DNA of 64,000 bases from Larkinella rosea (GTDB lineage Bacteria > Bacteroidota > Bacteroidia > Cytophagales > Spirosomataceae), in assembly GCF_003858635.1 (NCBI RefSeq), contig NZ_RQJO01000007.1, positions 621,941 through 685,940 on the forward strand, in the 5' to 3' direction. Positions within the stretch are counted from its first letter, which is position 1, and the number at the start of each line of letters is the position of its first letter. This document shows positions 1-64,000 of this stretch, piece by piece. The position numbers and the translations under genes were made by a program. The notes beneath the pieces were generated by a model that saw only the letters and a program-made list of their open reading frames with translations, made no database searches and was not told the origin of the DNA.

Positions 1-1298
1 GGCTCCGCAATATTTAAATGCTGGTGAGTAGCGGTAACGTAACCGACCGACGGGCTTCCGTAAATAACATTATCCCAGCACAACGGCAAACCGCGTCCCT
101 GCGGTAAACCACTGACGGTCAGATTCGCTACGAGCCAGGGTGAATACTGAAAATCGGCTGAAACCCGATTTTTAAGCAGATTCTGGGTAATGAACTGGGG
201 AGTGGCCAGCAGAACCTTCCGGGCTTGAATCGAAACCGTTTCCTTATTCAGGACATCATAACACAAAACCTGAACCCCGCGCTCGTTTTCCTGAACCGAA
301 AAGACCAGCCTATTTGAATGAACGGGTGATTGTGCCTGCTGTTCCAACTGCCTGACCAGAAAGTTGTTGCCTTCGGGCCAGGTCAGCACCGCGTTCGGTT
401 CGGCATTGGCCGCAACGCCTTTTCGGGAGGCAAAATAATGCAGTCCCGCCCAGGCCGAGGTATTCTCCAGCGTGCTGCCGTAATCATCCTTGCAGCCGTA
501 TTCCAGAAACCAACGCAAATACGTTGAGGTAAATTGCTGCTCGTTCAGGTAGGTTTCAAAGGAAACCGCATCCCACTTTCGGTAGTTCTCGTCGGTTGAG
601 GAGTTGCCGAGTGGGATGGCAAATGCATCTTTGCCGTCACTCCCTCTGGCATGTTTCAGTTGTTCGATCAGTTTGAAAAACCGGGTGATTTGCTGTTTGT
701 CGGCTTCCGGGACACCTACTTCAGGCACCAGACCCGCCTGCCAGTGGCCGTTGATAAAAAGCCGTTCTTCGGGATCGTGGCATAGGTAGTACTCATTGTA
801 AATCGGCAAACCGGCCGGATCAAAACCGGTAATGGCATGGCATTCTTTCAGAAAATCAAGCAGTTCCCGATTACGCAGGTCTGGAATGGGCAGGTAATGC
901 GCGCCCCAGGGATAGGCCGAAATCGCATTCTGACCACTGACGGAGTTGCCGCCGGTCTGATTGTCCATTTCGACCAGCAAAACATCGCGCAACCCGTGTT
1001 GCCACAACCACCGCCGGGCCGACAACCCGGCGATTCCACCTCCCACAATCAGGACTTCCGTTTCCAGCGATCGGCTCGGTAAAGGCAGTTTTTCGGGATT
1101 TCGCAGCAAATGCCCGGTCTGGTGATTGGCACCGGCCATGCCACCTTGAATGTGGTTATGGGAATTTATTGAATGGCAGGCGTTTAAGCCAGTTGAGGTG
1201 GCCAGCAAGGCGGTAAATCCCAAACCGGCGGCCTGTTCGAGAAACTGCCGGCGTCCGGGTGATTCCGGCGAATCAGTGGGCGTAGGGGGTCCAGTCAT
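1..1298 (-). CDS. Exported FAD-dependent oxidoreductase, amine-oxidase-like (partial)
   Basis: The gene runs off the left edge; 432 codons are visible from an ATG at 1298. The N-terminus has a twin-arginine-like stretch (RRQFLEQAAGLGF, residues 16-28), then a hydrophobic run and Cys41, so export by Tat, perhaps as a lipoprotein, is likely. A Rossmann FAD-binding motif, VGGGIAGLSA, lies at residues 85-94. The later LLATPQF stretch resembles flavin amine oxidases and related NAD(P)-binding Rossmann proteins. Its start overlaps the end of the aminopropyltransferase-like gene by 26 bp, so it is the last visible gene of the polyamine-type operon. Inference: it may oxidise an amine made by that pathway. 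The substrate is unknown and the C-terminus is not visible. Confidence 0.8.
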   Translation of the reverse strand, partial: MTGPPTPTDSPESPGRRQFLEQAAGLGFTALLATSTGLNACHSINSHNHIQGGMAGANHQTGHLLRNPEKLPLPSRSLETEVLIVGGGIAGLSARRWLWQHGLRDVLLVEMDNQTGGNSVSGQNAISAYPWGAHYLPIPDLRNRELLDFLKECHAITGFDPAGLPIYNEYYLCHDPEERLFINGHWQAGLVPEVGVPEADKQQITRFFKLIEQLKHARGSDGKDAFAIPLGNSSTDENYRKWDAVSFETYLNEQQFTSTYLRWFLEYGCKDDYGSTLENTSAWAGLHYFASRKGVAANAEPNAVLTWPEGNNFLVRQLEQQAQSPVHSNRLVFSVQENERGVQVLCYDVLNKETVSIQARKVLLATPQFITQNLLKNRVSADFQYSPWLVANLTVSGLPQGRGLPLCWDNVIYGSPSVGYVTATHQHLNIAE

Positions 1299-2796
1299 CT
1301 TCGAAATAATGCACCAGCACCTGGTTGTTGAGTTTGTTGATTTCGGTCGGAACCTCGGCCATGTCGGGCGGAAAATTCAGCATGTCGTGAATTGTTTTCG
1401 ACGTAATAAACCGCAGACCGGGCGGCAACGGCCCGTCGCCCCGCCAGTGGCGGTTGCGCAAAAGCATCACGTACCCCCATTCGCCAAACGAGGGGATATA
1501 GGCGTGGTACGGAATGGTTTGAAAACCGCAAGCTGCAATGGTGTTTCGAATGCACCAGAATGATTGCCGGGCAATGTAGGGCGAGGTCGATTGCACCACC
1601 GCCAGCCCCCCGGTTTTTAGCAGGCGGTTTAACTCCTGATAAAACGAGGTACTGTATAATTTGCCGATGGAATAATTCGATGGGTCGGGAAAGTCCACCA
1701 CGATCAAATCATACTGACTGGTGTCCTGACGGACAAAATTGTAGGCATCGGTATTGATTATCTGTACGTTAGGCGACAGTAACGAGCGGTGATTGAGCTT
1801 CAGCAGCAGTTCATTTTCCCGAAAAAGCGTGGTCATACCCGGGTCGAGATCAACCAGCGTGACCGACTGAACGGTTTTGTACTTCAGGATTTCACGAACC
1901 GCCAAACCGTCGCCACCGCCCAGAACGAGCACCCGGTTTGCGTTGGGAAGCGCCTGCATCGCGGGGTGGACGAGGGCTTCGTGGTAGCGGTATTCGTCGG
2001 CCGAACTAAACTGAAGGTTGCCGTTCAGGAACAACCGAAACTCGCGGTTGCTGGCCGTCAGAACAATTCGCTGGTACGACGTACTTTTGCTATAAATCAC
2101 CTTGTCCTGAAACGTCAGGTTTTCGGTGTAAGTCATGATTTGTTCCGCGTAAACAAAACCGCCGATGAGGAGAACGGAAGAAAGGAGAATGGCGGTGAGG
2201 AGCGAACGTCGATACGGTTTTGTCTCGGGAAATTGATGGAGCAGAAAACCGGCCACGCCGATGTTCATCAGTCCGAAAAACAATGACGTTCGGATGAGTC
2301 CCAGATACGGAACCAGCACCAGCGGAAAGATCAGCGAAGCCAGCAGGGCGCCAATGTAATCGAAGGTAAAAACTCTGGAAACCAGATCTTTAAAGCTGAG
2401 CTGGTTTTCAAGAATCCGCATCAGCAACGGGATTTCGAGCCCGACTAGAATCCCGGTCAAACTCACTAACGTATAGAGAATGAGCCGGAAGGAGGCCGCG
2501 TATTCGAACAGCGCGAAAAGGAGGGGAGCACTGCAGCCACCTACGATTCCGACCAGAATTTCGATGCGGATAAACCACTTCAGCAGGTTTCCGTCGAGGT
2601 ATTTGGACAGCCATGAACCGATTCCCATCGAAAATAAATAGACCCCGATGATGGTCGAAAACTGCGTAACCGAATCGCCCAGAAGGTAACTGGCCAGCGT
2701 TCCGGCCACCAGCTCATAGATGAGTCCGCAGGTGGCAATGACAAAAACCGACAACAGCAACAGCAGATGCCGGTGCCGATTCTGCGCTTTACTCAT
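1273..2796 (-). CDS. Membrane-fused spermidine synthase-like aminopropyltransferase
   Basis: About 507 residues. The N-terminal half contains roughly seven hydrophobic helices, starting with the LLLLLSVFVIATCGLIYEL segment. The C-terminal half is a spermidine-synthase fold with the AdoMet-type motif VLVLGGGDGLAVREIL, the acidic LVDLDP strand and VVDFPDP, which matches the family's catalytic-Asp region. Soluble SpeE transfers aminopropyl from decarboxylated AdoMet to putrescine; here the catalytic domain is anchored in the membrane, so the acceptor may be membrane-associated. The ATG at 2796 is preferred because it overlaps the DUF350 stop by 8 bp, implying translational coupling. An upstream in-frame start at 2829 would intrude into DUF350. 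The fold is clear, the acceptor is not. Confidence 0.85.
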   Translation of the reverse strand: MSKAQNRHRHLLLLLSVFVIATCGLIYELVAGTLASYLLGDSVTQFSTIIGVYLFSMGIGSWLSKYLDGNLLKWFIRIEILVGIVGGCSAPLLFALFEYAASFRLILYTLVSLTGILVGLEIPLLMRILENQLSFKDLVSRVFTFDYIGALLASLIFPLVLVPYLGLIRTSLFFGLMNIGVAGFLLHQFPETKPYRRSLLTAILLSSVLLIGGFVYAEQIMTYTENLTFQDKVIYSKSTSYQRIVLTASNREFRLFLNGNLQFSSADEYRYHEALVHPAMQALPNANRVLVLGGGDGLAVREILKYKTVQSVTLVDLDPGMTTLFRENELLLKLNHRSLLSPNVQIINTDAYNFVRQDTSQYDLIVVDFPDPSNYSIGKLYSTSFYQELNRLLKTGGLAVVQSTSPYIARQSFWCIRNTIAACGFQTIPYHAYIPSFGEWGYVMLLRNRHWRGDGPLPPGLRFITSKTIHDMLNFPPDMAEVPTEINKLNNQVLVHYFEDDWTPYAH

Positions 2797-3004
2797 GTAT
2801 GGCCGAACTGATGATGATGGACACCGCAATCATGAAAGCGGCCGCCAGAATGGAAAGCGCGACGTTTTCCTCATCGACGATTTTTTTCCAGAGGTTTTCG
2901 GGGGCAATTTTTTCGATGATTACGAAGCTGATGACCAGAATCAGAATGCCAACGAGCGAATAAACGACGGAAGGAACGATGTACTTCAAGGTAGACAAGT
3001 CCAT
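2789..3004 (-). CDS. DUF350 family small membrane protein
   Basis: 71 residues with two hydrophobic segments, about residues 9-31 and 48-67, separated by a charged loop containing ENLWKKIVDEENVA. This matches a single DUF350 (YjfL-like) unit; many family members carry two or more. The biochemical function is unknown. Its stop overlaps the next gene's ATG, and the preceding small gene ends 11 bp upstream, so the three genes are co-transcribed. DUF350 genes are, to my knowledge, recurrently found beside AdoMet decarboxylase and spermidine-synthase-like genes, which fits this operon. A role as a small channel or partner subunit is only inference. Confidence 0.75.
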   Translation of the reverse strand: MDLSTLKYIVPSVVYSLVGILILVISFVIIEKIAPENLWKKIVDEENVALSILAAAFMIAVSIIISSAIHE

Positions 3005-3015
3005 GTGAAAAGGGG

Positions 3016-3213
3016 TTATTTGTGGTAAAAACCGGTCCGATGGCCACTGCGCCGGCCCGAGCCATGTTGATAAGAGTTATTATCCATTTTTTCGACGCTT
3101 TCCAGATCGTCGCCCAGCAGCCGGGTTCCGTACATTCCCGCCCAGGCAAACCCCGCCGTCAACAAACCGCCCGCCAGAACAACGTATTTGATTTTCAGGA
3201 GTTTTTCGAGCAT
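3016..3213 (-). CDS. Small membrane or exported protein of the polyamine-type operon
   Basis: 65 residues. KIKYVVLAGGLLTAGFAWAG near the N-terminus is a signal peptide or a single membrane anchor. The tail is short, polar and basic (HGSGRRSGHRTGFYHK). I recognise no family. It lies 11 bp upstream of DUF350 and downstream of the DUF4178 gene, with a palindromic repeat in between, so it is probably part of the operon. Its reality rests on position, strand, the plausible targeting signal and the absence of a better reading frame. Confidence 0.6.
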   Translation of the reverse strand: MLEKLLKIKYVVLAGGLLTAGFAWAGMYGTRLLGDDLESVEKMDNNSYQHGSGRRSGHRTGFYHK

Positions 3214-3240
3214 AGTTGGGTTTTCAGTTTTCGGTTTCCA

Positions 3241-3346
3241 GTATTCGGTTTATGGTTTTCAGTTTACGGTGGGTTTCTATTTCGGGCCTGATGCTAGCCT
3301 CTGGCACGCGTCAGCCACCGTAAACTGAAAACCGTAAACCGAATAC
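3241..3346. repeat. Dispersed palindromic repeat, family A, copy 1
   Basis: Inverted repeat with 32-bp arms at 3241-3272 and 3315-3346 that differ at one position, around a 42-bp loop. The right arm shares the 20-mer ACGCGTCAGCCACCGTAAAC with the copy at 7144-7245. It sits inside the polyamine-type operon between DUF4178 and the small membrane protein, so a transcript through it would form a large hairpin that could affect expression of the genes after it. Confidence 0.8.
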
Positions 3347-3350
3347 CAAT

Positions 3351-4616
3351 CTAAGGTCCAAAATCACTTTCTTCCCAGCGTTTGTGTTCAAATACATTTT
3401 GCTGGATAAACAGGACGATTGGGTAAATGGCAATGAGGATCAGCATCAGAAACAGATTGGAATACAGAATGGGGTTCTGCACAACGGTGACATGAACTGA
3501 AAACCGGTTTTTGCCTTCGGAATTGGGGTACAAATTGAGGTGGTATTGACCGGACGGAATGTGTGACAGGATAGCCTCGTCCTTCTGCGCGCCCTCTTCC
3601 CAACTTTCCCCGCTGTCGATGCCGTGGTAATATTCCACCGTTCGTGTAAACTCGTACGATTGCCCGGAAGTCTCGTTGATCAGGCTGATCGGTACTTCCA
3701 CCCAATTGTTATCGACGTTGGCTTTCAATTTAATCGCCATCGCCGATGGCCCGGCAAAGGCAAATGAAGACGTCACGATGGGCTGGTTCGAGCCTGGCAG
3801 CGTTGAATCCGAATTCCAGGAATACGATTGATCGAAAAGGGTTTTTTGCGGTTTTATAATGTAAAAAAGCACTTGAATCACGACGACCAGCAACGCCAGG
3901 CGGGTAGCCAGCCACGTGACGGTCGGGCGTTTCTGACCCGCGGAAGACGGTTGAATGGCACCGATACCCAGCGGTTTTGGCAGGGGAGATGGCAATCCGA
4001 AGGCGGTCGTGATTTCCTGGGGAGTTTTGTAAACCGCTTTATACCACTCGGTTCCCTGGAGGCCCACTTCGCGACTCAGCAAATAAGGCGGATGAATGTA
4101 TTCGGAAATATTCAGTTTCGAATCTTCCAGGACATCCCAATAAAACTCCCCAACGGCGTTCAGCACCCGGCAGTTATACCGGTTATAAAGGGTATATTCA
4201 CGATCTTCGTCCGTAACGTTCTTGCCTTTTTCCTCCTGGTAATTTCCTTCCGCCGGTCGCATGACCATCCAGTGGCCGTTGAATTCAGACAATACCTGAT
4301 AACCGCTTTCTTTGGTCATCAGGACATACTCCAGCCAGGGATCGGCGTATTTTTCTTCCCGTTTTTTGATGATTCCCGTCACCCGAACCCATTTTCCGTC
4401 AATGTAACCCTCCGAACCAACTGCCAAAGGGGTCGGTTCCAGCCGGGTTGGAAACGTTGTTTTTCGATCAATGGGGCCGGTATCACCATAGTAGAAGTAA
4501 GTCTGACATTGGGCGCAGCCGAAATAACTACTCTCCGTTAGGTCGTATCCCGGAATGGGCGTGTTGCAAACCGGACAGTCGAACGATGTGGGGGCGGAAG
4601 ACTCGTTGAAGGGCAT
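3351..4616 (-). CDS. DUF4178-type zinc-ribbon membrane protein
   Basis: 421 residues from an ATG at 4616. An N-terminal zinc ribbon (CPVC, then CAQC about 20 residues later) precedes a domain rich in beta strands, containing TPLAVGSEGYIDGKWVRVTG and LYNRYNCRVLNAVGEFYW, that looks like DUF4178. Two hydrophobic helices follow: one after WLATRLALLVVVIQVLFYII and one near the C-terminus (LYSNLFLMLILIAIYPIVLF). A TTG twelve bases further upstream directly follows the speD-like stop and could also be used. DUF4178 has no established activity; to my knowledge it is often coded near DUF350 and AdoMet decarboxylase genes. The ribbon and helices suggest a membrane scaffold. Confidence 0.75.
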   Translation of the reverse strand: MPFNESSAPTSFDCPVCNTPIPGYDLTESSYFGCAQCQTYFYYGDTGPIDRKTTFPTRLEPTPLAVGSEGYIDGKWVRVTGIIKKREEKYADPWLEYVLMTKESGYQVLSEFNGHWMVMRPAEGNYQEEKGKNVTDEDREYTLYNRYNCRVLNAVGEFYWDVLEDSKLNISEYIHPPYLLSREVGLQGTEWYKAVYKTPQEITTAFGLPSPLPKPLGIGAIQPSSAGQKRPTVTWLATRLALLVVVIQVLFYIIKPQKTLFDQSYSWNSDSTLPGSNQPIVTSSFAFAGPSAMAIKLKANVDNNWVEVPISLINETSGQSYEFTRTVEYYHGIDSGESWEEGAQKDEAILSHIPSGQYHLNLYPNSEGKNRFSVHVTVVQNPILYSNLFLMLILIAIYPIVLFIQQNVFEHKRWEESDFGP

Positions 4617-4628
4617 GGCTTGGTACAA

Positions 4629-4985
4629 TCAGCGGGTTATTTCCTGTTCATGAATGACCGAGGTTACCTCAAACAAACGCAATGATTCTTCATAAAACCG
4701 GCGGACTTTCAGGGTGTTATCGTGTTGGAAATTAGACAGGAAAACGTCAAATGTCGCCAAACCACTTTCGGGCCAGGTGTGAATCGACACGTGGGATTCG
4801 GTGAGGCAGAGCACCGCCGTAAAACCGTGGTTTGGAAAGGAATGATAGACTTCTCCAACCTTCGAAAGCCCCAGTTCCTGAATCAGCCGGTCAAAACCCG
4901 AACGGCACCGCTCAATGTCCGTCAACGCGGTCATTGGGGCTTCAAACGTTGCGAGTATGTGCAGGCCGGGGCGGTAGGAGGTCAT
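4629..4985 (-). CDS. S-adenosylmethionine decarboxylase-like proenzyme, atypical active site
   Basis: 118 residues, the size of the short prokaryotic SpeD/SpeH class. The self-cleavage site is intact: TESHVSIHTWPE puts Glu63-Ser64 where the chain would break to give the pyruvoyl group, and His69 is present. In the Thermotoga maritima enzyme, as I recall its sequence, catalytic Cys83 lies in the DLFTCG stretch; the aligned stretch here is DVFLSN, giving Ser84 instead. Ser55 of that enzyme aligns with Thr56. The fold is clear, but the enzyme may be slow, modified or use another substrate. The ATG at 4985 is chosen over a TTG nine bases upstream. It lies 21 bp after the TPR gene and 12 bp before DUF4178. 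Confidence 0.85.
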   Translation of the reverse strand: MTSYRPGLHILATFEAPMTALTDIERCRSGFDRLIQELGLSKVGEVYHSFPNHGFTAVLCLTESHVSIHTWPESGLATFDVFLSNFQHDNTLKVRRFYEESLRLFEVTSVIHEQEITR

Positions 4986-5006
4986 GGCCCGCAAGATAGG
5001 ATTTCG

Positions 5007-6701
5007 TCAGTTATTTTTGGGAAAATTTTGCGCTAAAAATCCAGCATCAGCTTTCAACCAGCCTTTCCGGGCCAATTGGCGCTCGTTTTCGGCTGTGACT
5101 TTGTCACCTTTCAGGTCGGCAATCCGGGCAAGGACGAAATGCGTACCGGGATAATACGGGTCATGTTCAGCCAAAACCTTGGTGGATTCCTCCGCGAACT
5201 CGGTCAGTTTCAACTGCGTAGCCACTTGTGCAATCATTTCCAGTTGAAACAACGCTTCGATCCACGGATCCGGACCGGTTTGGTCGCGGGCGCTGGCCTG
5301 GAACTTGCGAATGTCGGCCAGGCCTTTTTCACGCGCTGCAGGATCATGCAGTCCAATCAAACTGGCTAAAAATTTCGGATGCGGATCGAGCCAGGCATTC
5401 AGCCAGTCGGTTTGGGCTTCTTTTTTGGCTTCCACCAGTTCGGTTTGAGCGGTTTTCAACGAAGCCTTCGCCTGATCGAGCTGGTTCTTTTTCAGCGCAA
5501 TCATGCCCAGCAAATAATGACCGATCACGCGCTCACCAGGGGTTTTGCCTTTTGTCATTTCGACGGCGATTGGGGCGGCCTCGGCATCCCGGTTTTGCGT
5601 AATCAGCAAAGTCGGATAACCCATTTTATTGTAGAACGTCCGCTCCAGATTGATGGGGCGTTTGATCTCAAACCGCTCTTTTACCAATTTTTCGGCCTCC
5701 TGAATCCGGCCCTGGTACTGGTAGCAAAGCGCCAGCAACGAAATGTTGTGAATGTGGTGCCAGTCGTACATCGGATCGTATTTTTCGCTCGTATACAAAC
5801 CACGTTCGATGGCGTCCGTCTGTTTCATTTCCGCAATGGCATTGTCGACATCACCGGTTTTCATCAAATCGTGCGCATACATGTGCAGTGCGTGGGCCAG
5901 ATTTGGTGCCAACCGCGCGTAGGCTTTGCCGTGTTTCAACGCTTCGGTGTAATCGCCCATTCCCTCATACGCGTGAATCAGGTAATGATGAGCCGCCGGG
6001 TGTTCGGGTGCAAACTGGAGAATTTTTTCGTAAATGGCGATGCTGCCGGTCGACGACCCCTGCCCACGACCGGTGGCGAATTTTTCGTACGAGTTGCCGG
6101 ACAACAGCCACAACTCCGGGTCAGTCGGAAATTTCTTGACGATCCCGTTTACTTTCGTCCGGTAGTCGTTCAATAGTTTCTGGTTGCTGAGCGAATCGAC
6201 GGCTTTCAGTTGGGCAAACCGCAATTCGATGTGGCCTTTTTCCCGATCTGATGCATACTTTGAAAACGATCTGGCGGTTTCGGCAGCTTTTAAAGCGGCT
6301 TTATTATCTTCCAGTTGAATATACAGGCGGCTCAATCCGACATGTGCCATCACGAATGTCGAGTCCAGTTTGATCGCTTCGTGAAAGGAGCGGGCGGCTT
6401 CAACCAGCGCATAGCCGTGTAAATAGGCCATTCCCTGTTCGAAATAAGCCTGTGCTTTCGGGCTTTTGGTAGAGGTTGGCGTCGGGTATTGCCCGACATT
6501 CGGGCGCAGGGCAACGGATTGTTGCAGCAGTGAATACGGTATGCCACCAATGTGAGACATGCCGCAAATGGGCGCATAAGGAACCTCAATATGAGCGAGT
6601 TCTGGCTCAGGTTGAAGTTGCTTTTTCGTTGATACGAATTCACCGACCAGCAAAGCTGCCAGTAGTATGGGAAGAAAAGAGTAGGTATAAAGCCGTTTCA
6701 T
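5007..6701 (-). CDS. Exported tetratricopeptide-repeat protein
   Basis: 564 residues. An N-terminal hydrophobic segment (SFLPILLAALLVGEFV) acts as signal peptide or anchor; no lipobox is seen. TPR units follow along the chain, for example AQAYFEQGMAYLHGYALVEA, AHVGLSRLYIQLEDNKAAL, AAHHYLIHAYEGMGDYTEAL and HIHNISLLALCYQYQGRIQEA. TPR solenoids bind other proteins; no catalytic domain is seen. It is the first gene of the minus-strand block, 21 bp before the SpeD-like gene, so it is likely co-transcribed and may organise the other products at the membrane. That role is inference. Confidence 0.8.
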   Translation of the reverse strand: MKRLYTYSFLPILLAALLVGEFVSTKKQLQPEPELAHIEVPYAPICGMSHIGGIPYSLLQQSVALRPNVGQYPTPTSTKSPKAQAYFEQGMAYLHGYALVEAARSFHEAIKLDSTFVMAHVGLSRLYIQLEDNKAALKAAETARSFSKYASDREKGHIELRFAQLKAVDSLSNQKLLNDYRTKVNGIVKKFPTDPELWLLSGNSYEKFATGRGQGSSTGSIAIYEKILQFAPEHPAAHHYLIHAYEGMGDYTEALKHGKAYARLAPNLAHALHMYAHDLMKTGDVDNAIAEMKQTDAIERGLYTSEKYDPMYDWHHIHNISLLALCYQYQGRIQEAEKLVKERFEIKRPINLERTFYNKMGYPTLLITQNRDAEAAPIAVEMTKGKTPGERVIGHYLLGMIALKKNQLDQAKASLKTAQTELVEAKKEAQTDWLNAWLDPHPKFLASLIGLHDPAAREKGLADIRKFQASARDQTGPDPWIEALFQLEMIAQVATQLKLTEFAEESTKVLAEHDPYYPGTHFVLARIADLKGDKVTAENERQLARKGWLKADAGFLAQNFPKNN

Positions 6702-6865
6702 AGCACATACCTTCGGGCAAAATAGAACCGACCGCAGGTACGTAAATATAAGAATTTCTGAATGAATCGATTAACCGTTCCCTAAATGGGTTGGATGAAA
6801 GAAAGGATTCCAATTCCACAACTTTTACCTGCGTGGCTTGTTTAGTACAGAAAACCACAACTTGT

Positions 6866-7135
6866 ATGGAAAAGATGTTTGTTGTTCGAGCCGTAGGAAC
6901 GGATGAATTAGGCGTTGAAACCCCCACTACGATTCCGATGAAACTGGCCGCAAAGCCCGAAGTTGAAACCATTGAACACGACCTGGATGCACAATACCCA
7001 CACCTGAAACACCGGGTGGTCGAAATCGAAGAGTTAAAAACACCCGGCCAGGTCGAAGACTGGCAACATTCGTACCTGGGCTCGGTGTTCGGTTCGGAAC
7101 ACCAGGTGAATGAGAATGAGGAAAAGGTAGATTAG
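6866..7135 (+). CDS. Conserved hypothetical protein
   Basis: 89 residues from an ATG at 6866 (MEKMFVVRAVG); MFVVRAVG at 6875 is an equally possible start. No signal peptide or membrane segment is visible. The chain is acidic and ends in a glutamate-rich tail (SEHQVNENEEKVD). I recognise no family. It stands alone, divergent from the polyamine-type operon and followed directly by a palindromic repeat. Codon use matches the neighbours, so it is probably a real cytoplasmic protein of unknown role. Confidence 0.5.
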   Translation: MEKMFVVRAVGTDELGVETPTTIPMKLAAKPEVETIEHDLDAQYPHLKHRVVEIEELKTPGQVEDWQHSYLGSVFGSEHQVNENEEKVD

Positions 7136-7143
7136 GAAAATAG

Positions 7144-7245
7144 GTATACGGTTCTCGGTATTCCGTTTACGGTGGCTGTCGCGTTCTATTTCAAGTTGTA
7201 ATCTAAACGCGTCAGCCACCGTAAACGGAATACCGAAAGCCGTAC
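7144..7245. repeat. Dispersed palindromic repeat, family A, copy 2
   Basis: Inverted repeat between convergent genes. The arms contain a perfect 24-bp core ending in CGTTTACGGTGGCTG on the left and its complement on the right, around a loop of about 34 bp. It shares the 20-mer ACGCGTCAGCCACCGTAAAC with the element at 3241-3346. The outer arm sequences differ between copies but stay self-complementary, which implies selection for hairpin folding or spread as a hairpin. Confidence 0.8.
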
Positions 7246-7253
7246 ATCATCCA

Positions 7254-9911
7254 TCACTGCAATAACAACTCCCGACCTTTTTCCAACGCCCGGTCAAGGC
7301 CGCTGGCGTCGGTGCCGCCTGCCGTGGCAAAGAAAGGTTGCCCACCACCGCCACCACGGATTTCCTTCGCCAGTTCTTTCACCAGATTTCCCGCATGTAA
7401 ATTTTTATCTTTGATCAATGCTTCGGGGAGCATCACCGCCAGTTGCGGTTTTCCGTTGATGTCGGAACCGAGTACCAGCGCGAGATTATCGACTTTTGCT
7501 TTCAGATCGTACGCCAGTTGTTTCAACGCATCCGCCGAAGGAACTTCCACGCGCTCGACCAGCACCGAGTGGCCGTTGCTGGCCTGCACTTTGGTCAGCA
7601 AACCGGTTTTCACCTGCTGCAATTTCTCCGACTCCAGCGCATCGATTTTTTTCTGCAACTGCTGACGTTCGTCGATCAAACTTTGAACGGCTTTCAGAAC
7701 GTCTTTCGGCGCTTTCAGCAATTCTTTCAATTGGTCCAGTGTGGCCTGCTGTTCGTTCAGGAGAGAAAGGGCTTTCTCGGCCGTAACGGCTTCGATCCGG
7801 CGAATTCCGGTCGAAACCGAGCCTTCGGATGTGAACTTGAAAAGCCCGATTTGTCCCGTTGCCGGAACGTGAGTTCCTCCGCAAAGCTCGACCGAATAGT
7901 TCGGATCGAAGGTAATGACACGGACAAAATCGCCGTATTTTTCACCGAACAACGCCATCGCCCCCAGGCTCCGGGCCTCGTCGATCGGGACATTCCGGCG
8001 TTCGTTCAGGGGGATGTTTTCGCGGATTTTTTCGTTGACAATCTGCTCAACCTTAGCGAGTTCGGCATCCGTAACTTTAGTAAAGTGTGAGAAGTCAAAC
8101 CGCAGGGCGTCGGGCCCAACGTAGGAGCCTTTTTGTCCGACATGCTTGCCTAACACCTCGCGCAAAGCTGCGTGTAATAAGTGGGTTGCAGAGTGGTTGT
8201 CTTCGATGGCGATTCGACGCGCCGTATCGATTTTTGCCAAAACCGGTGCATGACCGTCCAACAGCTCTTCCAGATTCTTATCGTTGGAAATATGGATGAT
8301 CAGGTCGTTTTCTTTTTTGGTATCGGCAATGCGAATTACGGTGGTTTTGTCGCCCGACTGCAATTCCAGAACTCCGGTGTCGCCAATCTGACCGCCGGAT
8401 TCGGCGTAGAACGGCGTCCGATCCAGCACAATCTGGTACTGCGTTCCCTGCTTATTCTGGACTTTCCGGTATTTGGCAATCCGGGCTTCCGCTTCGGTCT
8501 GATCGTAACCTAAAAACTCGACGCCGTCGATGTCGTGCAGTTCCGTCCAGTCGCCGGTGGCCGACGACGCATCTTTTCGCGACCGTTCTTTTTGCAGTTG
8601 TAACGATTTCTGAAAACCGCTCTCATCGATCGAAAAGCCCTTTTCCCGGGCAATTAACGCTGTTAGATCGACCGGGAAACCGAAGGTGTCGTTCAATTCG
8701 AACACGGTTTCGCCGTCAATGACTTTCCCGCCCGACTTCTCTAAATCGCCGGTGATTTTATCCAGCAGCTTCAGGCCGTTTTCGAGCGTCCGCAGAAAAG
8801 CCGCTTCCTCTTCCCGAATCACCGTCGCCACAAAATCGCGCTGGGCGTTCAATTCCGGAAAAACGTCGGCAAACTGCATTGCCAGCGTGGGCACGAGTTT
8901 GGTCAGGAACGGTTCGGTAAAACCCAGGTACGAATACCCGTAGCGAACGGCCCGGCGCAGAATCCGACGAATGACGTAACCAGCCCGCGCATTCGACGGT
9001 ACCAGGCCATCGGCAATGGCGAACGAAACCGCCCGAATGTGGTCGGCGATCACCCGCATGGCCACATCCGGATACTCGCGCTGCGAACCGGTGTAGGTGA
9101 TGCCCGACAATTCTTCAATAACTTTAATTGTATGCGTAAAAACGTCGGTGTCGTAGTTCGACATTTTGCTCTGAATCGCCATGCAAAGCCGCTCGAAACC
9201 CATGCCGGTATCGACGTGCCGGGCGGGCAGCGGGTCCAGGGAGCCGTCGGCTTTCCGGTTGAACTGCATGAAAACCAGGTTCCAGATTTCGACCACCTGC
9301 GGGTGATCGGCGTTCACGAGTTCCTTACCCGATTTCAGATCGACCTCCGACTGCGGCCGTAAATCGACGTGAATTTCGGAGCAGGGACCACACGGACCCG
9401 TATCGCCCATTTCCCAGAAATTATCTTTTTTATTGCCGAGAATAATCCGGTCTTCGCCAACAATCGGTTTCCACAAATCCCAGGCTTCCTGATCGAAGGG
9501 GACATTATCTTTGGTATCGCCCTCAAAAACAGATACATACAGCCGGTCTTTCGGTAGTTTATAGACGTCCGTCAGCAACTCCCACGCCCAGGTAATGGCT
9601 TCTTTTTTGAAATAATCACCAAATGACCAGTTGCCGAGCATCTCGAACATGGTGTGGTGGTAGGTATCGAAACCGACATCTTCGAGGTCGTTGTGCTTTC
9701 CCGAAACGCGCAAACATTTTTGCGTATCCGCAACCCGTTTGGCGGGCGGTGTTCCATTGCCCAGAAAAAAATCTTTAAATTGAGCCATCCCCGAATTGTT
9801 GAACATCAGCGTGGGGTCGTTTTTGGCAACCAATGGCGCTGACTGAACAATCAGGTGGTTTTTACTGCGGAAAAAATCTAAAAAATGCTGGCGAATTTCA
9901 CTTGAGGTCAT
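7254..9911 (-). CDS. alaS: Alanyl-tRNA synthetase
   Basis: 885 residues, a normal full length. It charges tRNA-Ala in the cytoplasm. The class II catalytic domain contains LMFNNSGMAQFKDFF and GDTGPCGPCSEIH. RRILRRAVRYG lies in the tRNA-recognition region. The editing domain has the zinc-binding motifs HSATHLLHAAL and CGGTHVPATG, and the C-terminal domain has the glycine loop GGGGGQPFFATAGG. The ATG at 9911 (MTSSEIRQHF) matches the family N-terminus; an extension to 9980 would cross the predicted transcription start. It is divergent from the merR gene and convergent with the small gene at 6866. Confidence 0.97.
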   Translation of the reverse strand: MTSSEIRQHFLDFFRSKNHLIVQSAPLVAKNDPTLMFNNSGMAQFKDFFLGNGTPPAKRVADTQKCLRVSGKHNDLEDVGFDTYHHTMFEMLGNWSFGDYFKKEAITWAWELLTDVYKLPKDRLYVSVFEGDTKDNVPFDQEAWDLWKPIVGEDRIILGNKKDNFWEMGDTGPCGPCSEIHVDLRPQSEVDLKSGKELVNADHPQVVEIWNLVFMQFNRKADGSLDPLPARHVDTGMGFERLCMAIQSKMSNYDTDVFTHTIKVIEELSGITYTGSQREYPDVAMRVIADHIRAVSFAIADGLVPSNARAGYVIRRILRRAVRYGYSYLGFTEPFLTKLVPTLAMQFADVFPELNAQRDFVATVIREEEAAFLRTLENGLKLLDKITGDLEKSGGKVIDGETVFELNDTFGFPVDLTALIAREKGFSIDESGFQKSLQLQKERSRKDASSATGDWTELHDIDGVEFLGYDQTEAEARIAKYRKVQNKQGTQYQIVLDRTPFYAESGGQIGDTGVLELQSGDKTTVIRIADTKKENDLIIHISNDKNLEELLDGHAPVLAKIDTARRIAIEDNHSATHLLHAALREVLGKHVGQKGSYVGPDALRFDFSHFTKVTDAELAKVEQIVNEKIRENIPLNERRNVPIDEARSLGAMALFGEKYGDFVRVITFDPNYSVELCGGTHVPATGQIGLFKFTSEGSVSTGIRRIEAVTAEKALSLLNEQQATLDQLKELLKAPKDVLKAVQSLIDERQQLQKKIDALESEKLQQVKTGLLTKVQASNGHSVLVERVEVPSADALKQLAYDLKAKVDNLALVLGSDINGKPQLAVMLPEALIKDKNLHAGNLVKELAKEIRGGGGGQPFFATAGGTDASGLDRALEKGRELLLQ

Positions 9912-9987
9912 GTTGCTTTCTGTTTGACGTTTCGATGTTGAAGCGAAATGCAAGCCATTTGGCCATCCTAAACGTCCCATTTTTTTG

Positions 9988-9995
9988 CAAATTTA
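9988..9995 (-). promoter_or_regulatory. Putative promoter -7 box for alaS
   Basis: On the minus strand this reads TAAATTTG, a full match to the Bacteroidota -7 consensus TAnnTTTG, about 77 bp upstream of the alaS ATG. No clear -33 box is seen. Confidence 0.5.
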
Positions 9996-10061
9996 AGCTA
10001 TTTTCGCCGGTTACATTCTATTCACTCAGTTACTAATTCGTTCAATTGCGAGGAATAAACT

Positions 10062-10391
10062 ATGGAGGAGTTAACCAAACGCTATTATGGCATTCGGGAA
10101 GTGGCCGATATGCTGGGGGTGAATATTTCCAAATTGCGGTTTTACGAAAAAGAATTTCCGACGCTCAAACCCCGAAAAAACCGCGCCGGTGACCGGATTT
10201 ATACCAAAGACGACATCGAACACCTGCGGGGAATCCTGGAATTGGTCGAGGAAAAAAAACTGACACTTGAAGGCGCCCGCCAGCATTTAAAGAGCAGTAC
10301 TTCCCGGCAGAATGAGATCAAACAGATGATCAATCGCTTGCAGGAAATCCGGAAATTTCTGGTAGCAACGCGGGATCAGCTGGAGGCATAA
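10062..10391 (+). CDS. MerR family transcriptional regulator
   Basis: 109 residues. The N-terminal MerR winged helix is clear: YYGIREVADMLGVNISKLRF, then RFYEKEFPTLKP and IYTKDDIEHLRGI. A short helical tail (NEIKQMINRLQEIRKFLVAT) is probably the dimerisation coiled coil. There is no C-terminal ligand or metal-binding domain, as in the short MerR-like proteins common in Bacteroidota, so the signal is unknown. It is monocistronic: divergent from alaS and convergent with the Wzi-like gene, 12 bp away. Confidence 0.88.
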   Translation: MEELTKRYYGIREVADMLGVNISKLRFYEKEFPTLKPRKNRAGDRIYTKDDIEHLRGILELVEEKKLTLEGARQHLKSSTSRQNEIKQMINRLQEIRKFLVATRDQLEA

Positions 10392-10403
10392 AAACGGCAC
10401 TGT

Positions 10404-11912
10404 TTATATTCGGCGGGCGCGGTATTTGTAATAATCCCACGTTTTTCGGACCCCGGCGTAAACGCCATTGCTAACGGGAAATAAACCGCCCTGATCGGAT
10501 GCGGCCGCAACGGTCAGGAGCAGACCGGTTTGATTCAGCGGCAAACCAAATTGCAGCAGCGATGAGAACTGCTCAACGGTCGTGGAAAACGGCATTTCGT
10601 AGGTGCCGTAATTCTGGCTGTAGGATACTTTCACCTGAAAGGTGCAATTCCGGGCGAATCCACCTTGCAATCCGGTGTGGAAAGCACGGACCCGGTTGTT
10701 GACAAAAAAACCGTATCGAGGGAGTTCCGGCCGGGTATCATCCATCGGCGTAATGAACGGCGTGCCAATGGTATTCCCGAAATACGACCAGCCGTTCCGG
10801 TATTGACTGTGATTGAAATAATTATCCCGGCCCCGCAGCTTATTCTGCGCTTCAAATTGGCGACCTCCCTGGCTTTTGGTGTAAAGTAACTCCGCTACGG
10901 CGCCGGTGATTCGAAAACCGGACGAAGCCGGGTTCCGATTTCGGAAACGGATGCCATGGAGACCATCTTCGAGGTTGGTGCCGTAATACAGGGAGCCGTC
11001 TTCGTATATATTCTGTCGGTAGAGCAGGATGGACAGGTTTCGGGTACTGATTTCCACGCCTATATCAATGCTGCCCAGGTGATTGCCTACCCGGTTTTCC
11101 CGGTCAAATCGGCTGTAATACGTTGTATCGATGGAACGATTATAGCCCAGGCTACTCCCCGTGACCAGGTACGTATAAGCCTGAAAACTGGCGGGTAATC
11201 GATTATTTTTGATCAGTCCGTCCGAAAGTTCGCCGGTGGTGCCACCCCATTCTACCTGATGGTTAAAACCTCCGTAGAGTTTGACGGGCCAGTTTGGTTT
11301 GCCGATTCGGACATACAGCGCCTTCTGGTGCAGGTAGGCATGTTGAATAATTCCCCGGTTGTCGAACCAGCCGTGTGCATAAAATCCGGTGACCGACACG
11401 AGGCCGTGTGTAAACGGTATTGGCGTGTAACGGGAAAGGCCAATTTGAATTTTAGGGATCGGCAGCGCATTGCCAGACCAACTGTAGGAGCCCGAACTGA
11501 GTGTTGAGTCCACCAGACCGATCACTTCCCGCCGTCGGCCAACGACCAGTTCAAAGGCCCCCGCCCGGCCTTTTGCATAGAGTTCCGGCGCAATCAGGAC
11601 GGTTTTTCCTCCCAGAGCGGTATTGCCAACGAGTTCTGCGCCGTAGCCAAAACCAAAACGATCGTGCCGTTTGGTCGGGACGCGATCGTCCACGGGAGTA
11701 AAACGAAAATCCCGGTGAAGCCCGGTCCGGAAGGTAGCCAGGGGCAGGGTCGTCGGCACGATACCGTACTGATTCGATCGCAGCCAGAATGGCGTTTGTT
11801 TGGCGGTTCCGTAAAAACCGCCGATCTCGGCAAAAAGTTGGACCGACTTTATTTCGATCCGGTTCTGACAAATTCCAATGATAGGACAGAGAAAAAGTAG
11901 AAATATTCTCAT
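10404..11912 (-). CDS. Wzi-like outer-membrane beta-barrel protein (paralogue 1)
   Basis: 502 residues with a short signal peptide (MRIFLLFLCPIIGICQN). The mature part consists of alternating amphipathic strands ending in aromatic residues, as expected for a capsule-assembly Wzi/outer-membrane barrel. The signature PFWLRSNQYGIVP is shared nearly word for word with the paralogue at 19000-20466 (PFWLRTNQYGIVP). So are the YFNHSQYRNGWSYFGNTIGTPF stretch (first 20 residues YFNHSQYRNGWSYFGNTIGT) and PNWPVKLYGGFNHQVEWGG. In enterobacteria Wzi anchors capsule at the surface, but no capsule genes lie nearby. It follows a small membrane gene with a 4-bp ATGA overlap. Confidence 0.75.
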   Translation of the reverse strand: MRIFLLFLCPIIGICQNRIEIKSVQLFAEIGGFYGTAKQTPFWLRSNQYGIVPTTLPLATFRTGLHRDFRFTPVDDRVPTKRHDRFGFGYGAELVGNTALGGKTVLIAPELYAKGRAGAFELVVGRRREVIGLVDSTLSSGSYSWSGNALPIPKIQIGLSRYTPIPFTHGLVSVTGFYAHGWFDNRGIIQHAYLHQKALYVRIGKPNWPVKLYGGFNHQVEWGGTTGELSDGLIKNNRLPASFQAYTYLVTGSSLGYNRSIDTTYYSRFDRENRVGNHLGSIDIGVEISTRNLSILLYRQNIYEDGSLYYGTNLEDGLHGIRFRNRNPASSGFRITGAVAELLYTKSQGGRQFEAQNKLRGRDNYFNHSQYRNGWSYFGNTIGTPFITPMDDTRPELPRYGFFVNNRVRAFHTGLQGGFARNCTFQVKVSYSQNYGTYEMPFSTTVEQFSSLLQFGLPLNQTGLLLTVAAASDQGGLFPVSNGVYAGVRKTWDYYKYRARRI

Positions 11913-12118
11913 TTAGACCGGATTGGAAAAAATGAGCTACCCAAATAATACATTACATAAAAACCGATACCGGCCGATCCGAGGGTAATGAAGCTTTCAC
12001 GCGTTAATTCATACGCCATGTAGCCGCTGCCGAAGGCCAGAAAACCGCTGGCCAGTACAAGGGAGAAAAAAGCGCACCAATAACGGAATGTGCGGTTGGC
12101 AAAATTTACTTTGGGCAT
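11909..12118 (-). CDS. Small two-helix membrane protein upstream of Wzi-like gene
   Basis: 69 residues from an ATG at 12118 (MPKVNFANRTF). Two hydrophobic segments: WCAFFSLVLASGFLAFGSGY and, after TRESF, ITLGSAGIGFYVMYYLGSSF. No family is recognised. Its stop overlaps the start of the Wzi-like gene in an ATGA, so the two are translationally coupled and probably work together at the envelope. Confidence 0.6.
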   Translation of the reverse strand: MPKVNFANRTFRYWCAFFSLVLASGFLAFGSGYMAYELTRESFITLGSAGIGFYVMYYLGSSFFPIRSK

Positions 12119-12565
12119 TGTGACGTCGGTTAAGAAAGATTGAACAGCCACTATTTGGATCGATGACCAGGCTGGCCATTCGTCCCAAAAGGCAAAACAG
12201 GATCGCGAAAATTCAGCTTTGACCTACCCCGAAATGGGTTTTGAAAATAGCCGTACTGGCCTCCTCTGCGCAACTGCTGTTTAGTTATTCATTCTTAACT
12301 TTCGGTTACAAAATATGTTTAGGCAAATCGCATAAATTGAGTAATTTATAAGCAGTCTATCTGTAAAATAACTATGAATTTTTCTTCGCATGTGTGATCA
12401 GGTGTCTTATAACTAGGCCTAATTATCAGAATGAGCTTGCTATTGGTAATTATTGTCAATTGAGCTTCTTTTTTCTGGTAAATGCCTTATAAAGTCAAAT
12501 TGAGTATTTCTTACCTATTGGAAATGGTAAAAAATAACCGCCTGGTTGGAGGAGAAAGACTAGAA
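12119..12565. other. AT-rich intergenic region, no gene seen
   Basis: About 450 bp between two minus-strand transcripts. It is clearly more AT-rich than its surroundings from roughly 12280 to 12550. I find no convincing reading frame, tRNA or strong terminator hairpin, and no perfect TAnnTTTG box. It probably holds the promoter of the small membrane gene/Wzi pair and the 3' end of the peroxidase transcript. Confidence 0.4.
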
Positions 12566-14458
12566 TTACCGATTCGCGCTAGAGAAAGGAACCGGCGAAT
12601 CGGAATCTGACAATGCTTTCATGAAAGCGATTAAGGCGGTTTTTTCCCGGGGAGATAAATTTAATTTTTCGGCTGGGAGGGTTTGCTGATCGAGTTGAAT
12701 TCCCAGGCCTTTGCCACCGCCTTCGTTGTAGAAATCGATTACCTCTTCCAGCGTTTGGAATGCGCCGTTGTGCATGTACGGAGCGGTTTTCGCAATGTTC
12801 CGAACGGTTGGCGTTTTGAAGGCATATTTCAGCTGTGCAAGTGCAAAGAGGGAATATCGGCCCAAATCCGGATCGATCTGCTTGCGATTTGGCTTGATCG
12901 GTACGCCGATAACTTCTGATTCGGTTTGGGTGAAAACCGGTGGAACCGTTCCGTTAAACAACGGCAGAAAGTGGCAGGTGCCGCATTTGGCTTTTCCCAT
13001 GAACAAATTAAAACCGGCGATTTCCTCGGTCGTTAAAACCGGTTTTCCCGTCGAATCCCCTTCATTCCGCATGAATCGGTCAAACCGGGAATTCAGGCTG
13101 ATCAATGATCGTTCGTAGGCTGCCAGCGCATTCTGGATATGAATGGGCTCGATTCGGTTAGAGAAATTTGGAAAAGCCTTTTTAAATGCTTCGAGGTACC
13201 TTTTATTTTTCTGCAAAAGCAAAGCCGCCCGTTCGAGTGAACCGTGCATCTCGTCTTTGTTGTGAATCACATCCGAGGACTGGTTTTCCAGCGTTTCCGA
13301 GCGTAAATCATAGAACTGAGCACTTTGCAAACTTACATTCAGCAAAGTTGGTGTGTTTCGCCGAATGAAATTCCGGCCATTTAGCGTGGCGTTTTTGGAC
13401 AAACCGTCGGTGAAGGCCCGATCGGGCTGGTGGCAACTGGCACACGACCGTTTGCCGCCAGCCGGATTATCGCCCGCAGACAAAATGGGATCAGAAAATA
13501 ACTTTTTACCCAGCAAAACCTTTATCGGATTGGAGCGAAGGCTGGTGTTTGGGGTGTAGAAATCCGGATTAAATGCGTTGCGATCGAATAGCGTTTTGGC
13601 ATCCGTCCGCAACGCACGAACTTCGTTAAACGGCTGAATGCGAATTTGTTGCTGATAGGCCAACAGCTGCGACGACAGCGGATTGGCAAATGCGGAAATG
13701 AAATACGCCCGGTCGAATGCGTTAAAATCGCTTTGTGTGGTCAGGTAGTTTTCAGACTGCTGAAATAACCGGTCTAATGCTGCAAAACCTTCGGTTTTTG
13801 AACTTCCGTAGAATGAAAGGTACGTTCGAAGGGTTGATAGCGAAACCGCAGCTTCGGGAATGGCAGTCTGGCAATTGGGCGTGTCGAAACCGCTGATTCC
13901 GAGGGTAATGATTCGAAAAATCTGTAACCTGAGCGCATCAAAAACATGTGCGTTGGTCAATTCGGTATCCTGCCAGAAATCGGTATACCGGAGCAATTCC
14001 CGTTGCAGTTTTTTAATTTCCCGCACCAAATCCGAACGTCGCGCCGGGTCGAATGCCGGATAAACCAGTTCTTCAATCACCTGCAAACCGCCCGGTTCGA
14101 AAACCGCTCCGTCTTCGGCTTCCACTTCGGGCAGCGCCGGACCATTCACCAGACGGGTTGTCGCCGGAAAATAATAAGCCGCGAACGGTTCCAGCTTTTT
14201 ATACGCTTGCCGGCACGCCAGAAAGGCGGTTTTCAACGAATCCGGCGAATTGCTTTTTTCGGCAAACGGTAAAAACCGCTCGCGAATCAACGAATTAAAG
14301 GCAGCTAAATCATTCGAAAACTGACGTTTAACGCGCTGAACGGCGGTTTTGGCGTTAGAAGATGGCGAATGCCATTGCCTAAGTACAACAACAAAAAAGG
14401 CAGTTGCTCCCAGGAATAGAAGCAGCACATTTCGGGATTTCAGGTTATTTCGGAACAC
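12566..14458 (-). CDS. Di-heme cytochrome c peroxidase family protein with an extra N-terminal domain
   Basis: About 630 residues. An N-terminal anchor (VLLLFLGATAFFVVVLRQW) is followed by a helical domain of about 270 residues and then the CCP/MauG domain. The two c-type heme sites are CASCH (about residue 340) and CGTCH (about 492), with NTPTLLNVS and APYMHNGAFQTLEEVIDFY typical of the family. The helical domain contains EPGGLQVIEELVYP, resembling the GxHxxE stretch of imelysin-like proteins with Gln replacing His. It acts in the periplasm on peroxide or an unknown substrate. Start is uncertain: GTG 14458 overlaps the upstream gene by 14 bp, an ATG at 14500 by 56 bp, and GTG 14428 is also possible. 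Confidence 0.85.
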   Translation of the reverse strand: MFRNNLKSRNVLLLFLGATAFFVVVLRQWHSPSSNAKTAVQRVKRQFSNDLAAFNSLIRERFLPFAEKSNSPDSLKTAFLACRQAYKKLEPFAAYYFPATTRLVNGPALPEVEAEDGAVFEPGGLQVIEELVYPAFDPARRSDLVREIKKLQRELLRYTDFWQDTELTNAHVFDALRLQIFRIITLGISGFDTPNCQTAIPEAAVSLSTLRTYLSFYGSSKTEGFAALDRLFQQSENYLTTQSDFNAFDRAYFISAFANPLSSQLLAYQQQIRIQPFNEVRALRTDAKTLFDRNAFNPDFYTPNTSLRSNPIKVLLGKKLFSDPILSAGDNPAGGKRSCASCHQPDRAFTDGLSKNATLNGRNFIRRNTPTLLNVSLQSAQFYDLRSETLENQSSDVIHNKDEMHGSLERAALLLQKNKRYLEAFKKAFPNFSNRIEPIHIQNALAAYERSLISLNSRFDRFMRNEGDSTGKPVLTTEEIAGFNLFMGKAKCGTCHFLPLFNGTVPPVFTQTESEVIGVPIKPNRKQIDPDLGRYSLFALAQLKYAFKTPTVRNIAKTAPYMHNGAFQTLEEVIDFYNEGGGKGLGIQLDQQTLPAEKLNLSPREKTALIAFMKALSDSDSPVPFSSANR

Positions 14459-15932
14459 CACGCACAATGACAATCTGACCGCCTTCGCCCATGTTTCCAA
14501 TTGCTGGATCGTAAATATTGACGTCTTTGGTTACCGCACTGCCGTCGGCGTTGATGAACTTGGTATCGCGCCAGGTGTGGGATTGCAGATTGATCAAAAA
14601 CGTATTGGGAACGCCCACCAGATCCGAAATGTCGGTCATTGCGCCGTATTCCCAGGTGCTGATGCCCTGATGCCCGATGAGGTTGTATTTTTTCTGAAAC
14701 TCGGGATCGTTGCGGTGGTGATCCATTTCCAGAAACGGCTTCAACTGTTTGGTGGCAATTCCGTATTGCCAGATGCGTCCGTCGTGATCCGGAACCGAAA
14801 TCGGCGCGTCGCCGTCTTCTCCAATATACACGTAATTCTCGGTCACACAGATGTTATCCGGATTGACAAGGCTCTTGCCGGGATTGGAATAGCCTTCGGC
14901 GACAAACGACAATTTGCCTTTCAACGGATTCGCGGCATCCAGCTCCAGCCGGTATACACGGCCCCATTGCACGCGATCGCTGGCGAACGAACCGGTCACG
15001 GCAAAATACAATTCCCGTCCGTTGGCCGCGCTGCCTTTCCGATAATCGATGTCCTCGACGCGGGCAAACTGAATCGCGTTTTTCTCCAGTTGCTGCGCGG
15101 CAATCTGGGCTCCCGTAGCGGTTTTTGCGTTCTCAATCTCCACAAATTCGACGTCATAACTCTGGTCGGCTTTGATGTTTAGCTCGACCGGGTCGCTGTT
15201 GGTTCGGCGCAGGGCGTACAATTTCCCGTTTTGCAGGTCGCCAACGGTATTGGAAACATACATGGTTACCTGGCCATTTCCTTCGTCTTCTGTCAACAGA
15301 ATGACGGTTTTATTCAGGTAGGAATCTTTCGGTAGCGGGAGCGCATTCTCGAACGAGGCTTTTCCGAGCGCGGGCAACGTCCGGTTTCCGTTCTTTTTGT
15401 CGGCTGCCCCCAACGGATCGATTGCGTGAACCCGGCCTTCCGCATCACTTTCACCCGCTGTCAGAAAAACCGGCCCAAAACCGTGTTCGGCCGGTGTGGC
15501 CAGCGTTGCAGAACATAACCGCCAGATGCCACCTTCGGCGTCGACAATGTACTCGCCCTTGACCGGTTTGAAGGTTTTATCGAGGTAAATTCGGGAGATG
15601 GAGCGAATGATTTCGTGGTTGGTGATCAACACATAACCGTCGCCTGTCGGATTTTTCAATAGGGCCGCTCCGTCGGGCTGTCCGGCCATGACAAAATTCG
15701 GCGACTGTTCCAGTTTGTCTTCACTGCTTACCAGCGGAAAGATTTCAAGGCCTTCAAAACCGGCCAGCTTTTTCACCAACGGTGGAGTGATCGAATGGGT
15801 TTTCAGAACTACATCGGTTTGGGTCGTTACCGTACTTCCTCCTTTTTTTTCTTTCTTACAACCAGCCAGAATCAGTGCTGAAAGAAGCAGGATTTTTGGA
15901 TTCAAATTGAAAGGAGTGGAAAGCATCGACAT
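14445..15932 (-). CDS. PhoX-like (DUF839) lipoprotein
   Basis: 495 residues from an ATG at 15932. A signal peptide ends in the lipobox LILAGC, so it is a lipoprotein. The rest resembles the PhoX/DUF839 phosphatase-like beta-propeller: GYVLITNHEI, VFLTAGESDAEGRVHAIDP, LTEDEGNGQVTMYV, YFAVTG, NPDNICVTENYVYIGEDGD and GRIWQYGI. PhoX enzymes are calcium/iron phosphatases; I could not verify every metal ligand, so phosphatase activity is only possible. The next gene, a di-heme peroxidase, overlaps its end, which argues for one operon and a shared periplasmic role. Confidence 0.75.
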   Translation of the reverse strand: MSMLSTPFNLNPKILLLSALILAGCKKEKKGGSTVTTQTDVVLKTHSITPPLVKKLAGFEGLEIFPLVSSEDKLEQSPNFVMAGQPDGAALLKNPTGDGYVLITNHEIIRSISRIYLDKTFKPVKGEYIVDAEGGIWRLCSATLATPAEHGFGPVFLTAGESDAEGRVHAIDPLGAADKKNGNRTLPALGKASFENALPLPKDSYLNKTVILLTEDEGNGQVTMYVSNTVGDLQNGKLYALRRTNSDPVELNIKADQSYDVEFVEIENAKTATGAQIAAQQLEKNAIQFARVEDIDYRKGSAANGRELYFAVTGSFASDRVQWGRVYRLELDAANPLKGKLSFVAEGYSNPGKSLVNPDNICVTENYVYIGEDGDAPISVPDHDGRIWQYGIATKQLKPFLEMDHHRNDPEFQKKYNLIGHQGISTWEYGAMTDISDLVGVPNTFLINLQSHTWRDTKFINADGSAVTKDVNIYDPAIGNMGEGGQIVIVRGVPK

Positions 15933-15949
15933 CAATAAGGGCTATTTAA

Positions 15950-15957
15950 CAAAGATA
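15950..15957 (-). promoter_or_regulatory. Putative promoter -7 box for the PhoX-like/peroxidase operon
   Basis: The minus strand reads TATCTTTG, matching TAnnTTTG, 18 bp upstream of the ATG at 15932. This leaves a very short leader and favours that start over the TTG at 15935. No -33 box is obvious. Confidence 0.45.
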
Positions 15958-16006
15958 TTAATTTTTATTTTGCTTCTCAGCGTTACTCCGACGATCTGCT
16001 TACGTC

Positions 16007-17137
16007 TTGATAGAAACCTCCCCGCAGCCTGTGATTCACTCTGAATTATTCTATCAGTCAGCCTTAACCTCGGTTCCCGGCGTTGGCGACGTTTTGATCC
16101 GTCAATTGATCAGTTATTGTGGCTCGGCTTCCGACGTCTTCCGGTCGTCTCTGTCAAAATTACTAAAAACGCCGGGCGTAGGCGAAGTGACGGCCCGCGC
16201 TATTTTAAACCCGGACGTGTTGCTGGAAGCCGAAAAAACGCAGCGGCAGTGTGAAAAACTGGGCGTCCGGCAATTCTTTTATACGGAGAAAAATTATCCG
16301 GCGCGGTTGAAATCCTTTTATGACTCGCCCGCGATGCTCTATTTTCAGGGTGGTGCCGATTTGAATGCGGTTCGCACCATCGGCATTGTCGGAACCCGGC
16401 AGGCGACGGATTATGGACGTCGGATTACCGAAGAGATTATTCAGGCTTTGCAACCATATCACCCATTGATCATCAGCGGTTTGGCGTATGGGATCGACAT
16501 TGCGGCTCACCGGGCCAGTTTAGCGAACAGCCTGCCGACGATTGGCGTAATGGCAAGCGGAGTCGATATTGTTTATCCATATGTACACAAAAAAACAGCG
16601 CAGGAAATGCTGCTGCTCGGGGGACTGCTAACCGAAAACCGCCCAGGCATCAAGCCGGATGCCCGCCTGTTTCCGGCCCGAAACCGGATCATTGCCGGAT
16701 TGAGCGATGTGATTGTCGTGGTGGAAGCGGCTGCAAAAGGAGGGGCATTGATTACGGCGGAATATGCGAACAATTACCACCGCGAAGTTTTTGCCGTTCC
16801 GGGCCATCTGAACCAGACCTTTTCGCAGGGCTGCAACAAACTGATTCGGGACAACAAAGCCCAGATTTATACGAAGCCCGAAGATTTGATCGAATCGTTG
16901 AACTGGGATCAGCCGTTGGGCGAACCCACGTTGGTTGATAAAACCGCCCGGGCGCTGGAATTTACTGAAGAGGAAAGCCAGATTCTGGCGCTGTTTCGGC
17001 AGCAACCGGAATGGCACGTCGACGAGATCAGTTGGCGAACGCAGATTCATGTCGGCAAACTGGCGTCACTGCTGCTGAATCTGGAATTTAAAGGCGTCGT
17101 TCGGACCTTGCCGGGCAAAAAAATTCAACTGAATTAA
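16007..17137 (+). CDS. dprA: DNA processing protein DprA
   Basis: 376 residues. DprA binds incoming single-stranded DNA and loads RecA during transformation. An N-terminal helix-hairpin-helix/SAM-like region (LTSVPGVGDVLIRQLI, LLKTPGVGEVTARAIL) precedes the Rossmann-type domain with GIVGTRQATDYG, ISGLAYGIDIAAHRASL, GVMASGVDIVYP, FPARNRIIAGLSD and VVEAAAKGGALITA. A C-terminal winged helix (residues about 310-376) follows, as in full-length DprA. No ATG is available; a stop lies upstream at 15959, so TTG at 16007 is the likely start, with GTG at 16031 as an alternative. A palindromic repeat begins at its stop codon. Confidence 0.93.
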   Translation: MIETSPQPVIHSELFYQSALTSVPGVGDVLIRQLISYCGSASDVFRSSLSKLLKTPGVGEVTARAILNPDVLLEAEKTQRQCEKLGVRQFFYTEKNYPARLKSFYDSPAMLYFQGGADLNAVRTIGIVGTRQATDYGRRITEEIIQALQPYHPLIISGLAYGIDIAAHRASLANSLPTIGVMASGVDIVYPYVHKKTAQEMLLLGGLLTENRPGIKPDARLFPARNRIIAGLSDVIVVVEAAAKGGALITAEYANNYHREVFAVPGHLNQTFSQGCNKLIRDNKAQIYTKPEDLIESLNWDQPLGEPTLVDKTARALEFTEEESQILALFRQQPEWHVDEISWRTQIHVGKLASLLLNLEFKGVVRTLPGKKIQLN

Positions 17138-17229
17138 CGTACCCACGACTTCAGTCCGTGACATCCTTGTCAAATAGTACCATTTTTACTAAGGAGGATC
17201 TCACGGACTAAAGTCCGTGGGTACGTTAA
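17134..17229. repeat. Dispersed palindromic repeat, family B, copy 1
   Basis: Arms at 17134-17161 and 17201-17229. The right arm contains CACGGACTAAAGTCCGTGGG, whose core is itself a palindrome, and the left arm is its imperfect complement (CACGACTTCAGTCCGTG). The element fills the whole space between the convergent dprA and DUF4394 genes and supplies bases of the dprA stop codon. Related copies are at 45733-45816 and 57101-57178. Confidence 0.85.
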
Positions 17230-18801
17230 TTAGAAGCCTAATCCAATGGCGAAACCGCGAACCGTGGTCGTGAATTTGCCCAGATCGGTGAGCGCGCCAT
17301 TGTTCAGGTTTACTTCGTATAGATTGGTTGAACCACCGGCGGTGAGGAGGGCAAACGCTTTGTTACTGCGTCCGCCAATGTCGAATCCGTTGGTGCCGGT
17401 TACATCGATGCTGAGGGGCCGGCCACCGACAACCAGACCATCATTTGGTGGAGCCTGCGTATATAAACGGTTATCCACATCATCAATGTCATAGAGCACC
17501 GTCGTGGTTGCTCCCGCGAAATTATTGGAGTAAGCAGCCGCACGAACCGAAGGTTTATCGACGGCAGTTGGTCCGAAATTGAGCGGTTTGTCGACCGCAA
17601 CCGCCCCCGAAACCGGGTCGATCCGAAGGTTCTGACCTGAATTACTGATGACCCGAATCCGGTCGACGGTTGGGTTAAAGTCAAATCCATAATCACTGCC
17701 GGTCAGCTCGGGTGTAAATGGTCCCGAACCCACCTGCGTCAATTGCGCATTCATGGTTCCGGCCGGGTAGCTGATCGCGTAAATGCGGCTGGAGTTCCCC
17801 AGGGCGTACAATTGACCCGTTGCCGGACGCATGTCGATTCCCCGAATGGTTTCGCCCGGTTGCAGCCCGACGATGTTTCGCTGGGTTGGAATACCTAAAT
17901 CATACGGGTTAAAAATGAGCAGGTCGTTGCCGCTCACCGCGTAGGCAACGGCATCGGTTGGAATTGCCAGCCCAATGATGGTTTTTGAGCCAAGATCACC
18001 CAGCTTTTGTATCGCTCCTTTGGTCAGATCCACCTTGCCCAATTCCGATTTACCACCGATCTGGTACGCGAGCAGAGCGTGGCTGTTGTCGGAAGAAATG
18101 TCAAAACCGGCGCTGCCCGTGATGTCTTTCTCCAGCGAACCCACATTCACCAGCGTGCCATTGTTGGGCGGGTTCTGGATATACAATCGATCCGATTCGG
18201 GGTCGATGTCGTACAAGGTTGTGCTGCTGGCAATGCCCCGGCTGTTGGTGTACGCAACGGCCGAAATTTTCGGACTGGTTCCACCGTTGATGTTGCCATC
18301 CTGGCCACCGGTTTGCAGCAGTCCGGTGTTGGGATTAAGCCGCAGATTTTGACCGGTATTCGTCACCACGCGAATCAGGTCGACGGTTGGGTTAAAGTCA
18401 AAACCGGCCACATCGCCCGCTAAAGCAGGAGCAAACGGGTCAGTGCTCAACGCGCGGGCTTTCCCCGATTCCTGATCGATTACATACACGCGGCTGCTGC
18501 TACCCAAACCGTACAACTGTCCGGTTGCTGGCCGGAAGTCGATGGCCAGGATTTTTTCGCCACCTTGCAAACCGGTAATTTCGCGGTCGGAGAGGTTGGC
18601 CGCCGGATTCGAGATGCCCTTTTTGTTCAGGTGGTTGTCGCTCGTTAGTACGAAAAACTGGAGTTCTGCGGCTTCGCGTGCGCCACTGAATTTAGGCACA
18701 TCCGGACTCAACGATTTTTCGGAGTCCGTACAGGCGTTCAGGCCGACCAATAGCGCAATCATTCCTGCACCCGCAATTCGGCGAAGTTGAAAAGTACTCA
18801 T
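17230..18801 (-). CDS. DUF4394 lipoprotein with two tandem domain copies
   Basis: 523 residues with a signal peptide and lipobox (VGLNAC, Cys24). Two homologous copies of about 220 residues follow: the first has ILAIDFRPATGQLYGLGSSS, GFDFNPTVDLIRVV, NTGQNLRLNPNTG and LYDIDPESDRLYIQNPPNNG, and the second repeats each with small changes (IRGIDMRPATGQLYALGNSS, GFDFNPTVDRIRVI, NSGQNLRIDPVSG, LYDIDDVDNRLYTQAPPNDG). This is DUF4394, a predicted beta-propeller-like surface domain of unknown role. It stands alone; the terminal palindrome abuts its stop. Confidence 0.88.
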   Translation of the reverse strand: MSTFQLRRIAGAGMIALLVGLNACTDSEKSLSPDVPKFSGAREAAELQFFVLTSDNHLNKKGISNPAANLSDREITGLQGGEKILAIDFRPATGQLYGLGSSSRVYVIDQESGKARALSTDPFAPALAGDVAGFDFNPTVDLIRVVTNTGQNLRLNPNTGLLQTGGQDGNINGGTSPKISAVAYTNSRGIASSTTLYDIDPESDRLYIQNPPNNGTLVNVGSLEKDITGSAGFDISSDNSHALLAYQIGGKSELGKVDLTKGAIQKLGDLGSKTIIGLAIPTDAVAYAVSGNDLLIFNPYDLGIPTQRNIVGLQPGETIRGIDMRPATGQLYALGNSSRIYAISYPAGTMNAQLTQVGSGPFTPELTGSDYGFDFNPTVDRIRVISNSGQNLRIDPVSGAVAVDKPLNFGPTAVDKPSVRAAAYSNNFAGATTTVLYDIDDVDNRLYTQAPPNDGLVVGGRPLSIDVTGTNGFDIGGRSNKAFALLTAGGSTNLYEVNLNNGALTDLGKFTTTVRGFAIGLGF

Positions 18802-18999
18802 CTTTCAAATTTGTTTAGAATGGTTAACTGTAGATAGGATTATTGACAGTCATACGAATGAGGAGCCGCTTTTGGATTGGCGGGGATTGAAAATATTAGG
18901 ATGTGGTTCTGGAAGATTGATATTGCTGATTGATAATGAGGTGATTATGTAGCCAGAAGACCGCAAAAGATAATATAGGTATGAAACCGGAAAATAAGG

Positions 19000-20466
19000 C
19001 TACCAGCTCTTTTTAACAGACAGAAAAGCGCCGGTTTGGGCAGGATATAAGGCACCGTGGTCGAGGGCCAGGCTGGCCGATAAAACCGTGTGCGCCAAAC
19101 GGGGTAGGGGAATCTGAGCAGAAAATGAGGCTGAAAATTGCTCAAAACGGGGATAATAGGGCTGAATATAGGTGCCGTAATTGCGACTGTACGATGCCCG
19201 GGCATTGAGCTGAACCCGGTACAGAATTCCTTCCAGACCTAAATACCAGACATTGACCCGGTTATTCGGGAAAAAACCGCCCCCGGTCAGTTTCTGTACG
19301 CTGGCTGTATAATCGGCGCGGGGAGCAATGAAGGGCGTACCGATGGTTCGGCCGCGATACGACCAGCCTTCGCGGTATTGCCCGTGATTGAAGTAGTTGT
19401 CGGCGCCCTGATATTGAGCAGTCTGGTCGAAAACCGGTCCGCTCTGGTTGGTCATCGATAGCCATTCCACCACGGCGCCATTCCAGCGAAACCGGGGATT
19501 GGGATCGGCTTCCCGGTTGCGAACGCGCAGTCCCCACAAACCATCGGGGAAGTTGAGGTGGACGATTCCGCTGACGTCTTCGTAAAAATGCTGGTAATAC
19601 AGCAGGGTATTCAAGCGGGACGTAGTCCATTCAACGGCGTAATCGATGGAGCCAATGTGATTGCCAATGCGGTTTTCGCCGTCAAAACCGGTTTGGTTAC
19701 TGCTCGATTTTGGATAAAGACCAAAAATCAACGACAGATAATCCTGGAACGAAGAAGGTAATTGGCCGTTGACGGCGACCGGGCTGCCAATCAGGTAATC
19801 GGCGTGACCACCCCACTGCACCTGGTGGTTCATTCCGGCGTAGAGTTTCACTTTCCAGTGCGGTTTTCCGAAACGACCATAGAGGTATTTCTGATGGAAA
19901 AACGCGCCCTTGATGTATGGCGCATTGAACCAGCCGTGGGCGTAACCCAGCCGAAAAGCCAGGATTTTTTTAAGGAAATTGAGCGGGACAAAATCCGGGG
20001 TGTGCAGTTGAATTTTCGGGAAGGGCATTGAATTACCCGACCAGGTCACGAAACCGGAGGTCAATGTCGTGTCGCCAATGCCGTACACCTCCCGGTGACG
20101 GCCACCCCAGAGTTCGAACTGCCCGAACCGCACTTTAGCAAACCATTCCGGCGCCAAAAACTGAGTGGTTTTGCCCACATTTACGACGCCGTAGCCCCCA
20201 AATCCCCAATCAAACCGTCTCCGTTTGAGCGAATCAGAATCGGCATGGTAATCACGCTGCACACTTCCGCGCAGGGTTCCGAACGGCCCCTGCAAGGGAA
20301 CAATGCCGTATTGATTGGTTCGGAGCCAGAAAGGCAGCTGGCTCGTGGAAGCACCCATGACGCCGAGCTCCAGCCCGGAATGAACCGGACTTATGCCCCG
20401 ATCGGATTGCGCCCAAACGGAGGTCGTCAGCAGGCAACTGACCGCCCAAGTGATTAGCCGTCTCAT
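19000..20466 (-). CDS. Wzi-like outer-membrane beta-barrel protein (paralogue 2)
   Basis: 488 residues with a signal peptide ending in SVWAQ. It is a paralogue of the 10404-11912 protein along its whole length, sharing PFWLRTNQYGIVP, WFAKVRFGQFELWGGRHREV, FVTWSGNSMPFPKIQL, LGYAHGWF, HQVQWGG and YFNHGQYREGWSYRGRTIGT. Amphipathic strands dominate, consistent with an outer-membrane barrel of the capsule-assembly Wzi type. It is downstream of pyrE by 11 bp and so probably co-transcribed with it, which is a chance pairing as far as I can tell. No polysaccharide genes are nearby, so the ligand is unknown. Confidence 0.75.
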   Translation of the reverse strand: MRRLITWAVSCLLTTSVWAQSDRGISPVHSGLELGVMGASTSQLPFWLRTNQYGIVPLQGPFGTLRGSVQRDYHADSDSLKRRRFDWGFGGYGVVNVGKTTQFLAPEWFAKVRFGQFELWGGRHREVYGIGDTTLTSGFVTWSGNSMPFPKIQLHTPDFVPLNFLKKILAFRLGYAHGWFNAPYIKGAFFHQKYLYGRFGKPHWKVKLYAGMNHQVQWGGHADYLIGSPVAVNGQLPSSFQDYLSLIFGLYPKSSSNQTGFDGENRIGNHIGSIDYAVEWTTSRLNTLLYYQHFYEDVSGIVHLNFPDGLWGLRVRNREADPNPRFRWNGAVVEWLSMTNQSGPVFDQTAQYQGADNYFNHGQYREGWSYRGRTIGTPFIAPRADYTASVQKLTGGGFFPNNRVNVWYLGLEGILYRVQLNARASYSRNYGTYIQPYYPRFEQFSASFSAQIPLPRLAHTVLSASLALDHGALYPAQTGAFLSVKKSW

Positions 20467-20477
20467 CGGCTATCAGG

Positions 20478-21104
20478 CTAATTGTTCCATTCCGCCGGAT
20501 TTTGTCGCCAGGCGGCTAATGATTCCGTGGCATCTGCGGCAATGTAATTCAATTCACGGGCTTCACCGACCAGCGTTTCGTAGTCGCTCAAACAGACTAA
20601 TTTGACGTTTTTATCCGCAAAATTTTGCCCGGCGATCGGAAAACCGTAGGTGAAAATAGCTCCCATTCCGAGTACGTCGGCTCCGGCCTGACGCAACACA
20701 TCGACCACTTTGAGCGAACTGCCGCCGGTCGAAATCAGATCTTCGATGACCACCACGCGCTGGCCTTCTTCCAATCGTCCTTCAATCTGGTTGCCCATCC
20801 CGTGCTTTTTTGGCTCCGGCCGAACGTAGAGAAACGGCAGATTGAGCACATCGGCTACCAGCGCACCCTGGGCGATTCCGGCCGTTGCTACGCCCGCAAT
20901 GGCCTGAACATCCGGGAATTCCCGTTGAATGGCGGCCGCTAATTCATTCCGGATATACGTCCGGGCTTCGGGGTACGAAAGAGCGATTCGGTTATCGCAA
21001 TAAATCGGTGATTTCCAACCAGAACTCCACGTAAAAGGCTCTTCGGGCCGTAACCGAACTGCTTTCACTTCCAATAACAATTGGGCAATTTTTGCTGCAC
21101 TCAT
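20478..21104 (-). CDS. pyrE: Orotate phosphoribosyltransferase
   Basis: 208 residues. It makes OMP from orotate and PRPP in pyrimidine synthesis. The PRPP-binding motif VVVIEDLISTGGSSLKVVD is intact. The N-terminal SGWKSPIYCDNRIALSYPE and the flexible catalytic loop RPEPKKHGMGNQIEG are also present. ATG 21104 (MSAAKIAQLL) is chosen because the upstream in-frame stretch is encoded by a palindrome of repeated words and does not resemble the family. A Wzi-like gene follows after 11 bp. Confidence 0.95.
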   Translation of the reverse strand: MSAAKIAQLLLEVKAVRLRPEEPFTWSSGWKSPIYCDNRIALSYPEARTYIRNELAAAIQREFPDVQAIAGVATAGIAQGALVADVLNLPFLYVRPEPKKHGMGNQIEGRLEEGQRVVVIEDLISTGGSSLKVVDVLRQAGADVLGMGAIFTYGFPIAGQNFADKNVKLVCLSDYETLVGEARELNYIAADATESLAAWRQNPAEWNN

Positions 21105-21140
21105 GGGACTTAAATTGATAAATGACCATTGACCATCGAC

Positions 21141-21172
21141 GATTGACCATTGACAGTGGACGATGGTCAATC
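21141..21172. repeat. Word-repeat hairpin between pyrE and the CNNM gene
   Basis: Perfect 10-bp arms GATTGACCAT (21141-21150) and ATGGTCAATC (21163-21172) with a 12-nt loop, preceded by further near-copies of TGACCATTGACCATCGAC. It belongs to the class of hairpins built from short repeated words also seen at 23303, 25407, 44494 and 49329. Confidence 0.65.
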
Positions 21173-21178
21173 ATCATG

Positions 21179-22462
21179 CTACTCTTCCGTTCGCTTCGTT
21201 ACCAGAATCTTGTCGATGCGGCTTTTGTCCATGTCGATGATTTCGAACTGATAATCCTGCCAGTTGAATGTTTCGCCGGTTTTTGGTATATCCTGGATAA
21301 TCTGCAGGGCAAAACCGCCTAAGGTATCAAAACCGGTCAATTCGCGCCGGTTCTGGATGATGATGTTAAAGTAATCCAGAAAATCGTCGAATGGAATCTG
21401 GGCGTCGACGAGAAAACTGCCGTCACCCCGGTCTACAATTTCAAACTCGAATTCGTTGGTGTCGGAAATATCGCCCACCAGTGCATCCACGATGTCGTTG
21501 AGTGTCACCATTCCTAAAACGCCCCCGTATTCATCAACGATAATTCCAACGTATTGCCGCCGTTCCCGAAACCGTTCCAGCACCTGATAGGCCATGTTAC
21601 TTTCCGGGATATACAGGATGTCGCGCTTCAGTTCTTCCAGCCGGGTCAGTTGGTCGTCCAGGTCTTTGCCCAGAAAATCTTTACTGTGAATCAGCCCGAT
21701 CATCTCATCGACTCCACCTTGGCAGAGCGGATAATGCGAATGCCGGTGTTCGATAATATACTGGCGGTTTTCTTCGACGGTGGCTTCCAGGTCCAGGAAA
21801 ACCATTTCCTGCCGGTTGGTCATCAGGGAGGTAATCCGGCGATCGCCGAGTTGAAAAACGTTCTGCACAATTTCCTGTTCGATCTCCTCAATGACCCCGC
21901 CCGACGTTCCTTCCTGAATCAGGCTCTTTATTTCTTCCTCCGTAACGGCGCTGGCATTCGGTTTGATGTTCAGTATTTTGATGATGAGATCGCTGGAAAA
22001 GGCGAGGAGGCTGATGAACGGCGCCGTAATTTTGGAGAGCATATTCATCGGCCCGGCCATAAATTTGGCAATGCCTTCGGGGTTCGACAAACCGATTCGT
22101 TTCGGAACCAGTTCGCCCAGTACCAGCGACAGGTAGGTGATTAGGATAACCGTCAGCGTTACGGCAATACTGTTGGCATAAGGTTGCAGAAGCGGAAACT
22201 TGGAAACAAAAGCCGAAATCTGGTCGGTGAGGCTGTCGCCACTGAAAATACCGGTCAGGATGCCAATCAGCGTAATTCCAATTTGAACGGTTGCCAGAAA
22301 GCGGTTTGGCGATTCGGCCAGTTTAAGGGCTTCTTCGGCCCGGCGGTCGCCGTTGCGGGCGTCGGTTTCGAGTCGGGCTTTGCGGGAGGACACGAGTGCG
22401 ATCTCCGATAAGGAAAAAACACCGTTCAGAATGACTAAAAAGAGAATTATTGCAAGTTCCAC
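21179..22462 (-). CDS. CNNM/CorC-type transporter (hemolysin family)
   Basis: 427 residues. An N-terminal CNNM (DUF21) domain has about four membrane helices (LAIILFLVILNGVFSLSEIA, LATVQIGITLIGILTGIFSG, IAVTLTVILITYLSLVLGEL and a fourth near residue 140). Two CBS domains cover about residues 200-335, with VGIIVDEYGGVLGMVTLNDI, and a C-terminal CorC_HlyC domain follows. Relatives are linked to magnesium or cobalt efflux; transport of a specific ion is not shown. The only start is GTG at 22462, supported by a promoter box 23 bp upstream. It is divergent from the Nudix gene. Confidence 0.9.
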   Translation of the reverse strand: MELAIILFLVILNGVFSLSEIALVSSRKARLETDARNGDRRAEEALKLAESPNRFLATVQIGITLIGILTGIFSGDSLTDQISAFVSKFPLLQPYANSIAVTLTVILITYLSLVLGELVPKRIGLSNPEGIAKFMAGPMNMLSKITAPFISLLAFSSDLIIKILNIKPNASAVTEEEIKSLIQEGTSGGVIEEIEQEIVQNVFQLGDRRITSLMTNRQEMVFLDLEATVEENRQYIIEHRHSHYPLCQGGVDEMIGLIHSKDFLGKDLDDQLTRLEELKRDILYIPESNMAYQVLERFRERRQYVGIIVDEYGGVLGMVTLNDIVDALVGDISDTNEFEFEIVDRGDGSFLVDAQIPFDDFLDYFNIIIQNRRELTGFDTLGGFALQIIQDIPKTGETFNWQDYQFEIIDMDKSRIDKILVTKRTEE

Positions 22463-22484
22463 ACGGGGGAAAGTTGGCGTTTTG

Positions 22485-22514
22485 CAAAAATAGTGGTTTT
22501 AGTTTCTCTTCAAA
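22485..22514 (-). promoter_or_regulatory. Putative promoter of the CNNM/CorC gene
   Basis: Minus strand: TTTG (22514-22511), 18 bp spacer, then TATTTTTG (22492-22485), matching the Bacteroidota -33/-7 pattern. It implies a leader of about 16 nt before the GTG start. Confidence 0.55.
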
Positions 22515-22529
22515 GATGAATGGTTTATC

Positions 22530-22537
22530 TAAATTTG
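22530..22537 (+). promoter_or_regulatory. Putative promoter -7 box of the Nudix gene
   Basis: TAAATTTG matches TAnnTTTG and lies 70 bp upstream of the Nudix ATG at 22608. It faces away from the CNNM promoter in the same divergent spacer. Confidence 0.45.
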
Positions 22538-22607
22538 TTTTCTGATTCACGGTTTTCGGTACGTCGACGATTCGACGGTCTATTCATCCAGCAGTCCAAC
22601 TACACGC

Positions 22608-23306
22608 ATGACCATTTTTATTGATGACCGGCCTATTCATTTGAAGAGTTCCAAAAAGGCCGAAAAGTTGCAGAATGCTGCCCTGGCGAATCACGTGGAC
22701 TACGACCGGATTATTGACGCCCGACTCGATGGCCTGAAGCTGGGCATGCTAAAGGGGCATTTACTGGTGCTCAATGCCACGCCGATGACGATCGAAAAAC
22801 TGGTCAATTTACTCAACAACTACGAGATGAGCGATCTAAACTCCGTCACACTGGTTGCCGCCGATAAAAAAGCCGTTGAAGAAAAGTTTAAAAGTCTGTT
22901 CCGGATCGTTAAAGCTGCGGGGGGCGTGGTGTTCAAGGCGGATAAAATGCTGTTGATGTTCCGTCGGGGCAAGTGGGATCTGCCAAAAGGGAAACTGGAC
23001 GCCGACGAATCATCGCGGGTGGCGGCCCTCCGGGAGGTTCAGGAAGAAACCGGGGTGGTAGCTGCGCTCGAAAACCGCATCTGTACTACCTGGCACACCT
23101 ACACGCTCAACGGAAACCGCATCCTGAAACGGACGAAATGGTATCAGATGAGCTGCATCGACGACTCCCGCATGCAACCTCAGGTCGACGAAGACATCGA
23201 GCGGCTGGAATGGATGGATCAAAAGAAAACCGCTATCGCGTTAACCAATTCCTTCAGTTCCATCCGCTATGTGATTGATACGGTGAAGGAGAATGTAAAT
23301 AATTAA
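22608..23306 (+). CDS. Nudix hydrolase with an N-terminal extension
   Basis: 232 residues. The C-terminal domain has a complete Nudix box, GKLDADESSRVAALREVQEE followed by TGV, so it should hydrolyse a nucleoside diphosphate linked to another group. The first 100 residues (MTIFIDDRPIHLK onwards) form a separate, unrecognised alpha/beta-like domain. In its neighbourhood, coaD and pyrE genes lie on the opposite strand. The stop codon is inside the left arm of a 35-bp palindrome. The substrate cannot be predicted. Confidence 0.9.
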   Translation: MTIFIDDRPIHLKSSKKAEKLQNAALANHVDYDRIIDARLDGLKLGMLKGHLLVLNATPMTIEKLVNLLNNYEMSDLNSVTLVAADKKAVEEKFKSLFRIVKAAGGVVFKADKMLLMFRRGKWDLPKGKLDADESSRVAALREVQEETGVVAALENRICTTWHTYTLNGNRILKRTKWYQMSCIDDSRMQPQVDEDIERLEWMDQKKTAIALTNSFSSIRYVIDTVKENVNN

Positions 23307-23389
23307 TTACCAATGAAAAATGAACAATTAACAATGAATTCTGCGATTGCAATTTCATTATTAATTGTTCATTTTTCATTGGTAATTAA
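23303..23389. repeat. Long AT-rich palindrome between the Nudix gene and coaD
   Basis: 35-bp arms at 23303-23337 and 23355-23389 differ at about one position and surround a 17-bp loop. They are built from words such as CAATGAAAAATGAACAATTA. The left arm contains the Nudix stop; the right arm encodes the last residues (ITNEK) and stop of CoaD. It can act as a bidirectional terminator without a GC-rich stem. Confidence 0.8.
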
Positions 23390-23836
23390 CTGATAAGGCA
23401 AAAACTCGTCGATTGTTTTACCATAGCGGTGGAGTTCCCGGATGATGCTCGAACTGATGGGAGCGAGGTGGGGTGAGGTGATCAGAAAGACGGTTTCGAC
23501 GTCTTCGTACACATAGCGGTTGACCTGAGAAATGCTGTTCTCATACTCGAAATCTGTCGTGTTTCGCAACCCACGCAGTAAAAACCGGGCGCCCAAACTG
23601 CGGGCTACATTCGCCGTCAGGTCGTCGTAAGTGACTACTTTTACCGCCGGATACTCCGCAAAAGTAGACTCGATCAGGCCGGACATTACCTCCAGCGGAA
23701 AATACCGTTGCTTGGAGGTGTTGCGGCCAATACCGATAATAATCTCATCGAACAATTTGAGTCCGCGTAAAACAATATCCTCATGCCCCTTCGTAAATGG
23801 ATCGAAGGAGCCGGGAAAAAGCGCAATTCGTTGCAT
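23369..23836 (-). CDS. coaD: Phosphopantetheine adenylyltransferase
   Basis: 155 residues, full length. It adenylates 4'-phosphopantetheine in coenzyme A synthesis. The nucleotidyltransferase motif GSFDPFTKGHEDIVLRG includes the T/HxGH signature, and ISSSIIRELHRYG is the second conserved motif. NTSKQRYF and LLRGLRNTTDFEYE are also typical. The last codons are contributed by a palindromic repeat, so the C-terminal tail ITNEK is probably an accident of repeat insertion. It is 37 bp downstream of the DUF3822 gene, a common pairing in Bacteroidota. Confidence 0.95.
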   Translation of the reverse strand: MQRIALFPGSFDPFTKGHEDIVLRGLKLFDEIIIGIGRNTSKQRYFPLEVMSGLIESTFAEYPAVKVVTYDDLTANVARSLGARFLLRGLRNTTDFEYENSISQVNRYVYEDVETVFLITSPHLAPISSSIIRELHRYGKTIDEFLPYQLITNEK

Positions 23837-23873
23837 AGCAGGTTAGGACAGGAAGGGGAGAAAGGTTGCTTCG

Positions 23874-24818
23874 TCAATCGATTAAGGTGTTTCCGTACAA
23901 ACTGAAATAGCGGTGTTCCGGCAAATCATCAAATGCGGGCGTTACCTGCACGCCGGACGGTGTCGATCCGAATTTGATATGGGGCAGAAACGATTCTAAG
24001 GACGCATACATCTCGGCAAACGGCGTAATCTCACCGAATAAAACGACTTCCAGATCCTTCGGTTCGGTTTTTAATTCATTGATCACGTACAGGATATAAT
24101 ACAGCAGGTCCGTTGCGTTCTTAAAGCTAAACCGGTTGCAGTATTGGAACACCCCGGCTTTTCGGAAAATGATCGTAACCGATTCATCTTCAAAGTTTAA
24201 CGATAGTTTTTGGGAGGAGTTCAACACCGAATCGACGGAGGCCGTTGCCTGAATCAGGGCGCTGGACTGATGAACAACCGTGATTTGCTGGAGTGGATAG
24301 GTCGCCGAGAGCCAGTCGGTCAACGCATTATCGATGCTAAAAACGGCATGAAACCCTTCCTTTTTATGGGCATAAACCAGCGCGTGTTCCGACAACGACA
24401 GCGGATTTCCCCGCATCAACTGCAAGTATTGGGCGGCATATTCCTTGCGGAACAACCCCGAAGGAACCAGTGTAAATGACGGCGAATTAACCGACACCTG
24501 AATGCTTTTCCAGTAAGACGACTGAAGAATCGGGTGATTCTGGTAAATGGATCGGATGGATGGTAAAAGCGGGTTTTCGGTCAATAACGTGGGAAACGTG
24601 TAATCTTCGAGCCAGATGCACTGGTGGTTATCGGGCTCGATTACGCAAAACCGAAAACGTTCTTTCCCCATTTCCAGACAAAGCTGGTGGGAGTCGGTCA
24701 TCGAAACATCAAAAGAATCTTCCCGAATGGCAACGGTTGGGGTCACAGTAGCAATGGTGTCGATACGCACAAATAATTCGTTTAGGATTGTGTACGGTAG
24801 GAAGTTATATGTTTCCAA
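23874..24818 (-). CDS. DUF3822 family protein
   Basis: 314 residues, no signal peptide or membrane helix. It matches the Bacteroidota-specific DUF3822 by length, by its place next to coaD, and by features such as FRKEYAAQYLQLMRG and a C-terminal FGEITPFAEMYASLESFLPH. The repeated beta-beta-alpha pattern recalls actin-like ATPase folds, but I cannot see a reliable phosphate-binding motif. Function is unknown. No ATG is available near the N-terminus: TTG at 24818 (METYNFLPYTIL) is the likely start, 31 bp after a TAnnTTTG box. Confidence 0.75.
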   Translation of the reverse strand: METYNFLPYTILNELFVRIDTIATVTPTVAIREDSFDVSMTDSHQLCLEMGKERFRFCVIEPDNHQCIWLEDYTFPTLLTENPLLPSIRSIYQNHPILQSSYWKSIQVSVNSPSFTLVPSGLFRKEYAAQYLQLMRGNPLSLSEHALVYAHKKEGFHAVFSIDNALTDWLSATYPLQQITVVHQSSALIQATASVDSVLNSSQKLSLNFEDESVTIIFRKAGVFQYCNRFSFKNATDLLYYILYVINELKTEPKDLEVVLFGEITPFAEMYASLESFLPHIKFGSTPSGVQVTPAFDDLPEHRYFSLYGNTLID

Positions 24819-24849
24819 TTTTCGGTAACATATATTACTGTTAAAAGTA

Positions 24850-24857
24850 CAAAAATA
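24850..24857 (-). promoter_or_regulatory. Putative promoter -7 box for DUF3822-coaD
   Basis: Minus strand TATTTTTG matches TAnnTTTG and gives a leader of about 27 nt before the TTG start at 24818. A TTTG lies 24 bp further upstream, slightly beyond normal spacing. Confidence 0.45.
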
Positions 24858-24872
24858 CCCGACAGACCATCA

Positions 24873-25337
24873 TTATTGTTTCAAATAACCTTTTAAGTGG
24901 AATACCTCATCCATTGATTGACACATCCGGAACATGCGATGGACCTCGTTTTCGGGGTAGCTTTTGATTTCATCGAACGTCATCAGCCGCACTTCGGTAA
25001 TAATCTGCCGATCGGCCTCCATTTCCGGATCGAATCCCTGGCGGAGGTGTCCTCCCACAATTCGAACCGCAAAAAACAGCTCCATCGCGTGCAGCGGAGT
25101 TTGCATAAATTCGTTGACGAACAGCAAATCGCCAACCTCAATGTCGAGACCGGTTTCTTCGAGAAATTCCCGGATAAGTGCTACATAGGCGGTTTCTCCG
25201 TATTGCGGCCCACCGCCGGGCGGGCACCAGAAGGTATCGGTCGGGCCGATGCCCCGGTGCCGGACCATCAGCAATTTCCCGTCAATCAGGCATAAACCGC
25301 ATACCCGCAACCGCAGGCGATTGCCGTATAGCCGCAT
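24873..25337 (-). CDS. Nudix hydrolase
   Basis: 154 residues from an ATG at 25337 (MRLYGNRLRLRV). The Nudix box GGGPQYGETAYVALIREFLEE plus TGL is complete (first 20: GGGPQYGETAYVALIREFLE). The substrate strand includes MVRHRGIGPTDTFWCPPGG. A TTG at 25388 would extend the protein but lies inside the predicted promoter box, so it is rejected. It precedes DUF3822 on the same strand but has its own promoter, as DUF3822 does. Substrate unknown; the family cleans up or regulates nucleotide derivatives. Confidence 0.88.
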   Translation of the reverse strand: MRLYGNRLRLRVCGLCLIDGKLLMVRHRGIGPTDTFWCPPGGGPQYGETAYVALIREFLEETGLDIEVGDLLFVNEFMQTPLHAMELFFAVRIVGGHLRQGFDPEMEADRQIITEVRLMTFDEIKSYPENEVHRMFRMCQSMDEVFHLKGYLKQ

Positions 25338-25385
25338 TACTTCTTCGCGTGCAATATCCAAGTGTTTAAGTCGTTTTTGGCAGCG

Positions 25386-25393
25386 CAAAGGTA
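25386..25393 (-). promoter_or_regulatory. Putative promoter -7 box of the second Nudix gene
   Basis: Minus strand TACCTTTG, a perfect TAnnTTTG box, 48 bp upstream of ATG 25337. The same eight bases recur at 31289, 35316, 40016 and 54260, making this the favoured form in the window. Confidence 0.55.
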
Positions 25394-25406
25394 GGAATTA
25401 ATGGAT

Positions 25407-25485
25407 AATGAAAAATGAACAATTACTAATGAAAGTCGGTGCCAGCGTGTTGCCACCCCTTCATTGTACCTTATTCATTTTTCAT
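25407..25485. repeat. Word-repeat hairpin between two minus-strand genes
   Basis: Arms AATGAAAAATGAA (25407-25419) and TTCATTTTTCATT (25473-25485), with further partial pairing inside, around a GC-richer loop. It shares words with the palindrome at 23303-23389 and may end the CBS-gene transcript. Confidence 0.6.
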
Positions 25486-25489
25486 TCCC

Positions 25490-25927
25490 TTAATAAGGGC
25501 TTCCGGAGATGTAGCTTTCCAGGGAATCGATGCGGGCTTTCTGGTCGCGGATAATGGCCGAAACGACGTCATTGATGGAGATGATGCCAATGAGTTGTCC
25601 TTCGTCGACAACGGGCAGGTGGCGGATGTGTTTATCGGACATGATGATCATGGCTTCTTCCAGCTTTTGACCACTGCTGATGGTAATCAAATTGGCCGTC
25701 ATCACTTCCCGGATTAGGGTGTCTTTCGAGGCCCGGCCTTTCAAAATCCCTTTCCGGGCGTAGTCACGTTCTGAGAAGATTCCGGACAGATTACTGTCAT
25801 CGATCACCAGAACGGCACCGATGTTTTTCTGTGCCATCGTTTCCAGCGCTTCGTAAACCGTCGTGTCGGACGTTACGGAGTAAATGGTATTGATGGTTTT
25901 GCCTTGCAAAATCTGACGGATTTTCAT
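25490..25927 (-). CDS. CBS-domain pair protein
   Basis: 145 residues made almost wholly of two CBS domains: TTVYEALETMAQKNIGAVLV with GIFSERDYARKG, and KLEEAMIIMSDKHIRHLPVV with GIISINDVV. Such stand-alone pairs bind adenine nucleotides and regulate partner proteins. No partner domain is fused here and no enzyme is adjacent, so the target is unknown. Cytoplasmic, monocistronic. Confidence 0.88.
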   Translation of the reverse strand: MKIRQILQGKTINTIYSVTSDTTVYEALETMAQKNIGAVLVIDDSNLSGIFSERDYARKGILKGRASKDTLIREVMTANLITISSGQKLEEAMIIMSDKHIRHLPVVDEGQLIGIISINDVVSAIIRDQKARIDSLESYISGSPY

Positions 25928-26091
25928 GAGTTTGGAGAGGTTTTGGTAGTTGGGTTGGGATCAAAATACAAAATCCGTATAATAAAAGCAATTCATTATT
26001 GTATTCCCATGTTCAAACTGGCGTATTTTCTTTGAATAGTGAAAGTATATTTTACACTCATCCCTTTTCACAAAACGATTTAAGCGCTGAC

Positions 26092-26142
26092 CGGCAAACA
26101 GCGTATGAAATCTCTCCATGAATTCGCATACGCTGTTTGCCG
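26092..26142. repeat. Perfect GC-rich hairpin in the 25928-26271 spacer
   Basis: Perfect 16-bp arms CGGCAAACAGCGTATG (26092-26107) and CATACGCTGTTTGCCG (26127-26142) with a 19-nt loop. No T-run follows on either strand, so a simple intrinsic terminator is unlikely. It is unrelated in sequence to the other palindrome families here. The rest of this spacer shows only the promoter at 26229. Confidence 0.7.
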
Positions 26143-26228
26143 ATCAAACGAATCAGGTATGGACCAGTGGAATACGGAGATGGGTAGGGCGGTTCTCCGG
26201 TTTGTCGACGATTCGTTTCTTAATTGTC

Positions 26229-26260
26229 TTTGCGATTGAGACACGGTTTATCTAGGTTTG
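26229..26260 (+). promoter_or_regulatory. Promoter of the small lipoprotein gene
   Basis: TTTG (26229-26232), 20-bp spacer, then TAGGTTTG (26253-26260): a full -33/-7 match to the Bacteroidota consensus. It lies just upstream of ATG 26272, so it rules out the longer in-frame start at 26224. Confidence 0.65.
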
Positions 26261-26271
26261 AGAAAAAGTAT

Positions 26272-26661
26272 ATGCAGATGCTTAAACGGGGGGTAATCAG
26301 ATTTGTAATTGGTTTGACAATGATCAGTCCGGTTGAGTCGGCGTGTCGCCGGCAACCGGTTAAGGACGTATCCGCCGAAACGAATGTTTTGATCGGTTCC
26401 TGGGAGAAAGTGAGCGGGTTAAAATGCAGTGAGGTGTACCCGAACGTCATCGAGTTCAGTGCGAACGGTATTTACCAAACGCAGTCGGAAGTTACCTCCG
26501 CAACGATGGCCTGGGATGCGGGGACGTATGCAGTCGACCGGCAAATCGTGACGATTTCGAATACGCAGGAAGTTTCGAAGCACTATCGGTTTGTAATCAA
26601 AAAAGAAATGGTTACGTTTGAAGACGATCAGGGCTGTAAATTTCCGTATCGTCGAATGTAA
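26272..26661 (+). CDS. Small lipoprotein, lipocalin-like
   Basis: 129 residues. The N-terminus (MQMLKRGVIRFVIGLTMISP) is a signal peptide ending at a Cys in VESAC, so probably a lipoprotein. The mature domain has alternating beta strands: LIGSWEKVSG, VIEFSANGIYQTQ, WDAGTYAVDRQIVTIS and YRFVIKKEMVTFEDDQGC. The G-S-W start resembles small lipocalin-like proteins of Bacteroidota, but no ligand can be predicted. The start is set by the promoter immediately upstream. MLKRGVI at 26278 is an alternative. Confidence 0.65.
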   Translation: MQMLKRGVIRFVIGLTMISPVESACRRQPVKDVSAETNVLIGSWEKVSGLKCSEVYPNVIEFSANGIYQTQSEVTSATMAWDAGTYAVDRQIVTISNTQEVSKHYRFVIKKEMVTFEDDQGCKFPYRRM

Positions 26662-26700
26662 AACCGGCAAAAACCGGGCGTTTTTTCGTATATTAGTCCA

Positions 26701-28122
26701 ATGAATGAAACTCTCACGCCCGCGCAGTTGCTGGCGAAACGCTTCCCTTTCAAGCCCACCTCCGGACAGCAGCATTTCTTCGAGCAGATGAATCAGTTCA
26801 TGGTTCGGACTGAACACGAACATTACCGGGACTGCTTTTTATTGAAAGGATACGCCGGTACCGGTAAAACCACGCTGATCAGTACGCTGATCAAAGTATT
26901 GCCCAAGTTTGGATTCAAATCGGTTTTGCTGGCTCCAACCGGCCGGGCGGCCAAGGTCATGTCGAACTACTCGAAGCGCATGGCCCAGACGATTCACCGG
27001 AAAATTTACCGCCAGGTGGCCGACGCCAGTTCCGGCAGTCTGGTGTTTCAGCGGCAGAAAAACTACCACGAAGACACGGTTTTTATCGTCGATGAAGCCT
27101 CGATGATCAGCGATGATTCGGAAGTTGGGATGAACGGTTTACTGGCCGATCTGGTCGATTTTATTTTTGAAAACCCCGGAAACCGCCTGATGCTGGTAGG
27201 CGATGTGGCGCAGCTACCGCCCGTGGGCAAGGAACTGAGCCCGGCGCTGGACAAAGGTTACCTGGAGCGGCATTTCGATATGGTGGTCGTGGAACAGGAG
27301 TTGATGGAGGTCATGCGGCAGGACGAAAATTCGGGTATTCTGCTGAATGCGACCAATTTGCGGGATGTTCTGAATGACCCAAACCCGCGAATCGGACTCA
27401 ACGTCCGGAAATACCGCGACATATATAAGATGACCGGCGAAAAACTGGAAGACGGCATTCGGTATTGTTACGATAAATACGGCCGGGAAAATACCATCAT
27501 CATTACCCGTTCGAACAAAATGGCCGTGCAGTATAACCAGTACATCCGCCGGGTGATCAACCAGTGCGAAGAAGAACTGGATACGGGCGATATGCTGATG
27601 ATTGTCAAGAACAATTATACGGTTTTGGAGGACGATTCGCCCGCCGGTTTTCTGGCCAACGGCGACTTTGTGGAAGTGATGAAAATCCGCAAGCGGGAGG
27701 AGCAGCACGGATTCAAGTTTGCGACGGTCACGCTGCGGCTCGTCGATCTGGATGAACAACCCGAATTCGAGAGCAAAATTTTACTCGATACGCTCTATTC
27801 TCCGCAACCGTCGCTCGGACGCGAAGAAAACAAGCAATTGTATGAGCGGGTGCAGCAGGATTATTTTTACATCAAATCAAAAAAGGAACGGTCCGAAGCC
27901 ATTCGTCGTGACCCATACCTGAGTGCCTTGCAGGTGAAGTTTGCGTACGCGCTCACCTGTCACAAAGCCCAGGGGGGGCAGTGGCCCGCGGTTTTTGTGG
28001 ATCAGGGGTATCTGCCTGATGGTCAGGTGAATCAGGATTTTGTGCGCTGGCTGTATACGGCTATCACGCGGGCTACCGATGAAGCATTTTTGATGAATTT
28101 TATGCCACAGTTTTTTGAATAA
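26701..28122 (+). CDS. RecD/Pif1-like superfamily 1 DNA helicase
   Basis: 473 residues. Walker A is GYAGTGKTTLIS (about residues 57-68) and Walker B is VFIVDEASMI. GDVAQLPPVG is motif III, and the C-terminal UvrD_C_2 region has ALTCHKAQGGQW and WLYTAITRATDEAFL. This is the layout of short RecD-like 5'-3' helicases common in Bacteroidota. It lacks the N-terminal RecD domain and no RecB/RecC genes are near. It probably acts in repair or on replication barriers. The 97-residue gene follows after 8 bp and is likely co-expressed. Confidence 0.9.
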   Translation: MNETLTPAQLLAKRFPFKPTSGQQHFFEQMNQFMVRTEHEHYRDCFLLKGYAGTGKTTLISTLIKVLPKFGFKSVLLAPTGRAAKVMSNYSKRMAQTIHRKIYRQVADASSGSLVFQRQKNYHEDTVFIVDEASMISDDSEVGMNGLLADLVDFIFENPGNRLMLVGDVAQLPPVGKELSPALDKGYLERHFDMVVVEQELMEVMRQDENSGILLNATNLRDVLNDPNPRIGLNVRKYRDIYKMTGEKLEDGIRYCYDKYGRENTIIITRSNKMAVQYNQYIRRVINQCEEELDTGDMLMIVKNNYTVLEDDSPAGFLANGDFVEVMKIRKREEQHGFKFATVTLRLVDLDEQPEFESKILLDTLYSPQPSLGREENKQLYERVQQDYFYIKSKKERSEAIRRDPYLSALQVKFAYALTCHKAQGGQWPAVFVDQGYLPDGQVNQDFVRWLYTAITRATDEAFLMNFMPQFFE

Positions 28123-28130
28123 CCGACGAA

Positions 28131-28424
28131 ATGACGCTGAACGACTTTAACGCTTCTTTGGCAAACGCTCAACCGCCTTCCGGTTTACATCCCGTGGTGG
28201 AAGCGCTTTGGTACGATGCCAACGGAAACTGGGAGCGGGCCCATAACATTGCCCAAAGCCGGGAAGGCACCCGCGACTATGACCGGTTACACGCCTACCT
28301 TCACCGCAAGGAAGGAGACGAATGGAATGCGGGTTATTGGTATCGCCGGGCCGGAGCAACGGTTTTTTCCGGCACACTCGATGAAGAGTGGCGCCACTTG
28401 ACCGCATCTTTTCTGGCAAAATAA
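28131..28424 (+). CDS. Conserved hypothetical protein
   Basis: 97 residues, soluble, rich in Trp and Tyr: ALWYDANGNWERAHNIAQ, DRLHAYLHRKEGDEWNAGYW and RRAG. I recognise this as a small conserved protein found in several bacterial groups but know of no function. The regular helical spacing suggests an all-alpha fold. It lies 8 bp after the helicase gene, so the two share a transcript. Confidence 0.75.
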   Translation: MTLNDFNASLANAQPPSGLHPVVEALWYDANGNWERAHNIAQSREGTRDYDRLHAYLHRKEGDEWNAGYWYRRAGATVFSGTLDEEWRHLTASFLAK

Positions 28425-28496
28425 CGTGTTTTGACAGACGCGGTTTTCATGACGCCACGTCCAGGATTTCTCCGGCAGATTCCGTTCTACAACGCC

Positions 28497-28817
28497 TTAA
28501 CCGGGAGTCGATACCTTCATGAGAATCAGGCCGGCGACAATCAACACGGCGGCCAGAATGCGCAGGTTATTAACTGGTTCGCCGAGGATCATCATGCCAA
28601 CCAGAAAGGCACCGACTGCGCCGATCCCGGTCCACATGGGATAGGCCGTGCCTAACGGAAGCGCGCGCATGGAAAGGGATAGCAAACCAAAACTGGCCGC
28701 CATTGCGATAAATGTGATAACGGAAGGAATCAGCCGCGTAAAACCGGCGGACTGTTTCATTGAATAGGCCCATACAACTTCCAGCAGACCCGCTACGATT
28801 AAATAAATCCAAGCCAT
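28497..28817 (-). CDS. gdx: SMR family guanidinium exporter Gdx/SugE
   Basis: 106 residues with four membrane helices, the normal SMR size. The N-terminal IVAGLLEVVWAYSMKQSAGF includes the essential Glu of helix 1. SLSMRALPLGTAYPMWTGIG and GAVGAFLVGMMILGEPVN closely match SugE/Gdx rather than the EmrE drug pumps. Gdx proteins exchange guanidinium for protons. The assignment is reinforced by a probable guanidine-II riboswitch in its leader. Monocistronic. Confidence 0.92.
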   Translation of the reverse strand: MAWIYLIVAGLLEVVWAYSMKQSAGFTRLIPSVITFIAMAASFGLLSLSMRALPLGTAYPMWTGIGAVGAFLVGMMILGEPVNNLRILAAVLIVAGLILMKVSTPG

Positions 28818-28838
28818 AACGCCCGATCGTTGAAAAAT

Positions 28839-28887
28839 GCCGGGTCGTCCCGACGGTGTTTCCCACTACGGGGGAGGCCGTTCCTCC
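28839..28887 (-). promoter_or_regulatory. Probable guanidine-II (mini-ykkC) riboswitch
   Basis: In the gdx leader, minus strand, two hairpins lie in order. P1 has GGAGG/CCTCC arms around AACGG (28887-28873). P2 is GTCGGG-ACGA-CCCGGC (28854-28839) with a six-pair stem and an exact ACGA tetraloop. The linker is 18 nt and P2 ends 21 nt before the ATG. Guanidine-II riboswitches consist of two hairpins with ACGR loops, usually before sugE/gdx. P1 has one extra A in its loop, which lowers confidence. Confidence 0.65.
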
Positions 28888-29002
28888 TGCTTCTTCACGG
28901 AACACAGGTTATCATGGAAATGTTTCCAGCCGCAAAATTCAGCCGGTTTTGGGAGTGGATATGTTTCATCCGTTCGGCAAACCACCGCATCGCGCGGATG
29001 GT

Positions 29003-29713
29003 CTAGCGACCATTCAGTTTCAGCAACGATTGTCCGGTTTGCCAGAGGGTCTTCAATTCGTCGATCTGATCGGCGCGGGGAGCCTTGTCGAGTAAGGATT
29101 CGCTTGTGTGAAGCACTTCCTGGGCCAGTGGAAGGACGCCCGACACAAGTGCGTTTTTTGCCTTCATCATCTCCAGACGAGCGGTTTCCAGATTATGTTG
29201 ACTTTTTTCCAGATCCGCTTTGGCCTTCCGAAGTTCAAACTCAGAGGCCACCCATTTGGCGAGCGCTTTAAGGGAAATGATCTGGTTATCGGTCAGAATT
29301 CGCGGACGCCGGTCGATCACACAAAGGGTGCCCAGCGGATAGCCGTCGAGATTGACCAGGGGAACACCGGCGTAAAAAACAACATGGGGGTCTTTGAGGG
29401 TAAACGGATTGTCGTGAAAACGGTCGTCCAGCCGGGCATCCGGCACAATAAATGCCTCATCCGGATTGAGAATGGCGTGGGAGCAAAAGGTGAGTTCCCG
29501 GGGCGTCTCGCTTCCTTTCATACCACGTTGCGCCTTGAACCATTGGCGGTCTTTTTCGATTAATCCAATCAGCGACATCGGTGTCCGGCATATTTCCGAA
29601 GCCAGGTGCGTAATGTTTTCGTAGACCGACTCCGGTATGGAATCGATTAAGTGGTAGGATTCTAACGCCTGTAAGCGTTCCGTTTCATTGGCGGGTAAAG
29701 GGGCGGTTTTCAT
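29003..29713 (-). CDS. GAF domain sensory protein
   Basis: 236 residues from an ATG at 29713 (MKTAPLPANETERL). The GAF domain spans about residues 18-155: ITHLASEICRTPMSLIGLIE, DRQWFKAQRG, ELTFCSHAIL, FYAGVPLVNLDGYPLGTLCV and IDRRPR. An amphipathic helical tail (KADLEKSQHNLETARLEMMK) is probably a dimerising coiled coil. There is no kinase, cyclase or DNA-binding domain, so it may act with another protein. The substrate or chromophore is unknown. It has no partner gene. Confidence 0.85.
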   Translation of the reverse strand: MKTAPLPANETERLQALESYHLIDSIPESVYENITHLASEICRTPMSLIGLIEKDRQWFKAQRGMKGSETPRELTFCSHAILNPDEAFIVPDARLDDRFHDNPFTLKDPHVVFYAGVPLVNLDGYPLGTLCVIDRRPRILTDNQIISLKALAKWVASEFELRKAKADLEKSQHNLETARLEMMKAKNALVSGVLPLAQEVLHTSESLLDKAPRADQIDELKTLWQTGQSLLKLNGR

Positions 29714-30000
29714 AAACAGGTTTGTAGGGGATACCTCCACGAAATCATTACTAAAGATAAGCGTTCAACCTGGTCAATGAAAACACCTGCCGACTTTGGC
29801 CATATTCCATCAACCTTCCTTGAGTCGATTTTGGAAATCATGACAATGCGCCTTTTCAGGAGTGTTATGTAAAAGCCGTTGAATGATTTGTTCTTCAATG
29901 TCTTGCTAAATCAAGGGTGAATTTTCAATTATATGATTGAAGTCTTTTTGGGTAAGAATAGATTTAAAGTAAATCAACTAATGGATATTTAATCAAATAA
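29714..30000. other. Intergenic region, promoter side of the GAF gene
   Basis: About 290 bp, AT-rich toward 29990. It contains TATCTTTA on the minus strand near 29757, one base from the -7 consensus, as a weak candidate for the GAF promoter. No gene or RNA is visible. Confidence 0.35.
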
Positions 30001-30030
30001 AAAGACACGGCTCATTCTGGCCGTGTCTTT
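30001..30030 (-). terminator. Intrinsic terminator after ald
   Basis: AAAGACACGGC / GCCGTGTCTTT, perfect 11-bp arms around an 8-nt loop, followed on the minus strand by TTATTTGATT. It lies 84 bp after the ald stop and could also work in the other direction (TTTGTTGTTT). Confidence 0.8.
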
Positions 30031-30113
30031 GTTGTTTCTATTCCTAAACCCTTAATTAAAATTGTGTTGATGAAGTATAATCTTAACGGAGTCGGAATAT
30101 ATACGATCGTAGC

Positions 30114-31250
30114 TTAATAGCCGATTTCTTCTTCTTTTTGCAGCAATTCGTTCACATCTTCCAGCGGCAACCCAAATGCATCGGCAACGCCCTGGTAAAC
30201 AACTTTGCCATTGACCACATTCAGACCCCGTTTCAGCTCTTCATTGTCCCGGCAGGCTTTCTGCCAGCCTTTGTTGGCCAGTTGCAGTGCGTACGAAAGC
30301 GTCGCGTTGGTCAGGGCCACGGTTGAGGTATAGGGAACGGCACCCGGCATGTTGGCCACGCAATAATGCACTACATTATCAATAATATACGTCGGATTTT
30401 CGTGCGTGGTGGGCGTACAGGTTTCAATGCAGCCACCCTGATCAACCGCCACATCCACCAGAACCGTTCCGGCCCGCATCAGCTTCAGCATATCGCGGGT
30501 AATCAGGTGAGGTGCTTTCGCCCCCGGAATCAAAACCGCTCCAATGATCAAATCCGATGTCTTGACGGCTTCCCGAATTTCGTACTCGTTCGACATCATG
30601 GTGTCGACATTCGGCGGCATGATGTCCGATAAATACCGCAAACGACTCAGGCTGATGTCCATGATCGTGACGTGGGCACCCAAACCAGCCGCCATTTTAG
30701 CCGCCTGCGTTCCGACGATGCCACCCCCCAGAATCAGTACATTGGCCGGCTTTACGCCCGGAACTCCACCCAGCAGGATACCCCGGCCTTTCTGCGGTTT
30801 TTCCAGGTATTTAGCGCCTTCCTGAATCGCCATCCGTCCGGCAACCTCCGACATCGGAATCAATAAGGGCAAACTTCGATCGGCTTTTTCCACTGTCTCG
30901 TAGGCCAGACAAACGGATTTACGGTCGATCATGGCGTGCGTGAGGGCTTCGGAAGAAGCAAAATGGAAATAGGTAAAGAGCAATTGATCTTCTTTAATCA
31001 GTTCGTATTCCGAAGCAATCGGCTCTTTTACTTTCATAATCATCTCAGAAATACCGTAGATTTCCTCAATGGTTGGCAGCATAATGCCGCCGGCATCTAT
31101 GTACTCCTCGTCCTCAAATCCGCTTTCCACACCCGCATTGACCTGTACATAAACCGTATGACCGGCTCTCCGAAATTCGGCAACACCGGCGGGAGTCAGC
31201 GCAACCCGGTTTTCGTTATTTTTAATTTCTTTAGGAACACCAATGACCAT
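30114..31250 (-). CDS. ald: Alanine dehydrogenase
   Basis: 378 residues. It interconverts L-alanine and pyruvate plus ammonia with NAD. The family N-terminus MVIGVPKEIKNNENRVALTP fixes the start at 31250. The NAD-binding loop is LILGGGIVGTQAAKMAAGLG, and ANMPGAVPYTSTVALTNATL is the C-terminal signature. QVNAGVESGFEDEEY and LVDVAVDQGGC are also typical. It is divergent from an Lrp/AsnC regulator, a usual controller of this gene, and has its own promoter box and terminator. Confidence 0.96.
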   Translation of the reverse strand: MVIGVPKEIKNNENRVALTPAGVAEFRRAGHTVYVQVNAGVESGFEDEEYIDAGGIMLPTIEEIYGISEMIMKVKEPIASEYELIKEDQLLFTYFHFASSEALTHAMIDRKSVCLAYETVEKADRSLPLLIPMSEVAGRMAIQEGAKYLEKPQKGRGILLGGVPGVKPANVLILGGGIVGTQAAKMAAGLGAHVTIMDISLSRLRYLSDIMPPNVDTMMSNEYEIREAVKTSDLIIGAVLIPGAKAPHLITRDMLKLMRAGTVLVDVAVDQGGCIETCTPTTHENPTYIIDNVVHYCVANMPGAVPYTSTVALTNATLSYALQLANKGWQKACRDNEELKRGLNVVNGKVVYQGVADAFGLPLEDVNELLQKEEEIGY

Positions 31251-31288
31251 TTGAGTGGGTGGTTGTGATGGATGGCGAATCGAATGCA

Positions 31289-31296
31289 CAAAGGTA
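31289..31296 (-). promoter_or_regulatory. Putative promoter -7 box of ald
   Basis: Minus strand TACCTTTG, perfect TAnnTTTG, 38 bp upstream of the ald ATG. The remaining 120 bp to the divergent lrp-like gene would hold the regulator's binding sites. Confidence 0.55.
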
Positions 31297-31422
31297 TCAA
31301 TTGCCAAACTTATTTCTGATTCTATAACTCAATTCGGGAAATACTGTTTTAATATCGTAGGATGGAAGGAAATAATTTGGTAACATAGCCAATGAATGGC
31401 TCTGTAAAGAAAAAAATCCGTT

Positions 31423-31884
31423 ATGATTCTGGTAGACAAGATAGACCGGCAAATTCTGGCTCTTATGCAGGAGAACGCGCAACTTACCATTCACGAAATT
31501 GGTCAGCGCATTCATCTCTCCAAATCGCCCATCCACGAACGAATCAAGCGGCTTGAACGGGAGGGAGTTATTGAGAAGTATGTCACGCTCCTGAACAAGA
31601 AAAAACTAGGGAATTTGCTGGTGGTTTTTTGCCATGTCACCCTCGACAAACAGACCCGCGACACTTTTGTGGAGTTTGACCGGGCCATCGCCCAACTGCC
31701 GGAAATTATGGAATGCAATCTGGTTTCAGGCTCGTTCGATTACCTGCTGAAAATTATTGTTCACGATATGGAAAATTACAACCGGTTTTACCAGGAACGG
31801 CTATCGGTCATTCCCGGCATTCTGAACATCAGCAGCTTCTTTGTCATGTCGGAAGTGAAAAATACAACGGTGATCCCGGTCTGA
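31423..31884 (+). CDS. Lrp/AsnC family transcriptional regulator
   Basis: 153 residues. The N-terminal helix-turn-helix is DRQILALMQENAQLTIHEIG, then QRIHLSKSPIHERIKRLERE. The C-terminal RAM ligand-binding domain includes VMECNLVSGSFDYLLKIIVH-like strands (IMECNLVSGSFDYLLKIIVH). It lies divergent from ald, and in many bacteria an Lrp-type protein responds to alanine or leucine and activates alanine dehydrogenase. That it controls ald is inferred from position. Confidence 0.92.
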   Translation: MILVDKIDRQILALMQENAQLTIHEIGQRIHLSKSPIHERIKRLEREGVIEKYVTLLNKKKLGNLLVVFCHVTLDKQTRDTFVEFDRAIAQLPEIMECNLVSGSFDYLLKIIVHDMENYNRFYQERLSVIPGILNISSFFVMSEVKNTTVIPV

Positions 31885-31998
31885 AAACGGTTTCAATTTT
31901 TCTCAGGCTCCTGCCTATTAACGGGTCATGTCCCCGACATCCTATATATATACAGGTACGGTTTATCCGGTTAATTCAATGAACGATTGTAAACAATG

Positions 31999-32028
31999 AA
32001 AGCCGCCCAGCAAACGCTGAACGGCTTC
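31999..32028 (-). terminator. Putative terminator of the ferritin-like gene pair
   Basis: Two-part stem AAGCCG/CGGCTT and CAGC/GCTG with small internal loops, followed on the minus strand by TTTCATTGTTTAC. It is 22 bp past the stop at 32051 and between convergent genes. Confidence 0.5.
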
Positions 32029-32050
32029 AAGAGAATCACCCCAAATTTAA

Positions 32051-32893
32051 TTACATCGGAGCAGAAGGAGCAAAGAATGGTCCGGCGATGGCCAGTACCT
32101 GGTCTTTCGTCAGCGGCTCATCAAAAGCTTCGTAAACCGAGCGGGCTGCTTTATCGGGCGTATACAACTTCATCTTGTTGGCATCCATATTGAAATAACC
32201 AACCAGATCAGCGCCCCCCTGTGATCCCATGTCTTCGTTTGCGTAGATTTTTGGATCAGGCTCCATTCCGTTTTCACCCATCGACGGCCAAACGCGCAGG
32301 CCCCGCATGTACCGTACCGCAGCTGCGTGACGGGCTTCTACCGAGTGAATCCGCAAAGCGACTGGAAGGGCGGTTTTTGACAGGGAAGAATTTTCTTCCA
32401 GCAAACAGGCCGCCTGTCCTTTGTAGGCCCGAACGCCGGTATCCTCCAATGCCTGGGCATAGGTCAGGAAAGTTGGGAAGTCTGCCGTAGCGGCAGCCAG
32501 CGTAGCCATATTGTATTTAGGCTGCATCTGATTCGGTTTATACCCTAAAAATCCTTCCAGTAAATCAACGTGCTGGGCTTCGTGTTTGGCAATCTGCACC
32601 ACGTAAGGCCGTGCGCCCGGTGGAATAAGACCGCTTTTGAATTGACCGGCCCGGTAAAAATCGCGTTCCAGGTATTCGAGTGTCAGGGCATAATTCAGAA
32701 TGGCCACGGTATCACCGGCACAGCCAACACTGTCCGCAGCCCAGGCTTTGTTGACCACCGAAGCAAAGAACAGAGAAGTGGTTGCGGCAGCTGCCGAAGT
32801 GGTTTTCAACATTTTCCGACGTGAGTGCGCAAACTTATCAGCGGCTTCCGGATCGGCTTTTTCGATTTGAGAGAATATTCCAAAGAGATTCAT
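32051..32893 (-). CDS. Exported ferritin-like domain protein (second of pair)
   Basis: 280 residues. SRRKMLKTTSAAAATTSLFF at about residues 24-43 is a Tat-type signal. The body is a four-helix ferritin-like domain of the desiccation-related class: ILNYALTLEYLERDFYRAG, IAKHEAQHVDLLEGFLG, FLTYAQALEDTGVRAYKGQA and LRIHSVEARHAAAVRYMRG, supplying Glu and ExxH-type metal ligands. Function of the class is not settled. It is paralogous to the gene 15 bp upstream, and both lie in one operon. Confidence 0.85.
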   Translation of the reverse strand: MNLFGIFSQIEKADPEAADKFAHSRRKMLKTTSAAAATTSLFFASVVNKAWAADSVGCAGDTVAILNYALTLEYLERDFYRAGQFKSGLIPPGARPYVVQIAKHEAQHVDLLEGFLGYKPNQMQPKYNMATLAAATADFPTFLTYAQALEDTGVRAYKGQAACLLEENSSLSKTALPVALRIHSVEARHAAAVRYMRGLRVWPSMGENGMEPDPKIYANEDMGSQGGADLVGYFNMDANKMKLYTPDKAARSVYEAFDEPLTKDQVLAIAGPFFAPSAPM

Positions 32894-32908
32894 AGTAGCT
32901 TCAAGGGG

Positions 32909-33691
32909 TTACATGGTTAATGAGATCAAACTAGATGGGTCAATCTTGGTTTTGATGTATTTGCCGGCCCGGCCCAACACTTCCATGATGGTGAGCGACG
33001 CTTCCAATCCCATGTTATTAACCACATAATCACCGGCAAACAAACCACCATTTGGCTGGAGAATTGAGCTGATCAACGATGCGTGTCGGGCTTCAACCGA
33101 AACAATTTTTCCGGCCAGATTCAGATAAAGCAAAGCAGCAGCTTTTGACTCCGGAGTCGAGCCCAACTGGATATATGGCCCAACACCGTTGTAAGCAGCC
33201 ACGCCGGTATCCTCCAGAACGCGGGCGATGTTCAATACTTCGCGCTGATTTTTGAAGTCGATGCTGCTCACGTCGAATTCCAGTTCTCCGATGGCATTAC
33301 CGCCCAGCGCTACTTTGAAAAATTCGCGGTGAACCAGCTCGTGATCGTGAATATCCTTGAAAATTTTCTCCGTTGTCGGATCATTTTTGAATGTGCCTTT
33401 TTCAACTACCGTGTAGTAAAAAGCGGTTTCCAACTGCTCCAACGCGTAGGCATAATTCAAAATAGCAATGTTGCCCATTCCAAAACTGACGGCGCCGTCT
33501 GCGCCAACCCGCGCACCGGAATTGGCAGCCGGAGACATGTCATTTATTGAGTTTTGGCAAGCGGTCATAAAAGCTGCCGCCGAAACTGTGGTCAACCCTA
33601 ATGCACGCAGAAACATCCGGCGTTCAACCGATGGAATTGCGGGTACACTCGGTCCTTTTTTGGGGGTAGAGGTACTTGTTAATTCTTTCAT
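32909..33691 (-). CDS. Exported ferritin-like domain protein (first of pair)
   Basis: 260 residues from an ATG at 33691 (MKELTSTSTPKKG). ERRMFLRALGLTTVSAAAFM is a Tat-type signal ending in the lipobox-like MTACQ, so it may be a lipoprotein. The ferritin-like helices are ILNYAYALEQLETAFYYTVV, IHDHELVHREFFKVALGG, VLNIARVLEDTGVAAYNGVG and KIVSVEARHASLISSIL. The pattern of Glu/His ligands matches the downstream paralogue. The pair is common in Bacteroidota; a role in desiccation or oxidative stress is only suggested by the family name. Confidence 0.85.
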   Translation of the reverse strand: MKELTSTSTPKKGPSVPAIPSVERRMFLRALGLTTVSAAAFMTACQNSINDMSPAANSGARVGADGAVSFGMGNIAILNYAYALEQLETAFYYTVVEKGTFKNDPTTEKIFKDIHDHELVHREFFKVALGGNAIGELEFDVSSIDFKNQREVLNIARVLEDTGVAAYNGVGPYIQLGSTPESKAAALLYLNLAGKIVSVEARHASLISSILQPNGGLFAGDYVVNNMGLEASLTIMEVLGRAGKYIKTKIDPSSLISLTM

Positions 33692-34068
33692 AAGAAAAGT
33701 GAATTTGTTAATAGGGTGTATAAATGAATTTTCATTCAAGACACCCATACGAACGACGCATCCCGGTTTTTGGATTTCAGAAAGGTGAAAAAATATTGAT
33801 TAAGGCCGATATTCGAGGGAACGGGATACCTAAAGGCCTGATTTGAAGCGTAGAAGCCAATTTTGGCAAAAAAATAGTTTGAATGGCGATGCGGAAAACC
33901 GTCCGGCCAGGCAGTTGCAGGATACGGAAAAATTTTACTCCTCCCAACCTTTTGGCTTTATCCGCAAATCAGGTGGGGAACATGGCGGATAATAATGGCT
34001 GTGGAAGGCAGTTCTGTACGATTTGCGGCAGGTTGTAACTAATTTTTCAGGAAGATCAGAATTTTTAG
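33692..34068. other. Intergenic region, nothing recognised
   Basis: About 380 bp between two minus-strand transcripts. No reading frame, RNA gene, clear terminator or TAnnTTTG box is convincing. It must contain the promoter of the ferritin-like pair. Confidence 0.35.
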
Positions 34069-35202
34069 CTACTCAGGAATGGATGGTGTGCTGGTCAAAA
34101 CCGGTCCGTGTGTTTGTTGAATAACACCGCGCAGCAACGGTTTAAAAGCACCAAAAGCCAAAACCGCCATTTCCGAAAGCCACTTGTCACCGAAAAGCCG
34201 CTGCACGCTCCGGCCCACCCAAAGACGACGGGCAAACCGGCTTTTCCATTCTTTTTCGTAGCGTTGTTCCAGTTGCTCACGGGTTCGTTTGTTTCTCAAA
34301 TAACTGGAAGACAGCTGGCCTAACAGTTTGCCACTGTGAATGGCCATCGCCATGCCGTTTCCGCAGAGCGGAGTGATCAAGCCCGCCGAATCTCCGGCCA
34401 TCAGGACGTGCTGTTCGACGGCGCGTTTGTTGGCGAACGAAAATTCGTTGATGACCTCCGGCTTTTCATACAGAAAATCCGCGTTTTCATAAATCCGCTT
34501 CAGATGCGGATTTTGGAATAAAACCGCTCGTTCCAACGCCGGAATGGTGCCAAACGCCCGCAGATCAGCGCGTGTCGTCAGGTAGCAGAGGCAGAATTTG
34601 TCGTCTTCGATGGACGATAACCCGCAGTAGCCATTCCTGAAATTATGAAGCGAGATGGTGTTGGCAGGAGCATCGATTCGGATGTGGTATTTGACGCCGA
34701 CGTAAGGCGATGCATTTTGCAGAAACGACCGTTGCAATTGCTTGTCAATTTTTGACCGTTTTCCATAAGAACCAATTACTAGCCGGCTGGTAATCGACTG
34801 ACCATCATTGAGTTCAACCGAAAACGTATTGTTCGTAAATAGTACATTTTCAGCTTGTTTCCCCAGTAAAAACCGAACCCCCGCCGATTGAGCCAATTGA
34901 TAAAGACTGGCATCGAGGGTATACCGGCTGAGACCAAAACCGCCCATATCCAGTTGGGTTTCGAGCAAACGGCCCGATGGAGCGGAAAACTGAAACCGGT
35001 CAATGTGCGTCGCGCCCAGCGTTTGCAGGTCAACGCCCAGCGATTCGAGGTAAGGTCGCACTTCATTCGAAACGTATTCACCGCAGACTTTGTGAAACGG
35101 GTAGGTTTTCCGCTCGATTACCGTCACCGAATGCCCGGCCCGCGCCAGTTCCAGTCCGCTGATCAATCCGGCCAAACCGCCCCCAATGATGATAGCATCC
35201 AT
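34069..35202 (-). CDS. Geranylgeranyl-reductase-like FAD oxidoreductase
   Basis: 377 residues. The N-terminal FAD fold begins IIIGGGLAGLISGLELARAG, followed by the family-specific HKVCGEYVSNEVRPYLESLG. The second FAD motif is VLMAGDSAGLITPLCGNGMA with MAIHSGKLLG after it. The GGR family reduces isoprenoid double bonds, but close relatives act on lipids, aromatic polyenes or unknown substrates. ATG 35202 (MDAIIIGGG) gives the normal family N-terminus. It is divergent from the GH13-like gene. No pigment genes are visible nearby. Confidence 0.88.
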   Translation of the reverse strand: MDAIIIGGGLAGLISGLELARAGHSVTVIERKTYPFHKVCGEYVSNEVRPYLESLGVDLQTLGATHIDRFQFSAPSGRLLETQLDMGGFGLSRYTLDASLYQLAQSAGVRFLLGKQAENVLFTNNTFSVELNDGQSITSRLVIGSYGKRSKIDKQLQRSFLQNASPYVGVKYHIRIDAPANTISLHNFRNGYCGLSSIEDDKFCLCYLTTRADLRAFGTIPALERAVLFQNPHLKRIYENADFLYEKPEVINEFSFANKRAVEQHVLMAGDSAGLITPLCGNGMAMAIHSGKLLGQLSSSYLRNKRTREQLEQRYEKEWKSRFARRLWVGRSVQRLFGDKWLSEMAVLAFGAFKPLLRGVIQQTHGPVLTSTPSIPE

Positions 35203-35315
35203 GCTGACGGACCAGTTACAGTCGCTAAGTTTAAAGGGAATTTGGTAAATGTAGCGAAACTTCACGGTTGGATAAACAAAAACGAGCAACCGGCGGACAG
35301 TTGGAAAAACCGTCC

Positions 35316-35323
35316 TACCTTTG
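35316..35323 (+). promoter_or_regulatory. Putative -7 box very close to the GH13-like start
   Basis: TACCTTTG ends four bases before the ATG at 35328. If used in the ordinary way, transcription would begin at about the start codon, giving a leaderless mRNA. No well-spaced -33 box is seen. Confidence 0.4.
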
Positions 35324-35327
35324 CGAC

Positions 35328-37313
35328 ATGTCGACAACGTTTCAAGATTTCCAGAACGACTGGCAGCAGAATTTTGCCGCGTATATCGACGATTATCAAT
35401 CCGGTCGACAGTCGTTCATTCCCCATTTGTTGCCCGGGCACGCGGTTCGGTTTCCGGTGTATCAGACGCTGGACATTCTGGCGGGGCGCTTTGGATTTGC
35501 CACCGTTCAGCAGGCACTCGATCCAACCTATACGGTGACGAGCCCGGTTGCGGGCCAGATGAACGGTAACTGGCTGAAAAAGACCCGAATGGCGGGAGTT
35601 AATGTCCGCACGATCGGGACGTTCTGGAATGTCGTCAACTACGTTTTGACGCTTCCTGCCGTTCACAACAGCATCCATTTACTGCCGATCTGGGAACCCG
35701 GCGTGGTGGGGAGTCTGTACGGCATGATCAGCTGGAACATCAATCCGGAGTTTTTTAGTGATGACTTGTATCAGGTGCTCACCCATCTGGATACACCCGA
35801 AAAACAACTGAAAATCGTTGTCAATCTGCTGCACCTGATGGGTCGTACAGTAGGGATGGACGTGATTCCGCACACGGACCGGTTTTCGGAAATGGTGCTT
35901 TGTGAACCCGAACTTTTCGAGTGGGTTCGTCGCGAAGGTCCGGTGCTGGTCGATACCTCCGAAGCGGTTTGCGGCCAGGTGAAACAGGCCATTCGGCAGT
36001 GGGGAGAAAAATACTGGCATTTTAGCGGTGACATCCCGTTTACGCCCGAAACCCTTTTTGGCGAAGTTCGTGACTACGACGGTCGGCTCAAACGCAGGCT
36101 GTCGCTGATTAAATACCTGGTGGAACTCGGTTTTGAAACCGTACCGATGACCATGGGGCCGCCTTACCGGGGACTGTACAGCAAACCGGATCGGTTCGTG
36201 GTCGATGAATACGGCCAGAAATGGTATGAATACGGTTTTTCGGAGCCGCAGCCCATGTCACGGGTGTTCGGTCCGCTGACCCGTTATAAGTTCTACCACA
36301 CCCAATCCGACGATCATACCGGCCCCCTGGATTTCGACGAACCCAATTCGGAAGCCTGGGCGTACGTTTGCCAGCATTATTTCGAGTGCCAGCAACGGTA
36401 TCATTTTGATTTTATGCGGGGCGATATGGCGCACGTTCAAATGCGCCCCGATGGCGTTCCCGAGCAGATTGTCGATTTTTATGATCCCTTGCGGACCATC
36501 AAACGGTATATTCAGACGCAGGGCGTTCTCTACTTCGGTTTTTTTGCCGAGACTTTTCTGGCTCCACCTGACACGATGGGGTACGGCGATGAAATAGCGC
36601 ATCTGGAAGCGATTGAAGCCGACACCACACTGGGCGATTTGCAGTCGACAGTTGTTAACTCGTCCGAGTTTCTGGCGCGCTTCCAATCGTATCTTGAACT
36701 GGCTCAAAACCGCCGGTTTTCGCCCAGTTTCACGGTCATGACGGCGGATAAGGACGATCCGCGCTTCGACGTATTTTATCGAACCGGGAACATTACCCGG
36801 TACTTTATTGCCTTATTTCTGAGCGCTTTACCGAGTTATGTGGGGCTCGGGTTTGAGGTCCGTAACCGGCATGAAGGGCGGGGAAAGAATGAAGAATACA
36901 GCAAATTATACGTGTTCAGCATTCAGAACGATTCCGAAACCGATAAGGTGACGCACGGCCCATTCCGTTGGGGGCAAAACGGCGAACAATTCCGGACGGT
37001 GTTACAACTGCGGTTTTTGGCGGATACAATTGGGTCGGAAATGCTGGAAGAACCCGTTCGCTGGCTGATTCCGCTCGATCCGACCGGTTTTCAGCCGGTT
37101 ATCGCCTGGACCCAGCAAGCCAACCCGAGGTACGTTTTTATGGTTAATCTGAATCAGGAAGAGTCCGTTCAACCTGTTTTGCTACCGACTGAGGTGGCAG
37201 ATCGTCTGGAATTGGTGCTCGACACCAGTAGGGATTCACTAACTGGTCAGGATGAAGTTGATCGGCTGCCGATTTTAGATCCCGGCGTCTGTCGGGTTTA
37301 CCAGGTTTTATAG
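35328..37313 (+). CDS. GH13-like (alpha-amylase clan) protein
   Basis: 661 residues, no signal peptide. It has an alpha-amylase-type TIM barrel: HLLPIWEPGVVGSLYGMISW near residue 120, GMDVIPH (177-183) at the place of conserved region I, FDFMRGDMAH (360-369) with Arg364 and Asp366 fitting the RxD nucleophile motif, and FFAETF with Glu408 at the acid/base place. The usual NHD transition-state motif is not apparent; FYRTGNITRYF occupies that zone. It may act on alpha-glucans or a small sugar. An MFS carrier follows after 5 bp, which suggests an uptake-plus-breakdown pair. Confidence 0.75.
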   Translation: MSTTFQDFQNDWQQNFAAYIDDYQSGRQSFIPHLLPGHAVRFPVYQTLDILAGRFGFATVQQALDPTYTVTSPVAGQMNGNWLKKTRMAGVNVRTIGTFWNVVNYVLTLPAVHNSIHLLPIWEPGVVGSLYGMISWNINPEFFSDDLYQVLTHLDTPEKQLKIVVNLLHLMGRTVGMDVIPHTDRFSEMVLCEPELFEWVRREGPVLVDTSEAVCGQVKQAIRQWGEKYWHFSGDIPFTPETLFGEVRDYDGRLKRRLSLIKYLVELGFETVPMTMGPPYRGLYSKPDRFVVDEYGQKWYEYGFSEPQPMSRVFGPLTRYKFYHTQSDDHTGPLDFDEPNSEAWAYVCQHYFECQQRYHFDFMRGDMAHVQMRPDGVPEQIVDFYDPLRTIKRYIQTQGVLYFGFFAETFLAPPDTMGYGDEIAHLEAIEADTTLGDLQSTVVNSSEFLARFQSYLELAQNRRFSPSFTVMTADKDDPRFDVFYRTGNITRYFIALFLSALPSYVGLGFEVRNRHEGRGKNEEYSKLYVFSIQNDSETDKVTHGPFRWGQNGEQFRTVLQLRFLADTIGSEMLEEPVRWLIPLDPTGFQPVIAWTQQANPRYVFMVNLNQEESVQPVLLPTEVADRLELVLDTSRDSLTGQDEVDRLPILDPGVCRVYQVL

Positions 37314-37318
37314 ATGGA

Positions 37319-38536
37319 ATGAGTTACGGAAATCAACAAAAGATGGGAATAGCCGCCCCTTCAGCGCAGGCCGTAGCCAAAGCGCGAATAGCCACTCAGC
37401 TGATTTTTCTGGTTTGTGGCCTGGGCATGGCGAGTTGGGCTCCGATGGTGCCCTACGCAAAAGACCGTTTGGGGCTGAATGACGCCAACCTGGGTTTTTT
37501 ACTGCTGTTATTGGGCGGTGGAGCTATGTTGATGATGCCGATTTCGGGCTGGCTGGTGGGCCGATTTGGCAGCCGCATCGTCATGGCCAGTGCCGCAGTC
37601 GTTTTAGCCATTGCGCTGCCCCTGCTACTCATCCTGCCCTCGACTCCGGCCATGGCGGTGGCGCTTTTTATATTCGGGTCGTGTGTCGGAACCATCGACG
37701 TAGCCATGAATGCGCATGGCGTTCAGGTGCAAAATTTGTACGGAAAGCCCATCATGTCGTCGATGCACGGACTGTTTAGCGTGGGAGGGCTGCTCGGTTC
37801 CCTGGGTTTGGGTTTTTTGATCAAACTGGGGCTCAATCCCGTGCATGCCGCAGTCAGTATCGCGGTGCTGATGATTGGCATCACGTTAACTCAATTCAAA
37901 TTCTTGTTTCCGCCTTCCGTTGAGCAGCAGGCGATTGTCCGGTTTTCGGGGTCAGAAAAACCGGCGCAGACTAACCAGCGGTTTCATTGGTTGCAGGGGA
38001 GTGTTTTGTTTCTGGGCATCATGTGCTTTGCGGTTTTTCTGGCGGAAGGAGCGATCCTCGACTGGAGTGCCATCTACCTGCGCGACATCAAAGGCATTGA
38101 ACCGGAGTTTGCGGGAGCAGGGTATGCGGCTTTTTCAGTAGCCATGGCCGTGATGCGGTTGGTCGGCGATCGGCTTGTGGCCCGGTTAAACAGCAAATCG
38201 GTGGTGGTGGGCGGGAGTTTGATTGGGGCTGCCGGTTTGGGAATCGCGGTTTTAAGCCCCTGGGTAATCGGAGCGCTGGCTGGTTTTGTGCTGCTAGGCA
38301 TCGGAGCAGCCAATATTGTGCCCATTTTTTTCAGCGAAGCCGGCCGTCTCCCCGGTATTTCACCGACGGTGAGCATTTCGGCCATTACGACAATTGGGTA
38401 CACCGGCATGCTGGCAGGCCCGGCCATGCTGGGTTACATCGCCCAACAGTTTTCACTTTCCATCGCTTTAGGATTTCTGGCGTTGCTCCTGGTGCTGGTT
38501 GCGCTGAGCTATGGTGTCAAGGGGAAAACCAATTAA
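37319..38536 (+). CDS. MFS transporter, YbjJ/FucP-like
   Basis: 405 residues with about 12 membrane helices. LGMASWAPMVPYAKDRLGLN follows the first helix, the loop GWLVGRFGSRIVMASAAVVL is the MFS motif A, and FGSCVGTIDVAMNAHGVQVQ with MSSMHGLFSVGGLLGSLGLG is characteristic of the YbjJ group. The substrate is unknown. It lies 5 bp after the GH13-like gene, making a two-gene operon closed by a strong terminator, so a sugar is a reasonable guess. Confidence 0.88.
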   Translation: MSYGNQQKMGIAAPSAQAVAKARIATQLIFLVCGLGMASWAPMVPYAKDRLGLNDANLGFLLLLLGGGAMLMMPISGWLVGRFGSRIVMASAAVVLAIALPLLLILPSTPAMAVALFIFGSCVGTIDVAMNAHGVQVQNLYGKPIMSSMHGLFSVGGLLGSLGLGFLIKLGLNPVHAAVSIAVLMIGITLTQFKFLFPPSVEQQAIVRFSGSEKPAQTNQRFHWLQGSVLFLGIMCFAVFLAEGAILDWSAIYLRDIKGIEPEFAGAGYAAFSVAMAVMRLVGDRLVARLNSKSVVVGGSLIGAAGLGIAVLSPWVIGALAGFVLLGIGAANIVPIFFSEAGRLPGISPTVSISAITTIGYTGMLAGPAMLGYIAQQFSLSIALGFLALLLVLVALSYGVKGKTN

Positions 38537-38620
38537 ATTCCTTTTTATTTCTCGCCCTAATTTCGGTTAACAGAAAGAATGATTCAACTTAATTTCGGCT
38601 TCAACAGCCGTATAAAAAGA

Positions 38621-38647
38621 AAACCCGGATGGTTTAAATCCGGGTTT
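38621..38647. terminator. Bidirectional terminator between the MFS gene and ferritin
   Basis: Perfect arms AAACCCGGAT (38621-38630) and ATCCGGGTTT (38638-38647) with a 7-nt loop. T-rich sequence follows on the plus strand (TTTTTTCAG) and TTTTTATACGG on the minus strand. It separates convergent genes. Confidence 0.85.
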
Positions 38648-38691
38648 TTTCAGTCAATATAGTAAGCTATAATGAGTAATGAGTTCTTCAA

Positions 38692-39228
38692 TTACTGGGC
38701 TTCCACATCGCCATAGGTAATTTTCGGAATGGCTTTGTCGATCATGTAACGACCGACGCCTTCTTCGCCAATCACATCGAATAATTCGATGGCGCGACGG
38801 GCCACATATTCTTCTTCAATTTGCTCCTTCACAAACCACTGCATGAATTGATCCGTGGCGAAATCGTTCAGCTGACGGGCAGTTCCAACAATGCGGTTGA
38901 TGGAGTTACTAACGGCAATTTCCTGTTGAAGAGCCAGTTCAAATACATCCCGGAAACCGTCGAAATCTTGGGGAACGTTGGTTATTTCGGGCGAAATGGC
39001 GTGGCCACCCATGTCGGAAACGTAATTGAACAGTTTCAGCATGTGGTTCCGTTCTTCGTTTGATTGCTTATAGAAATAACCAGCGCTAAAGTCAAAACCG
39101 TTGCGGTCGCACCAGGCAGCCATTGCCAGATAAATAGCTGAAGAGTGGGCTTCCATTTTTATTTGTTCGTTGAGGATTCGCTCGATTTCTTCCTTGAGCG
39201 AGGTTCTCATTCTAACCAAGTCTTTCAT
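38692..39228 (-). CDS. ftnA: Ferritin (iron storage)
   Basis: 178 residues, the size of bacterial ferritin subunits. The ferroxidase-centre residues are all present: Glu in NEQIKMEAHSSAIYLAMAAW, the ExxH in NEERNHMLKLF, Glu in ALQQEIAVSNSI and Gln/Glu in FVKEQIEEEYVARR. It forms the 24-subunit cytoplasmic cage that oxidises and stores iron. Start ATG 39228; MRTSLKEE at 39210 is an alternative. Monocistronic, with a long upstream spacer. Confidence 0.95.
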   Translation of the reverse strand: MKDLVRMRTSLKEEIERILNEQIKMEAHSSAIYLAMAAWCDRNGFDFSAGYFYKQSNEERNHMLKLFNYVSDMGGHAISPEITNVPQDFDGFRDVFELALQQEIAVSNSINRIVGTARQLNDFATDQFMQWFVKEQIEEEYVARRAIELFDVIGEEGVGRYMIDKAIPKITYGDVEAQ

Positions 39229-39429
39229 CGTTTTATCAGTTTTTGGTTCTTGACCAGATGGGCGGATTATTTCCTTTTCTGTTACAAGAATACTGAATTC
39301 AACCGAAAAAAGTTTTGAGCCTCAGAAATTTGGAAACAGTCTAATTGCAGTGATTCAATCGATTGCAGGTTTGATAAAAACGAACCCGAAGCGGTTTTTG
39401 GGAAAAGAATAGACTGACTACACGGTTAA

Positions 39430-39783
39430 CTAGAAAACCAGCGTGCTGTAAAGCCGTTCGTTCAGGAGGGTATTCAGGTCGAGCACAAACCGGGTACCGG
39501 CCAGCAGGTCGCGCAGGGCGATGAGATCACACAGACCCAGCACAAAAAGATGGCCCGTGCGGGGCGCATCGATCACTTCAACGTCGTAGGCGTCGTCGGT
39601 GTTGAAAATCATGGTATGAATATCCACTGAATCAACCCGCTTTTTGAACGTCAGAAAATCGGAAATCCGGAGCGAAACCCGTGTTTCTCCGAACTGAATG
39701 ATAATCCGATTGGTTGTATCGCATTGATAGGTCGTGCCTTTGGTGTTGGCAAACAATTCAGTTAAACGATGGGTATTCGACAC
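39430..39783 (-). CDS. Hypothetical protein
   Basis: About 117 residues if it starts at GTG 39783; a TTG at 39867 would add 28 residues that look non-coding in character (Phe/Val-rich, no signal). The conserved-looking part includes RIIIQFGETRVSLRISDFLT, DIHTMIFNTDDAYDVEVI and GHLFVLGLCDLIALRDLLAG. Soluble, alpha/beta in pattern. No family is recognised. It is monocistronic, divergent from the radical SAM gene. Confidence 0.6.
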   Translation of the reverse strand: MSNTHRLTELFANTKGTTYQCDTTNRIIIQFGETRVSLRISDFLTFKKRVDSVDIHTMIFNTDDAYDVEVIDAPRTGHLFVLGLCDLIALRDLLAGTRFVLDLNTLLNERLYSTLVF

Positions 39784-39990
39784 GGATGATACAAAATAGA
39801 AACAGTGAACAACAAACCAGTACGCGTTTGACTCCGTAAAAGTACAATTGGAATGCAAACGTGTCAAGATTAATTTGAAACTATTCTAAATAAATTTATT
39901 TGAATAACGTATTGAAAGTAGTGAATAGTGTCTGAACGTCAGCGAACTGGAAAATGCCGGGCGGTTTGTTCGCATTTTTCAGACCGAACG

Positions 39991-40023
39991 TTGTTCAATC
40001 CGTGGTGGTTTCGGCTACCTTTG
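39991..40023 (+). promoter_or_regulatory. Promoter of the radical SAM gene
   Basis: TTG (39991-39993), 22-bp spacer, then TACCTTTG (40016-40023), a full -7 match. The expected start of transcription leaves a leader of about 16 nt. Confidence 0.55.
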
Positions 40024-40045
40024 TTCCATATCTTGATGAATCCGC

Positions 40046-41068
40046 ATGAATCGTAATCTGGTAGATGGCCTGAATTTTTTCTCGAAAGTGACGCCGAAGC
40101 GTGCCTGGAATGCGTTAAAAGTATTGTCGAGTTACTACGAGTCGAAGTGGACCGGAAAGGCGGTTCACCGGGGTTCGCCCATTGCCATTTCGTTTGAGCC
40201 AACCACTTCCTGCAACCTCCGCTGCCCCGAATGTCCGAGCGGTTTGCGGTCGTTTACACGCCCGACGGGTATGTTGCCCGCCGATCTGTTCAAGCAGACG
40301 ATTGACGAAATTGCCGACACCCTGTTATACCTGACGTTTTATTTTCAGGGCGAACCGTATTTGCATCCGGACTTTTTAACGCTGGTCGGTTACGCATCCC
40401 AAAAAGGAATTTATACCGGCACCTCCACCAATGCTCATTACCTGACCGATGCGAACGCGAAAAAAACCGTGGAATCGGGATTGGACCGGCTGATCATTTC
40501 GATCGACGGCACCACGCAGGAGACCTACCAGCAATACCGCGTGGGAGGGAAGCTGCACAAGGTGATTGAAGGAACGAAGAACATCATCAAGTGGAAAAAA
40601 GCGCTGAAGTCGAAAACGCCCCACGTCATTTTCCAGTTTCTGGTGGTCAAACCGAACGAGCACCAGATCGCCGACGTCTATCAACTGGCCAGGGAACTGG
40701 GCGTGGATGAGGTTGGATTGAAAACCGCCCAGATTTACGACTTCGAACACGGCTCCGACCTGATGCCGACCATCGATAAATATTCCCGGTACGAAAAGAC
40801 CAGCGATGGGACGTACGCCATTAAAAACGCATTGGATGGCCATTGCTGGAAAATGTGGCATTCCTGCGTCATTACCTGGGACGGTCTGGTGGTGCCCTGC
40901 TGTTTCGACAAGGACGCTCATTACCGGCTGGGTGATCTGAAAGAACAAACGTTTGCGCAATTGTGGGACAGCGGCCCGTATCAGCAATTTCGGCAAACCC
41001 TCATTCAGTCGCGCTCCGGAATCGAAATGTGTAAAAACTGCACGGAGGGAACGCAGGTCTGGGCCTGA
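40046..41068 (+). CDS. Radical SAM protein with SPASM domain
   Basis: 340 residues. The [4Fe-4S]-AdoMet motif is CNLRCPEC (Cys56, Cys60, Cys63), followed by FYFQGEPYLHPDF and LIISIDGTTQETYQQYRVGG. The C-terminal SPASM region has CWKMWHSC, VVPCCFD, LGDL and MCKNC, enough for auxiliary clusters. Such proteins mature peptides or modify enzymes. No precursor peptide or partner is adjacent, so the substrate is unknown. It has its own promoter, and the parAB block follows. Confidence 0.9.
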   Translation: MNRNLVDGLNFFSKVTPKRAWNALKVLSSYYESKWTGKAVHRGSPIAISFEPTTSCNLRCPECPSGLRSFTRPTGMLPADLFKQTIDEIADTLLYLTFYFQGEPYLHPDFLTLVGYASQKGIYTGTSTNAHYLTDANAKKTVESGLDRLIISIDGTTQETYQQYRVGGKLHKVIEGTKNIIKWKKALKSKTPHVIFQFLVVKPNEHQIADVYQLARELGVDEVGLKTAQIYDFEHGSDLMPTIDKYSRYEKTSDGTYAIKNALDGHCWKMWHSCVITWDGLVVPCCFDKDAHYRLGDLKEQTFAQLWDSGPYQQFRQTLIQSRSGIEMCKNCTEGTQVWA

Positions 41069-41160
41069 TAACAAATAAATAATATATCCGGAAACCGCAG
41101 CAGGTAACGGTATAGACACTCAGATGGTTAGCCCAAGAATTGGTGGCTGCGTTTTTTTAT

Positions 41161-41191
41161 CCGTGAAACATTTTCAAAAAAACCGTGAAAC
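41161..41191 (+). promoter_or_regulatory. Direct repeat resembling parS half-sites upstream of parA
   Basis: CCGTGAAAC occurs at 41161-41169 and again at 41183-41191, a 22-bp register or about two helical turns, 57-87 bp before the parA ATG. CGTGAAAC is the right half of the classical parS consensus, but the left halves are not conserved. It could be an operator bound by ParA/ParB or another factor. Confidence 0.35.
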
Positions 41192-41247
41192 GTTCCTTGC
41201 TTTAGAATAAGCATCTGCGGATATTTGGGTCTGTAACAAACAAACCC

Positions 41248-42036
41248 ATGGGTAAAGTTATTGCCATTGCTAACCAAAAGGGGGGCGTCGGGAAAACCAC
41301 CACAACGATCAATCTGGCCGCCAGTCTGGCCGCTCTCGAGTTTCGAACGTTGATTGTCGATGCTGATCCTCAGGCCAACTCCACGTCGGGTCTGGGTTAT
41401 AATCCGAAAGAAATTGAGAACAGCATTTACGAGTGCATGATCGAAGACATTCGCACCCGTGATGCCATCATTCAAACCGATTTTCCCAACCTGGATTTGC
41501 TGCCTTCCCACATTGATCTGGTGGGGGCGGAAATTGAGATGATCAATCTCAAAAACCGGGAGGAGAAAATGAAAGAGGCTTTGCACGATGTGAAAGAAGA
41601 ATACGATTTCGTCATCATCGACTGCTCACCCTCCCTCGGCCTGATTACCATCAATAGCCTGACGGCCGCCGATTCGGTCATTATTCCGGTTCAGTGCGAG
41701 TATTTCGCCCTCGAAGGTCTCGGTAAGTTGCTGAATACCATCAAGATCATTCAGTCGCGGTTGAACACGTCGCTGGCCATTGAAGGAATTCTGCTGACGA
41801 TGTACGACTTACGGGTTCGGTTATCCAATCAGGTGGTGGGTGAAGTAACGGCCCACTTCCAGCAGATGGTTTTCAACACCATTATTCCGCGCAACATTCG
41901 TCTGAGTGAATCACCCAGTTTCGGATTACCGGTTTTGGCGCAGGACGCCGACAGCAAAGGCGCCATCAGCTATTTGAATCTCGCCCGCGAAATTCTCATT
42001 AAAAATGGCCGGTTGCCACAGGATCAGACCGTATAA
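41248..42036 (+). CDS. parA: Chromosome partitioning ATPase ParA (Soj)
   Basis: 262 residues. Deviant Walker A is ANQKGGVGKTTTTINLAASL, followed by LIVDADPQANSTSGLG and VIIDCSPSLGLITINSL (Walker B). SLTAADSVIIPVQCEYFALE and IIPRNIRLSESPSFGLPV are typical of chromosomal ParA/Soj. It drives origin segregation with ParB. It opens the run parA-parB-DUF5683-dapB-lepB. Plasmid origin is unlikely given the housekeeping context. Confidence 0.96.
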   Translation: MGKVIAIANQKGGVGKTTTTINLAASLAALEFRTLIVDADPQANSTSGLGYNPKEIENSIYECMIEDIRTRDAIIQTDFPNLDLLPSHIDLVGAEIEMINLKNREEKMKEALHDVKEEYDFVIIDCSPSLGLITINSLTAADSVIIPVQCEYFALEGLGKLLNTIKIIQSRLNTSLAIEGILLTMYDLRVRLSNQVVGEVTAHFQQMVFNTIIPRNIRLSESPSFGLPVLAQDADSKGAISYLNLAREILIKNGRLPQDQTV

Positions 42037-42059
42037 TATCCAACACGAATCAAGCAGCC

Positions 42060-42977
42060 ATGGATAATACGAACGCAAAAAGTAATCCGAAGAAAATGAT
42101 AGGTTTGGGCCGGGGATTGGGAGCCTTATTGCACGACAGCGACCAGGTCAACCGACCCAGTAAACCGTCGCCGTATGAGTCCATTTCGACGATGACGGAA
42201 ATCAGCGTCAACCACGTTGAAACCAATCCGTTTCAGCCCCGGACCCGGTTCGACGAGGAAGCATTGATGGAACTGGCGGAGTCGATCCGTGTGCAGGGAA
42301 TCATTCAGCCCATTACGGTTCGGCAACTGGGCCGTGACCAATACCAGCTGATTGCCGGTGAACGGCGCTTGCAGGCATCGAAACTGATCGGGTTGACGCA
42401 CGTTCCGGCGTATGTTCGGCAGGCCAACGACCAGCAAATGCTGGAAATGGCGCTGATCGAGAACATTCAGCGCGAAAACCTGAATTCGATCGAAATTGCC
42501 CTCAGCTACCAGCGGCTGATTACCGAGTGTAGTCTGAAACAAGAGGAACTGGGCGCGCGCGTTGGTAAAAACCGCACGACGGTGAATAATTACATCCGGT
42601 TGCTGAAACTGCCGCCGGTTATTCAGGCGGCATTGCGTGATACCAAAATTTCGATGGGCCACGCCCGGGCTATCATCAATGTCGACAATCCGGACATTCA
42701 GATTCGGCTTTTCAACAAACTGATCGACGAAGACTGGTCGGTTCGACGGGTGGAAGAAGCGGTTCGGTCGCTGTCGACAACGCCCGAACAGGAGCCTGAA
42801 CGCCGTTCGACGCCGTATAAGCAGGAAATCCGGGGACTTCAGTTTAAGCTGTCGTCGATGTTCGGAACCAAGGTTTCGATCAAGGCAGACGACAAGCACA
42901 AAGGCGAGATCAAAATCCCGTTTACGTCGCAGGATGAGATGAACCGGATTTTGGAAGTACTGAACTACAAGGCATAA
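42060..42977 (+). CDS. parB: Chromosome partitioning protein ParB
   Basis: 305 residues. Starts with KKMIGLGRGLGALL, typical of chromosomal ParB. The N-terminal CTPase domain has NPFQPRTRFDEEALMELAES and QLIAGERRLQASKLIGLTHV, and LIENIQRENLNSIEIALSYQ follows. The parS-binding helix-turn-helix is EELGARVGKNRTTVNNYIRL. A C-terminal dimer domain ends the chain. It sits 23 bp after parA. No full parS site is visible in the window. Confidence 0.96.
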   Translation: MDNTNAKSNPKKMIGLGRGLGALLHDSDQVNRPSKPSPYESISTMTEISVNHVETNPFQPRTRFDEEALMELAESIRVQGIIQPITVRQLGRDQYQLIAGERRLQASKLIGLTHVPAYVRQANDQQMLEMALIENIQRENLNSIEIALSYQRLITECSLKQEELGARVGKNRTTVNNYIRLLKLPPVIQAALRDTKISMGHARAIINVDNPDIQIRLFNKLIDEDWSVRRVEEAVRSLSTTPEQEPERRSTPYKQEIRGLQFKLSSMFGTKVSIKADDKHKGEIKIPFTSQDEMNRILEVLNYKA

Positions 42978-43062
42978 AAAATGTTAATTACCCGGCTTTC
43001 TGTTGTTTCACTGGCAAACCGTTCGTTGTTAAACTAGCGTTTGTATTGCATTCAGCAGAATT

Positions 43063-43734
43063 ATGACAGCATACCGGATAATTAATGTGAAAAAGTGGAG
43101 AAACTTTGTTGGGGTTAGTGCCTTTGTTTTGCTGGCGGGTATGTCGATGGGACAGACGCCATCAGCTTCACCGGTTGGTAAAACCGAACTGATTACGACG
43201 GATACGACCAGCAAAGTAGTTGCGGCTGATACCGTTCCGTTGACGGCCAAACAGAATGCGGCAATTCGCAAAATTGTTCCCCGACAGTCCACCATTCGGT
43301 CGGCGCTGGTGCCGGGTTGGGGCCAGATCAGCAACGGGCACTGGTGGAAAGTGCCGATCATCTATGCCGGTTTTGGAACGATGATTTACTTTTCCCGCCA
43401 ATACAGTAAGGATTACAAGTTTTACCGGAAATACGGAATTATTGCCAATTACAGCCCGGGTCAGGTCACGCAGGTACCGGGTTATTCAGTAGACATCGGA
43501 GTGGCGCAACTGGAACGGGCCGCCCGGGCCGTGGCCCGGTACCGCGATTATAATTTGCTCGGTTGTGGGCTCTTGTGGGGTGTCAATGTGATTGAAGCCA
43601 ATGTTACCGCTCACCTGAAAACATTCGATATTTCGGAAGATTTAACGATGCAGGTGAAACCCGGTTTATTGATGCCCGTTATCGGTCCATTGCCGGTGCC
43701 GGGCATTCGAATTGCTTTTCAGTTTAAAAACTAA
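43063..43734 (+). CDS. DUF5683 family exported protein
   Basis: 223 residues with a signal peptide (VSAFVLLAGMSMGQ). The family signature RSALVPGWGQISNGHWWKVP lies near residue 85, followed by hydrophobic segments around IIYAGFGTMIYFSRQYS and LLGCGLLWGVNVIEANVTAH, so it is probably membrane-associated. DUF5683 has no known role. It is conserved between parB and dapB in Cytophagales relatives as I recall, and the close spacing here fits one operon. Confidence 0.82.
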   Translation: MTAYRIINVKKWRNFVGVSAFVLLAGMSMGQTPSASPVGKTELITTDTTSKVVAADTVPLTAKQNAAIRKIVPRQSTIRSALVPGWGQISNGHWWKVPIIYAGFGTMIYFSRQYSKDYKFYRKYGIIANYSPGQVTQVPGYSVDIGVAQLERAARAVARYRDYNLLGCGLLWGVNVIEANVTAHLKTFDISEDLTMQVKPGLLMPVIGPLPVPGIRIAFQFKN

Positions 43735-43755
43735 TTAATGATTCACAGCTAATTA

Positions 43756-44478
43756 ATGAAAATATTATTACTCGGATACGGTAAGATGGGCAAAACCATC
43801 GAACAGATTGCACTGGACCGGGGGCACGAAATTGCGGGTCGGATCGATATCAACAACCGCGCCGATCTGGAAACACTAAGGAAAGACGATGTCGATGTGG
43901 CCATTGAATTCAGCGCACCGGAAGCCGCCGTCGACAACATCCGGGATTGCCTGAAACGCGGCTGGCCGGTGGTTAGCGGTACAACCGGCTGGCTCGAACA
44001 CCGCCTTGAAATTGAAGCATTGTGTCGCGAGACGCAGGGCGGTTTTTTTTACGCATCGAACTACAGTATCGGAGTCAATCTGTTTTTTCGGCTCAACAAA
44101 ATACTGGCCCGGTTTATGAAAGGGTATCCGTCTTACCACGTCTCGATGACCGAAATCCACCATACGGAGAAAAAAGACGCACCGAGTGGAACGGCCATTA
44201 CGTTGGCCGAAGGGATCATTGACCAGTTGCCAGACAAAACGCGTTGGATCAATGACGCGGAAGAACAGCCCGATGCGGTTTTGATCGAATCCCTGCGGGA
44301 AGGGACGGTTCCGGGAACGCACGTTGTCCGGTACGATTCAGATGTCGATACAATTGAGATCAAACACGTTGCCTACAGCCGCCAGGGCTTTGCCCTCGGA
44401 GCGCTCACCGCCGGCGAATGGCTCGTTGGCAAACAGGGCATTTTCGGTATGGAAGATCTGTTGGGGGAAAGTATTTAA
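43756..44478 (+). CDS. dapB: 4-hydroxy-tetrahydrodipicolinate reductase
   Basis: 240 residues. It reduces hydroxytetrahydrodipicolinate in lysine and diaminopimelate synthesis. The NAD(P)-binding start is ILLLGYGKMGKTIEQIALDR. The catalytic EIHHTEKKDAPSGTAITLAE stretch contains the His-His and Lys residues, and FFYASNYSIGVNLFFRLNKI is typical. It lies 21 bp after DUF5683. A word-repeat hairpin follows the stop. Confidence 0.95.
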   Translation: MKILLLGYGKMGKTIEQIALDRGHEIAGRIDINNRADLETLRKDDVDVAIEFSAPEAAVDNIRDCLKRGWPVVSGTTGWLEHRLEIEALCRETQGGFFYASNYSIGVNLFFRLNKILARFMKGYPSYHVSMTEIHHTEKKDAPSGTAITLAEGIIDQLPDKTRWINDAEEQPDAVLIESLREGTVPGTHVVRYDSDVDTIEIKHVAYSRQGFALGALTAGEWLVGKQGIFGMEDLLGESI

Positions 44479-44493
44479 TAAAGTTGCTATTAA

Positions 44494-44580
44494 TGAACAT
44501 CGAATAGTGAATAACGAATAACGAAATTGACTCTGCCGTGTGGCTCAATATTCCTTATTCATTGTTCATTATTCATTATT
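44494..44580. repeat. Word-repeat hairpin between dapB and lepB
   Basis: Left side made of GAATAGTGAATAACGAATAACG, right side of TTATTCATTGTTCATTATTC (20 shown), imperfectly complementary, around a short GC-richer loop. The right arm is open in the lepB frame but is not part of the likely protein. It interrupts the par-dapB-lepB operon and could attenuate lepB. Confidence 0.6.
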
Positions 44581-44590
44581 TTACAAGAGC

Positions 44591-45727
44591 ATGTCAGTTG
44601 TTAAAAACCAGGAAACCGCCACCAAACGCAGTGAAAAGAAAAAATCGCCGTTCCGTGAGTGGATTGATTCCATTGTATTTGCGGTTGTTGCGGCTACGCT
44701 GATTCGCTGGCTGTTTATGGAAGCGTTTACAATTCCGACGCCTTCCATGGAGAAGAGCCTGCTGGTAGGCGATTTCCTGTTTGTAAGTAAACTACATTAC
44801 GGAACCCGGACGCCCAAAACACCGTTGCAGGTGCCGTTGACGCACCAGAAAATCTGGGGAACCGAAATCCCTTCCTACCTCGACTGGATTCAACTGCCGC
44901 AATTCCGGTTGCCCGGTTTCTCGTCGGTCAAACAAGGCGATGTGGTCGTGTTCAACTACCCGCCTGAAGAGTATCCGACGGATCTGAAAACAAACTACAT
45001 CAAACGTTGCATTGCCGTTGGCGGTGATGTGCTGGAAGTGCGGGATCGGAAAGTATTCGTCAATGGGCAGGTTTTCCCGGATCCGGTAAAATCGGAAACG
45101 GAATACTTCCTGAAAACCAATTCGGTGATCAGCGCTAAAGTCTTCAAGCGGTACGACATTACGGATTTTGAGCAAAGTACGGAAACATACGGCGACACGA
45201 TTGCGGCCAATGACGCATCCGGCTACCGGATTCATACTACCCCTGAAACGGCGGCCCTCCTGAAACAGCAGGATTTTGTGCAGGGCATCGACGCGATCAG
45301 TTCCGCCAAAGGTATGGTCAATCCGTTCCAGCCGGTTTATCCGCAGTCGTCCCTGTTTCCCTGGAATGTCGACAATTACGGTCCGATCACGGTTCCGAAA
45401 GAGGGTGCAACCATTCAGCTGGATGAGAAAAATATTGCGCTTTACGGCCCGGTAATTCAGAAATACGAAGACAACGAAAAAGTTGAGCTGGACGGAAAAT
45501 CGGTCAAAATCGACGGCAAGGTCATTACCTCCTACACCTTCAAGCAGAATTATTATTTCATGATGGGCGATAACCGCCACAACTCCGCTGACTCCCGGTA
45601 CTGGGGCTTTGTTCCGGCCGATCACATCGTGGGCAAGGCGGTTTTCATCTGGATGTCCATTGATCCCAATCCGGAAAGTGTTCTGAAGAAAATCCGCTGG
45701 AATCGCTTGTTCCGGATTATCGAATAA
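44591..45727 (+). CDS. lepB: Signal peptidase I
   Basis: 378 residues. One N-terminal helix (SIVFAVVAATLIRWLFMEAF) anchors it. The catalytic Ser lies in IPTPSMEKSLLVGDFLFVSK and the catalytic Lys in NYIKRCIAVGGD. MMGDNRHNSADSRYWGFVP is the C-terminal box. A long insertion of about 130 residues separates the Lys region from the C-terminal box, as in Bacteroidota enzymes. ATG 44591 (MSVVKNQE) is chosen; an in-frame ATG at 44540 would translate the palindrome. Confidence 0.95.
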   Translation: MSVVKNQETATKRSEKKKSPFREWIDSIVFAVVAATLIRWLFMEAFTIPTPSMEKSLLVGDFLFVSKLHYGTRTPKTPLQVPLTHQKIWGTEIPSYLDWIQLPQFRLPGFSSVKQGDVVVFNYPPEEYPTDLKTNYIKRCIAVGGDVLEVRDRKVFVNGQVFPDPVKSETEYFLKTNSVISAKVFKRYDITDFEQSTETYGDTIAANDASGYRIHTTPETAALLKQQDFVQGIDAISSAKGMVNPFQPVYPQSSLFPWNVDNYGPITVPKEGATIQLDEKNIALYGPVIQKYEDNEKVELDGKSVKIDGKVITSYTFKQNYYFMMGDNRHNSADSRYWGFVPADHIVGKAVFIWMSIDPNPESVLKKIRWNRLFRIIE

Positions 45728-45732
45728 AACAC

Positions 45733-45816
45733 ACCTATCGACGGATTTTAGTCCGTGTTTTAGCAAGCTAGACCAAGTAGCAGGAATAAAACGGACTAAA
45801 GTCCGTCGGTACGGGT
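45733..45816. repeat. Dispersed palindromic repeat, family B, copy 2
   Basis: Left arm CGACGGATTTTAGTCCGT, right arm ACGGACTAAAGTCCGTCGGT, flanked by further pairing bases (ACCTAT / ACGGGT), loop about 34 bp. It fills the space between the convergent lepB and ung genes and touches the ung stop codon, exactly as copy 1 does between dprA and DUF4394. Confidence 0.85.
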
Positions 45817-46481
45817 CACCACTCGATTTCGGTCAATCCTTTCTTTTTCAAATACGCATTGGTTTGGCTGAAGTGCCGGGTGCCAAACCAGCCGCCCCAT
45901 TGGGCCGCCATGGGTGATGGATGTTTAGCTTTGAGAATCAGGTGTTTGCTGGCGTCAATAACCGCACCTTTCTTTTGGGCATAAGCGCCCCACAACAGAA
46001 AAACCAGGTTTTCTTTTTCGGAGGAAAGATGCTGGATGGCCGCGTCGGTAAAGGTTTCCCAGCCTTTGTTCTGGTGCGAACCAGCCTGATTGGCCCGTAC
46101 GGTCAGGGTAGCATTGAGCAACAAAACGCCCTGAACCGCCCAACGTTCGAGGTTCCCGGATTTGGGAATGGGCGTACCCAGATCGGTCTCAATTTCTTTA
46201 AAAATATTAACGAGTGAAGGTGGTTTGGTGATGCCATCGTTCACCGAAAACGCCAGCCCATTGGCCTGGCCTTCGCCGTGATAGGGATCCTGCCCTAAAA
46301 TAACCACCTTGGTTTGATCGAACGGGCATTTATCAAACGCGTTGAAAATGAGCTTGCCCGGCGGATAACACCGTTGCGTTGTATATTCCGATCGGACAAA
46401 TTCGGTCAATTGGGTGAAATACGGTTTTTCAAATTCTGCCTGCAGACGTTGCTGCCAGGAGGGTTCAATCGCAACCTTCAT
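45816..46481 (-). CDS. ung: Uracil-DNA glycosylase
   Basis: 221 residues, family 1. It removes uracil from DNA in base excision repair. The water-activating loop is VVILGQDPYHGEGQANGLAF with the catalytic Asp, and the DNA intercalation loop is AKHPSPMAAQWGGWFGTRHF. The glycine-serine and Asn strand (GVLLLNATLTVRANQAGSH) is intact. ATG 46481 (MKVAIEPSWQQ) matches family N-termini. Confidence 0.96.
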   Translation of the reverse strand: MKVAIEPSWQQRLQAEFEKPYFTQLTEFVRSEYTTQRCYPPGKLIFNAFDKCPFDQTKVVILGQDPYHGEGQANGLAFSVNDGITKPPSLVNIFKEIETDLGTPIPKSGNLERWAVQGVLLLNATLTVRANQAGSHQNKGWETFTDAAIQHLSSEKENLVFLLWGAYAQKKGAVIDASKHLILKAKHPSPMAAQWGGWFGTRHFSQTNAYLKKKGLTEIEW

Positions 46482-46662
46482 GAAGATAGGGTTTGAAATG
46501 TCGAGGTAAACAATAAACACAATTCCGGTCAAACCCGGGCTGTTTTATTTCAATCAATCGGGCAAAATTAGGCGAAACCTAAAATATTTGATGACCCTTT
46601 TTGGAATTATAAACTCTAAAATTTAATTTTCGTTTTAAGGTTTATAAACAACAGATCAATAA

Positions 46663-47049
46663 ATGATATCGGCAGTAACCGACGGCGTCAAGGTCAGCGT
46701 CATGACGGAATACCAACCGGAATATTCCAGTCCGATGCAAGCTCATTTTGTTTTTACGTACCGGATTACCATCGAAAATAAAGGAACCTCAACCGTTCAG
46801 CTGCTGCGCCGTCACTGGGTTATTTACGATGGGAACGGCATGGCGCGCGAAGTGGAAGGGGAGGGCGTTGTAGGCCAGCAACCCATTCTTGAACCGGGCG
46901 AAACGCACGAATACGTGTCGGGCTGCAACCTGCGGTCGAGTCTGGGCAAAATGAGCGGAACCTATTTGATGGAGCGGATTATTGATGGAAAGCAATTTCG
47001 GGTCAATATTCCGGAGTTTATGATGGTGGTTCCGTATCGGTTAAATTAA
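46663..47049 (+). CDS. apaG: ApaG-domain protein (Co2+/Mg2+ efflux protein ApaG)
   Basis: 128 residues, the full ApaG (DUF525) beta-sandwich. Typical stretches are VFTYRITIENKGTSTVQLLR, RHWVIYDGNG, GEGVVGQQPILEPGETHEYV and SGCNLRSSLGKMSGTYLM. The efflux name comes from Salmonella genetics; the molecular role is uncertain. A methyltransferase gene follows after 39 bp on the same strand. Confidence 0.92.
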   Translation: MISAVTDGVKVSVMTEYQPEYSSPMQAHFVFTYRITIENKGTSTVQLLRRHWVIYDGNGMAREVEGEGVVGQQPILEPGETHEYVSGCNLRSSLGKMSGTYLMERIIDGKQFRVNIPEFMMVVPYRLN

Positions 47050-47088
47050 TTTCATGCAGTAAAAGTCCGCCTGAGCGGTTTTCATTTC

Positions 47089-47862
47089 TTGATTCGTGCT
47101 TATATAAAGTATCTTCTGAAAGCGCGGGATGCGCATTCCCTGCATTCGCCTTTCGTTTTTGATCTCTATTCCACCATCATCCGACCCGATAATCCGGAGG
47201 AGCAGGCATTTGTTCCTATCCATGCCTTGCAGCAGGAGCTGTTAAAGGATGACCACCGGATTCAGATCACCGATTTTGGAGCGGGTTCCCGCATCAATTC
47301 AGCGCGGGAGCGGGCCATTCGGGATATTGCAAAAAATTCGCAAAAACCGGAGCGGTTTGGCCGGTTGATGTATCGGCTCATTCGGCGGTTTGGTTCTCAG
47401 GTCATCGTTGATTTGGGGACTTCACTTGGCATCACCACATTGCACGAAGCCGCAGCCGCTCCTAGCGCCCAAATCCTGACATTTGAAGGATGTCCGCAAA
47501 CCGCAGCCGTGGCTGCCCGCAATTTTCAGAAACTGAATCGGACGAATGTTGAAATTATAACGGGAAATATTGATCAGACATTACCAGAACGATTGAAGAC
47601 CGTCCCGAAGGTTGATTTTGCGTTTTTTGACGCCAATCACCGCTACGAACCAACCGTACGGTATTTTGAAACCTGTCTTTCAAAAGCGCATAATGATACC
47701 TGTTTTATTTTTGACGATATTCACTGGTCGGAAGAAATGGAACAAGCCTGGGCGACGATTAAAGCGCATCCTTCGGTGACGGTTTCGATCGATTTATTTT
47801 ACATCGGTCTCGTGTTTTTCCGAAGTCAGCAACCCAAACAGGACTTCATATTAACGTTCTGA
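47089..47862 (+). CDS. Class I SAM-dependent methyltransferase, O-methyltransferase-like
   Basis: 257 residues. The AdoMet motif is VIVDLGTSLGITTLHEAAAA, followed by LTFEGCPQTAAVAARNFQKL and VDFAFFDANHRYEPTVRYFE, which places it in the catechol/caffeoyl O-methyltransferase-like group (Methyltransf_24). The N-terminal RDAHSLHSPFVFDLYSTIIR stretch is common in Bacteroidota members. TTG at 47089 is the probable start; no ATG is available. It is just after apaG. The substrate is unknown. Confidence 0.82.
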   Translation: MIRAYIKYLLKARDAHSLHSPFVFDLYSTIIRPDNPEEQAFVPIHALQQELLKDDHRIQITDFGAGSRINSARERAIRDIAKNSQKPERFGRLMYRLIRRFGSQVIVDLGTSLGITTLHEAAAAPSAQILTFEGCPQTAAVAARNFQKLNRTNVEIITGNIDQTLPERLKTVPKVDFAFFDANHRYEPTVRYFETCLSKAHNDTCFIFDDIHWSEEMEQAWATIKAHPSVTVSIDLFYIGLVFFRSQQPKQDFILTF

Positions 47863-47946
47863 ATGCGGGTCCACGCCGGGAAATAAACCAGTCATTGTTC
47901 TCGTTTTCAATACGATTCATCCCATTCACTGTAGAATTTCTGTCCT

Positions 47947-49326
47947 ATGCAACGGCATTTACATCCTTTTAAACTGAGTTTGTTGGGAGCCTTAGGGTTG
48001 GGTCTTTTGGTCGCATCCTGTCAAAAATCCGGGGAAGACCCGGACGCTCAGCCCAAACCCGTTGCGTCCAGTCTGGACCAATTACAACGACGGATTCTGA
48101 CGCCGACCTGTGCCGTGTCGGGCTGCCATTCTTCCGAAAGTGATCCGACCTTTAATCAGCATCATTTAGTGCTGACCGCCAACGTGGCCTACAAAAACCT
48201 GGTCAGTGCAGAACCTTCCAACAGTACTGCCAAAGCCAATGGGTTGTTGCGCGTGAAGCCGTTTGCTGCGCTGGAAAGTTTGCTGTACCACAAATTGAAT
48301 ACCGCAGCCAGTCACCACAGCGGAGCCAATTACGGGAATCCGATGCCGTTGGGGAAAGAGCCGCTGACCGTTGGGCAGATTGAGTTTGTTCGGCGCTGGA
48401 TCGAAGCCGGAGCACCCAAGGAAGGGGCCGTTGTCGATTCGACCCTGCTGGACGACAAAACCCCGAGTACGCCGGTGACGGGCAATTTTGAAGGCTTGCC
48501 GGTCCCGGCGGCCGGAACCGGTCTACAGATGAAACTGGATCCGTTTACGATCATTCCCAATTTCGAGCGGGAGTTGTTTATTCGGAAAACGATTGGCAAT
48601 ACGCAGGATATGTACGTAAACCGGTTTGAAGTAAAAATGCGGCCCAACAGTCATCATTTTGTGCTCTATAATTTCCGCAATAACCAGAATCTGCCCGCCA
48701 TGAACGAGGTTCGGGACTTGCGTAATTCCGACAATACGCTGAATCTGCTGACGGCGCTATCGATGCAAAACCACGTTTATTTTATTGGTGTACAGGCACC
48801 TTACATCGACTATGCTTTTCCGGAAGGTACGGCGTTATTAATTCCGGCTAATGCCACGATGGACATGAATTCGCATTACGTGAATAAAACGACGGCTTCC
48901 ATTACCGGTGAAGTTTTTGTGAATTTATATACCACTGAAAAGGCAAAAGTGAAGAGCGTCGTCAAAACGATGGATTTTAATAACACGGACCTGCCTATTC
49001 CGGCCAAAACCCGCGTAACGCTTTCCAAAACGTTTGTGATGTCGAAACCGGTCAAAGTGCTGGTTCTGACTTCTCATACGCACAAATTGGGCGAAAAATT
49101 TGTGGTGAAGATCAAAGGTGGAGCCCGGGATGGGGAAGTGATTTATACCTCAACGGATTGGGAGCATCCGGATATTAAAACCTTTACAACGCCCATTCTT
49201 CTGGCAAAAGGCGACGCGCTGGTATCCGAAATTACGTACAACAATACCACCAGCAAAGACGTAAATTTCGGGCTGACCAGCGATGATGAAATGGGAATTA
49301 TTTTTGGCTATTATTTGGAAGAGTAG
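47947..49326 (+). CDS. Copper type II monooxygenase-like lipoprotein with N-terminal c-heme motif
   Basis: 459 residues. Signal peptide with lipobox LVASC (Cys25). A heme-c motif of the CX4CH kind, CAVSGCH, lies at 55-61 in a small cytochrome domain reaching about residue 155. The C-terminal half resembles the peptidylglycine/dopamine monooxygenase fold. HH at 236-237, His310, HTH at 377-379 and Met449 fit the six copper ligands of that family in order, with TSHTHKLGEKF and SDDEMGI as the clearest motifs. It is an exported redox protein; the substrate is unknown. Monocistronic, closed by a strong terminator. Confidence 0.75.
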   Translation: MQRHLHPFKLSLLGALGLGLLVASCQKSGEDPDAQPKPVASSLDQLQRRILTPTCAVSGCHSSESDPTFNQHHLVLTANVAYKNLVSAEPSNSTAKANGLLRVKPFAALESLLYHKLNTAASHHSGANYGNPMPLGKEPLTVGQIEFVRRWIEAGAPKEGAVVDSTLLDDKTPSTPVTGNFEGLPVPAAGTGLQMKLDPFTIIPNFERELFIRKTIGNTQDMYVNRFEVKMRPNSHHFVLYNFRNNQNLPAMNEVRDLRNSDNTLNLLTALSMQNHVYFIGVQAPYIDYAFPEGTALLIPANATMDMNSHYVNKTTASITGEVFVNLYTTEKAKVKSVVKTMDFNNTDLPIPAKTRVTLSKTFVMSKPVKVLVLTSHTHKLGEKFVVKIKGGARDGEVIYTSTDWEHPDIKTFTTPILLAKGDALVSEITYNNTTSKDVNFGLTSDDEMGIIFGYYLEE

Positions 49327-49328
49327 AA

Positions 49329-49396
49329 GTGAGAAGATAGACAAGAGACAATAGAAATACCAAGTCTTTCATCTCTTGTCTCACTTCTATCTTCTC
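49329..49396. repeat. Word-repeat hairpin next to a terminator
   Basis: Left GAGAAGATAGACAAGAGACA and right TCTCTTGTCTCACTTCTATC pair with an offset, made of repeated AGACAAGAGA-type words. It abuts the strong terminator at 49397. Confidence 0.6.
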
Positions 49397-49443
49397 AAGC
49401 ACAAAAAAACCGCTCAAGCTACTTGAGCGGTTTTTTTGTGCTT
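49397..49443. terminator. Perfect bidirectional terminator
   Basis: 22-bp perfect arms, with GC core ACCGCTCAAG / CTTGAGCGGT and A/T tracts outside, around a 3-nt loop. It serves both the copper-monooxygenase-like gene and the convergent DEAD-box helicase gene. Confidence 0.92.
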
Positions 49444-49449
49444 GTTCAA

Positions 49450-51348
49450 TTATCGCGCTACTTCGACCTGAACACGTTTGCCTTTGATGGTATTTCCTTC
49501 CATCACGTCGACAACCTTGTTGGCAAATTCGCGGGGAACGTCAACGTAGGTGTGTTTGTCGAAGATGTCGATATGGCCGATGCTGCTGCCCGGGATGTTC
49601 GCTTCGCCGGCAATGGCACCCACAATGTCGCCCGGACGGATGAAGTCACGGCGACCCACACTGACAAAGATCCGGGTCATGTTGGCTTCCTGTTCGCGGG
49701 GAGCGCGGTTGTCGTCGCGTTCAAACCGGCGACCTTCACCCCGGCTGTCTTCGCGACCGCCAAAACGGGGTGCCCGATCCCGATCACCAAAGCGGCTTTC
49801 GCCACGGGTACCACGTTCGCTAAAGCGTGTACCGCCATCACGGCCACCACGATCGCCGAAACGTGAACCGCCATCGCGGCCACCACGATCGCCGAAACGA
49901 CCGCTGCTTTCACGGCCCCCGCGATCCCGATCACCGAAGCGTGAACCACCTTCCCGGCGTTCCCGACGATCGTCGTCGTGACCCAGGTTCTGGTCGGAGA
50001 ATTCGTTTTTCTCGATGCCCATCCCGCGTTTGACGAGGGCCGAAACGATTTGCTCCGTCGAAAAACCGGAGTGATGCAGGGCCGTCAGCAGATCATCGTA
50101 CAGATTCAGATCGGTGCTGCTTTCGATGGTTTGTTTTACCTGGTCGATAAACCGCGCTTTGCGCAGACCGACGATGTCTTCGAAAGAAGGAATAACACCT
50201 TTTTCAATCCGAACTTTGGTGTAATTCTGGATTTCGCGCAGGCGGTATTTTTCGTCTTTGCCGACCAGCGAGAATGCTTTTCCGGATTTCCCGGCGCGGC
50301 CCGTCCGACCGATGCGGTGTACGTAATATTCTTCGTCGAGGGGAATATCGAAGTTGATAACGGCGTCAACATTGTCAACGTCGATGCCCCGGGCGGCTAC
50401 GTCGGTAGCGACCAGAATGTTGGTGACACCCGAGCGGAATTTCGACATCACGTTGTTTCGTTGCGCCTGACGCAGATCGCCGTGCAAGCCTTCGGCCTGA
50501 TAGCCACGGATTTGCAGATCTTCGACGATTTCGTCAACCCGTTTTTTCTGGTTACAGAAAACCAGCAGCAGGTTCAGGTTGTGCATGTCGATCAAACGAC
50601 ACATCACTTCCACTTTGGCCTTCGGTTTTACTTCGAAGAAAACCTGCTCGATGTTCTGGGCGGTCAATTCGTTTCGCACCACTTTTACCAGAACGGGATC
50701 TTTCTGGAAACGCTGGGTGATCGTCATGATCGGTTTCGACATCGTGGCCGAGAACAGAATCGTCTGACGGTCTTCCGGCATATCTTCCAGAATGCTTTCG
50801 ATGTCTTCCCGGAAACCCATGTCGAGCATTTCGTCGGCTTCGTCCAGAATCATCATCCGGACGTTATCCAGTTTCAGGGTCCGACGCTCCATGTGGTCCA
50901 TGACACGACCGGGCGTACCGATGACGATATGCACACCACTTTTCAGTGATTTGATCTGGCGTTCGATTGAATCGCCACCGTAGATGGCTTCAATCCGAAT
51001 GCCTCTTTTAAATTTGGATAATTTCCGAATTTCTTCGGCTACCTGTACGGCCAGCTCGCGGGTTGGGCACAGCACCAGTACCTGCGGGTGACGTTCGGTT
51101 ACATCGACCAGATTGACGGCCGGAATCCCAAAGGCAGCGGTTTTTCCGGTACCGGTCTGAGCCTGACCAATCACGTCGCGGCCTTGAAAAATGGGAGGGA
51201 TGGCTTCGGCCTGAATAGGTGAGGGATGTGTAAATCCCATTTCAGTAACCGCCTGCAACAATTCGTCTGGCAGGTTCAGATCGGCAAATGTCCGTTGGTG
51301 ATTGCCAGGGACAACAATAATTTCCTGTTCAGTGATTTCAGGAGTCAT
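49450..51348 (-). CDS. deaD: DEAD-box RNA helicase, DeaD/CsdA-like
   Basis: 632 residues. All helicase motifs are present: GQAQTGTGKTAAFGIP, PTRELAVQ, TPGRVMDH, DEADEMLD, SAT, ATDVAARGIDV and HRIGRTGR. A disordered Arg-Gly-Asp-rich tail (about 455-552, repeats of RFGDRGGRDGG) links to a C-terminal DbpA-type RNA-binding domain (MTRIFVSVGRRDFIRPGDIV onwards). Such proteins unwind structured RNA in ribosome assembly and cold adaptation. A leader of about 318 nt with alternative hairpins precedes it, recalling cold-shock mRNAs. Confidence 0.93.
   Translation of the reverse strand: MTPEITEQEIIVVPGNHQRTFADLNLPDELLQAVTEMGFTHPSPIQAEAIPPIFQGRDVIGQAQTGTGKTAAFGIPAVNLVDVTERHPQVLVLCPTRELAVQVAEEIRKLSKFKRGIRIEAIYGGDSIERQIKSLKSGVHIVIGTPGRVMDHMERRTLKLDNVRMMILDEADEMLDMGFREDIESILEDMPEDRQTILFSATMSKPIMTITQRFQKDPVLVKVVRNELTAQNIEQVFFEVKPKAKVEVMCRLIDMHNLNLLLVFCNQKKRVDEIVEDLQIRGYQAEGLHGDLRQAQRNNVMSKFRSGVTNILVATDVAARGIDVDNVDAVINFDIPLDEEYYVHRIGRTGRAGKSGKAFSLVGKDEKYRLREIQNYTKVRIEKGVIPSFEDIVGLRKARFIDQVKQTIESSTDLNLYDDLLTALHHSGFSTEQIVSALVKRGMGIEKNEFSDQNLGHDDDRRERREGGSRFGDRDRGGRESSGRFGDRGGRDGGSRFGDRGGRDGGTRFSERGTRGESRFGDRDRAPRFGGREDSRGEGRRFERDDNRAPREQEANMTRIFVSVGRRDFIRPGDIVGAIAGEANIPGSSIGHIDIFDKHTYVDVPREFANKVVDVMEGNTIKGKRVQVEVAR
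49831..49902. repeat. 36-bp tandem repeat within the helicase tail
   Basis: Two adjacent near-identical 36-bp units (49831-49866, 49867-49902) encoding the 12-residue RFGDRGGRDGGS/T pattern in the Arg/Gly-rich linker, with degenerate copies on both sides. The length is a multiple of three, so copy number can change without breaking the frame. Confidence 0.75.
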
Positions 51349-51666
51349 ACTTGTAAGAGTTTTTAAAAATGAAACTTATACAAGCGTTAATCGGCAGAAG
51401 TGCTCGCTCTGCACGGCCATGCAGTGCCGATTGCGAAAAATCGGCAAACGATACGTAAAATTTGTGAGATACAGTCGTGAAGGAATACCCGAAAATGCCC
51501 AGCTTAGCCCAAAGTGAATGATGTCACCAATGCAATTGCCCCAACAGATGCGCCCAACGAATGTTAAACCCCTAACCGGTTGACATCCGTGCTGCTCTGT
51601 GGAAATAGAAAAAAGCTCATGAAGAGTATCTTTTACAGAGGTCGGACGGATGTCCGCTTGAAAACT
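51349..51666 (-). promoter_or_regulatory. Long structured 5' leader of the DEAD-box helicase gene
   Basis: Between the promoter at 51671-51702 and the ATG lie about 318 nt. In mRNA order, GACATCCGT (51654-51646) is complementary to ACGGATGTC (51590-51582) but also overlaps a local GGAC/GTCC hairpin (51655-51644). TGCCGATT (51446-51439) can pair with AATCGGCA (51432-51425), which can instead pair with a second TGCCGATT (51396-51389) that encloses a CTGCA/TGCAG hairpin. These alternatives exclude each other, as in thermosensors or autoregulated leaders. No other gene is seen here. Confidence 0.6.
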
Positions 51667-51670
51667 GTTG

Positions 51671-51702
51671 CAAAAGTAAGAAGATTTTTTGAAAAGAGCA
51701 AA
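51671..51702 (-). promoter_or_regulatory. Promoter of the DEAD-box helicase gene
   Basis: Minus strand: TTTG (51702-51699), exactly 20-bp spacer, TACTTTTG (51678-51671). Full match to the Bacteroidota -33/-7 consensus. Confidence 0.7.
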
Positions 51703-51742
51703 TCTGATTTGGTATTAATTGCATTATTTTACGAAATCGTCG

Positions 51743-53086
51743 TTAAAAGACCGACATGATGGCGTTGGCTTTTAACAGACACTCTTCGTATTCTTCCTGA
51801 GGGTCGGCATCGTAGGTAATGGCACTGCCCACCGAAAAAGAAACGGAGCGGTTTTGGTGATTGTAAAAAATACTGCGGATCATAACATTAAAGTCGAAAT
51901 CGCCTTCGGGCGTGATAAAACCGGCGGCACCCGCATACAAGCCCCGGCGACTGGCTTCGTACTGATCGATCAGCTCCATGGCCCGGACTTTGGGGGCGCC
52001 CGTCATGCTGCCCATCGGAAATGCATTCCGGATGGCGTCGGTAAAGGGCACATCCGACCGGAGCGTCGCCGAAACCGTCGAAATCATCTGAAACAGCGGC
52101 TGAAATTCGTAAATCCCGAAGAGTTCATCCACCTGAACCGTACCGGTTTCGGCCGAGCGGGCCAGGTCATTCCGGACCAGATCGACGATCATCAGGTTTT
52201 CGGCCTGTTCTTTTTCACTGTTGCGCAACTGGTCGCGGAGCTGCCGGTTTTCATCGGCGGTTTGGCCGCGCCGGATGGTGCCTTTAATTGGCTGGGAAAT
52301 CAGCCGGTTGCCTTCCTTTTTCAGAAACCGCTCGGGTGACGCTCCAATAACGTATTGATGACCAATGCGTTGGAAATGGGAGAATGGCATGGGCGACTGT
52401 TTCGACAGTGCGCTATAAACCGCGAGGGGATCAAGTTCGGTCTTTTCGAGGAAAAATTCGATGCAGTAGTTGAGTTCATAAACTGTCCCTTCCACAATAT
52501 CCTGCTTGATCTGTCGAACGGTTTCGCGGTATTCGTCCGGCGTAACCCGACATTGGACAGTATCGCCTTTTTTATGCGCCAGAGAACGATCCGCTCGGTG
52601 CGAATCACTTTGAAAAGAACCGATGGCGTCCATGACTTCCTGCGGATTTTCATGGGAACGAACCGTGACCCGATCGTTCTCAAAATCAATGACGTGAAGT
52701 GGTTCAAAAAAGTAGATTTCCGGGAAGTGGAGCGTATCGGCATGCCGGCTTTGCAGGGGCTCAATGCGGTTTTTAAGGTCGTACCCCAAATAACCGATCA
52801 AAAAATCCGGATGTTGCCGGTGGTACTGGAATAAGGTACTGAACGGATCCAAATCCGGTGGAAAAGCGACGGTTTTATAGACGCCCGCAGCTAACCGGCT
52901 CGGAAAACTGCCGTACGGGAGCGAAAAATCCGGAAGCTGGGATTGATTATTCGTAAAAAAAACGACGTGGTCAAACCGACTCGATGCCCATTCCAGCGCC
53001 TTTGTTTGCCAGAAATCAACGGGTTGGCCGGAACCCGTTGATTCGAGCAATACTGTATACGTTTGTCGACTGCGGGCGGCAATCAT
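51743..53086 (-). CDS. pabB: Aminodeoxychorismate synthase component I
   Basis: 447 residues of the anthranilate synthase I/PabB family. SQPIKGTIRRG carries the Lys (PIKGT) that distinguishes PabB from TrpE (PIAGT), so it should make aminodeoxychorismate for folate synthesis. NLMIVDLVRNDLARSAETGT, FPMGSMTGAPKVRAMELIDQ and the C-terminal VGSAITYDADPQEEYEECLL are all intact. Its ATG directly abuts the stop of the NYN gene, so translation is coupled. The glutaminase partner PabA is not in the window. Confidence 0.92.
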   Translation of the reverse strand: MIAARSRQTYTVLLESTGSGQPVDFWQTKALEWASSRFDHVVFFTNNQSQLPDFSLPYGSFPSRLAAGVYKTVAFPPDLDPFSTLFQYHRQHPDFLIGYLGYDLKNRIEPLQSRHADTLHFPEIYFFEPLHVIDFENDRVTVRSHENPQEVMDAIGSFQSDSHRADRSLAHKKGDTVQCRVTPDEYRETVRQIKQDIVEGTVYELNYCIEFFLEKTELDPLAVYSALSKQSPMPFSHFQRIGHQYVIGASPERFLKKEGNRLISQPIKGTIRRGQTADENRQLRDQLRNSEKEQAENLMIVDLVRNDLARSAETGTVQVDELFGIYEFQPLFQMISTVSATLRSDVPFTDAIRNAFPMGSMTGAPKVRAMELIDQYEASRRGLYAGAAGFITPEGDFDFNVMIRSIFYNHQNRSVSFSVGSAITYDADPQEEYEECLLKANAIMSVF

Positions 53087-54046
53087 TTAGTTACTTTCCA
53101 GATGAACGTCGATCGCGATGTCTTTGCTCTCCGCATTTTTTCCAATCCGGAACTTCACCTCATCGTCGACCTGCAATTCGTTGAAGTCAATATCATTCAG
53201 ACTCGTGTAATGAAAAAACAGGTTGTTGGGGGGATAATTAATAAAACCGTACCCGTTTTTGAGACTCCGAATGGTGCTGATTTTGTAGTCGGAAGGGTCG
53301 GAGTCATCGTCCGAACCATTGGAATAGCTATCGAATCCATTGCCGACCGAAACCGGCGCATTGTTTCCGATCAACATCCGCGCCGATTGTTTGACAAACA
53401 GATTCTGAATCAACGGATCGTTTTTCCGGAGTCGGGTATCGATCATTTCGTGCATGGCAACCGGATACGACACTTCGGCCAGCAGGTCCTGAGACGTGCG
53501 CGTCACCATTTTCTCACCCTCGTCATTGTAATACTCAAAATCCCAGCTCAATACCATCAACCGGGTGCCGAGGGTGTTGAGTTTTCGGATCAGTGGAACA
53601 TAATCGCCGTCGGCCGTGATGAGAACAACCACATCGAATTTTTTAGAAATGGTTAACTCGAAGGTTTCCAGCGCCAGCCAGACGTCGATTCCTTTTTCCT
53701 GGCGGGATCCCTGAAATGTTTTAACCGGTAAATAATGGGTAACAACGCCTTCCGACATTAGAATGTCGTCGAACAAACGATCGTAAAACAATTGATTCCC
53801 GCGCTGACTGGCTTCGTGGGCGTTCAATCGGCCCCGAAAGTAGTGTGCGTCAACGATCTGGCACAGGCGAAAATCGGTATCTTCTTCCTGCGCTACCTGC
53901 GACCGTATGAATTCGTGTAAACCCGATATGCTGATGCGGCTTCGCCTTTCGTGTGAATAATTGTAATAATTGCTTACATGTAAAAAATAATTGCCATCAT
54001 AAATTACTGCAATACGGGTTAGTTTAGTGGATTTGTCTGCTTGCAT
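53087..54046 (-). CDS. NYN domain (LabA-like) protein with C-terminal cold-shock-like domain
   Basis: 319 residues. A PIN-like NYN nuclease domain covers about 10-185: RIAVIYDGNYFLHVSNYYNY with the first Asp, EKGIDVWLALETFELTISKK and VVVLITADGDYVPLIRKLNT with the further acidic residues. The C-terminal 65 residues (STIRSLKNGYGFINYPPNNL, then FFHYTSLND) fit a cold-shock/OB fold. The combination suggests an RNA-targeted nuclease guided by its OB domain. The stop abuts the pabB ATG without a gap. No direct link to folate is known. Confidence 0.85.
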   Translation of the reverse strand: MQADKSTKLTRIAVIYDGNYFLHVSNYYNYSHERRSRISISGLHEFIRSQVAQEEDTDFRLCQIVDAHYFRGRLNAHEASQRGNQLFYDRLFDDILMSEGVVTHYLPVKTFQGSRQEKGIDVWLALETFELTISKKFDVVVLITADGDYVPLIRKLNTLGTRLMVLSWDFEYYNDEGEKMVTRTSQDLLAEVSYPVAMHEMIDTRLRKNDPLIQNLFVKQSARMLIGNNAPVSVGNGFDSYSNGSDDDSDPSDYKISTIRSLKNGYGFINYPPNNLFFHYTSLNDIDFNELQVDDEVKFRIGKNAESKDIAIDVHLESN

Positions 54047-54235
54047 TTTTGTGCGAAATGGAAAAATAAAAACTAGGTTGTAACGAAATGATATGGGGCG
54101 TTTCCGGTTAATCGGTATGCAATTTATATACTAACCTGAAAGAGTGTTAGTTACGTATTTCCAAGCTTATTTTTATTTTTTGCAGAGAAGGGTAGGATGA
54201 TGTATATAATGCAATACTACAAAAAAATATTAGCA

Positions 54236-54267
54236 TTGCTGTTCCAGTGGATCATTCGCTACCTTTG
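54236..54267 (+). promoter_or_regulatory. Promoter of hisB
   Basis: TTG (54236-54238), 21-bp spacer, TACCTTTG (54260-54267). It places transcription start near 54273 and so fixes the hisB start at 54287 rather than the in-frame ATG at 54197. Confidence 0.6.
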
Positions 54268-54286
54268 CAGACCACTAAATAGCCTT

Positions 54287-55411
54287 ATGAAGAAAGTTTT
54301 GTTCATCGACCGGGACGGCACCATTATCTTCGAACCCCAGCCTGATCAACAGGTCGATTCGCTCGAAAAATTGGAGTATATTCCGAAAGTCCTTTCCAAC
54401 CTGCGGAAGATTGCCGAAGAAACCGACTTTGAATTGGTGATGGTAACCAATCAGGATGGTTTGGGTACAGCGGTTTTTCCGGAGGATACCTTCTGGCCCG
54501 CTCACCACAAAATGATGAAGACCCTGGAAGGGGAAAATATCCATTTCGAAGCCGTTCATATCGATCGTACCTATCCCCACGACGGCGCCCCAACCCGAAA
54601 ACCGGGTATCGGTATGTTGACCGAATACCTGACCGATTCGTATAATCTGCCGGAAAGCTACGTGATCGGTGACCGGCTGACCGACATCCAGATGGCGGTT
54701 AATCTGGGCTCAAAAGCGATTCTGATCGCTCCCAACGACCCAATCGAGGGCATGACCGAAGCCATGCACGATGCGTTGGTATTAACGACCGACAATTGGG
54801 ATTTGATCTATGAGCGCTTGAAATTACCCGCGCGGACGGCGGTTGTCGATCGCAACACGAACGAGACCCAAATTCACGTTGAACTCAACCTGGATGGACG
54901 CGGGCGGGCAGCGATCGAAACCGGTATCGGTTTTTTTGATCATATGCTCGATCAGGTGGCCCGTCATTCCGGTTCCGATCTGACCATTCGCGTGAAAGGC
55001 GACCTGCACATCGACGAGCACCACACCATTGAAGACACGGCGCTGGCGCTGGGGGAAGCTTTTCGCAAGGCGCTGGGAACCAAACGGGGCATCAGCCGGT
55101 ACGGTTTTTTGCTGCCGATGGATGAAGCACTGGCCCAGGTTGGCATTGACTTTTCCGGTCGGCCGTGGCTGGTATGGGACGCCGAATTCCGGCGGGAGAA
55201 AATCGGGGAAATGCCAACGGAAATGTTTTTCCACTTTTTCAAATCATTCTCGGATGCCGCCCTCTGCAACCTGAATATCAAGGTGGAGGGCGATAATGAG
55301 CACCACAAAATTGAATCCATTTTCAAGGCATTTGCCAAGTCGATTAAAATGGCGGTGAAACGTGATTTGAAAGAACTGGATACGTTGCCGAGCACTAAAG
55401 GCGTTCTGTAA
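54287..55411 (+). CDS. hisB: Bifunctional histidinol-phosphatase / imidazoleglycerol-phosphate dehydratase
   Basis: 374 residues. The N-terminal HAD phosphatase has [15 protein letters not shown] and [20 protein letters not shown]. The C-terminal dehydratase (from about residue 180) has [36 protein letters not shown] and [20 protein letters not shown], with its manganese-binding His residues. It performs two steps of histidine synthesis. Other his genes are not nearby. The start is set by the TACCTTTG promoter and the family N-terminus [11 protein letters not shown]. Confidence 0.95.
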
Positions 55412-55467
55412 TAAAACCGGCCCGAAGATTAATCCGGTTATTTATGTGGTCTCAAAGCAGTTTTTTA

Positions 55468-55475
55468 TATTTTTG
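55468..55475 (+). promoter_or_regulatory. Putative promoter -7 box of the 32-residue membrane peptide
   Basis: TATTTTTG matches TAnnTTTG, 29 bp upstream of the small gene's ATG. The -33 region is weak (TATG at 21-bp spacing). Confidence 0.5.
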
Positions 55476-55504
55476 CGTTAACAACCAATAAAACGGGCTT
55501 TCTT

Positions 55505-55603
55505 ATGTTCTCAACAATCGCTACTATCATTTTCTACATTGTTCTTTTGACTGCGGCATTTATTGCGGGTCGTTGGCTGGAAAACCACGAGCGGAACTAT
55601 TAA
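55505..55603 (+). CDS. Small membrane peptide, 32 residues
   Basis: The peptide is one transmembrane helix (IATIIFYIVLLTAAFIAGRW) followed by the polar tail LENHERNY. Support comes from its own promoter box 29 bp upstream, a terminator 60 bp after the stop, and a sequence that looks selected (hydrophobic run, positive and aromatic flanks). No family is recognised. It stands between hisB and a lipoprotein gene. It may regulate or stabilise a membrane complex, but nothing indicates which. Confidence 0.6.
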   Translation: MFSTIATIIFYIVLLTAAFIAGRWLENHERNY

Positions 55604-55663
55604 TTGAACGTACATCGGGGCGGTTTTTGAATAGTCCACTGATAATCAATACCATACTGAATG

Positions 55664-55687
55664 AAAAGGGGCCATTGGTCCCTTTTT
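55664..55687 (+). terminator. Terminator after the small membrane peptide gene
   Basis: AAAAGGGGCC / GGTCCCTTTT with one G-T pair and a 3-nt loop, followed by TTGTTTTTG. Confidence 0.75.
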
Positions 55688-55817
55688 GTTTTTGTACCTG
55701 AGCGTTAAAGCCGGGTTTAAGACTTCAAATTCGGGATTTTGAAAAAAATAAAAACCGTTCCAACGGTCAACCTGTCAGGTGGGTCATTAAAGGCAGTAAC
55801 AACACTGAACAACGAAA

Positions 55818-56252
55818 ATGACACCATTTAAAAGCTTGTATGGATTATTGCTGGTCGGTTTGCTGGCCGTTGGTTGCGAGAAAGACAAAACGGTTACACC
55901 TGCTGAAGAAAGCAAACCGGTGACGGTCAAAATTAATCAGTCGGCGCGGGTGCAGCAGGATGTGACCCTGAACGTCGAAAGCATTTCCGACAGCCGTTGC
56001 CCGGCCAATGCGCTTTGCGTCTGGCTTGGGAATGCGACGGTGAAATTTACGCTGAAAAAAGACGCTCAAACGCAATCCGGCGAATTGTGCCTCGGGCAAT
56101 GCGGGCAGCAATTGAAAAACCGCGATGTGGTCACGGTGCAACTAGGGGGTGAAAGTTACGATGTCGCTTTGTCCGAAGTTAAACCGTTTCCGGGTACGCA
56201 GCCGGACGGTACGCCCAAAGAAGCCGTCATCACAGTGAATCAGAAAAAATAA
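55818..56252 (+). CDS. Small lipoprotein
   Basis: 144 residues. Signal peptide with lipobox LLAVGC (Cys20). The mature part carries the motif DSRCPANALCVWLGNATVKF, seen in a family of small exported beta-sandwich proteins (SRCP...CVWxGxA), plus a second Cys pair (CLGQCG) that could form disulfides. Function unknown. Monocistronic, closed by a strong terminator. Confidence 0.75.
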   Translation: MTPFKSLYGLLLVGLLAVGCEKDKTVTPAEESKPVTVKINQSARVQQDVTLNVESISDSRCPANALCVWLGNATVKFTLKKDAQTQSGELCLGQCGQQLKNRDVVTVQLGGESYDVALSEVKPFPGTQPDGTPKEAVITVNQKK

Positions 56253-56274
56253 TTGCTAAAGTGAGGTAAGAGTT

Positions 56275-56315
56275 GACCTGCAGGATGTGTTTAGAATCCT
56301 GCAGGTCTTTTTTTT
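56275..56315 (+). terminator. Strong intrinsic terminator
   Basis: Perfect 12-bp arms GACCTGCAGGAT / ATCCTGCAGGTC with a 9-nt loop followed by eight T. Ends the lipoprotein transcript, facing radC. Confidence 0.92.
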
Positions 56316-56331
56316 TCCAGCGGTTTCCGGA

Positions 56332-57027
56332 TCACAAAATGCCCTGATCGGCGAAACTCATGTAAGACCGATCAGTAAAGATCAGGTGATCGAGTACCGG
56401 AATATCCAGCAATCGACCCGCATCTTTCAGCTTTCGCGTCAAGTCCTTATCCGCTTGAGAAGCCGCCAGATTACCGGAAGGGTGATTATGAACCAGTATG
56501 ATGGCGCTGGCCAGCTGCTCCAGCGCGTGTTTGAAAATCAGTTTCGGGTCAGCCACCGTACCCGAAACCCCGCCGGAACTGATTTGCACCGGGCGAATGA
56601 CCTCGTTGGCGCGATTGAGCAGCAAAATCCAGAATTCCTCATGCTGTTTATCCAGCAAATGCGGTTTTATTTCTTCGTACGCGTCCCGCGAACTGGTAAT
56701 GCGAAGACGTAACGGCCGCTCTTCTTCCTTTCGCCGACGCCCCAGTTCCAGGGCTGCCACAATGCTGATCGCTTTGGCTTCCCCAATGCCTTTAAACTTC
56801 GATAAGTCTTTAACGCTCAGTTTAGCCAGGTCGTTGAGGTTGTTGCCAACGCTTTGCAAAATGACTTTCGATAGATCAACGGCGGTTAAATCCCGCGTGC
56901 CGGAGCCAATCAAAATGGCGATCAACTCGGCATCGGACAGAGCCGCCCGGCCTTTGAGCATGAGTTTTTCGCGGGGGCGGTCTTCTTCGGCCCAGCTCAG
57001 AATTTTGCGGGAGGTTTCGTATGTCAT
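56332..57027 (-). CDS. radC: RadC family protein (JAB/JAMM domain)
   Basis: 231 residues. An N-terminal helix-hairpin-helix region (GRAALSDAELIAILIGSGTR, DLSKFKGIGEAKAISIVAAL) precedes the JAMM metalloprotease-like domain with the metal motif ILVHNHPSGNLAASQADKD. The name comes from an old link with DNA repair that has been disputed; the enzymatic role is unknown. Complete and in normal length. It is downstream of rpsT but separated from it by the rpsT terminator and a repeat. Confidence 0.93.
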   Translation of the reverse strand: MTYETSRKILSWAEEDRPREKLMLKGRAALSDAELIAILIGSGTRDLTAVDLSKVILQSVGNNLNDLAKLSVKDLSKFKGIGEAKAISIVAALELGRRRKEEERPLRLRITSSRDAYEEIKPHLLDKQHEEFWILLLNRANEVIRPVQISSGGVSGTVADPKLIFKHALEQLASAIILVHNHPSGNLAASQADKDLTRKLKDAGRLLDIPVLDHLIFTDRSYMSFADQGIL

Positions 57028-57050
57028 GGCGGTGGGATCGTATCAATAAA

Positions 57051-57084
57051 AAAACCTTACCTGAATGAATCAGATAAGGTTTTT
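57051..57084 (-). terminator. Terminator of rpsT
   Basis: AAAACCTTAcCTGA / TCAGaTAAGGTTTT with one mismatch and a short loop, followed on the minus strand by a run of T. It lies beyond the family B repeat. Confidence 0.75.
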
Positions 57085-57100
57085 CTAACGTTTTGTGAAG

Positions 57101-57178
57101 TACCCACGGACTTTAGTCCGTGAATTAACTAATTAAAATACGGACTAAACGGGATCGCCCGCCGGTCCGTAGGTACAT
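57101..57178. repeat. Dispersed palindromic repeat, family B, copy 3 (interrupted)
   Basis: Left arm TACCCACGGACTTTAGTCCG, right arm ACGGACTAAA and GTCCGTAGGTAC separated by a 15-bp GC-rich insertion. Without the insertion it would match copy 1 (17134-17229) almost exactly. It touches the rpsT stop codon. Confidence 0.8.
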
Positions 57179-57438
57179 TACGCAACAGCCAGTCCGTTGA
57201 CGAGTTTCGCCAATTTCGACTTGTTGTTAGACGCTTTGTTTTTGTGAATGATGTTACGCTTTGCCAGTTTATCCAGCAGCGACGATACCGCTTTATACAA
57301 TTCAGTCGCAGCCACCTTGTCGGTTGTTAGCCGCAAACGCTTGATCATCGAACGGGTCGTTTTGTGTTGGAAACGGTTCAACAAACGTTTCTTTTCGTTT
57401 GCCCGGACCCGCTTCAATGCCGACTTATGATTTGCCAT
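57178..57438 (-). CDS. rpsT: 30S ribosomal protein S20
   Basis: 86 residues, basic, normal length. ANHKSALKRVRANEKKRLLN is the family N-terminus, and the C-terminal part, with LLDKLAKRNIIHKNKASNNK, is typical. It binds 16S rRNA early in small-subunit assembly. It has its own promoter at 57478-57509 and a terminator beyond the repeat. Stand-alone rpsT is the usual arrangement. Confidence 0.96.
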   Translation of the reverse strand: MANHKSALKRVRANEKKRLLNRFQHKTTRSMIKRLRLTTDKVAATELYKAVSSLLDKLAKRNIIHKNKASNNKSKLAKLVNGLAVA

Positions 57439-57477
57439 TGCTTATTAGTACAGAATACAGTTTCTCTGAAATATCCG

Positions 57478-57509
57478 CAAAAGTAGGTATTCAGGAGAAA
57501 CTATGCAAA
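57478..57509 (-). promoter_or_regulatory. Promoter of rpsT
   Basis: Minus strand: TTTG (57509-57506), 20-bp spacer, TACTTTTG (57485-57478). Full consensus with ideal spacing, leader about 35 nt. Confidence 0.7.
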
Positions 57510-57543
57510 TTTATCTTTAAACGCCGATGCGTTAACCGGGCTT

Positions 57544-57945
57544 TTACTGCCGAATATCGGAGTTGATGATAAACACCTTCTCCCAGCTTCCCCGATTATT
57601 TTTTAGAAACTGCCGTTGCTTTTCATTCTTGTTAAACGTCTCAATATCGGCTTCGCTCTGAAACGTGAGGTAGTGCATCACGTCATATTCGGACGAAACA
57701 CCGCCGTCACCGCTCAAAGTCTTGCCGGAGGTGTAAGAAATGATCTGTGGAATTTCATGCTTTAAAGCGGCAAACTCACGCATATGTTGTTCAATCGCTT
57801 CATTTTTAGTGCCTTCTTTGAATTTAAAGCAGACAATTCGCTGTTTCTGGGCTTTTCTTGCAGGAGAGTAGGCACCGTAGATAACTAAGCCAAAAACACC
57901 GAAGAATAAAAGAATCAGGCCGTAGCCAAAGGATTTGCGTTTCAT
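57544..57945 (-). CDS. Dabb domain protein, membrane-anchored
   Basis: 133 residues. An N-terminal helix (YGLILLFFGVFGLVIYGAYS) anchors or exports a Dabb (stress-responsive A/B barrel) domain: IVCFKFKEGTKNEAIEQHMR, EIPQIISYTSGKTLSGDGGV and YDVMHYLTFQSEADIETFNK. These ferredoxin-like dimers occur in stress proteins and some enzymes; no activity can be named. It is divergent from the phospholipase C-like gene. Confidence 0.82.
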   Translation of the reverse strand: MKRKSFGYGLILLFFGVFGLVIYGAYSPARKAQKQRIVCFKFKEGTKNEAIEQHMREFAALKHEIPQIISYTSGKTLSGDGGVSSEYDVMHYLTFQSEADIETFNKNEKQRQFLKNNRGSWEKVFIINSDIRQ

Positions 57946-58034
57946 GATTTTGTCAAATTGATGTTATTCCAAATATTATTCCGAATAACATAGTCTATTA
58001 TAAATAAAGTCTTAACTTTTCTTATTAAAGTACC

Positions 58035-59039
58035 ATGTTTGAACAAAGGTATCTTATAAATATTTCGAACCAAGTGATTTTATTGTTTTTTTTTGCAACG
58101 GTTGCTTTTTCGCATCCGGTCGGCAGACCGCAGTGGGGCTTCTTTGCCCACAAACGAATAAATCGGCTGGCCGTATTTACGTTACCGCCGGAGATGGTGG
58201 GGTTCTATAAAAAACACATCGAATACCTGACGGAAAATGCCGTTAACCCCGATCGACGCCGGTATGCGGTGGTGGGAGAAGCACCGCGGCACTTCATCGA
58301 TCTGGACGCCTACCCGGATACGTCGAAAACCGCGTTGCCGCGTTCGTGGAATCAAGCGGCTGCACAATACGGCGCAGACACGCTGGCTTTGCACGGCATT
58401 GTTCCCTGGCATATTCAGTTGGCTAAATTTCAACTGACGGAAGCATTCAAAGCCCGGAATGCCCGACGCATCCTGAAAATTTCGGCGGATTTGGGCCATT
58501 ACATTGCCGATGCCAATGTTCCGTTGCATACCACCCGCAATTACAACGGACAACTGACCGGACAGCAGGGCATACACGGTTTTTGGGAGTCACGTTTACC
58601 CGAATTATTCAGCACGGATTACGATTTTTTTGTCGGCGCGGCCCAGTACGTAAATTCGCCCCAGAAAGCGGCCTGGCGGGCGGTTTTTGACGCCCATATG
58701 GCTCTGGACTCGGTTTTGCGGTTTGAACAGGAGCTAACCGATCAATGGGGTCAAAACCGGAAATACGGTTTTGAAGAACGGAATGGCGTAACCACAAAAG
58801 TATATTCCGACGAGTTTTCCCGGAAATACCACGATCGGTTGCGCGGTCAGGTCGAACGGCAAATGCGGGCATCGGTGAAGATGGTGGGCGATTTCTGGTA
58901 CACCTGTTGGGTGGACGCCGGTCAGCCGGACCTGACAAAACTGGCCGATTTCGACGAAACCGCCGATGATCAAAAGGCCGAAACCGAAGAAAAACGGAGT
59001 TGGCTCAAACGCTTGTTTAACGTCCGATCGGAGGATTGA
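58035..59039 (+). CDS. Zinc-dependent phospholipase C-like exported protein
   Basis: 334 residues. A hydrophobic signal stretch (ILLFFFATVAFSHPV) precedes WGFFAHKRINRLAVF, where Trp and His match the N-terminal zinc ligands of phospholipase C/S1-P1 nucleases. Further ligands lie in EAPRHFIDLDAYPD, LGHYIADANVPLHTTRNYNG and QGIHGFWESRLPELF. The fold is all-alpha with a three-zinc site. Phospholipid or nucleotide hydrolysis cannot be told apart. A basic C-terminal tail follows. The rRNA methyltransferase gene begins 64 bp after it. Confidence 0.83.
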   Translation: MFEQRYLINISNQVILLFFFATVAFSHPVGRPQWGFFAHKRINRLAVFTLPPEMVGFYKKHIEYLTENAVNPDRRRYAVVGEAPRHFIDLDAYPDTSKTALPRSWNQAAAQYGADTLALHGIVPWHIQLAKFQLTEAFKARNARRILKISADLGHYIADANVPLHTTRNYNGQLTGQQGIHGFWESRLPELFSTDYDFFVGAAQYVNSPQKAAWRAVFDAHMALDSVLRFEQELTDQWGQNRKYGFEERNGVTTKVYSDEFSRKYHDRLRGQVERQMRASVKMVGDFWYTCWVDAGQPDLTKLADFDETADDQKAETEEKRSWLKRLFNVRSED

Positions 59040-59103
59040 AAGGTCCGGAAATTGTCATGGGCCCGGTGAATTTTGTAGTTTCGCCGATCAAAAGAGCGAA
59101 ACC

Positions 59104-60291
59104 ATGCAATTCCCCCAACTATTTCTGCGTTCCGGACGTGACGAGGCCATTCGCCGATTTCATCCCTGGGTTTTTTCCGGAGCCGTGGCCCGAACCGATG
59201 GCGAGCCCGTCGACGGCGATGTGGTGGAAGTACGGGACAAAAAAGGCAACTACCTGGCTACCGGTCATTTTCACAATGGCAGTATTCTGGTCCGGATTTT
59301 TTCGTTTACGCCGGTTATACCCGACGTGGCGTATTGGACTTCGAAACTGACTACTATCCGAAACATCCGAACGGCGATTCTACCGCCCCAAACCAATTGC
59401 TACCGGCTCGTACACGGCGAGGGTGATGGTTGTACCGGTTTGATTATCGATATGTACAACGGCGTGGCGGTTCTGCAGGCGCATTCCATAGGGATGCACC
59501 GCGAGCGGAACCTGATTACCGAAGCGCTGAAAAACGTGTTTGGCGATCAGTTAATCGCGGTGTACGACAAAAGCGCCGAAACGCTTCCCGACGACTATGC
59601 CGCAACCGTTCAGAATGCCTACCGGTATGGCCGGGCGGATGTCCCGCATGAAGTGCTGGAAAATAACCACCGGTTTCTGGTGGACTGGATCAGTGGTCAG
59701 AAAACCGGTTTTTTCCTCGATCAGCGGGAAAACCGGAAGTTACTGGCCCGGTATGCTGCCGGGAAAAAAGTGCTGAATGCCTTCTGTTATTCGGGCGGTT
59801 TTTCGGTGTATGCGCTGAAAGCCGGTGCCGCCCTGGTGCATTCCGTCGATGCGTCCCAGAAAGCCATTGATCTGACCAACCGGAATGTGGCGCTCAATTT
59901 TGGCGAAACGGAGGTCGAAAACCACCACGAAGCCTACGTCGATGATGTGTTAAAGTTCCTGCACGCGCACGACCACACCTACGAGGTGGTGGTGCTCGAT
60001 CCTCCGGCTTACGCCAAAAGTATGTCGGCTCGTCACCGGGCGGTGCAGGGCTACAAACGATTGAATGCAGAAGGTTTACGACGGGTTGCCAAAGGCGGGG
60101 TTCTGTTTACGTTTTCGTGTTCGCAGGTGATCGACCGCGAATTGTTTTACAACACCATCGTGGCCGCAGCCATCGAAGCTGGTCGGCAGGTGCGGGTCCT
60201 GCACCACCTGAGCCAGCCCGCCGATCATCCGGTCAATTTATTTCATCCCGAAGGCGGTTATTTGAAAGGTTTGGTTTTATGGGTGGAATAA
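59104..60291 (+). CDS. rlmI: Class I rRNA (cytosine-C5) methyltransferase, RlmI-like
   Basis: 395 residues from an ATG at 59104 (MQFPQLFLRSGRDEAIRRFH). An N-terminal PUA-like domain (HPWVFSGAVARTDGEPVDGD, DVVEVRDKKGNYLATG) precedes the Rossmann methyltransferase: TGFFLDQRENRKLLARYAAG, VLNAFCYSGGFSVYALKAGA, VVLDPPAYAKS and FTFSCSQVI. RlmI methylates C1962 of 23S rRNA in E. coli. The longer in-frame start at 58966 would overlap the previous gene by 74 bp and lacks family similarity. Confidence 0.9.
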   Translation: MQFPQLFLRSGRDEAIRRFHPWVFSGAVARTDGEPVDGDVVEVRDKKGNYLATGHFHNGSILVRIFSFTPVIPDVAYWTSKLTTIRNIRTAILPPQTNCYRLVHGEGDGCTGLIIDMYNGVAVLQAHSIGMHRERNLITEALKNVFGDQLIAVYDKSAETLPDDYAATVQNAYRYGRADVPHEVLENNHRFLVDWISGQKTGFFLDQRENRKLLARYAAGKKVLNAFCYSGGFSVYALKAGAALVHSVDASQKAIDLTNRNVALNFGETEVENHHEAYVDDVLKFLHAHDHTYEVVVLDPPAYAKSMSARHRAVQGYKRLNAEGLRRVAKGGVLFTFSCSQVIDRELFYNTIVAAAIEAGRQVRVLHHLSQPADHPVNLFHPEGGYLKGLVLWVE

Positions 60292-60321
60292 TTAAGCGGG
60301 ATTATTTATAAACTTGCGAAT

Positions 60322-61455
60322 ATGAAAATAAGCCTCTTCTCCATCGGATTGGCCGGTTTGGTATCGCTGGCAACCGATTCAAAAGACATTCAGTTTAGCC
60401 GGTATTTTGTGGCTGCCGAAAGCTACGAGTCGGTTGGCGTCATGGATGTCAACAAAGATGGTCGCCCGGATCTGGTTTCCGGGGATTTCTGGTACGAAAA
60501 TTCCGCTGATCCGAAAGCCCTTTTTCGCAAGCGGTACCTGATCGGGAATCAGAAGCGGTACGACCAGTATTACGACGATTTTTCGTCCATTCCGCTGGAC
60601 GTCAATGCCGATGGACATATCGATGTGGTGACGGGGGGCTGGTTTGGCGAAGACTTGAAATGGCTCGAGAACCCGGGTGTCGGCAAAAAAGACCTGTGGC
60701 CGGTTCACCAGATCGGGAAGGTTGGCAACGTCGAAACCACCCGGGCGTGGGACGTTGACGGCGACGGAACGGTTGAAATCGTGCCGAATAATCCGAAACA
60801 TCCGCTGAAATACTTTAAACTGGAAAAAGGAGGGACGTTCAGGCAGGTGAATGTGGCGCCAACCCAGGATCACGGCCTGGGTCTGGGTGACGTGAATGGC
60901 GATGGTCGCAGTGATTTTATCGTCAGCAAAGGCTGGCTTGAGGCTCCGGTGGATCGCGAAAAAGGCCCGTGGACGCTGCATTCGGAATTTGAGCTGGGAA
61001 CCGCCAGCGTTCCCATTCTGGTCGTCGATGTCAACGGCGACAAACGCAACGACCTCATTGTGGGGCAGGGCCACGGCTACGGCTTGCACTGGTACGAACA
61101 AACGTTGGAAGGCGGAAAACGCGGCTGGAAGAAACATGCCATCGACGAAAAAGCCTCGCAGTACCACGTGCTCGAGTGGGCCGACCTCGACGGTGACAAA
61201 AAGCCCGAACTCATTACCGGCAAACGCTACCGCGCCCATAACGATGGCGATGCCGGTGCGTATGACGACGTAGGCCTTTATTATTTCACCTGGAACGGCA
61301 AGGAATTTATTAAACACACGATTGCTTACGGGCAACCGGGCAAAGGAAAAGGAACCGGAATTTACTTCGCGCTCGCCGACCTCCGCGGCACCGGCCGGCC
61401 GGATATCATTGTTGCCGGTAAAGATGGCCTGGAAATCTTCTTCAATGAAAAATAA
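60322..61455 (+). CDS. Exported FG-GAP/VCBS repeat protein
   Basis: 377 residues with a signal peptide (LFSIGLAGLVSLA). At least five repeats carry the calcium-binding DxNxDGxxD pattern: DVNKDGRPDLVSGDFW, DVNADGHIDVVTGGWFG, DVDGDGTVEIVPNN, DVNGDGRSDFIVSKGWL, DVNGDKRNDLIVGQGHG and DLDGDKKPELITGKRY. This predicts a beta-propeller like an integrin head, exported and probably surface or periplasmic. The function is unknown. It precedes the PVC-type dehydrogenase-like gene, and in related genomes such repeat proteins accompany carbohydrate or sulfatase genes. Confidence 0.85.
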   Translation: MKISLFSIGLAGLVSLATDSKDIQFSRYFVAAESYESVGVMDVNKDGRPDLVSGDFWYENSADPKALFRKRYLIGNQKRYDQYYDDFSSIPLDVNADGHIDVVTGGWFGEDLKWLENPGVGKKDLWPVHQIGKVGNVETTRAWDVDGDGTVEIVPNNPKHPLKYFKLEKGGTFRQVNVAPTQDHGLGLGDVNGDGRSDFIVSKGWLEAPVDREKGPWTLHSEFELGTASVPILVVDVNGDKRNDLIVGQGHGYGLHWYEQTLEGGKRGWKKHAIDEKASQYHVLEWADLDGDKKPELITGKRYRAHNDGDAGAYDDVGLYYFTWNGKEFIKHTIAYGQPGKGKGTGIYFALADLRGTGRPDIIVAGKDGLEIFFNEK

Positions 61456-61498
61456 AACGGGCACCTGTTAACAAAAAACCGGTTTGTAGGAAAGCATA

Positions 61499-61562
61499 AA
61501 AAACGGAATGCCAGGTGGTTGGGTGAATAAATGAGACGCCCTCCAGCTGGCATTCCGTTTTT
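61499..61562. terminator. Long-loop terminator hairpin
   Basis: Arms AAAAACGGAATGCCAG (61499-61514) and CTGGCATTCCGTTTTT (61547-61562), perfect 16 bp, with a 32-nt loop. It is 43 bp after the FG-GAP gene stop. Confidence 0.8.
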
Positions 61563-61887
61563 ACAGGACCAGCTTTCTAACAACCTGTCGTTTGTCCCGA
61601 ACCTGAAATTAAATCCAATAGTAGATTTTCGAGGAAAACTGTTTATAATAAGTGTTGGTAAACGGACCCGTTTTTAGCACGAATACGTATCTTTCGTGAA
61701 TCGGAAAAGAAAAGAACCGCTCTTTCAACATCCATTCGGCCACCGTTCAGGTGATTGAATAAAAGCATTAAAAAATGGCAAAATAGTACTGGTGTATTCC
61801 AACTAAATCGACCTATTTTCGTGAAAATAACGGCCGGTTTTTCGAAATTCTTCTTCCATCAATTCCAATTAAAAAGCTAAACCTAAA
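61563..61887. other. Intergenic region upstream of the last gene
   Basis: About 325 bp. A short palindrome TATTTTCGTGAAAATA lies near 61813 (its first eight bases resemble the -7 box with one mismatch), which could be a regulator site or promoter of the last gene. No gene is visible. Confidence 0.4.
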
Positions 61888-64000
61888 ATGAATCGATTGC
61901 TGAACAACAAACTGATGGTCTGCTGCACCGGCTTGTTGTTGCTGTATGCACAGGGTTGTAATCCGCCCCGGAAAGGAAATGAGCAGGCGAACGAGAAAGC
62001 TAAATTTGCCAACAACGTCCGAACGACGGAATTCCGCACACCCGAAGAGGAACGCCTGGGATTTACGTTACCGGAAGGTTTTGAAGTCACTCTCTTTGCT
62101 TCTGAACCCGATATTACAAAACCGATGAATATGGAGTTCGACGATCGGGGCCGCCTGTGGGTCACCCAATCGTCGGAATATCCGCTGCCCGCTGCGCCCG
62201 GCGACGGTAAAGACCGGATTACGATCCTGGAAGATACCAATGGGGATGGCAAAGCCGACCGGTTTACGCCGTTTAACAACAAACTCAACATTCCCATTGG
62301 CATTTTGCCGGTCACCGACGGGGCAATTGCGTTCAGCATTCCAAACCTGACCCATTTCAAGGACACGAACGGCGACGATAAATCCGATCAGCAGACGAAG
62401 ATTCTGGGCGAATTTGGCCACAAGGATACACACGGTATGGTCAACAACCTGACGCGCGGCTTTGATGGCTGGGTGTATGCCTGTCACGGGTTTACGAACA
62501 CGTCCAGCATTGCCGGAACAGACGGCGATTCGATTACAATGGTATCAGGAAACACCTTCCGGTTTAAAACGGACGGTAGCCGGGTTGAGCAAACTACCTT
62601 TGGCCGGGTGAATCCGTTCGGCTATGCCTACGATGAATCCGGGTATTTATATTCGGTCGATTGCCATTCCAAGCCCATTTACCAGTTAATCTTTGGTGCG
62701 GAATACCCGCACTTTGGCAAGAAAGCGCCCGCGATCGGTTTTGCGCCGGAAATGATGAGTTACGAACTGGGTTCCACCGCCATTGCCGGATTGGTGTATT
62801 ACACCGGTTTGCAGTTCCCGGAAGAGTACCGCCACAGTTTTTTTACCGGCGATGTGGTGACCTGCCAGATTAACCGCAACACCATTACGCACAAAGGCTC
62901 GACGCCAGTTTCAAAACGCGAAGCTGATTTTTTGCGGAGCGACGATCCCTGGTTCCGGCCCGTCGACATAAAAGTGGGCCCCGATGGGGCGCTTTATGTA
63001 GCCGATTTTTACAACCGGATTATTGGTCACTACGAAGTCTCATTGAGCCATCCCGGACGCGACCGGGTGAGCGGGCGCATCTGGAAAATCAAATACACCG
63101 GCAAAAAACCGCACGAAAATTTGGCGGTCAGAGATTGGTCGAAAGCCCCTTTGCCGGAACTGGTGGCCGGGCTGAACCATCCGCAGTTGAACGTTCGTCT
63201 GAAAATTGCCGATCGATTGGTGGATGTCTGGCAATCGAAGGCTATCGAGCCGGTGCGGCAGATGATAAAAACCGCTACAAATGAGCCCAAAATGGTGGTC
63301 CAGGGACTTTGGATTCTGAACCGCTTGAATGCCCTGACAGACAATGAGTTGAGCAGCGCGTTGACCAGTGCCGATCCGTTAATCCAGATTCACGCGCTAC
63401 GGATTGCGATGGAACGGAAAACATTGAGCGCTCCAAATCGGGTGTTGGTGGCCCAGGCGTTGGCCAGCCCGAATCCGGATGTTCAGCGGACGGCAGCCGC
63501 GGTACTGGGCACTTTCCCGGAAACCGCCGACCTGGTGCAGTTGTGTAATTTGTACGAGAAAATAAATGCGGACGATTCGCATTTGCGGTATACGACGATC
63601 ATTGCCATCCGCAATTCCCTGCGGAATAAAAACGTGCTGTCGGAAGTGGCCGGACGCAATTGGACCAATCCACAACGGGCGTTGCTGGCGAAAGCCATGA
63701 CGGATGTGCCCAAGCCGGAGGGGGCGGTTTTTGTGCTGAACGAATTGCAGAATGATCGGTTGCCAGCCGCGCAGCTGACGGATTATGTGGCGTATATCAG
63801 TCGCTATTTGCCCGCTTCGCGACTGGAAGAAGTAATTCGGGTCGTTCGGAAAAAGTTTGCCAACGACTATGACGACCAGTTTGCCCTGCACCGAACCATG
63901 CTCGGCGGAATAGCACAAAGCGGTTCGGCAGTGAGTCCGCTGATGAAGGAATGGGGAAGCGAACTGGCGCAAAAATCCCTTTCGGGCATTTCGGAATCCT
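61888..64000 (+). CDS. PVC-type dehydrogenase-like lipoprotein, beta-propeller plus HEAT-like region (partial)
   Basis: 704 codons to the right edge, no stop. Signal peptide with lipobox LYAQGC (Cys24). Residues about 60-420 form a soluble-dehydrogenase beta-propeller: LPEGFEVTLFASEPDITKPM, MEFDDRGRLWVTQSSEYPLP, DTNGDGKADRFTPF, VNPFGYAYDESGYLYSVDCH and VGPDGALYVADFYNRIIGHY. From about 430 an alpha-helical HEAT-like solenoid follows (LPELVAGLNHPQLNVRLKIA). Family members usually end in a cytochrome c domain, which would lie past the edge. The substrate is probably a carbohydrate. It has no close neighbour on the left that shares a transcript. Confidence 0.82.
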   Translation, partial: MNRLLNNKLMVCCTGLLLLYAQGCNPPRKGNEQANEKAKFANNVRTTEFRTPEEERLGFTLPEGFEVTLFASEPDITKPMNMEFDDRGRLWVTQSSEYPLPAAPGDGKDRITILEDTNGDGKADRFTPFNNKLNIPIGILPVTDGAIAFSIPNLTHFKDTNGDDKSDQQTKILGEFGHKDTHGMVNNLTRGFDGWVYACHGFTNTSSIAGTDGDSITMVSGNTFRFKTDGSRVEQTTFGRVNPFGYAYDESGYLYSVDCHSKPIYQLIFGAEYPHFGKKAPAIGFAPEMMSYELGSTAIAGLVYYTGLQFPEEYRHSFFTGDVVTCQINRNTITHKGSTPVSKREADFLRSDDPWFRPVDIKVGPDGALYVADFYNRIIGHYEVSLSHPGRDRVSGRIWKIKYTGKKPHENLAVRDWSKAPLPELVAGLNHPQLNVRLKIADRLVDVWQSKAIEPVRQMIKTATNEPKMVVQGLWILNRLNALTDNELSSALTSADPLIQIHALRIAMERKTLSAPNRVLVAQALASPNPDVQRTAAAVLGTFPETADLVQLCNLYEKINADDSHLRYTTIIAIRNSLRNKNVLSEVAGRNWTNPQRALLAKAMTDVPKPEGAVFVLNELQNDRLPAAQLTDYVAYISRYLPASRLEEVIRVVRKKFANDYDDQFALHRTMLGGIAQSGSAVSPLMKEWGSELAQKSLSGISES

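What the first reader, a model, noticed from the sequence alone, without database searches (positions are those of the whole stretch)
1..6701. Membrane polyamine-type modification operon
Seven same-strand genes with overlaps or short gaps combine a TPR protein, a SpeD-like proenzyme, DUF4178 with a zinc ribbon and helices, a small membrane protein, DUF350, a spermidine synthase fused to about seven membrane helices, and a Tat-exported flavin oxidoreductase. Seen: the gene order, the 8-bp and 26-bp overlaps and the membrane segments. Established: AdoMet decarboxylase plus aminopropyltransferase makes polyamines. Inference: here the aminopropyl unit is used at the membrane on a lipid, peptide or cell-wall target and then oxidised outside. 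No putrescine-forming enzyme is in the visible part.
Basis: partly seen in the sequence, partly recalled or inferred. Interest (0 to 1): 0.75.

Follow-up and report, generated by a model that had tools for sequence, protein, structure and literature searches.

The report
Membrane aminopropyl-transfer operon with exported oxidase
A conserved set of bacterial genes looks like a membrane machine that attaches the building block of polyamines to a still unknown target and then oxidises the product outside the cell; the core was already known, but this version, with an exported oxidase and an altered decarboxylase, looks like a distinct branch.

Summary
Seven same-strand genes sit where stated in a genome that is most likely Larkinella (Bacteroidota): TPR, SpeD, DUF4178, small protein, half-length DUF350, membrane-fused SpeE, and a Tat-type flavin amine oxidase that runs off the window. 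63 of the 80 best named relatives carry SpeD, DUF4178, DUF350, SpeE and oxidase on one strand; in 395 genomes of the phylum the oxidase was found in 15, always within 0.75 kb of fused SpeE. TPR was seen only in Larkinella. The core (fused SpeE, DUF350, DUF4178) is in print as a PspA-linked operon, and aminopropylation of other substrates is already proposed there. This variant differs: no PspA nearby in any of the 15, and in most relatives (not Larkinella) an unnamed His-rich membrane protein follows. Its SpeD is divergent, with Ser at the catalytic Cys83; its SpeE keeps the catalytic residues but has a changed acceptor side. I favour aminopropylation of a non-putrescine membrane acceptor, then oxidation outside. 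The acceptor is unknown; a membrane polyamine synthase is not excluded. New variant of a known kind.

The parts
5007..6701 (-). TPR protein, 564 aa, one N-terminal hydrophobic segment; first gene of the run, seen in Larkinella only
   Evidence: found in 2 of 80 named loci, both Larkinella
4629..4994 (-). SpeD homologue (class 1b AdoMetDC family), 121 aa; Ser67 (cleavage) and His72 kept, Ser87 at the Cys83 position
3351..4628 (-). DUF4178 protein, 425 aa: four-Cys ribbon and DUF4178 domain (1-228), helix 229-258, beta-sandwich 262-385, helix 389-419 (ATG at 4616)
3016..3213 (-). small protein, 65 aa, conserved C-terminal FYHK, apolar N-terminal stretch
2789..3004 (-). DUF350, half-length two-helix form, 71 aa
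1273..2829 (-). membrane-fused spermidine-synthase-like aminopropyltransferase, 518 aa (507 from ATG 2796)
1..1298 (-). flavin amine oxidase-like protein with twin-arginine signal and a Cys after the hydrophobic stretch; continues beyond the window (552 aa in L002 11581-13239)

Best explanation
A membrane-bound aminopropyl-transfer pathway separate from bulk polyamine synthesis. Inferred order: (1) the pyruvoyl enzyme SpeD decarboxylates AdoMet; (2) the SpeE domain, held at the inner membrane by its N-terminal helices and by DUF350, the small protein and DUF4178, transfers the aminopropyl group to an amine other than putrescine, most likely a membrane-embedded or membrane-delivered acceptor; (3) the product crosses the membrane; (4) the Tat-exported, probably lipid-anchored flavin amine oxidase acts on it outside, in most relatives together with the His-rich protein TM8. 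Shown here: the genes, their conservation, the tie of the oxidase to this setting, the residue changes and the predicted folds. Inferred: every reaction, the acceptor, the direction of flow.
Against: No acceptor is identified. NF002956 names the SpeE a polyamine aminopropyltransferase. A putrescine route may exist elsewhere in the genome. SpeD lacks the Cys83 of the solved enzyme, so its activity is open. Eight of 80 named loci lack a detectable DUF350 and nine lack SpeD in the locus, three of these nine at a contig edge. DUF4178 is not confined to the cassette: of 15 DUF4178 loci fetched from relatives, 8 showed none of the other window genes. Twelve divergent fused SpeE rows share only part of the acceptor-side change (F448 in 4, H442 in 8, T415 in 6 of 12). 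No lysine column of the oxidase is invariant (best 75 of 99), so it may not be an O2-using oxidase.
Confidence: 0.5

Rival explanations
1. A membrane-tethered ordinary polyamine synthase: SpeE makes spermidine, aminopropylagmatine or another free polyamine, which is exported and broken down by the outer oxidase.
For: NF002956 676 bits over cut-off; both catalytic Asp kept; SpeA-like protein and agmatine deiminase in the genome; nearest solved fold of the oxidase is putrescine oxidase; PMC11107197 says its motifs do not separate SpdSyn and N1-aminopropylagmatine synthases (section 10).
Against: Acceptor-side residues differ from those of the shorter SpeE rows in 99 of 99; canonical SpeD/SpeE neighbours occur in other genomes of the phylum (places); recalled abstract of Li 2019 (not held): fusion proteins do not complement a spermidine synthase deletion and spermidine is absent from such bacteria.
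Confidence: 0.27
2. An envelope-stress module of the PspA kind: the enzymes tune polyamine or lipid charge in response to a signal sensed by the beta-sandwich of DUF4178; catalysis is secondary to signalling.
For: The PSP paper links fused SpeE, DUF350 and DUF4178 to PspA-CesT operons; the model of DUF4178 has two long helices, a ribbon before them and a beta-sandwich between them; PspA lies within 3 kb of SpeE in 5 of 14 fused-SpeE genomes without the oxidase.
Against: No PspA match in 13 of 15 oxidase-type genomes including this one, and none near SpeE in 15 of 15; oxidase-linked and PspA-linked SpeE rows fall in separate clades.
Confidence: 0.13
3. Neighbours by descent only: the oxidase is an unrelated exported enzyme that happens to travel with the operon.
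For: Its substrate is unknown; its sequence similarity to solved amine oxidases is weak. Two genomes whose SpeE falls in the oxidase clade lack the oxidase (G293, G325).
Against: 15 of 15 genomes with it have it next to fused SpeE (only the best three candidates of each genome were scored); 79 of 80 named loci; overlapping reading frames in the window.
Confidence: 0.06

Closest known systems
PspA-CesT/Tir operon with 7TM-spermine/spermidine synthase fusion, DUF350, DUF4178 (PMC11237479, second group; passages read; its figures and tables not seen)
   Same: Fused SpeE, DUF350 and DUF4178 in one operon; membrane setting; aminopropylation of other substrates raised as an idea.
   Different: Here no PspA nearby; DUF350 is the 71-aa half form (281-299 aa in 7 of 8 loci of the PspA-type SpeE clade, not detected in the eighth); a Tat-type flavin oxidase is adjacent, TM8 usually. 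SpeD is inside the operon here; in the PspA-type clade a SpeD was seen in the stretch in 4 of 8 loci, on the other strand in two of them. The passages read name no flavin oxidase for that group.
AdoMetDC + MFS-SpdSyn fusion + DUF350 clusters (Li et al. 2019, Biochem J 476:2579; only the citation seen; abstract recalled)
   Same: SpeD with a membrane-fused SpeE that is thought not to make spermidine, and DUF350 (recalled).
   Different: Whether that paper covers the oxidase, TM8 or the Cys83 to Ser change could not be checked (paper not held).
Band-7/SHOCT or DUF4247/DUF2617 operons with AdoMet decarboxylase and polyamine oxidase (PMC11237479, variants of the third group; passages read)
   Same: A polyamine oxidase and an AdoMet decarboxylase in a DUF350-type operon.
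   Different: They are described as variants of operons with an ATP-grasp ligase related to glutathionylspermidine synthetase, not of the fused SpeE-DUF4178 group.
Putrescine oxidase / monoamine oxidase fold
   Different: Mostly 15-18% identity, Tat-type signal, no invariant Lys column.

Membership tests
PSP-paper group 2 (fused SpeE-DUF350-DUF4178 with PspA) | Spermidine-synthase domain fused to N-terminal membrane helices | tested here: met
   NF002956 over nearly full length; five hydrophobic segments before residue 230
PSP-paper group 2 (fused SpeE-DUF350-DUF4178 with PspA) | DUF350 and DUF4178 in the operon | tested here: met
   PF03994 and PF13785 above cut-offs; DUF350 half length
PSP-paper group 2 (fused SpeE-DUF350-DUF4178 with PspA) | CesT/Tir-PspA dyad in the operon | tested here: not met
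   no PF04012 match in the whole genome; CesT itself was not searched
PSP-paper group 2 (fused SpeE-DUF350-DUF4178 with PspA) | Ctha_1186-type lipoprotein | not tested
   no model at hand; the 65-aa protein has no Pfam match
Spermidine synthase (SpeE) | Catalytic Asp pair (DxxDP) and GGGDG donor site | tested here: met
   D379, D382 and D307 in 99 of 99 cassette rows
Spermidine synthase (SpeE) | Acceptor-site Tyr and neighbours as in canonical enzymes (role recalled) | tested here: not met
   F448/H442/T415 in 99 of 99 against Y448/L442 in 25 of 31 and E415 in 27 of 31, the rest gapped
Spermidine synthase (SpeE) | Makes spermidine from putrescine | not testable with these tools
   needs an assay
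Class 1b AdoMet decarboxylase | Processing Ser63 and His68 (T. maritima numbers) | tested here: met
   ESHVSIHTWPE aligned to 1tlu; roles from PMC10407285 section 7
Class 1b AdoMet decarboxylase | Catalytic Cys83 | tested here: not met
   Ser87 aligned to Cys83 of 1tlu; Ser in 75 of 146 deduplicated rows, all in fused-SpeE cassette loci
Class 1b AdoMet decarboxylase | NCBIfam equivalog TIGR03330 cut-off (75.65 bits) | tested here: not met
   66.5 bits; Pfam PF02675 is above its cut-off
Class 1b AdoMet decarboxylase | Conserved Pro that separates AdoMetDC from arginine decarboxylase forms | tested here: inconclusive
   HTWPE keeps a Pro; the paper's figure was not seen, so that this is the marked Pro is inferred
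Flavin amine oxidase | Amine-oxidase fold and FAD site | tested here: met
Flavin amine oxidase | Conserved Lys near flavin N5 as in MAO and PAO (recalled) | tested here: inconclusive
   no Lys column over 75 of 99
Tat-exported (lipo)protein | Twin-arginine motif, hydrophobic region, lipobox-like Cys | tested here: met
   window protein has RRQFL, a hydrophobic stretch and a Cys; 89 of 100 copies likewise (78 RR, 11 RK); export itself not testable

The most novel reading that the evidence does not exclude
The Cys83 to Ser SpeD clade is a neofunctionalised pyruvoyl enzyme dedicated to this cassette, and the cassette builds a so far undescribed aminopropylated (or similarly alkylated) membrane component that is flipped out and oxidised, by the Tat flavoenzyme and in most lineages the His-rich TM8, to a reactive aldehyde or cyclic imine on the cell surface: a new type of envelope modification in Bacteroidota.
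Probability: 0.2. Interest if true: 0.85.

Novelty: new variant of a known kind. Interest (0 to 1): 0.52.

Why it matters
AdoMet decarboxylase and aminopropyltransferases are textbook polyamine enzymes. A conserved operon that appears to use them for something else leaves an open question: what is aminopropylated. This variant narrows it: an exported flavoenzyme that was found only beside the operon gives a second handle, since its mutant should accumulate the product outside the cytoplasm. The Cys83 to Ser change in the only SpeD found in the genome is a clear, cheap biochemical test.

Full report
What is there. The window is part of a 2.16-Mb contig of an 8.17-Mb genome. Named near relatives with 89-91% identical SpeE are Larkinella species, so the window is most likely Larkinella (Bacteroidota, Cytophagales, Spirosomataceae). 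The oxidase gene runs off the window and is complete in L002. In Larkinella a SnoaL-like gene follows it.

Conservation. Six of the nine genomes of the genus, the own genome included, have a DUF4178 match; in all six the complete run TPR-SpeD-DUF4178-small protein-DUF350-SpeE-oxidase-SnoaL is there. Of the 15 DUF4178 loci fetched from relatives, 7 show the cassette and 8 show no other window gene, so DUF4178 has other settings too. Among the 80 best named relatives (of 571 confirmed), presence anywhere in the locus is: DUF4178 80, SpeE 80 (by construction), oxidase 79, DUF350 72, SpeD 71, small protein 69, TPR 2 and SnoaL 2 (both Larkinella) of 80; the small-protein profile is short and its weaker hits are near 30 bits. 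Under a stricter rule, 63 of 80 have SpeD, DUF4178, DUF350, SpeE and oxidase on one strand within 5.5 kb of SpeE; four cassettes start at a contig edge. Most record titles name Bacteroidota, with MAGs labelled Verrucomicrobia, Deltaproteobacteria, Oligoflexia, Alphaproteobacteria, Sericytochromatia and Chlorobaculum among them. In a sample of 395 genomes drawn evenly from the phylum, fused SpeE (NF002956 above cut-off) occurs in 29. The oxidase profile (A7) matches in 15 of the 395 at E <= 1e-30, and in 15 of 15 it lies within 0.75 kb of fused SpeE (the tool scored only the best three candidates of each genome).

Two types of the system. In the 29 fused-SpeE genomes, DUF350 was found near SpeE in 26 and DUF4178 in 20, two of these weak at 20-22 bits (the own genome added). 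A SpeE tree of 51 rows puts 36 of 36 oxidase-linked rows in one group of 39 (SH-aLRT 99) and 5 of 5 PspA-linked rows in a separate group of 8 (SH-aLRT 100); the root is by midpoint. Two of the three oxidase-less rows in the first group, G293 and G325, have the rest of the cassette. PspA occurs in 2 of 15 oxidase-type genomes, never near SpeE, and not in the window's genome; in the 14 others it occurs in 11, within 3 kb of SpeE in 5. In the PspA-type group, DUF350 is the long form of 281-299 aa in 7 of 8 loci and undetected in one. The published description of fused SpeE, DUF350 and DUF4178 is of the PspA type (PMC11237479, passages; figures and tables not seen); the passages read name no flavin oxidase for it, although they name a polyamine oxidase with AdoMetDC in a sister group.

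A further member. A roughly 355-aa multi-helix protein with many invariant His, Trp and Asp residues (TM8) follows the oxidase in most relatives: found in 67 of 80 named loci and beside the oxidase in 10 of the 15 oxidase-type genomes of the sample. Another 12 genomes have a partial or weak match elsewhere. It has no Pfam match of note. No match was found in the window's genome at E <= 1e-10.

SpeD. In the alignment to the solved T. maritima enzyme (1tlu), the window's Ser87 stands at Cys83; the processing Ser and His are kept. PMC10407285 (section 7 read) gives S63, H68 and C83 as essential for self-processing, with H68 and C83 also in catalysis, and its authors expected them to be conserved in the decarboxylase offshoots. 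Of 146 deduplicated SpeD rows, 75 have Ser and 71 Cys there; a further Ser row (L159) was missed by my pattern. The 50 rows from loci without fused SpeE all have Cys. In the SpeD tree 85 rows, all from fused-SpeE loci, sit on one branch of length 3.23 with 100/100 support; the Ser state needs two changes, with a nested group of 10 Cys rows, so the simplest history is loss of Cys at the base and return in one group, but inner support is moderate, the columns are few and the program warns of long branches. Each of the 80 genomes with a match has a single SpeD, so the Ser form is the only SpeD found in Larkinella. Whether it decarboxylates AdoMet is open; my recollection of mutants of the human enzyme at this Cys is of lower activity and more suicide inactivation.

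SpeE. All 99 cassette rows keep the Asp pair and donor-site residues. At positions that face the acceptor in solved enzymes (assignment recalled), they have F448, H442 and T415 throughout, against Y448 and L442 in 25 and E415 in 27 of 31 shorter or low-scoring SpeE rows, the rest gapped; 12 divergent fused rows are mixed. One donor-site position also differs: D327 in 99 of 99, against E in 28 of 31. PMC11107197 (section 10) says its motifs do not separate spermidine from aminopropylagmatine synthases, so sequence alone cannot name the acceptor.

Polyamine setting. The searches found one SpeD and one SpeE in the genome, no agmatinase, no PF01916 enzyme, diaminopimelate decarboxylase and one SpeA-like protein below its cut-off, and an agmatine deiminase family match. 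Putrescine is thus possible but not assured; other routes were not searched.

Verdict. Observation confirmed; interpretation partly supported. The core idea, aminopropylation of something other than a polyamine at the membrane, is already in print as a proposal (PMC11237479; Li 2019, recalled). New here, as far as my searches of the held library go (listings, with passages read of three papers; bioRxiv and most subscription papers are not held), are the split into a PspA type and an exported-oxidase type, the tie of that oxidase to fused SpeE, the TM8 partner, and the Cys83 to Ser SpeD clade.

Noticed in passing
L078 12138-13211 (+) and relatives (alignment A8): TM8, a His-rich multi-helix protein family without Pfam entry, next to the oxidase in most cassettes but not found in Larkinella; distant single relatives exist in other families of the phylum.
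   Followed up: partly
L002 11057-11524 (-): SnoaL-like 155-aa gene follows the oxidase gene in the Larkinella cassettes seen and in none of the other loci examined.
   Followed up: partly
L149-L158: Cassettes of one group of the phylum keep Cys at the SpeD position where the window clade has Ser, nested inside the Ser clade in the tree.
   Followed up: partly
L100, L103, L111, L112 (Botryobacter, Rufibacter, Rufibacter, Adhaeribacter): Cassettes with two or more DUF4178 ORFs but no SpeD in the locus; whether SpeD lies elsewhere in these genomes was not checked.
   Followed up: no
L200 1300-2790 (+): SpeA-like 496-aa protein below the curated cut-off, beside a gene that looks like a Mur ligase (by eye); a shortened arginine decarboxylase or another PLP decarboxylase.
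   Followed up: partly
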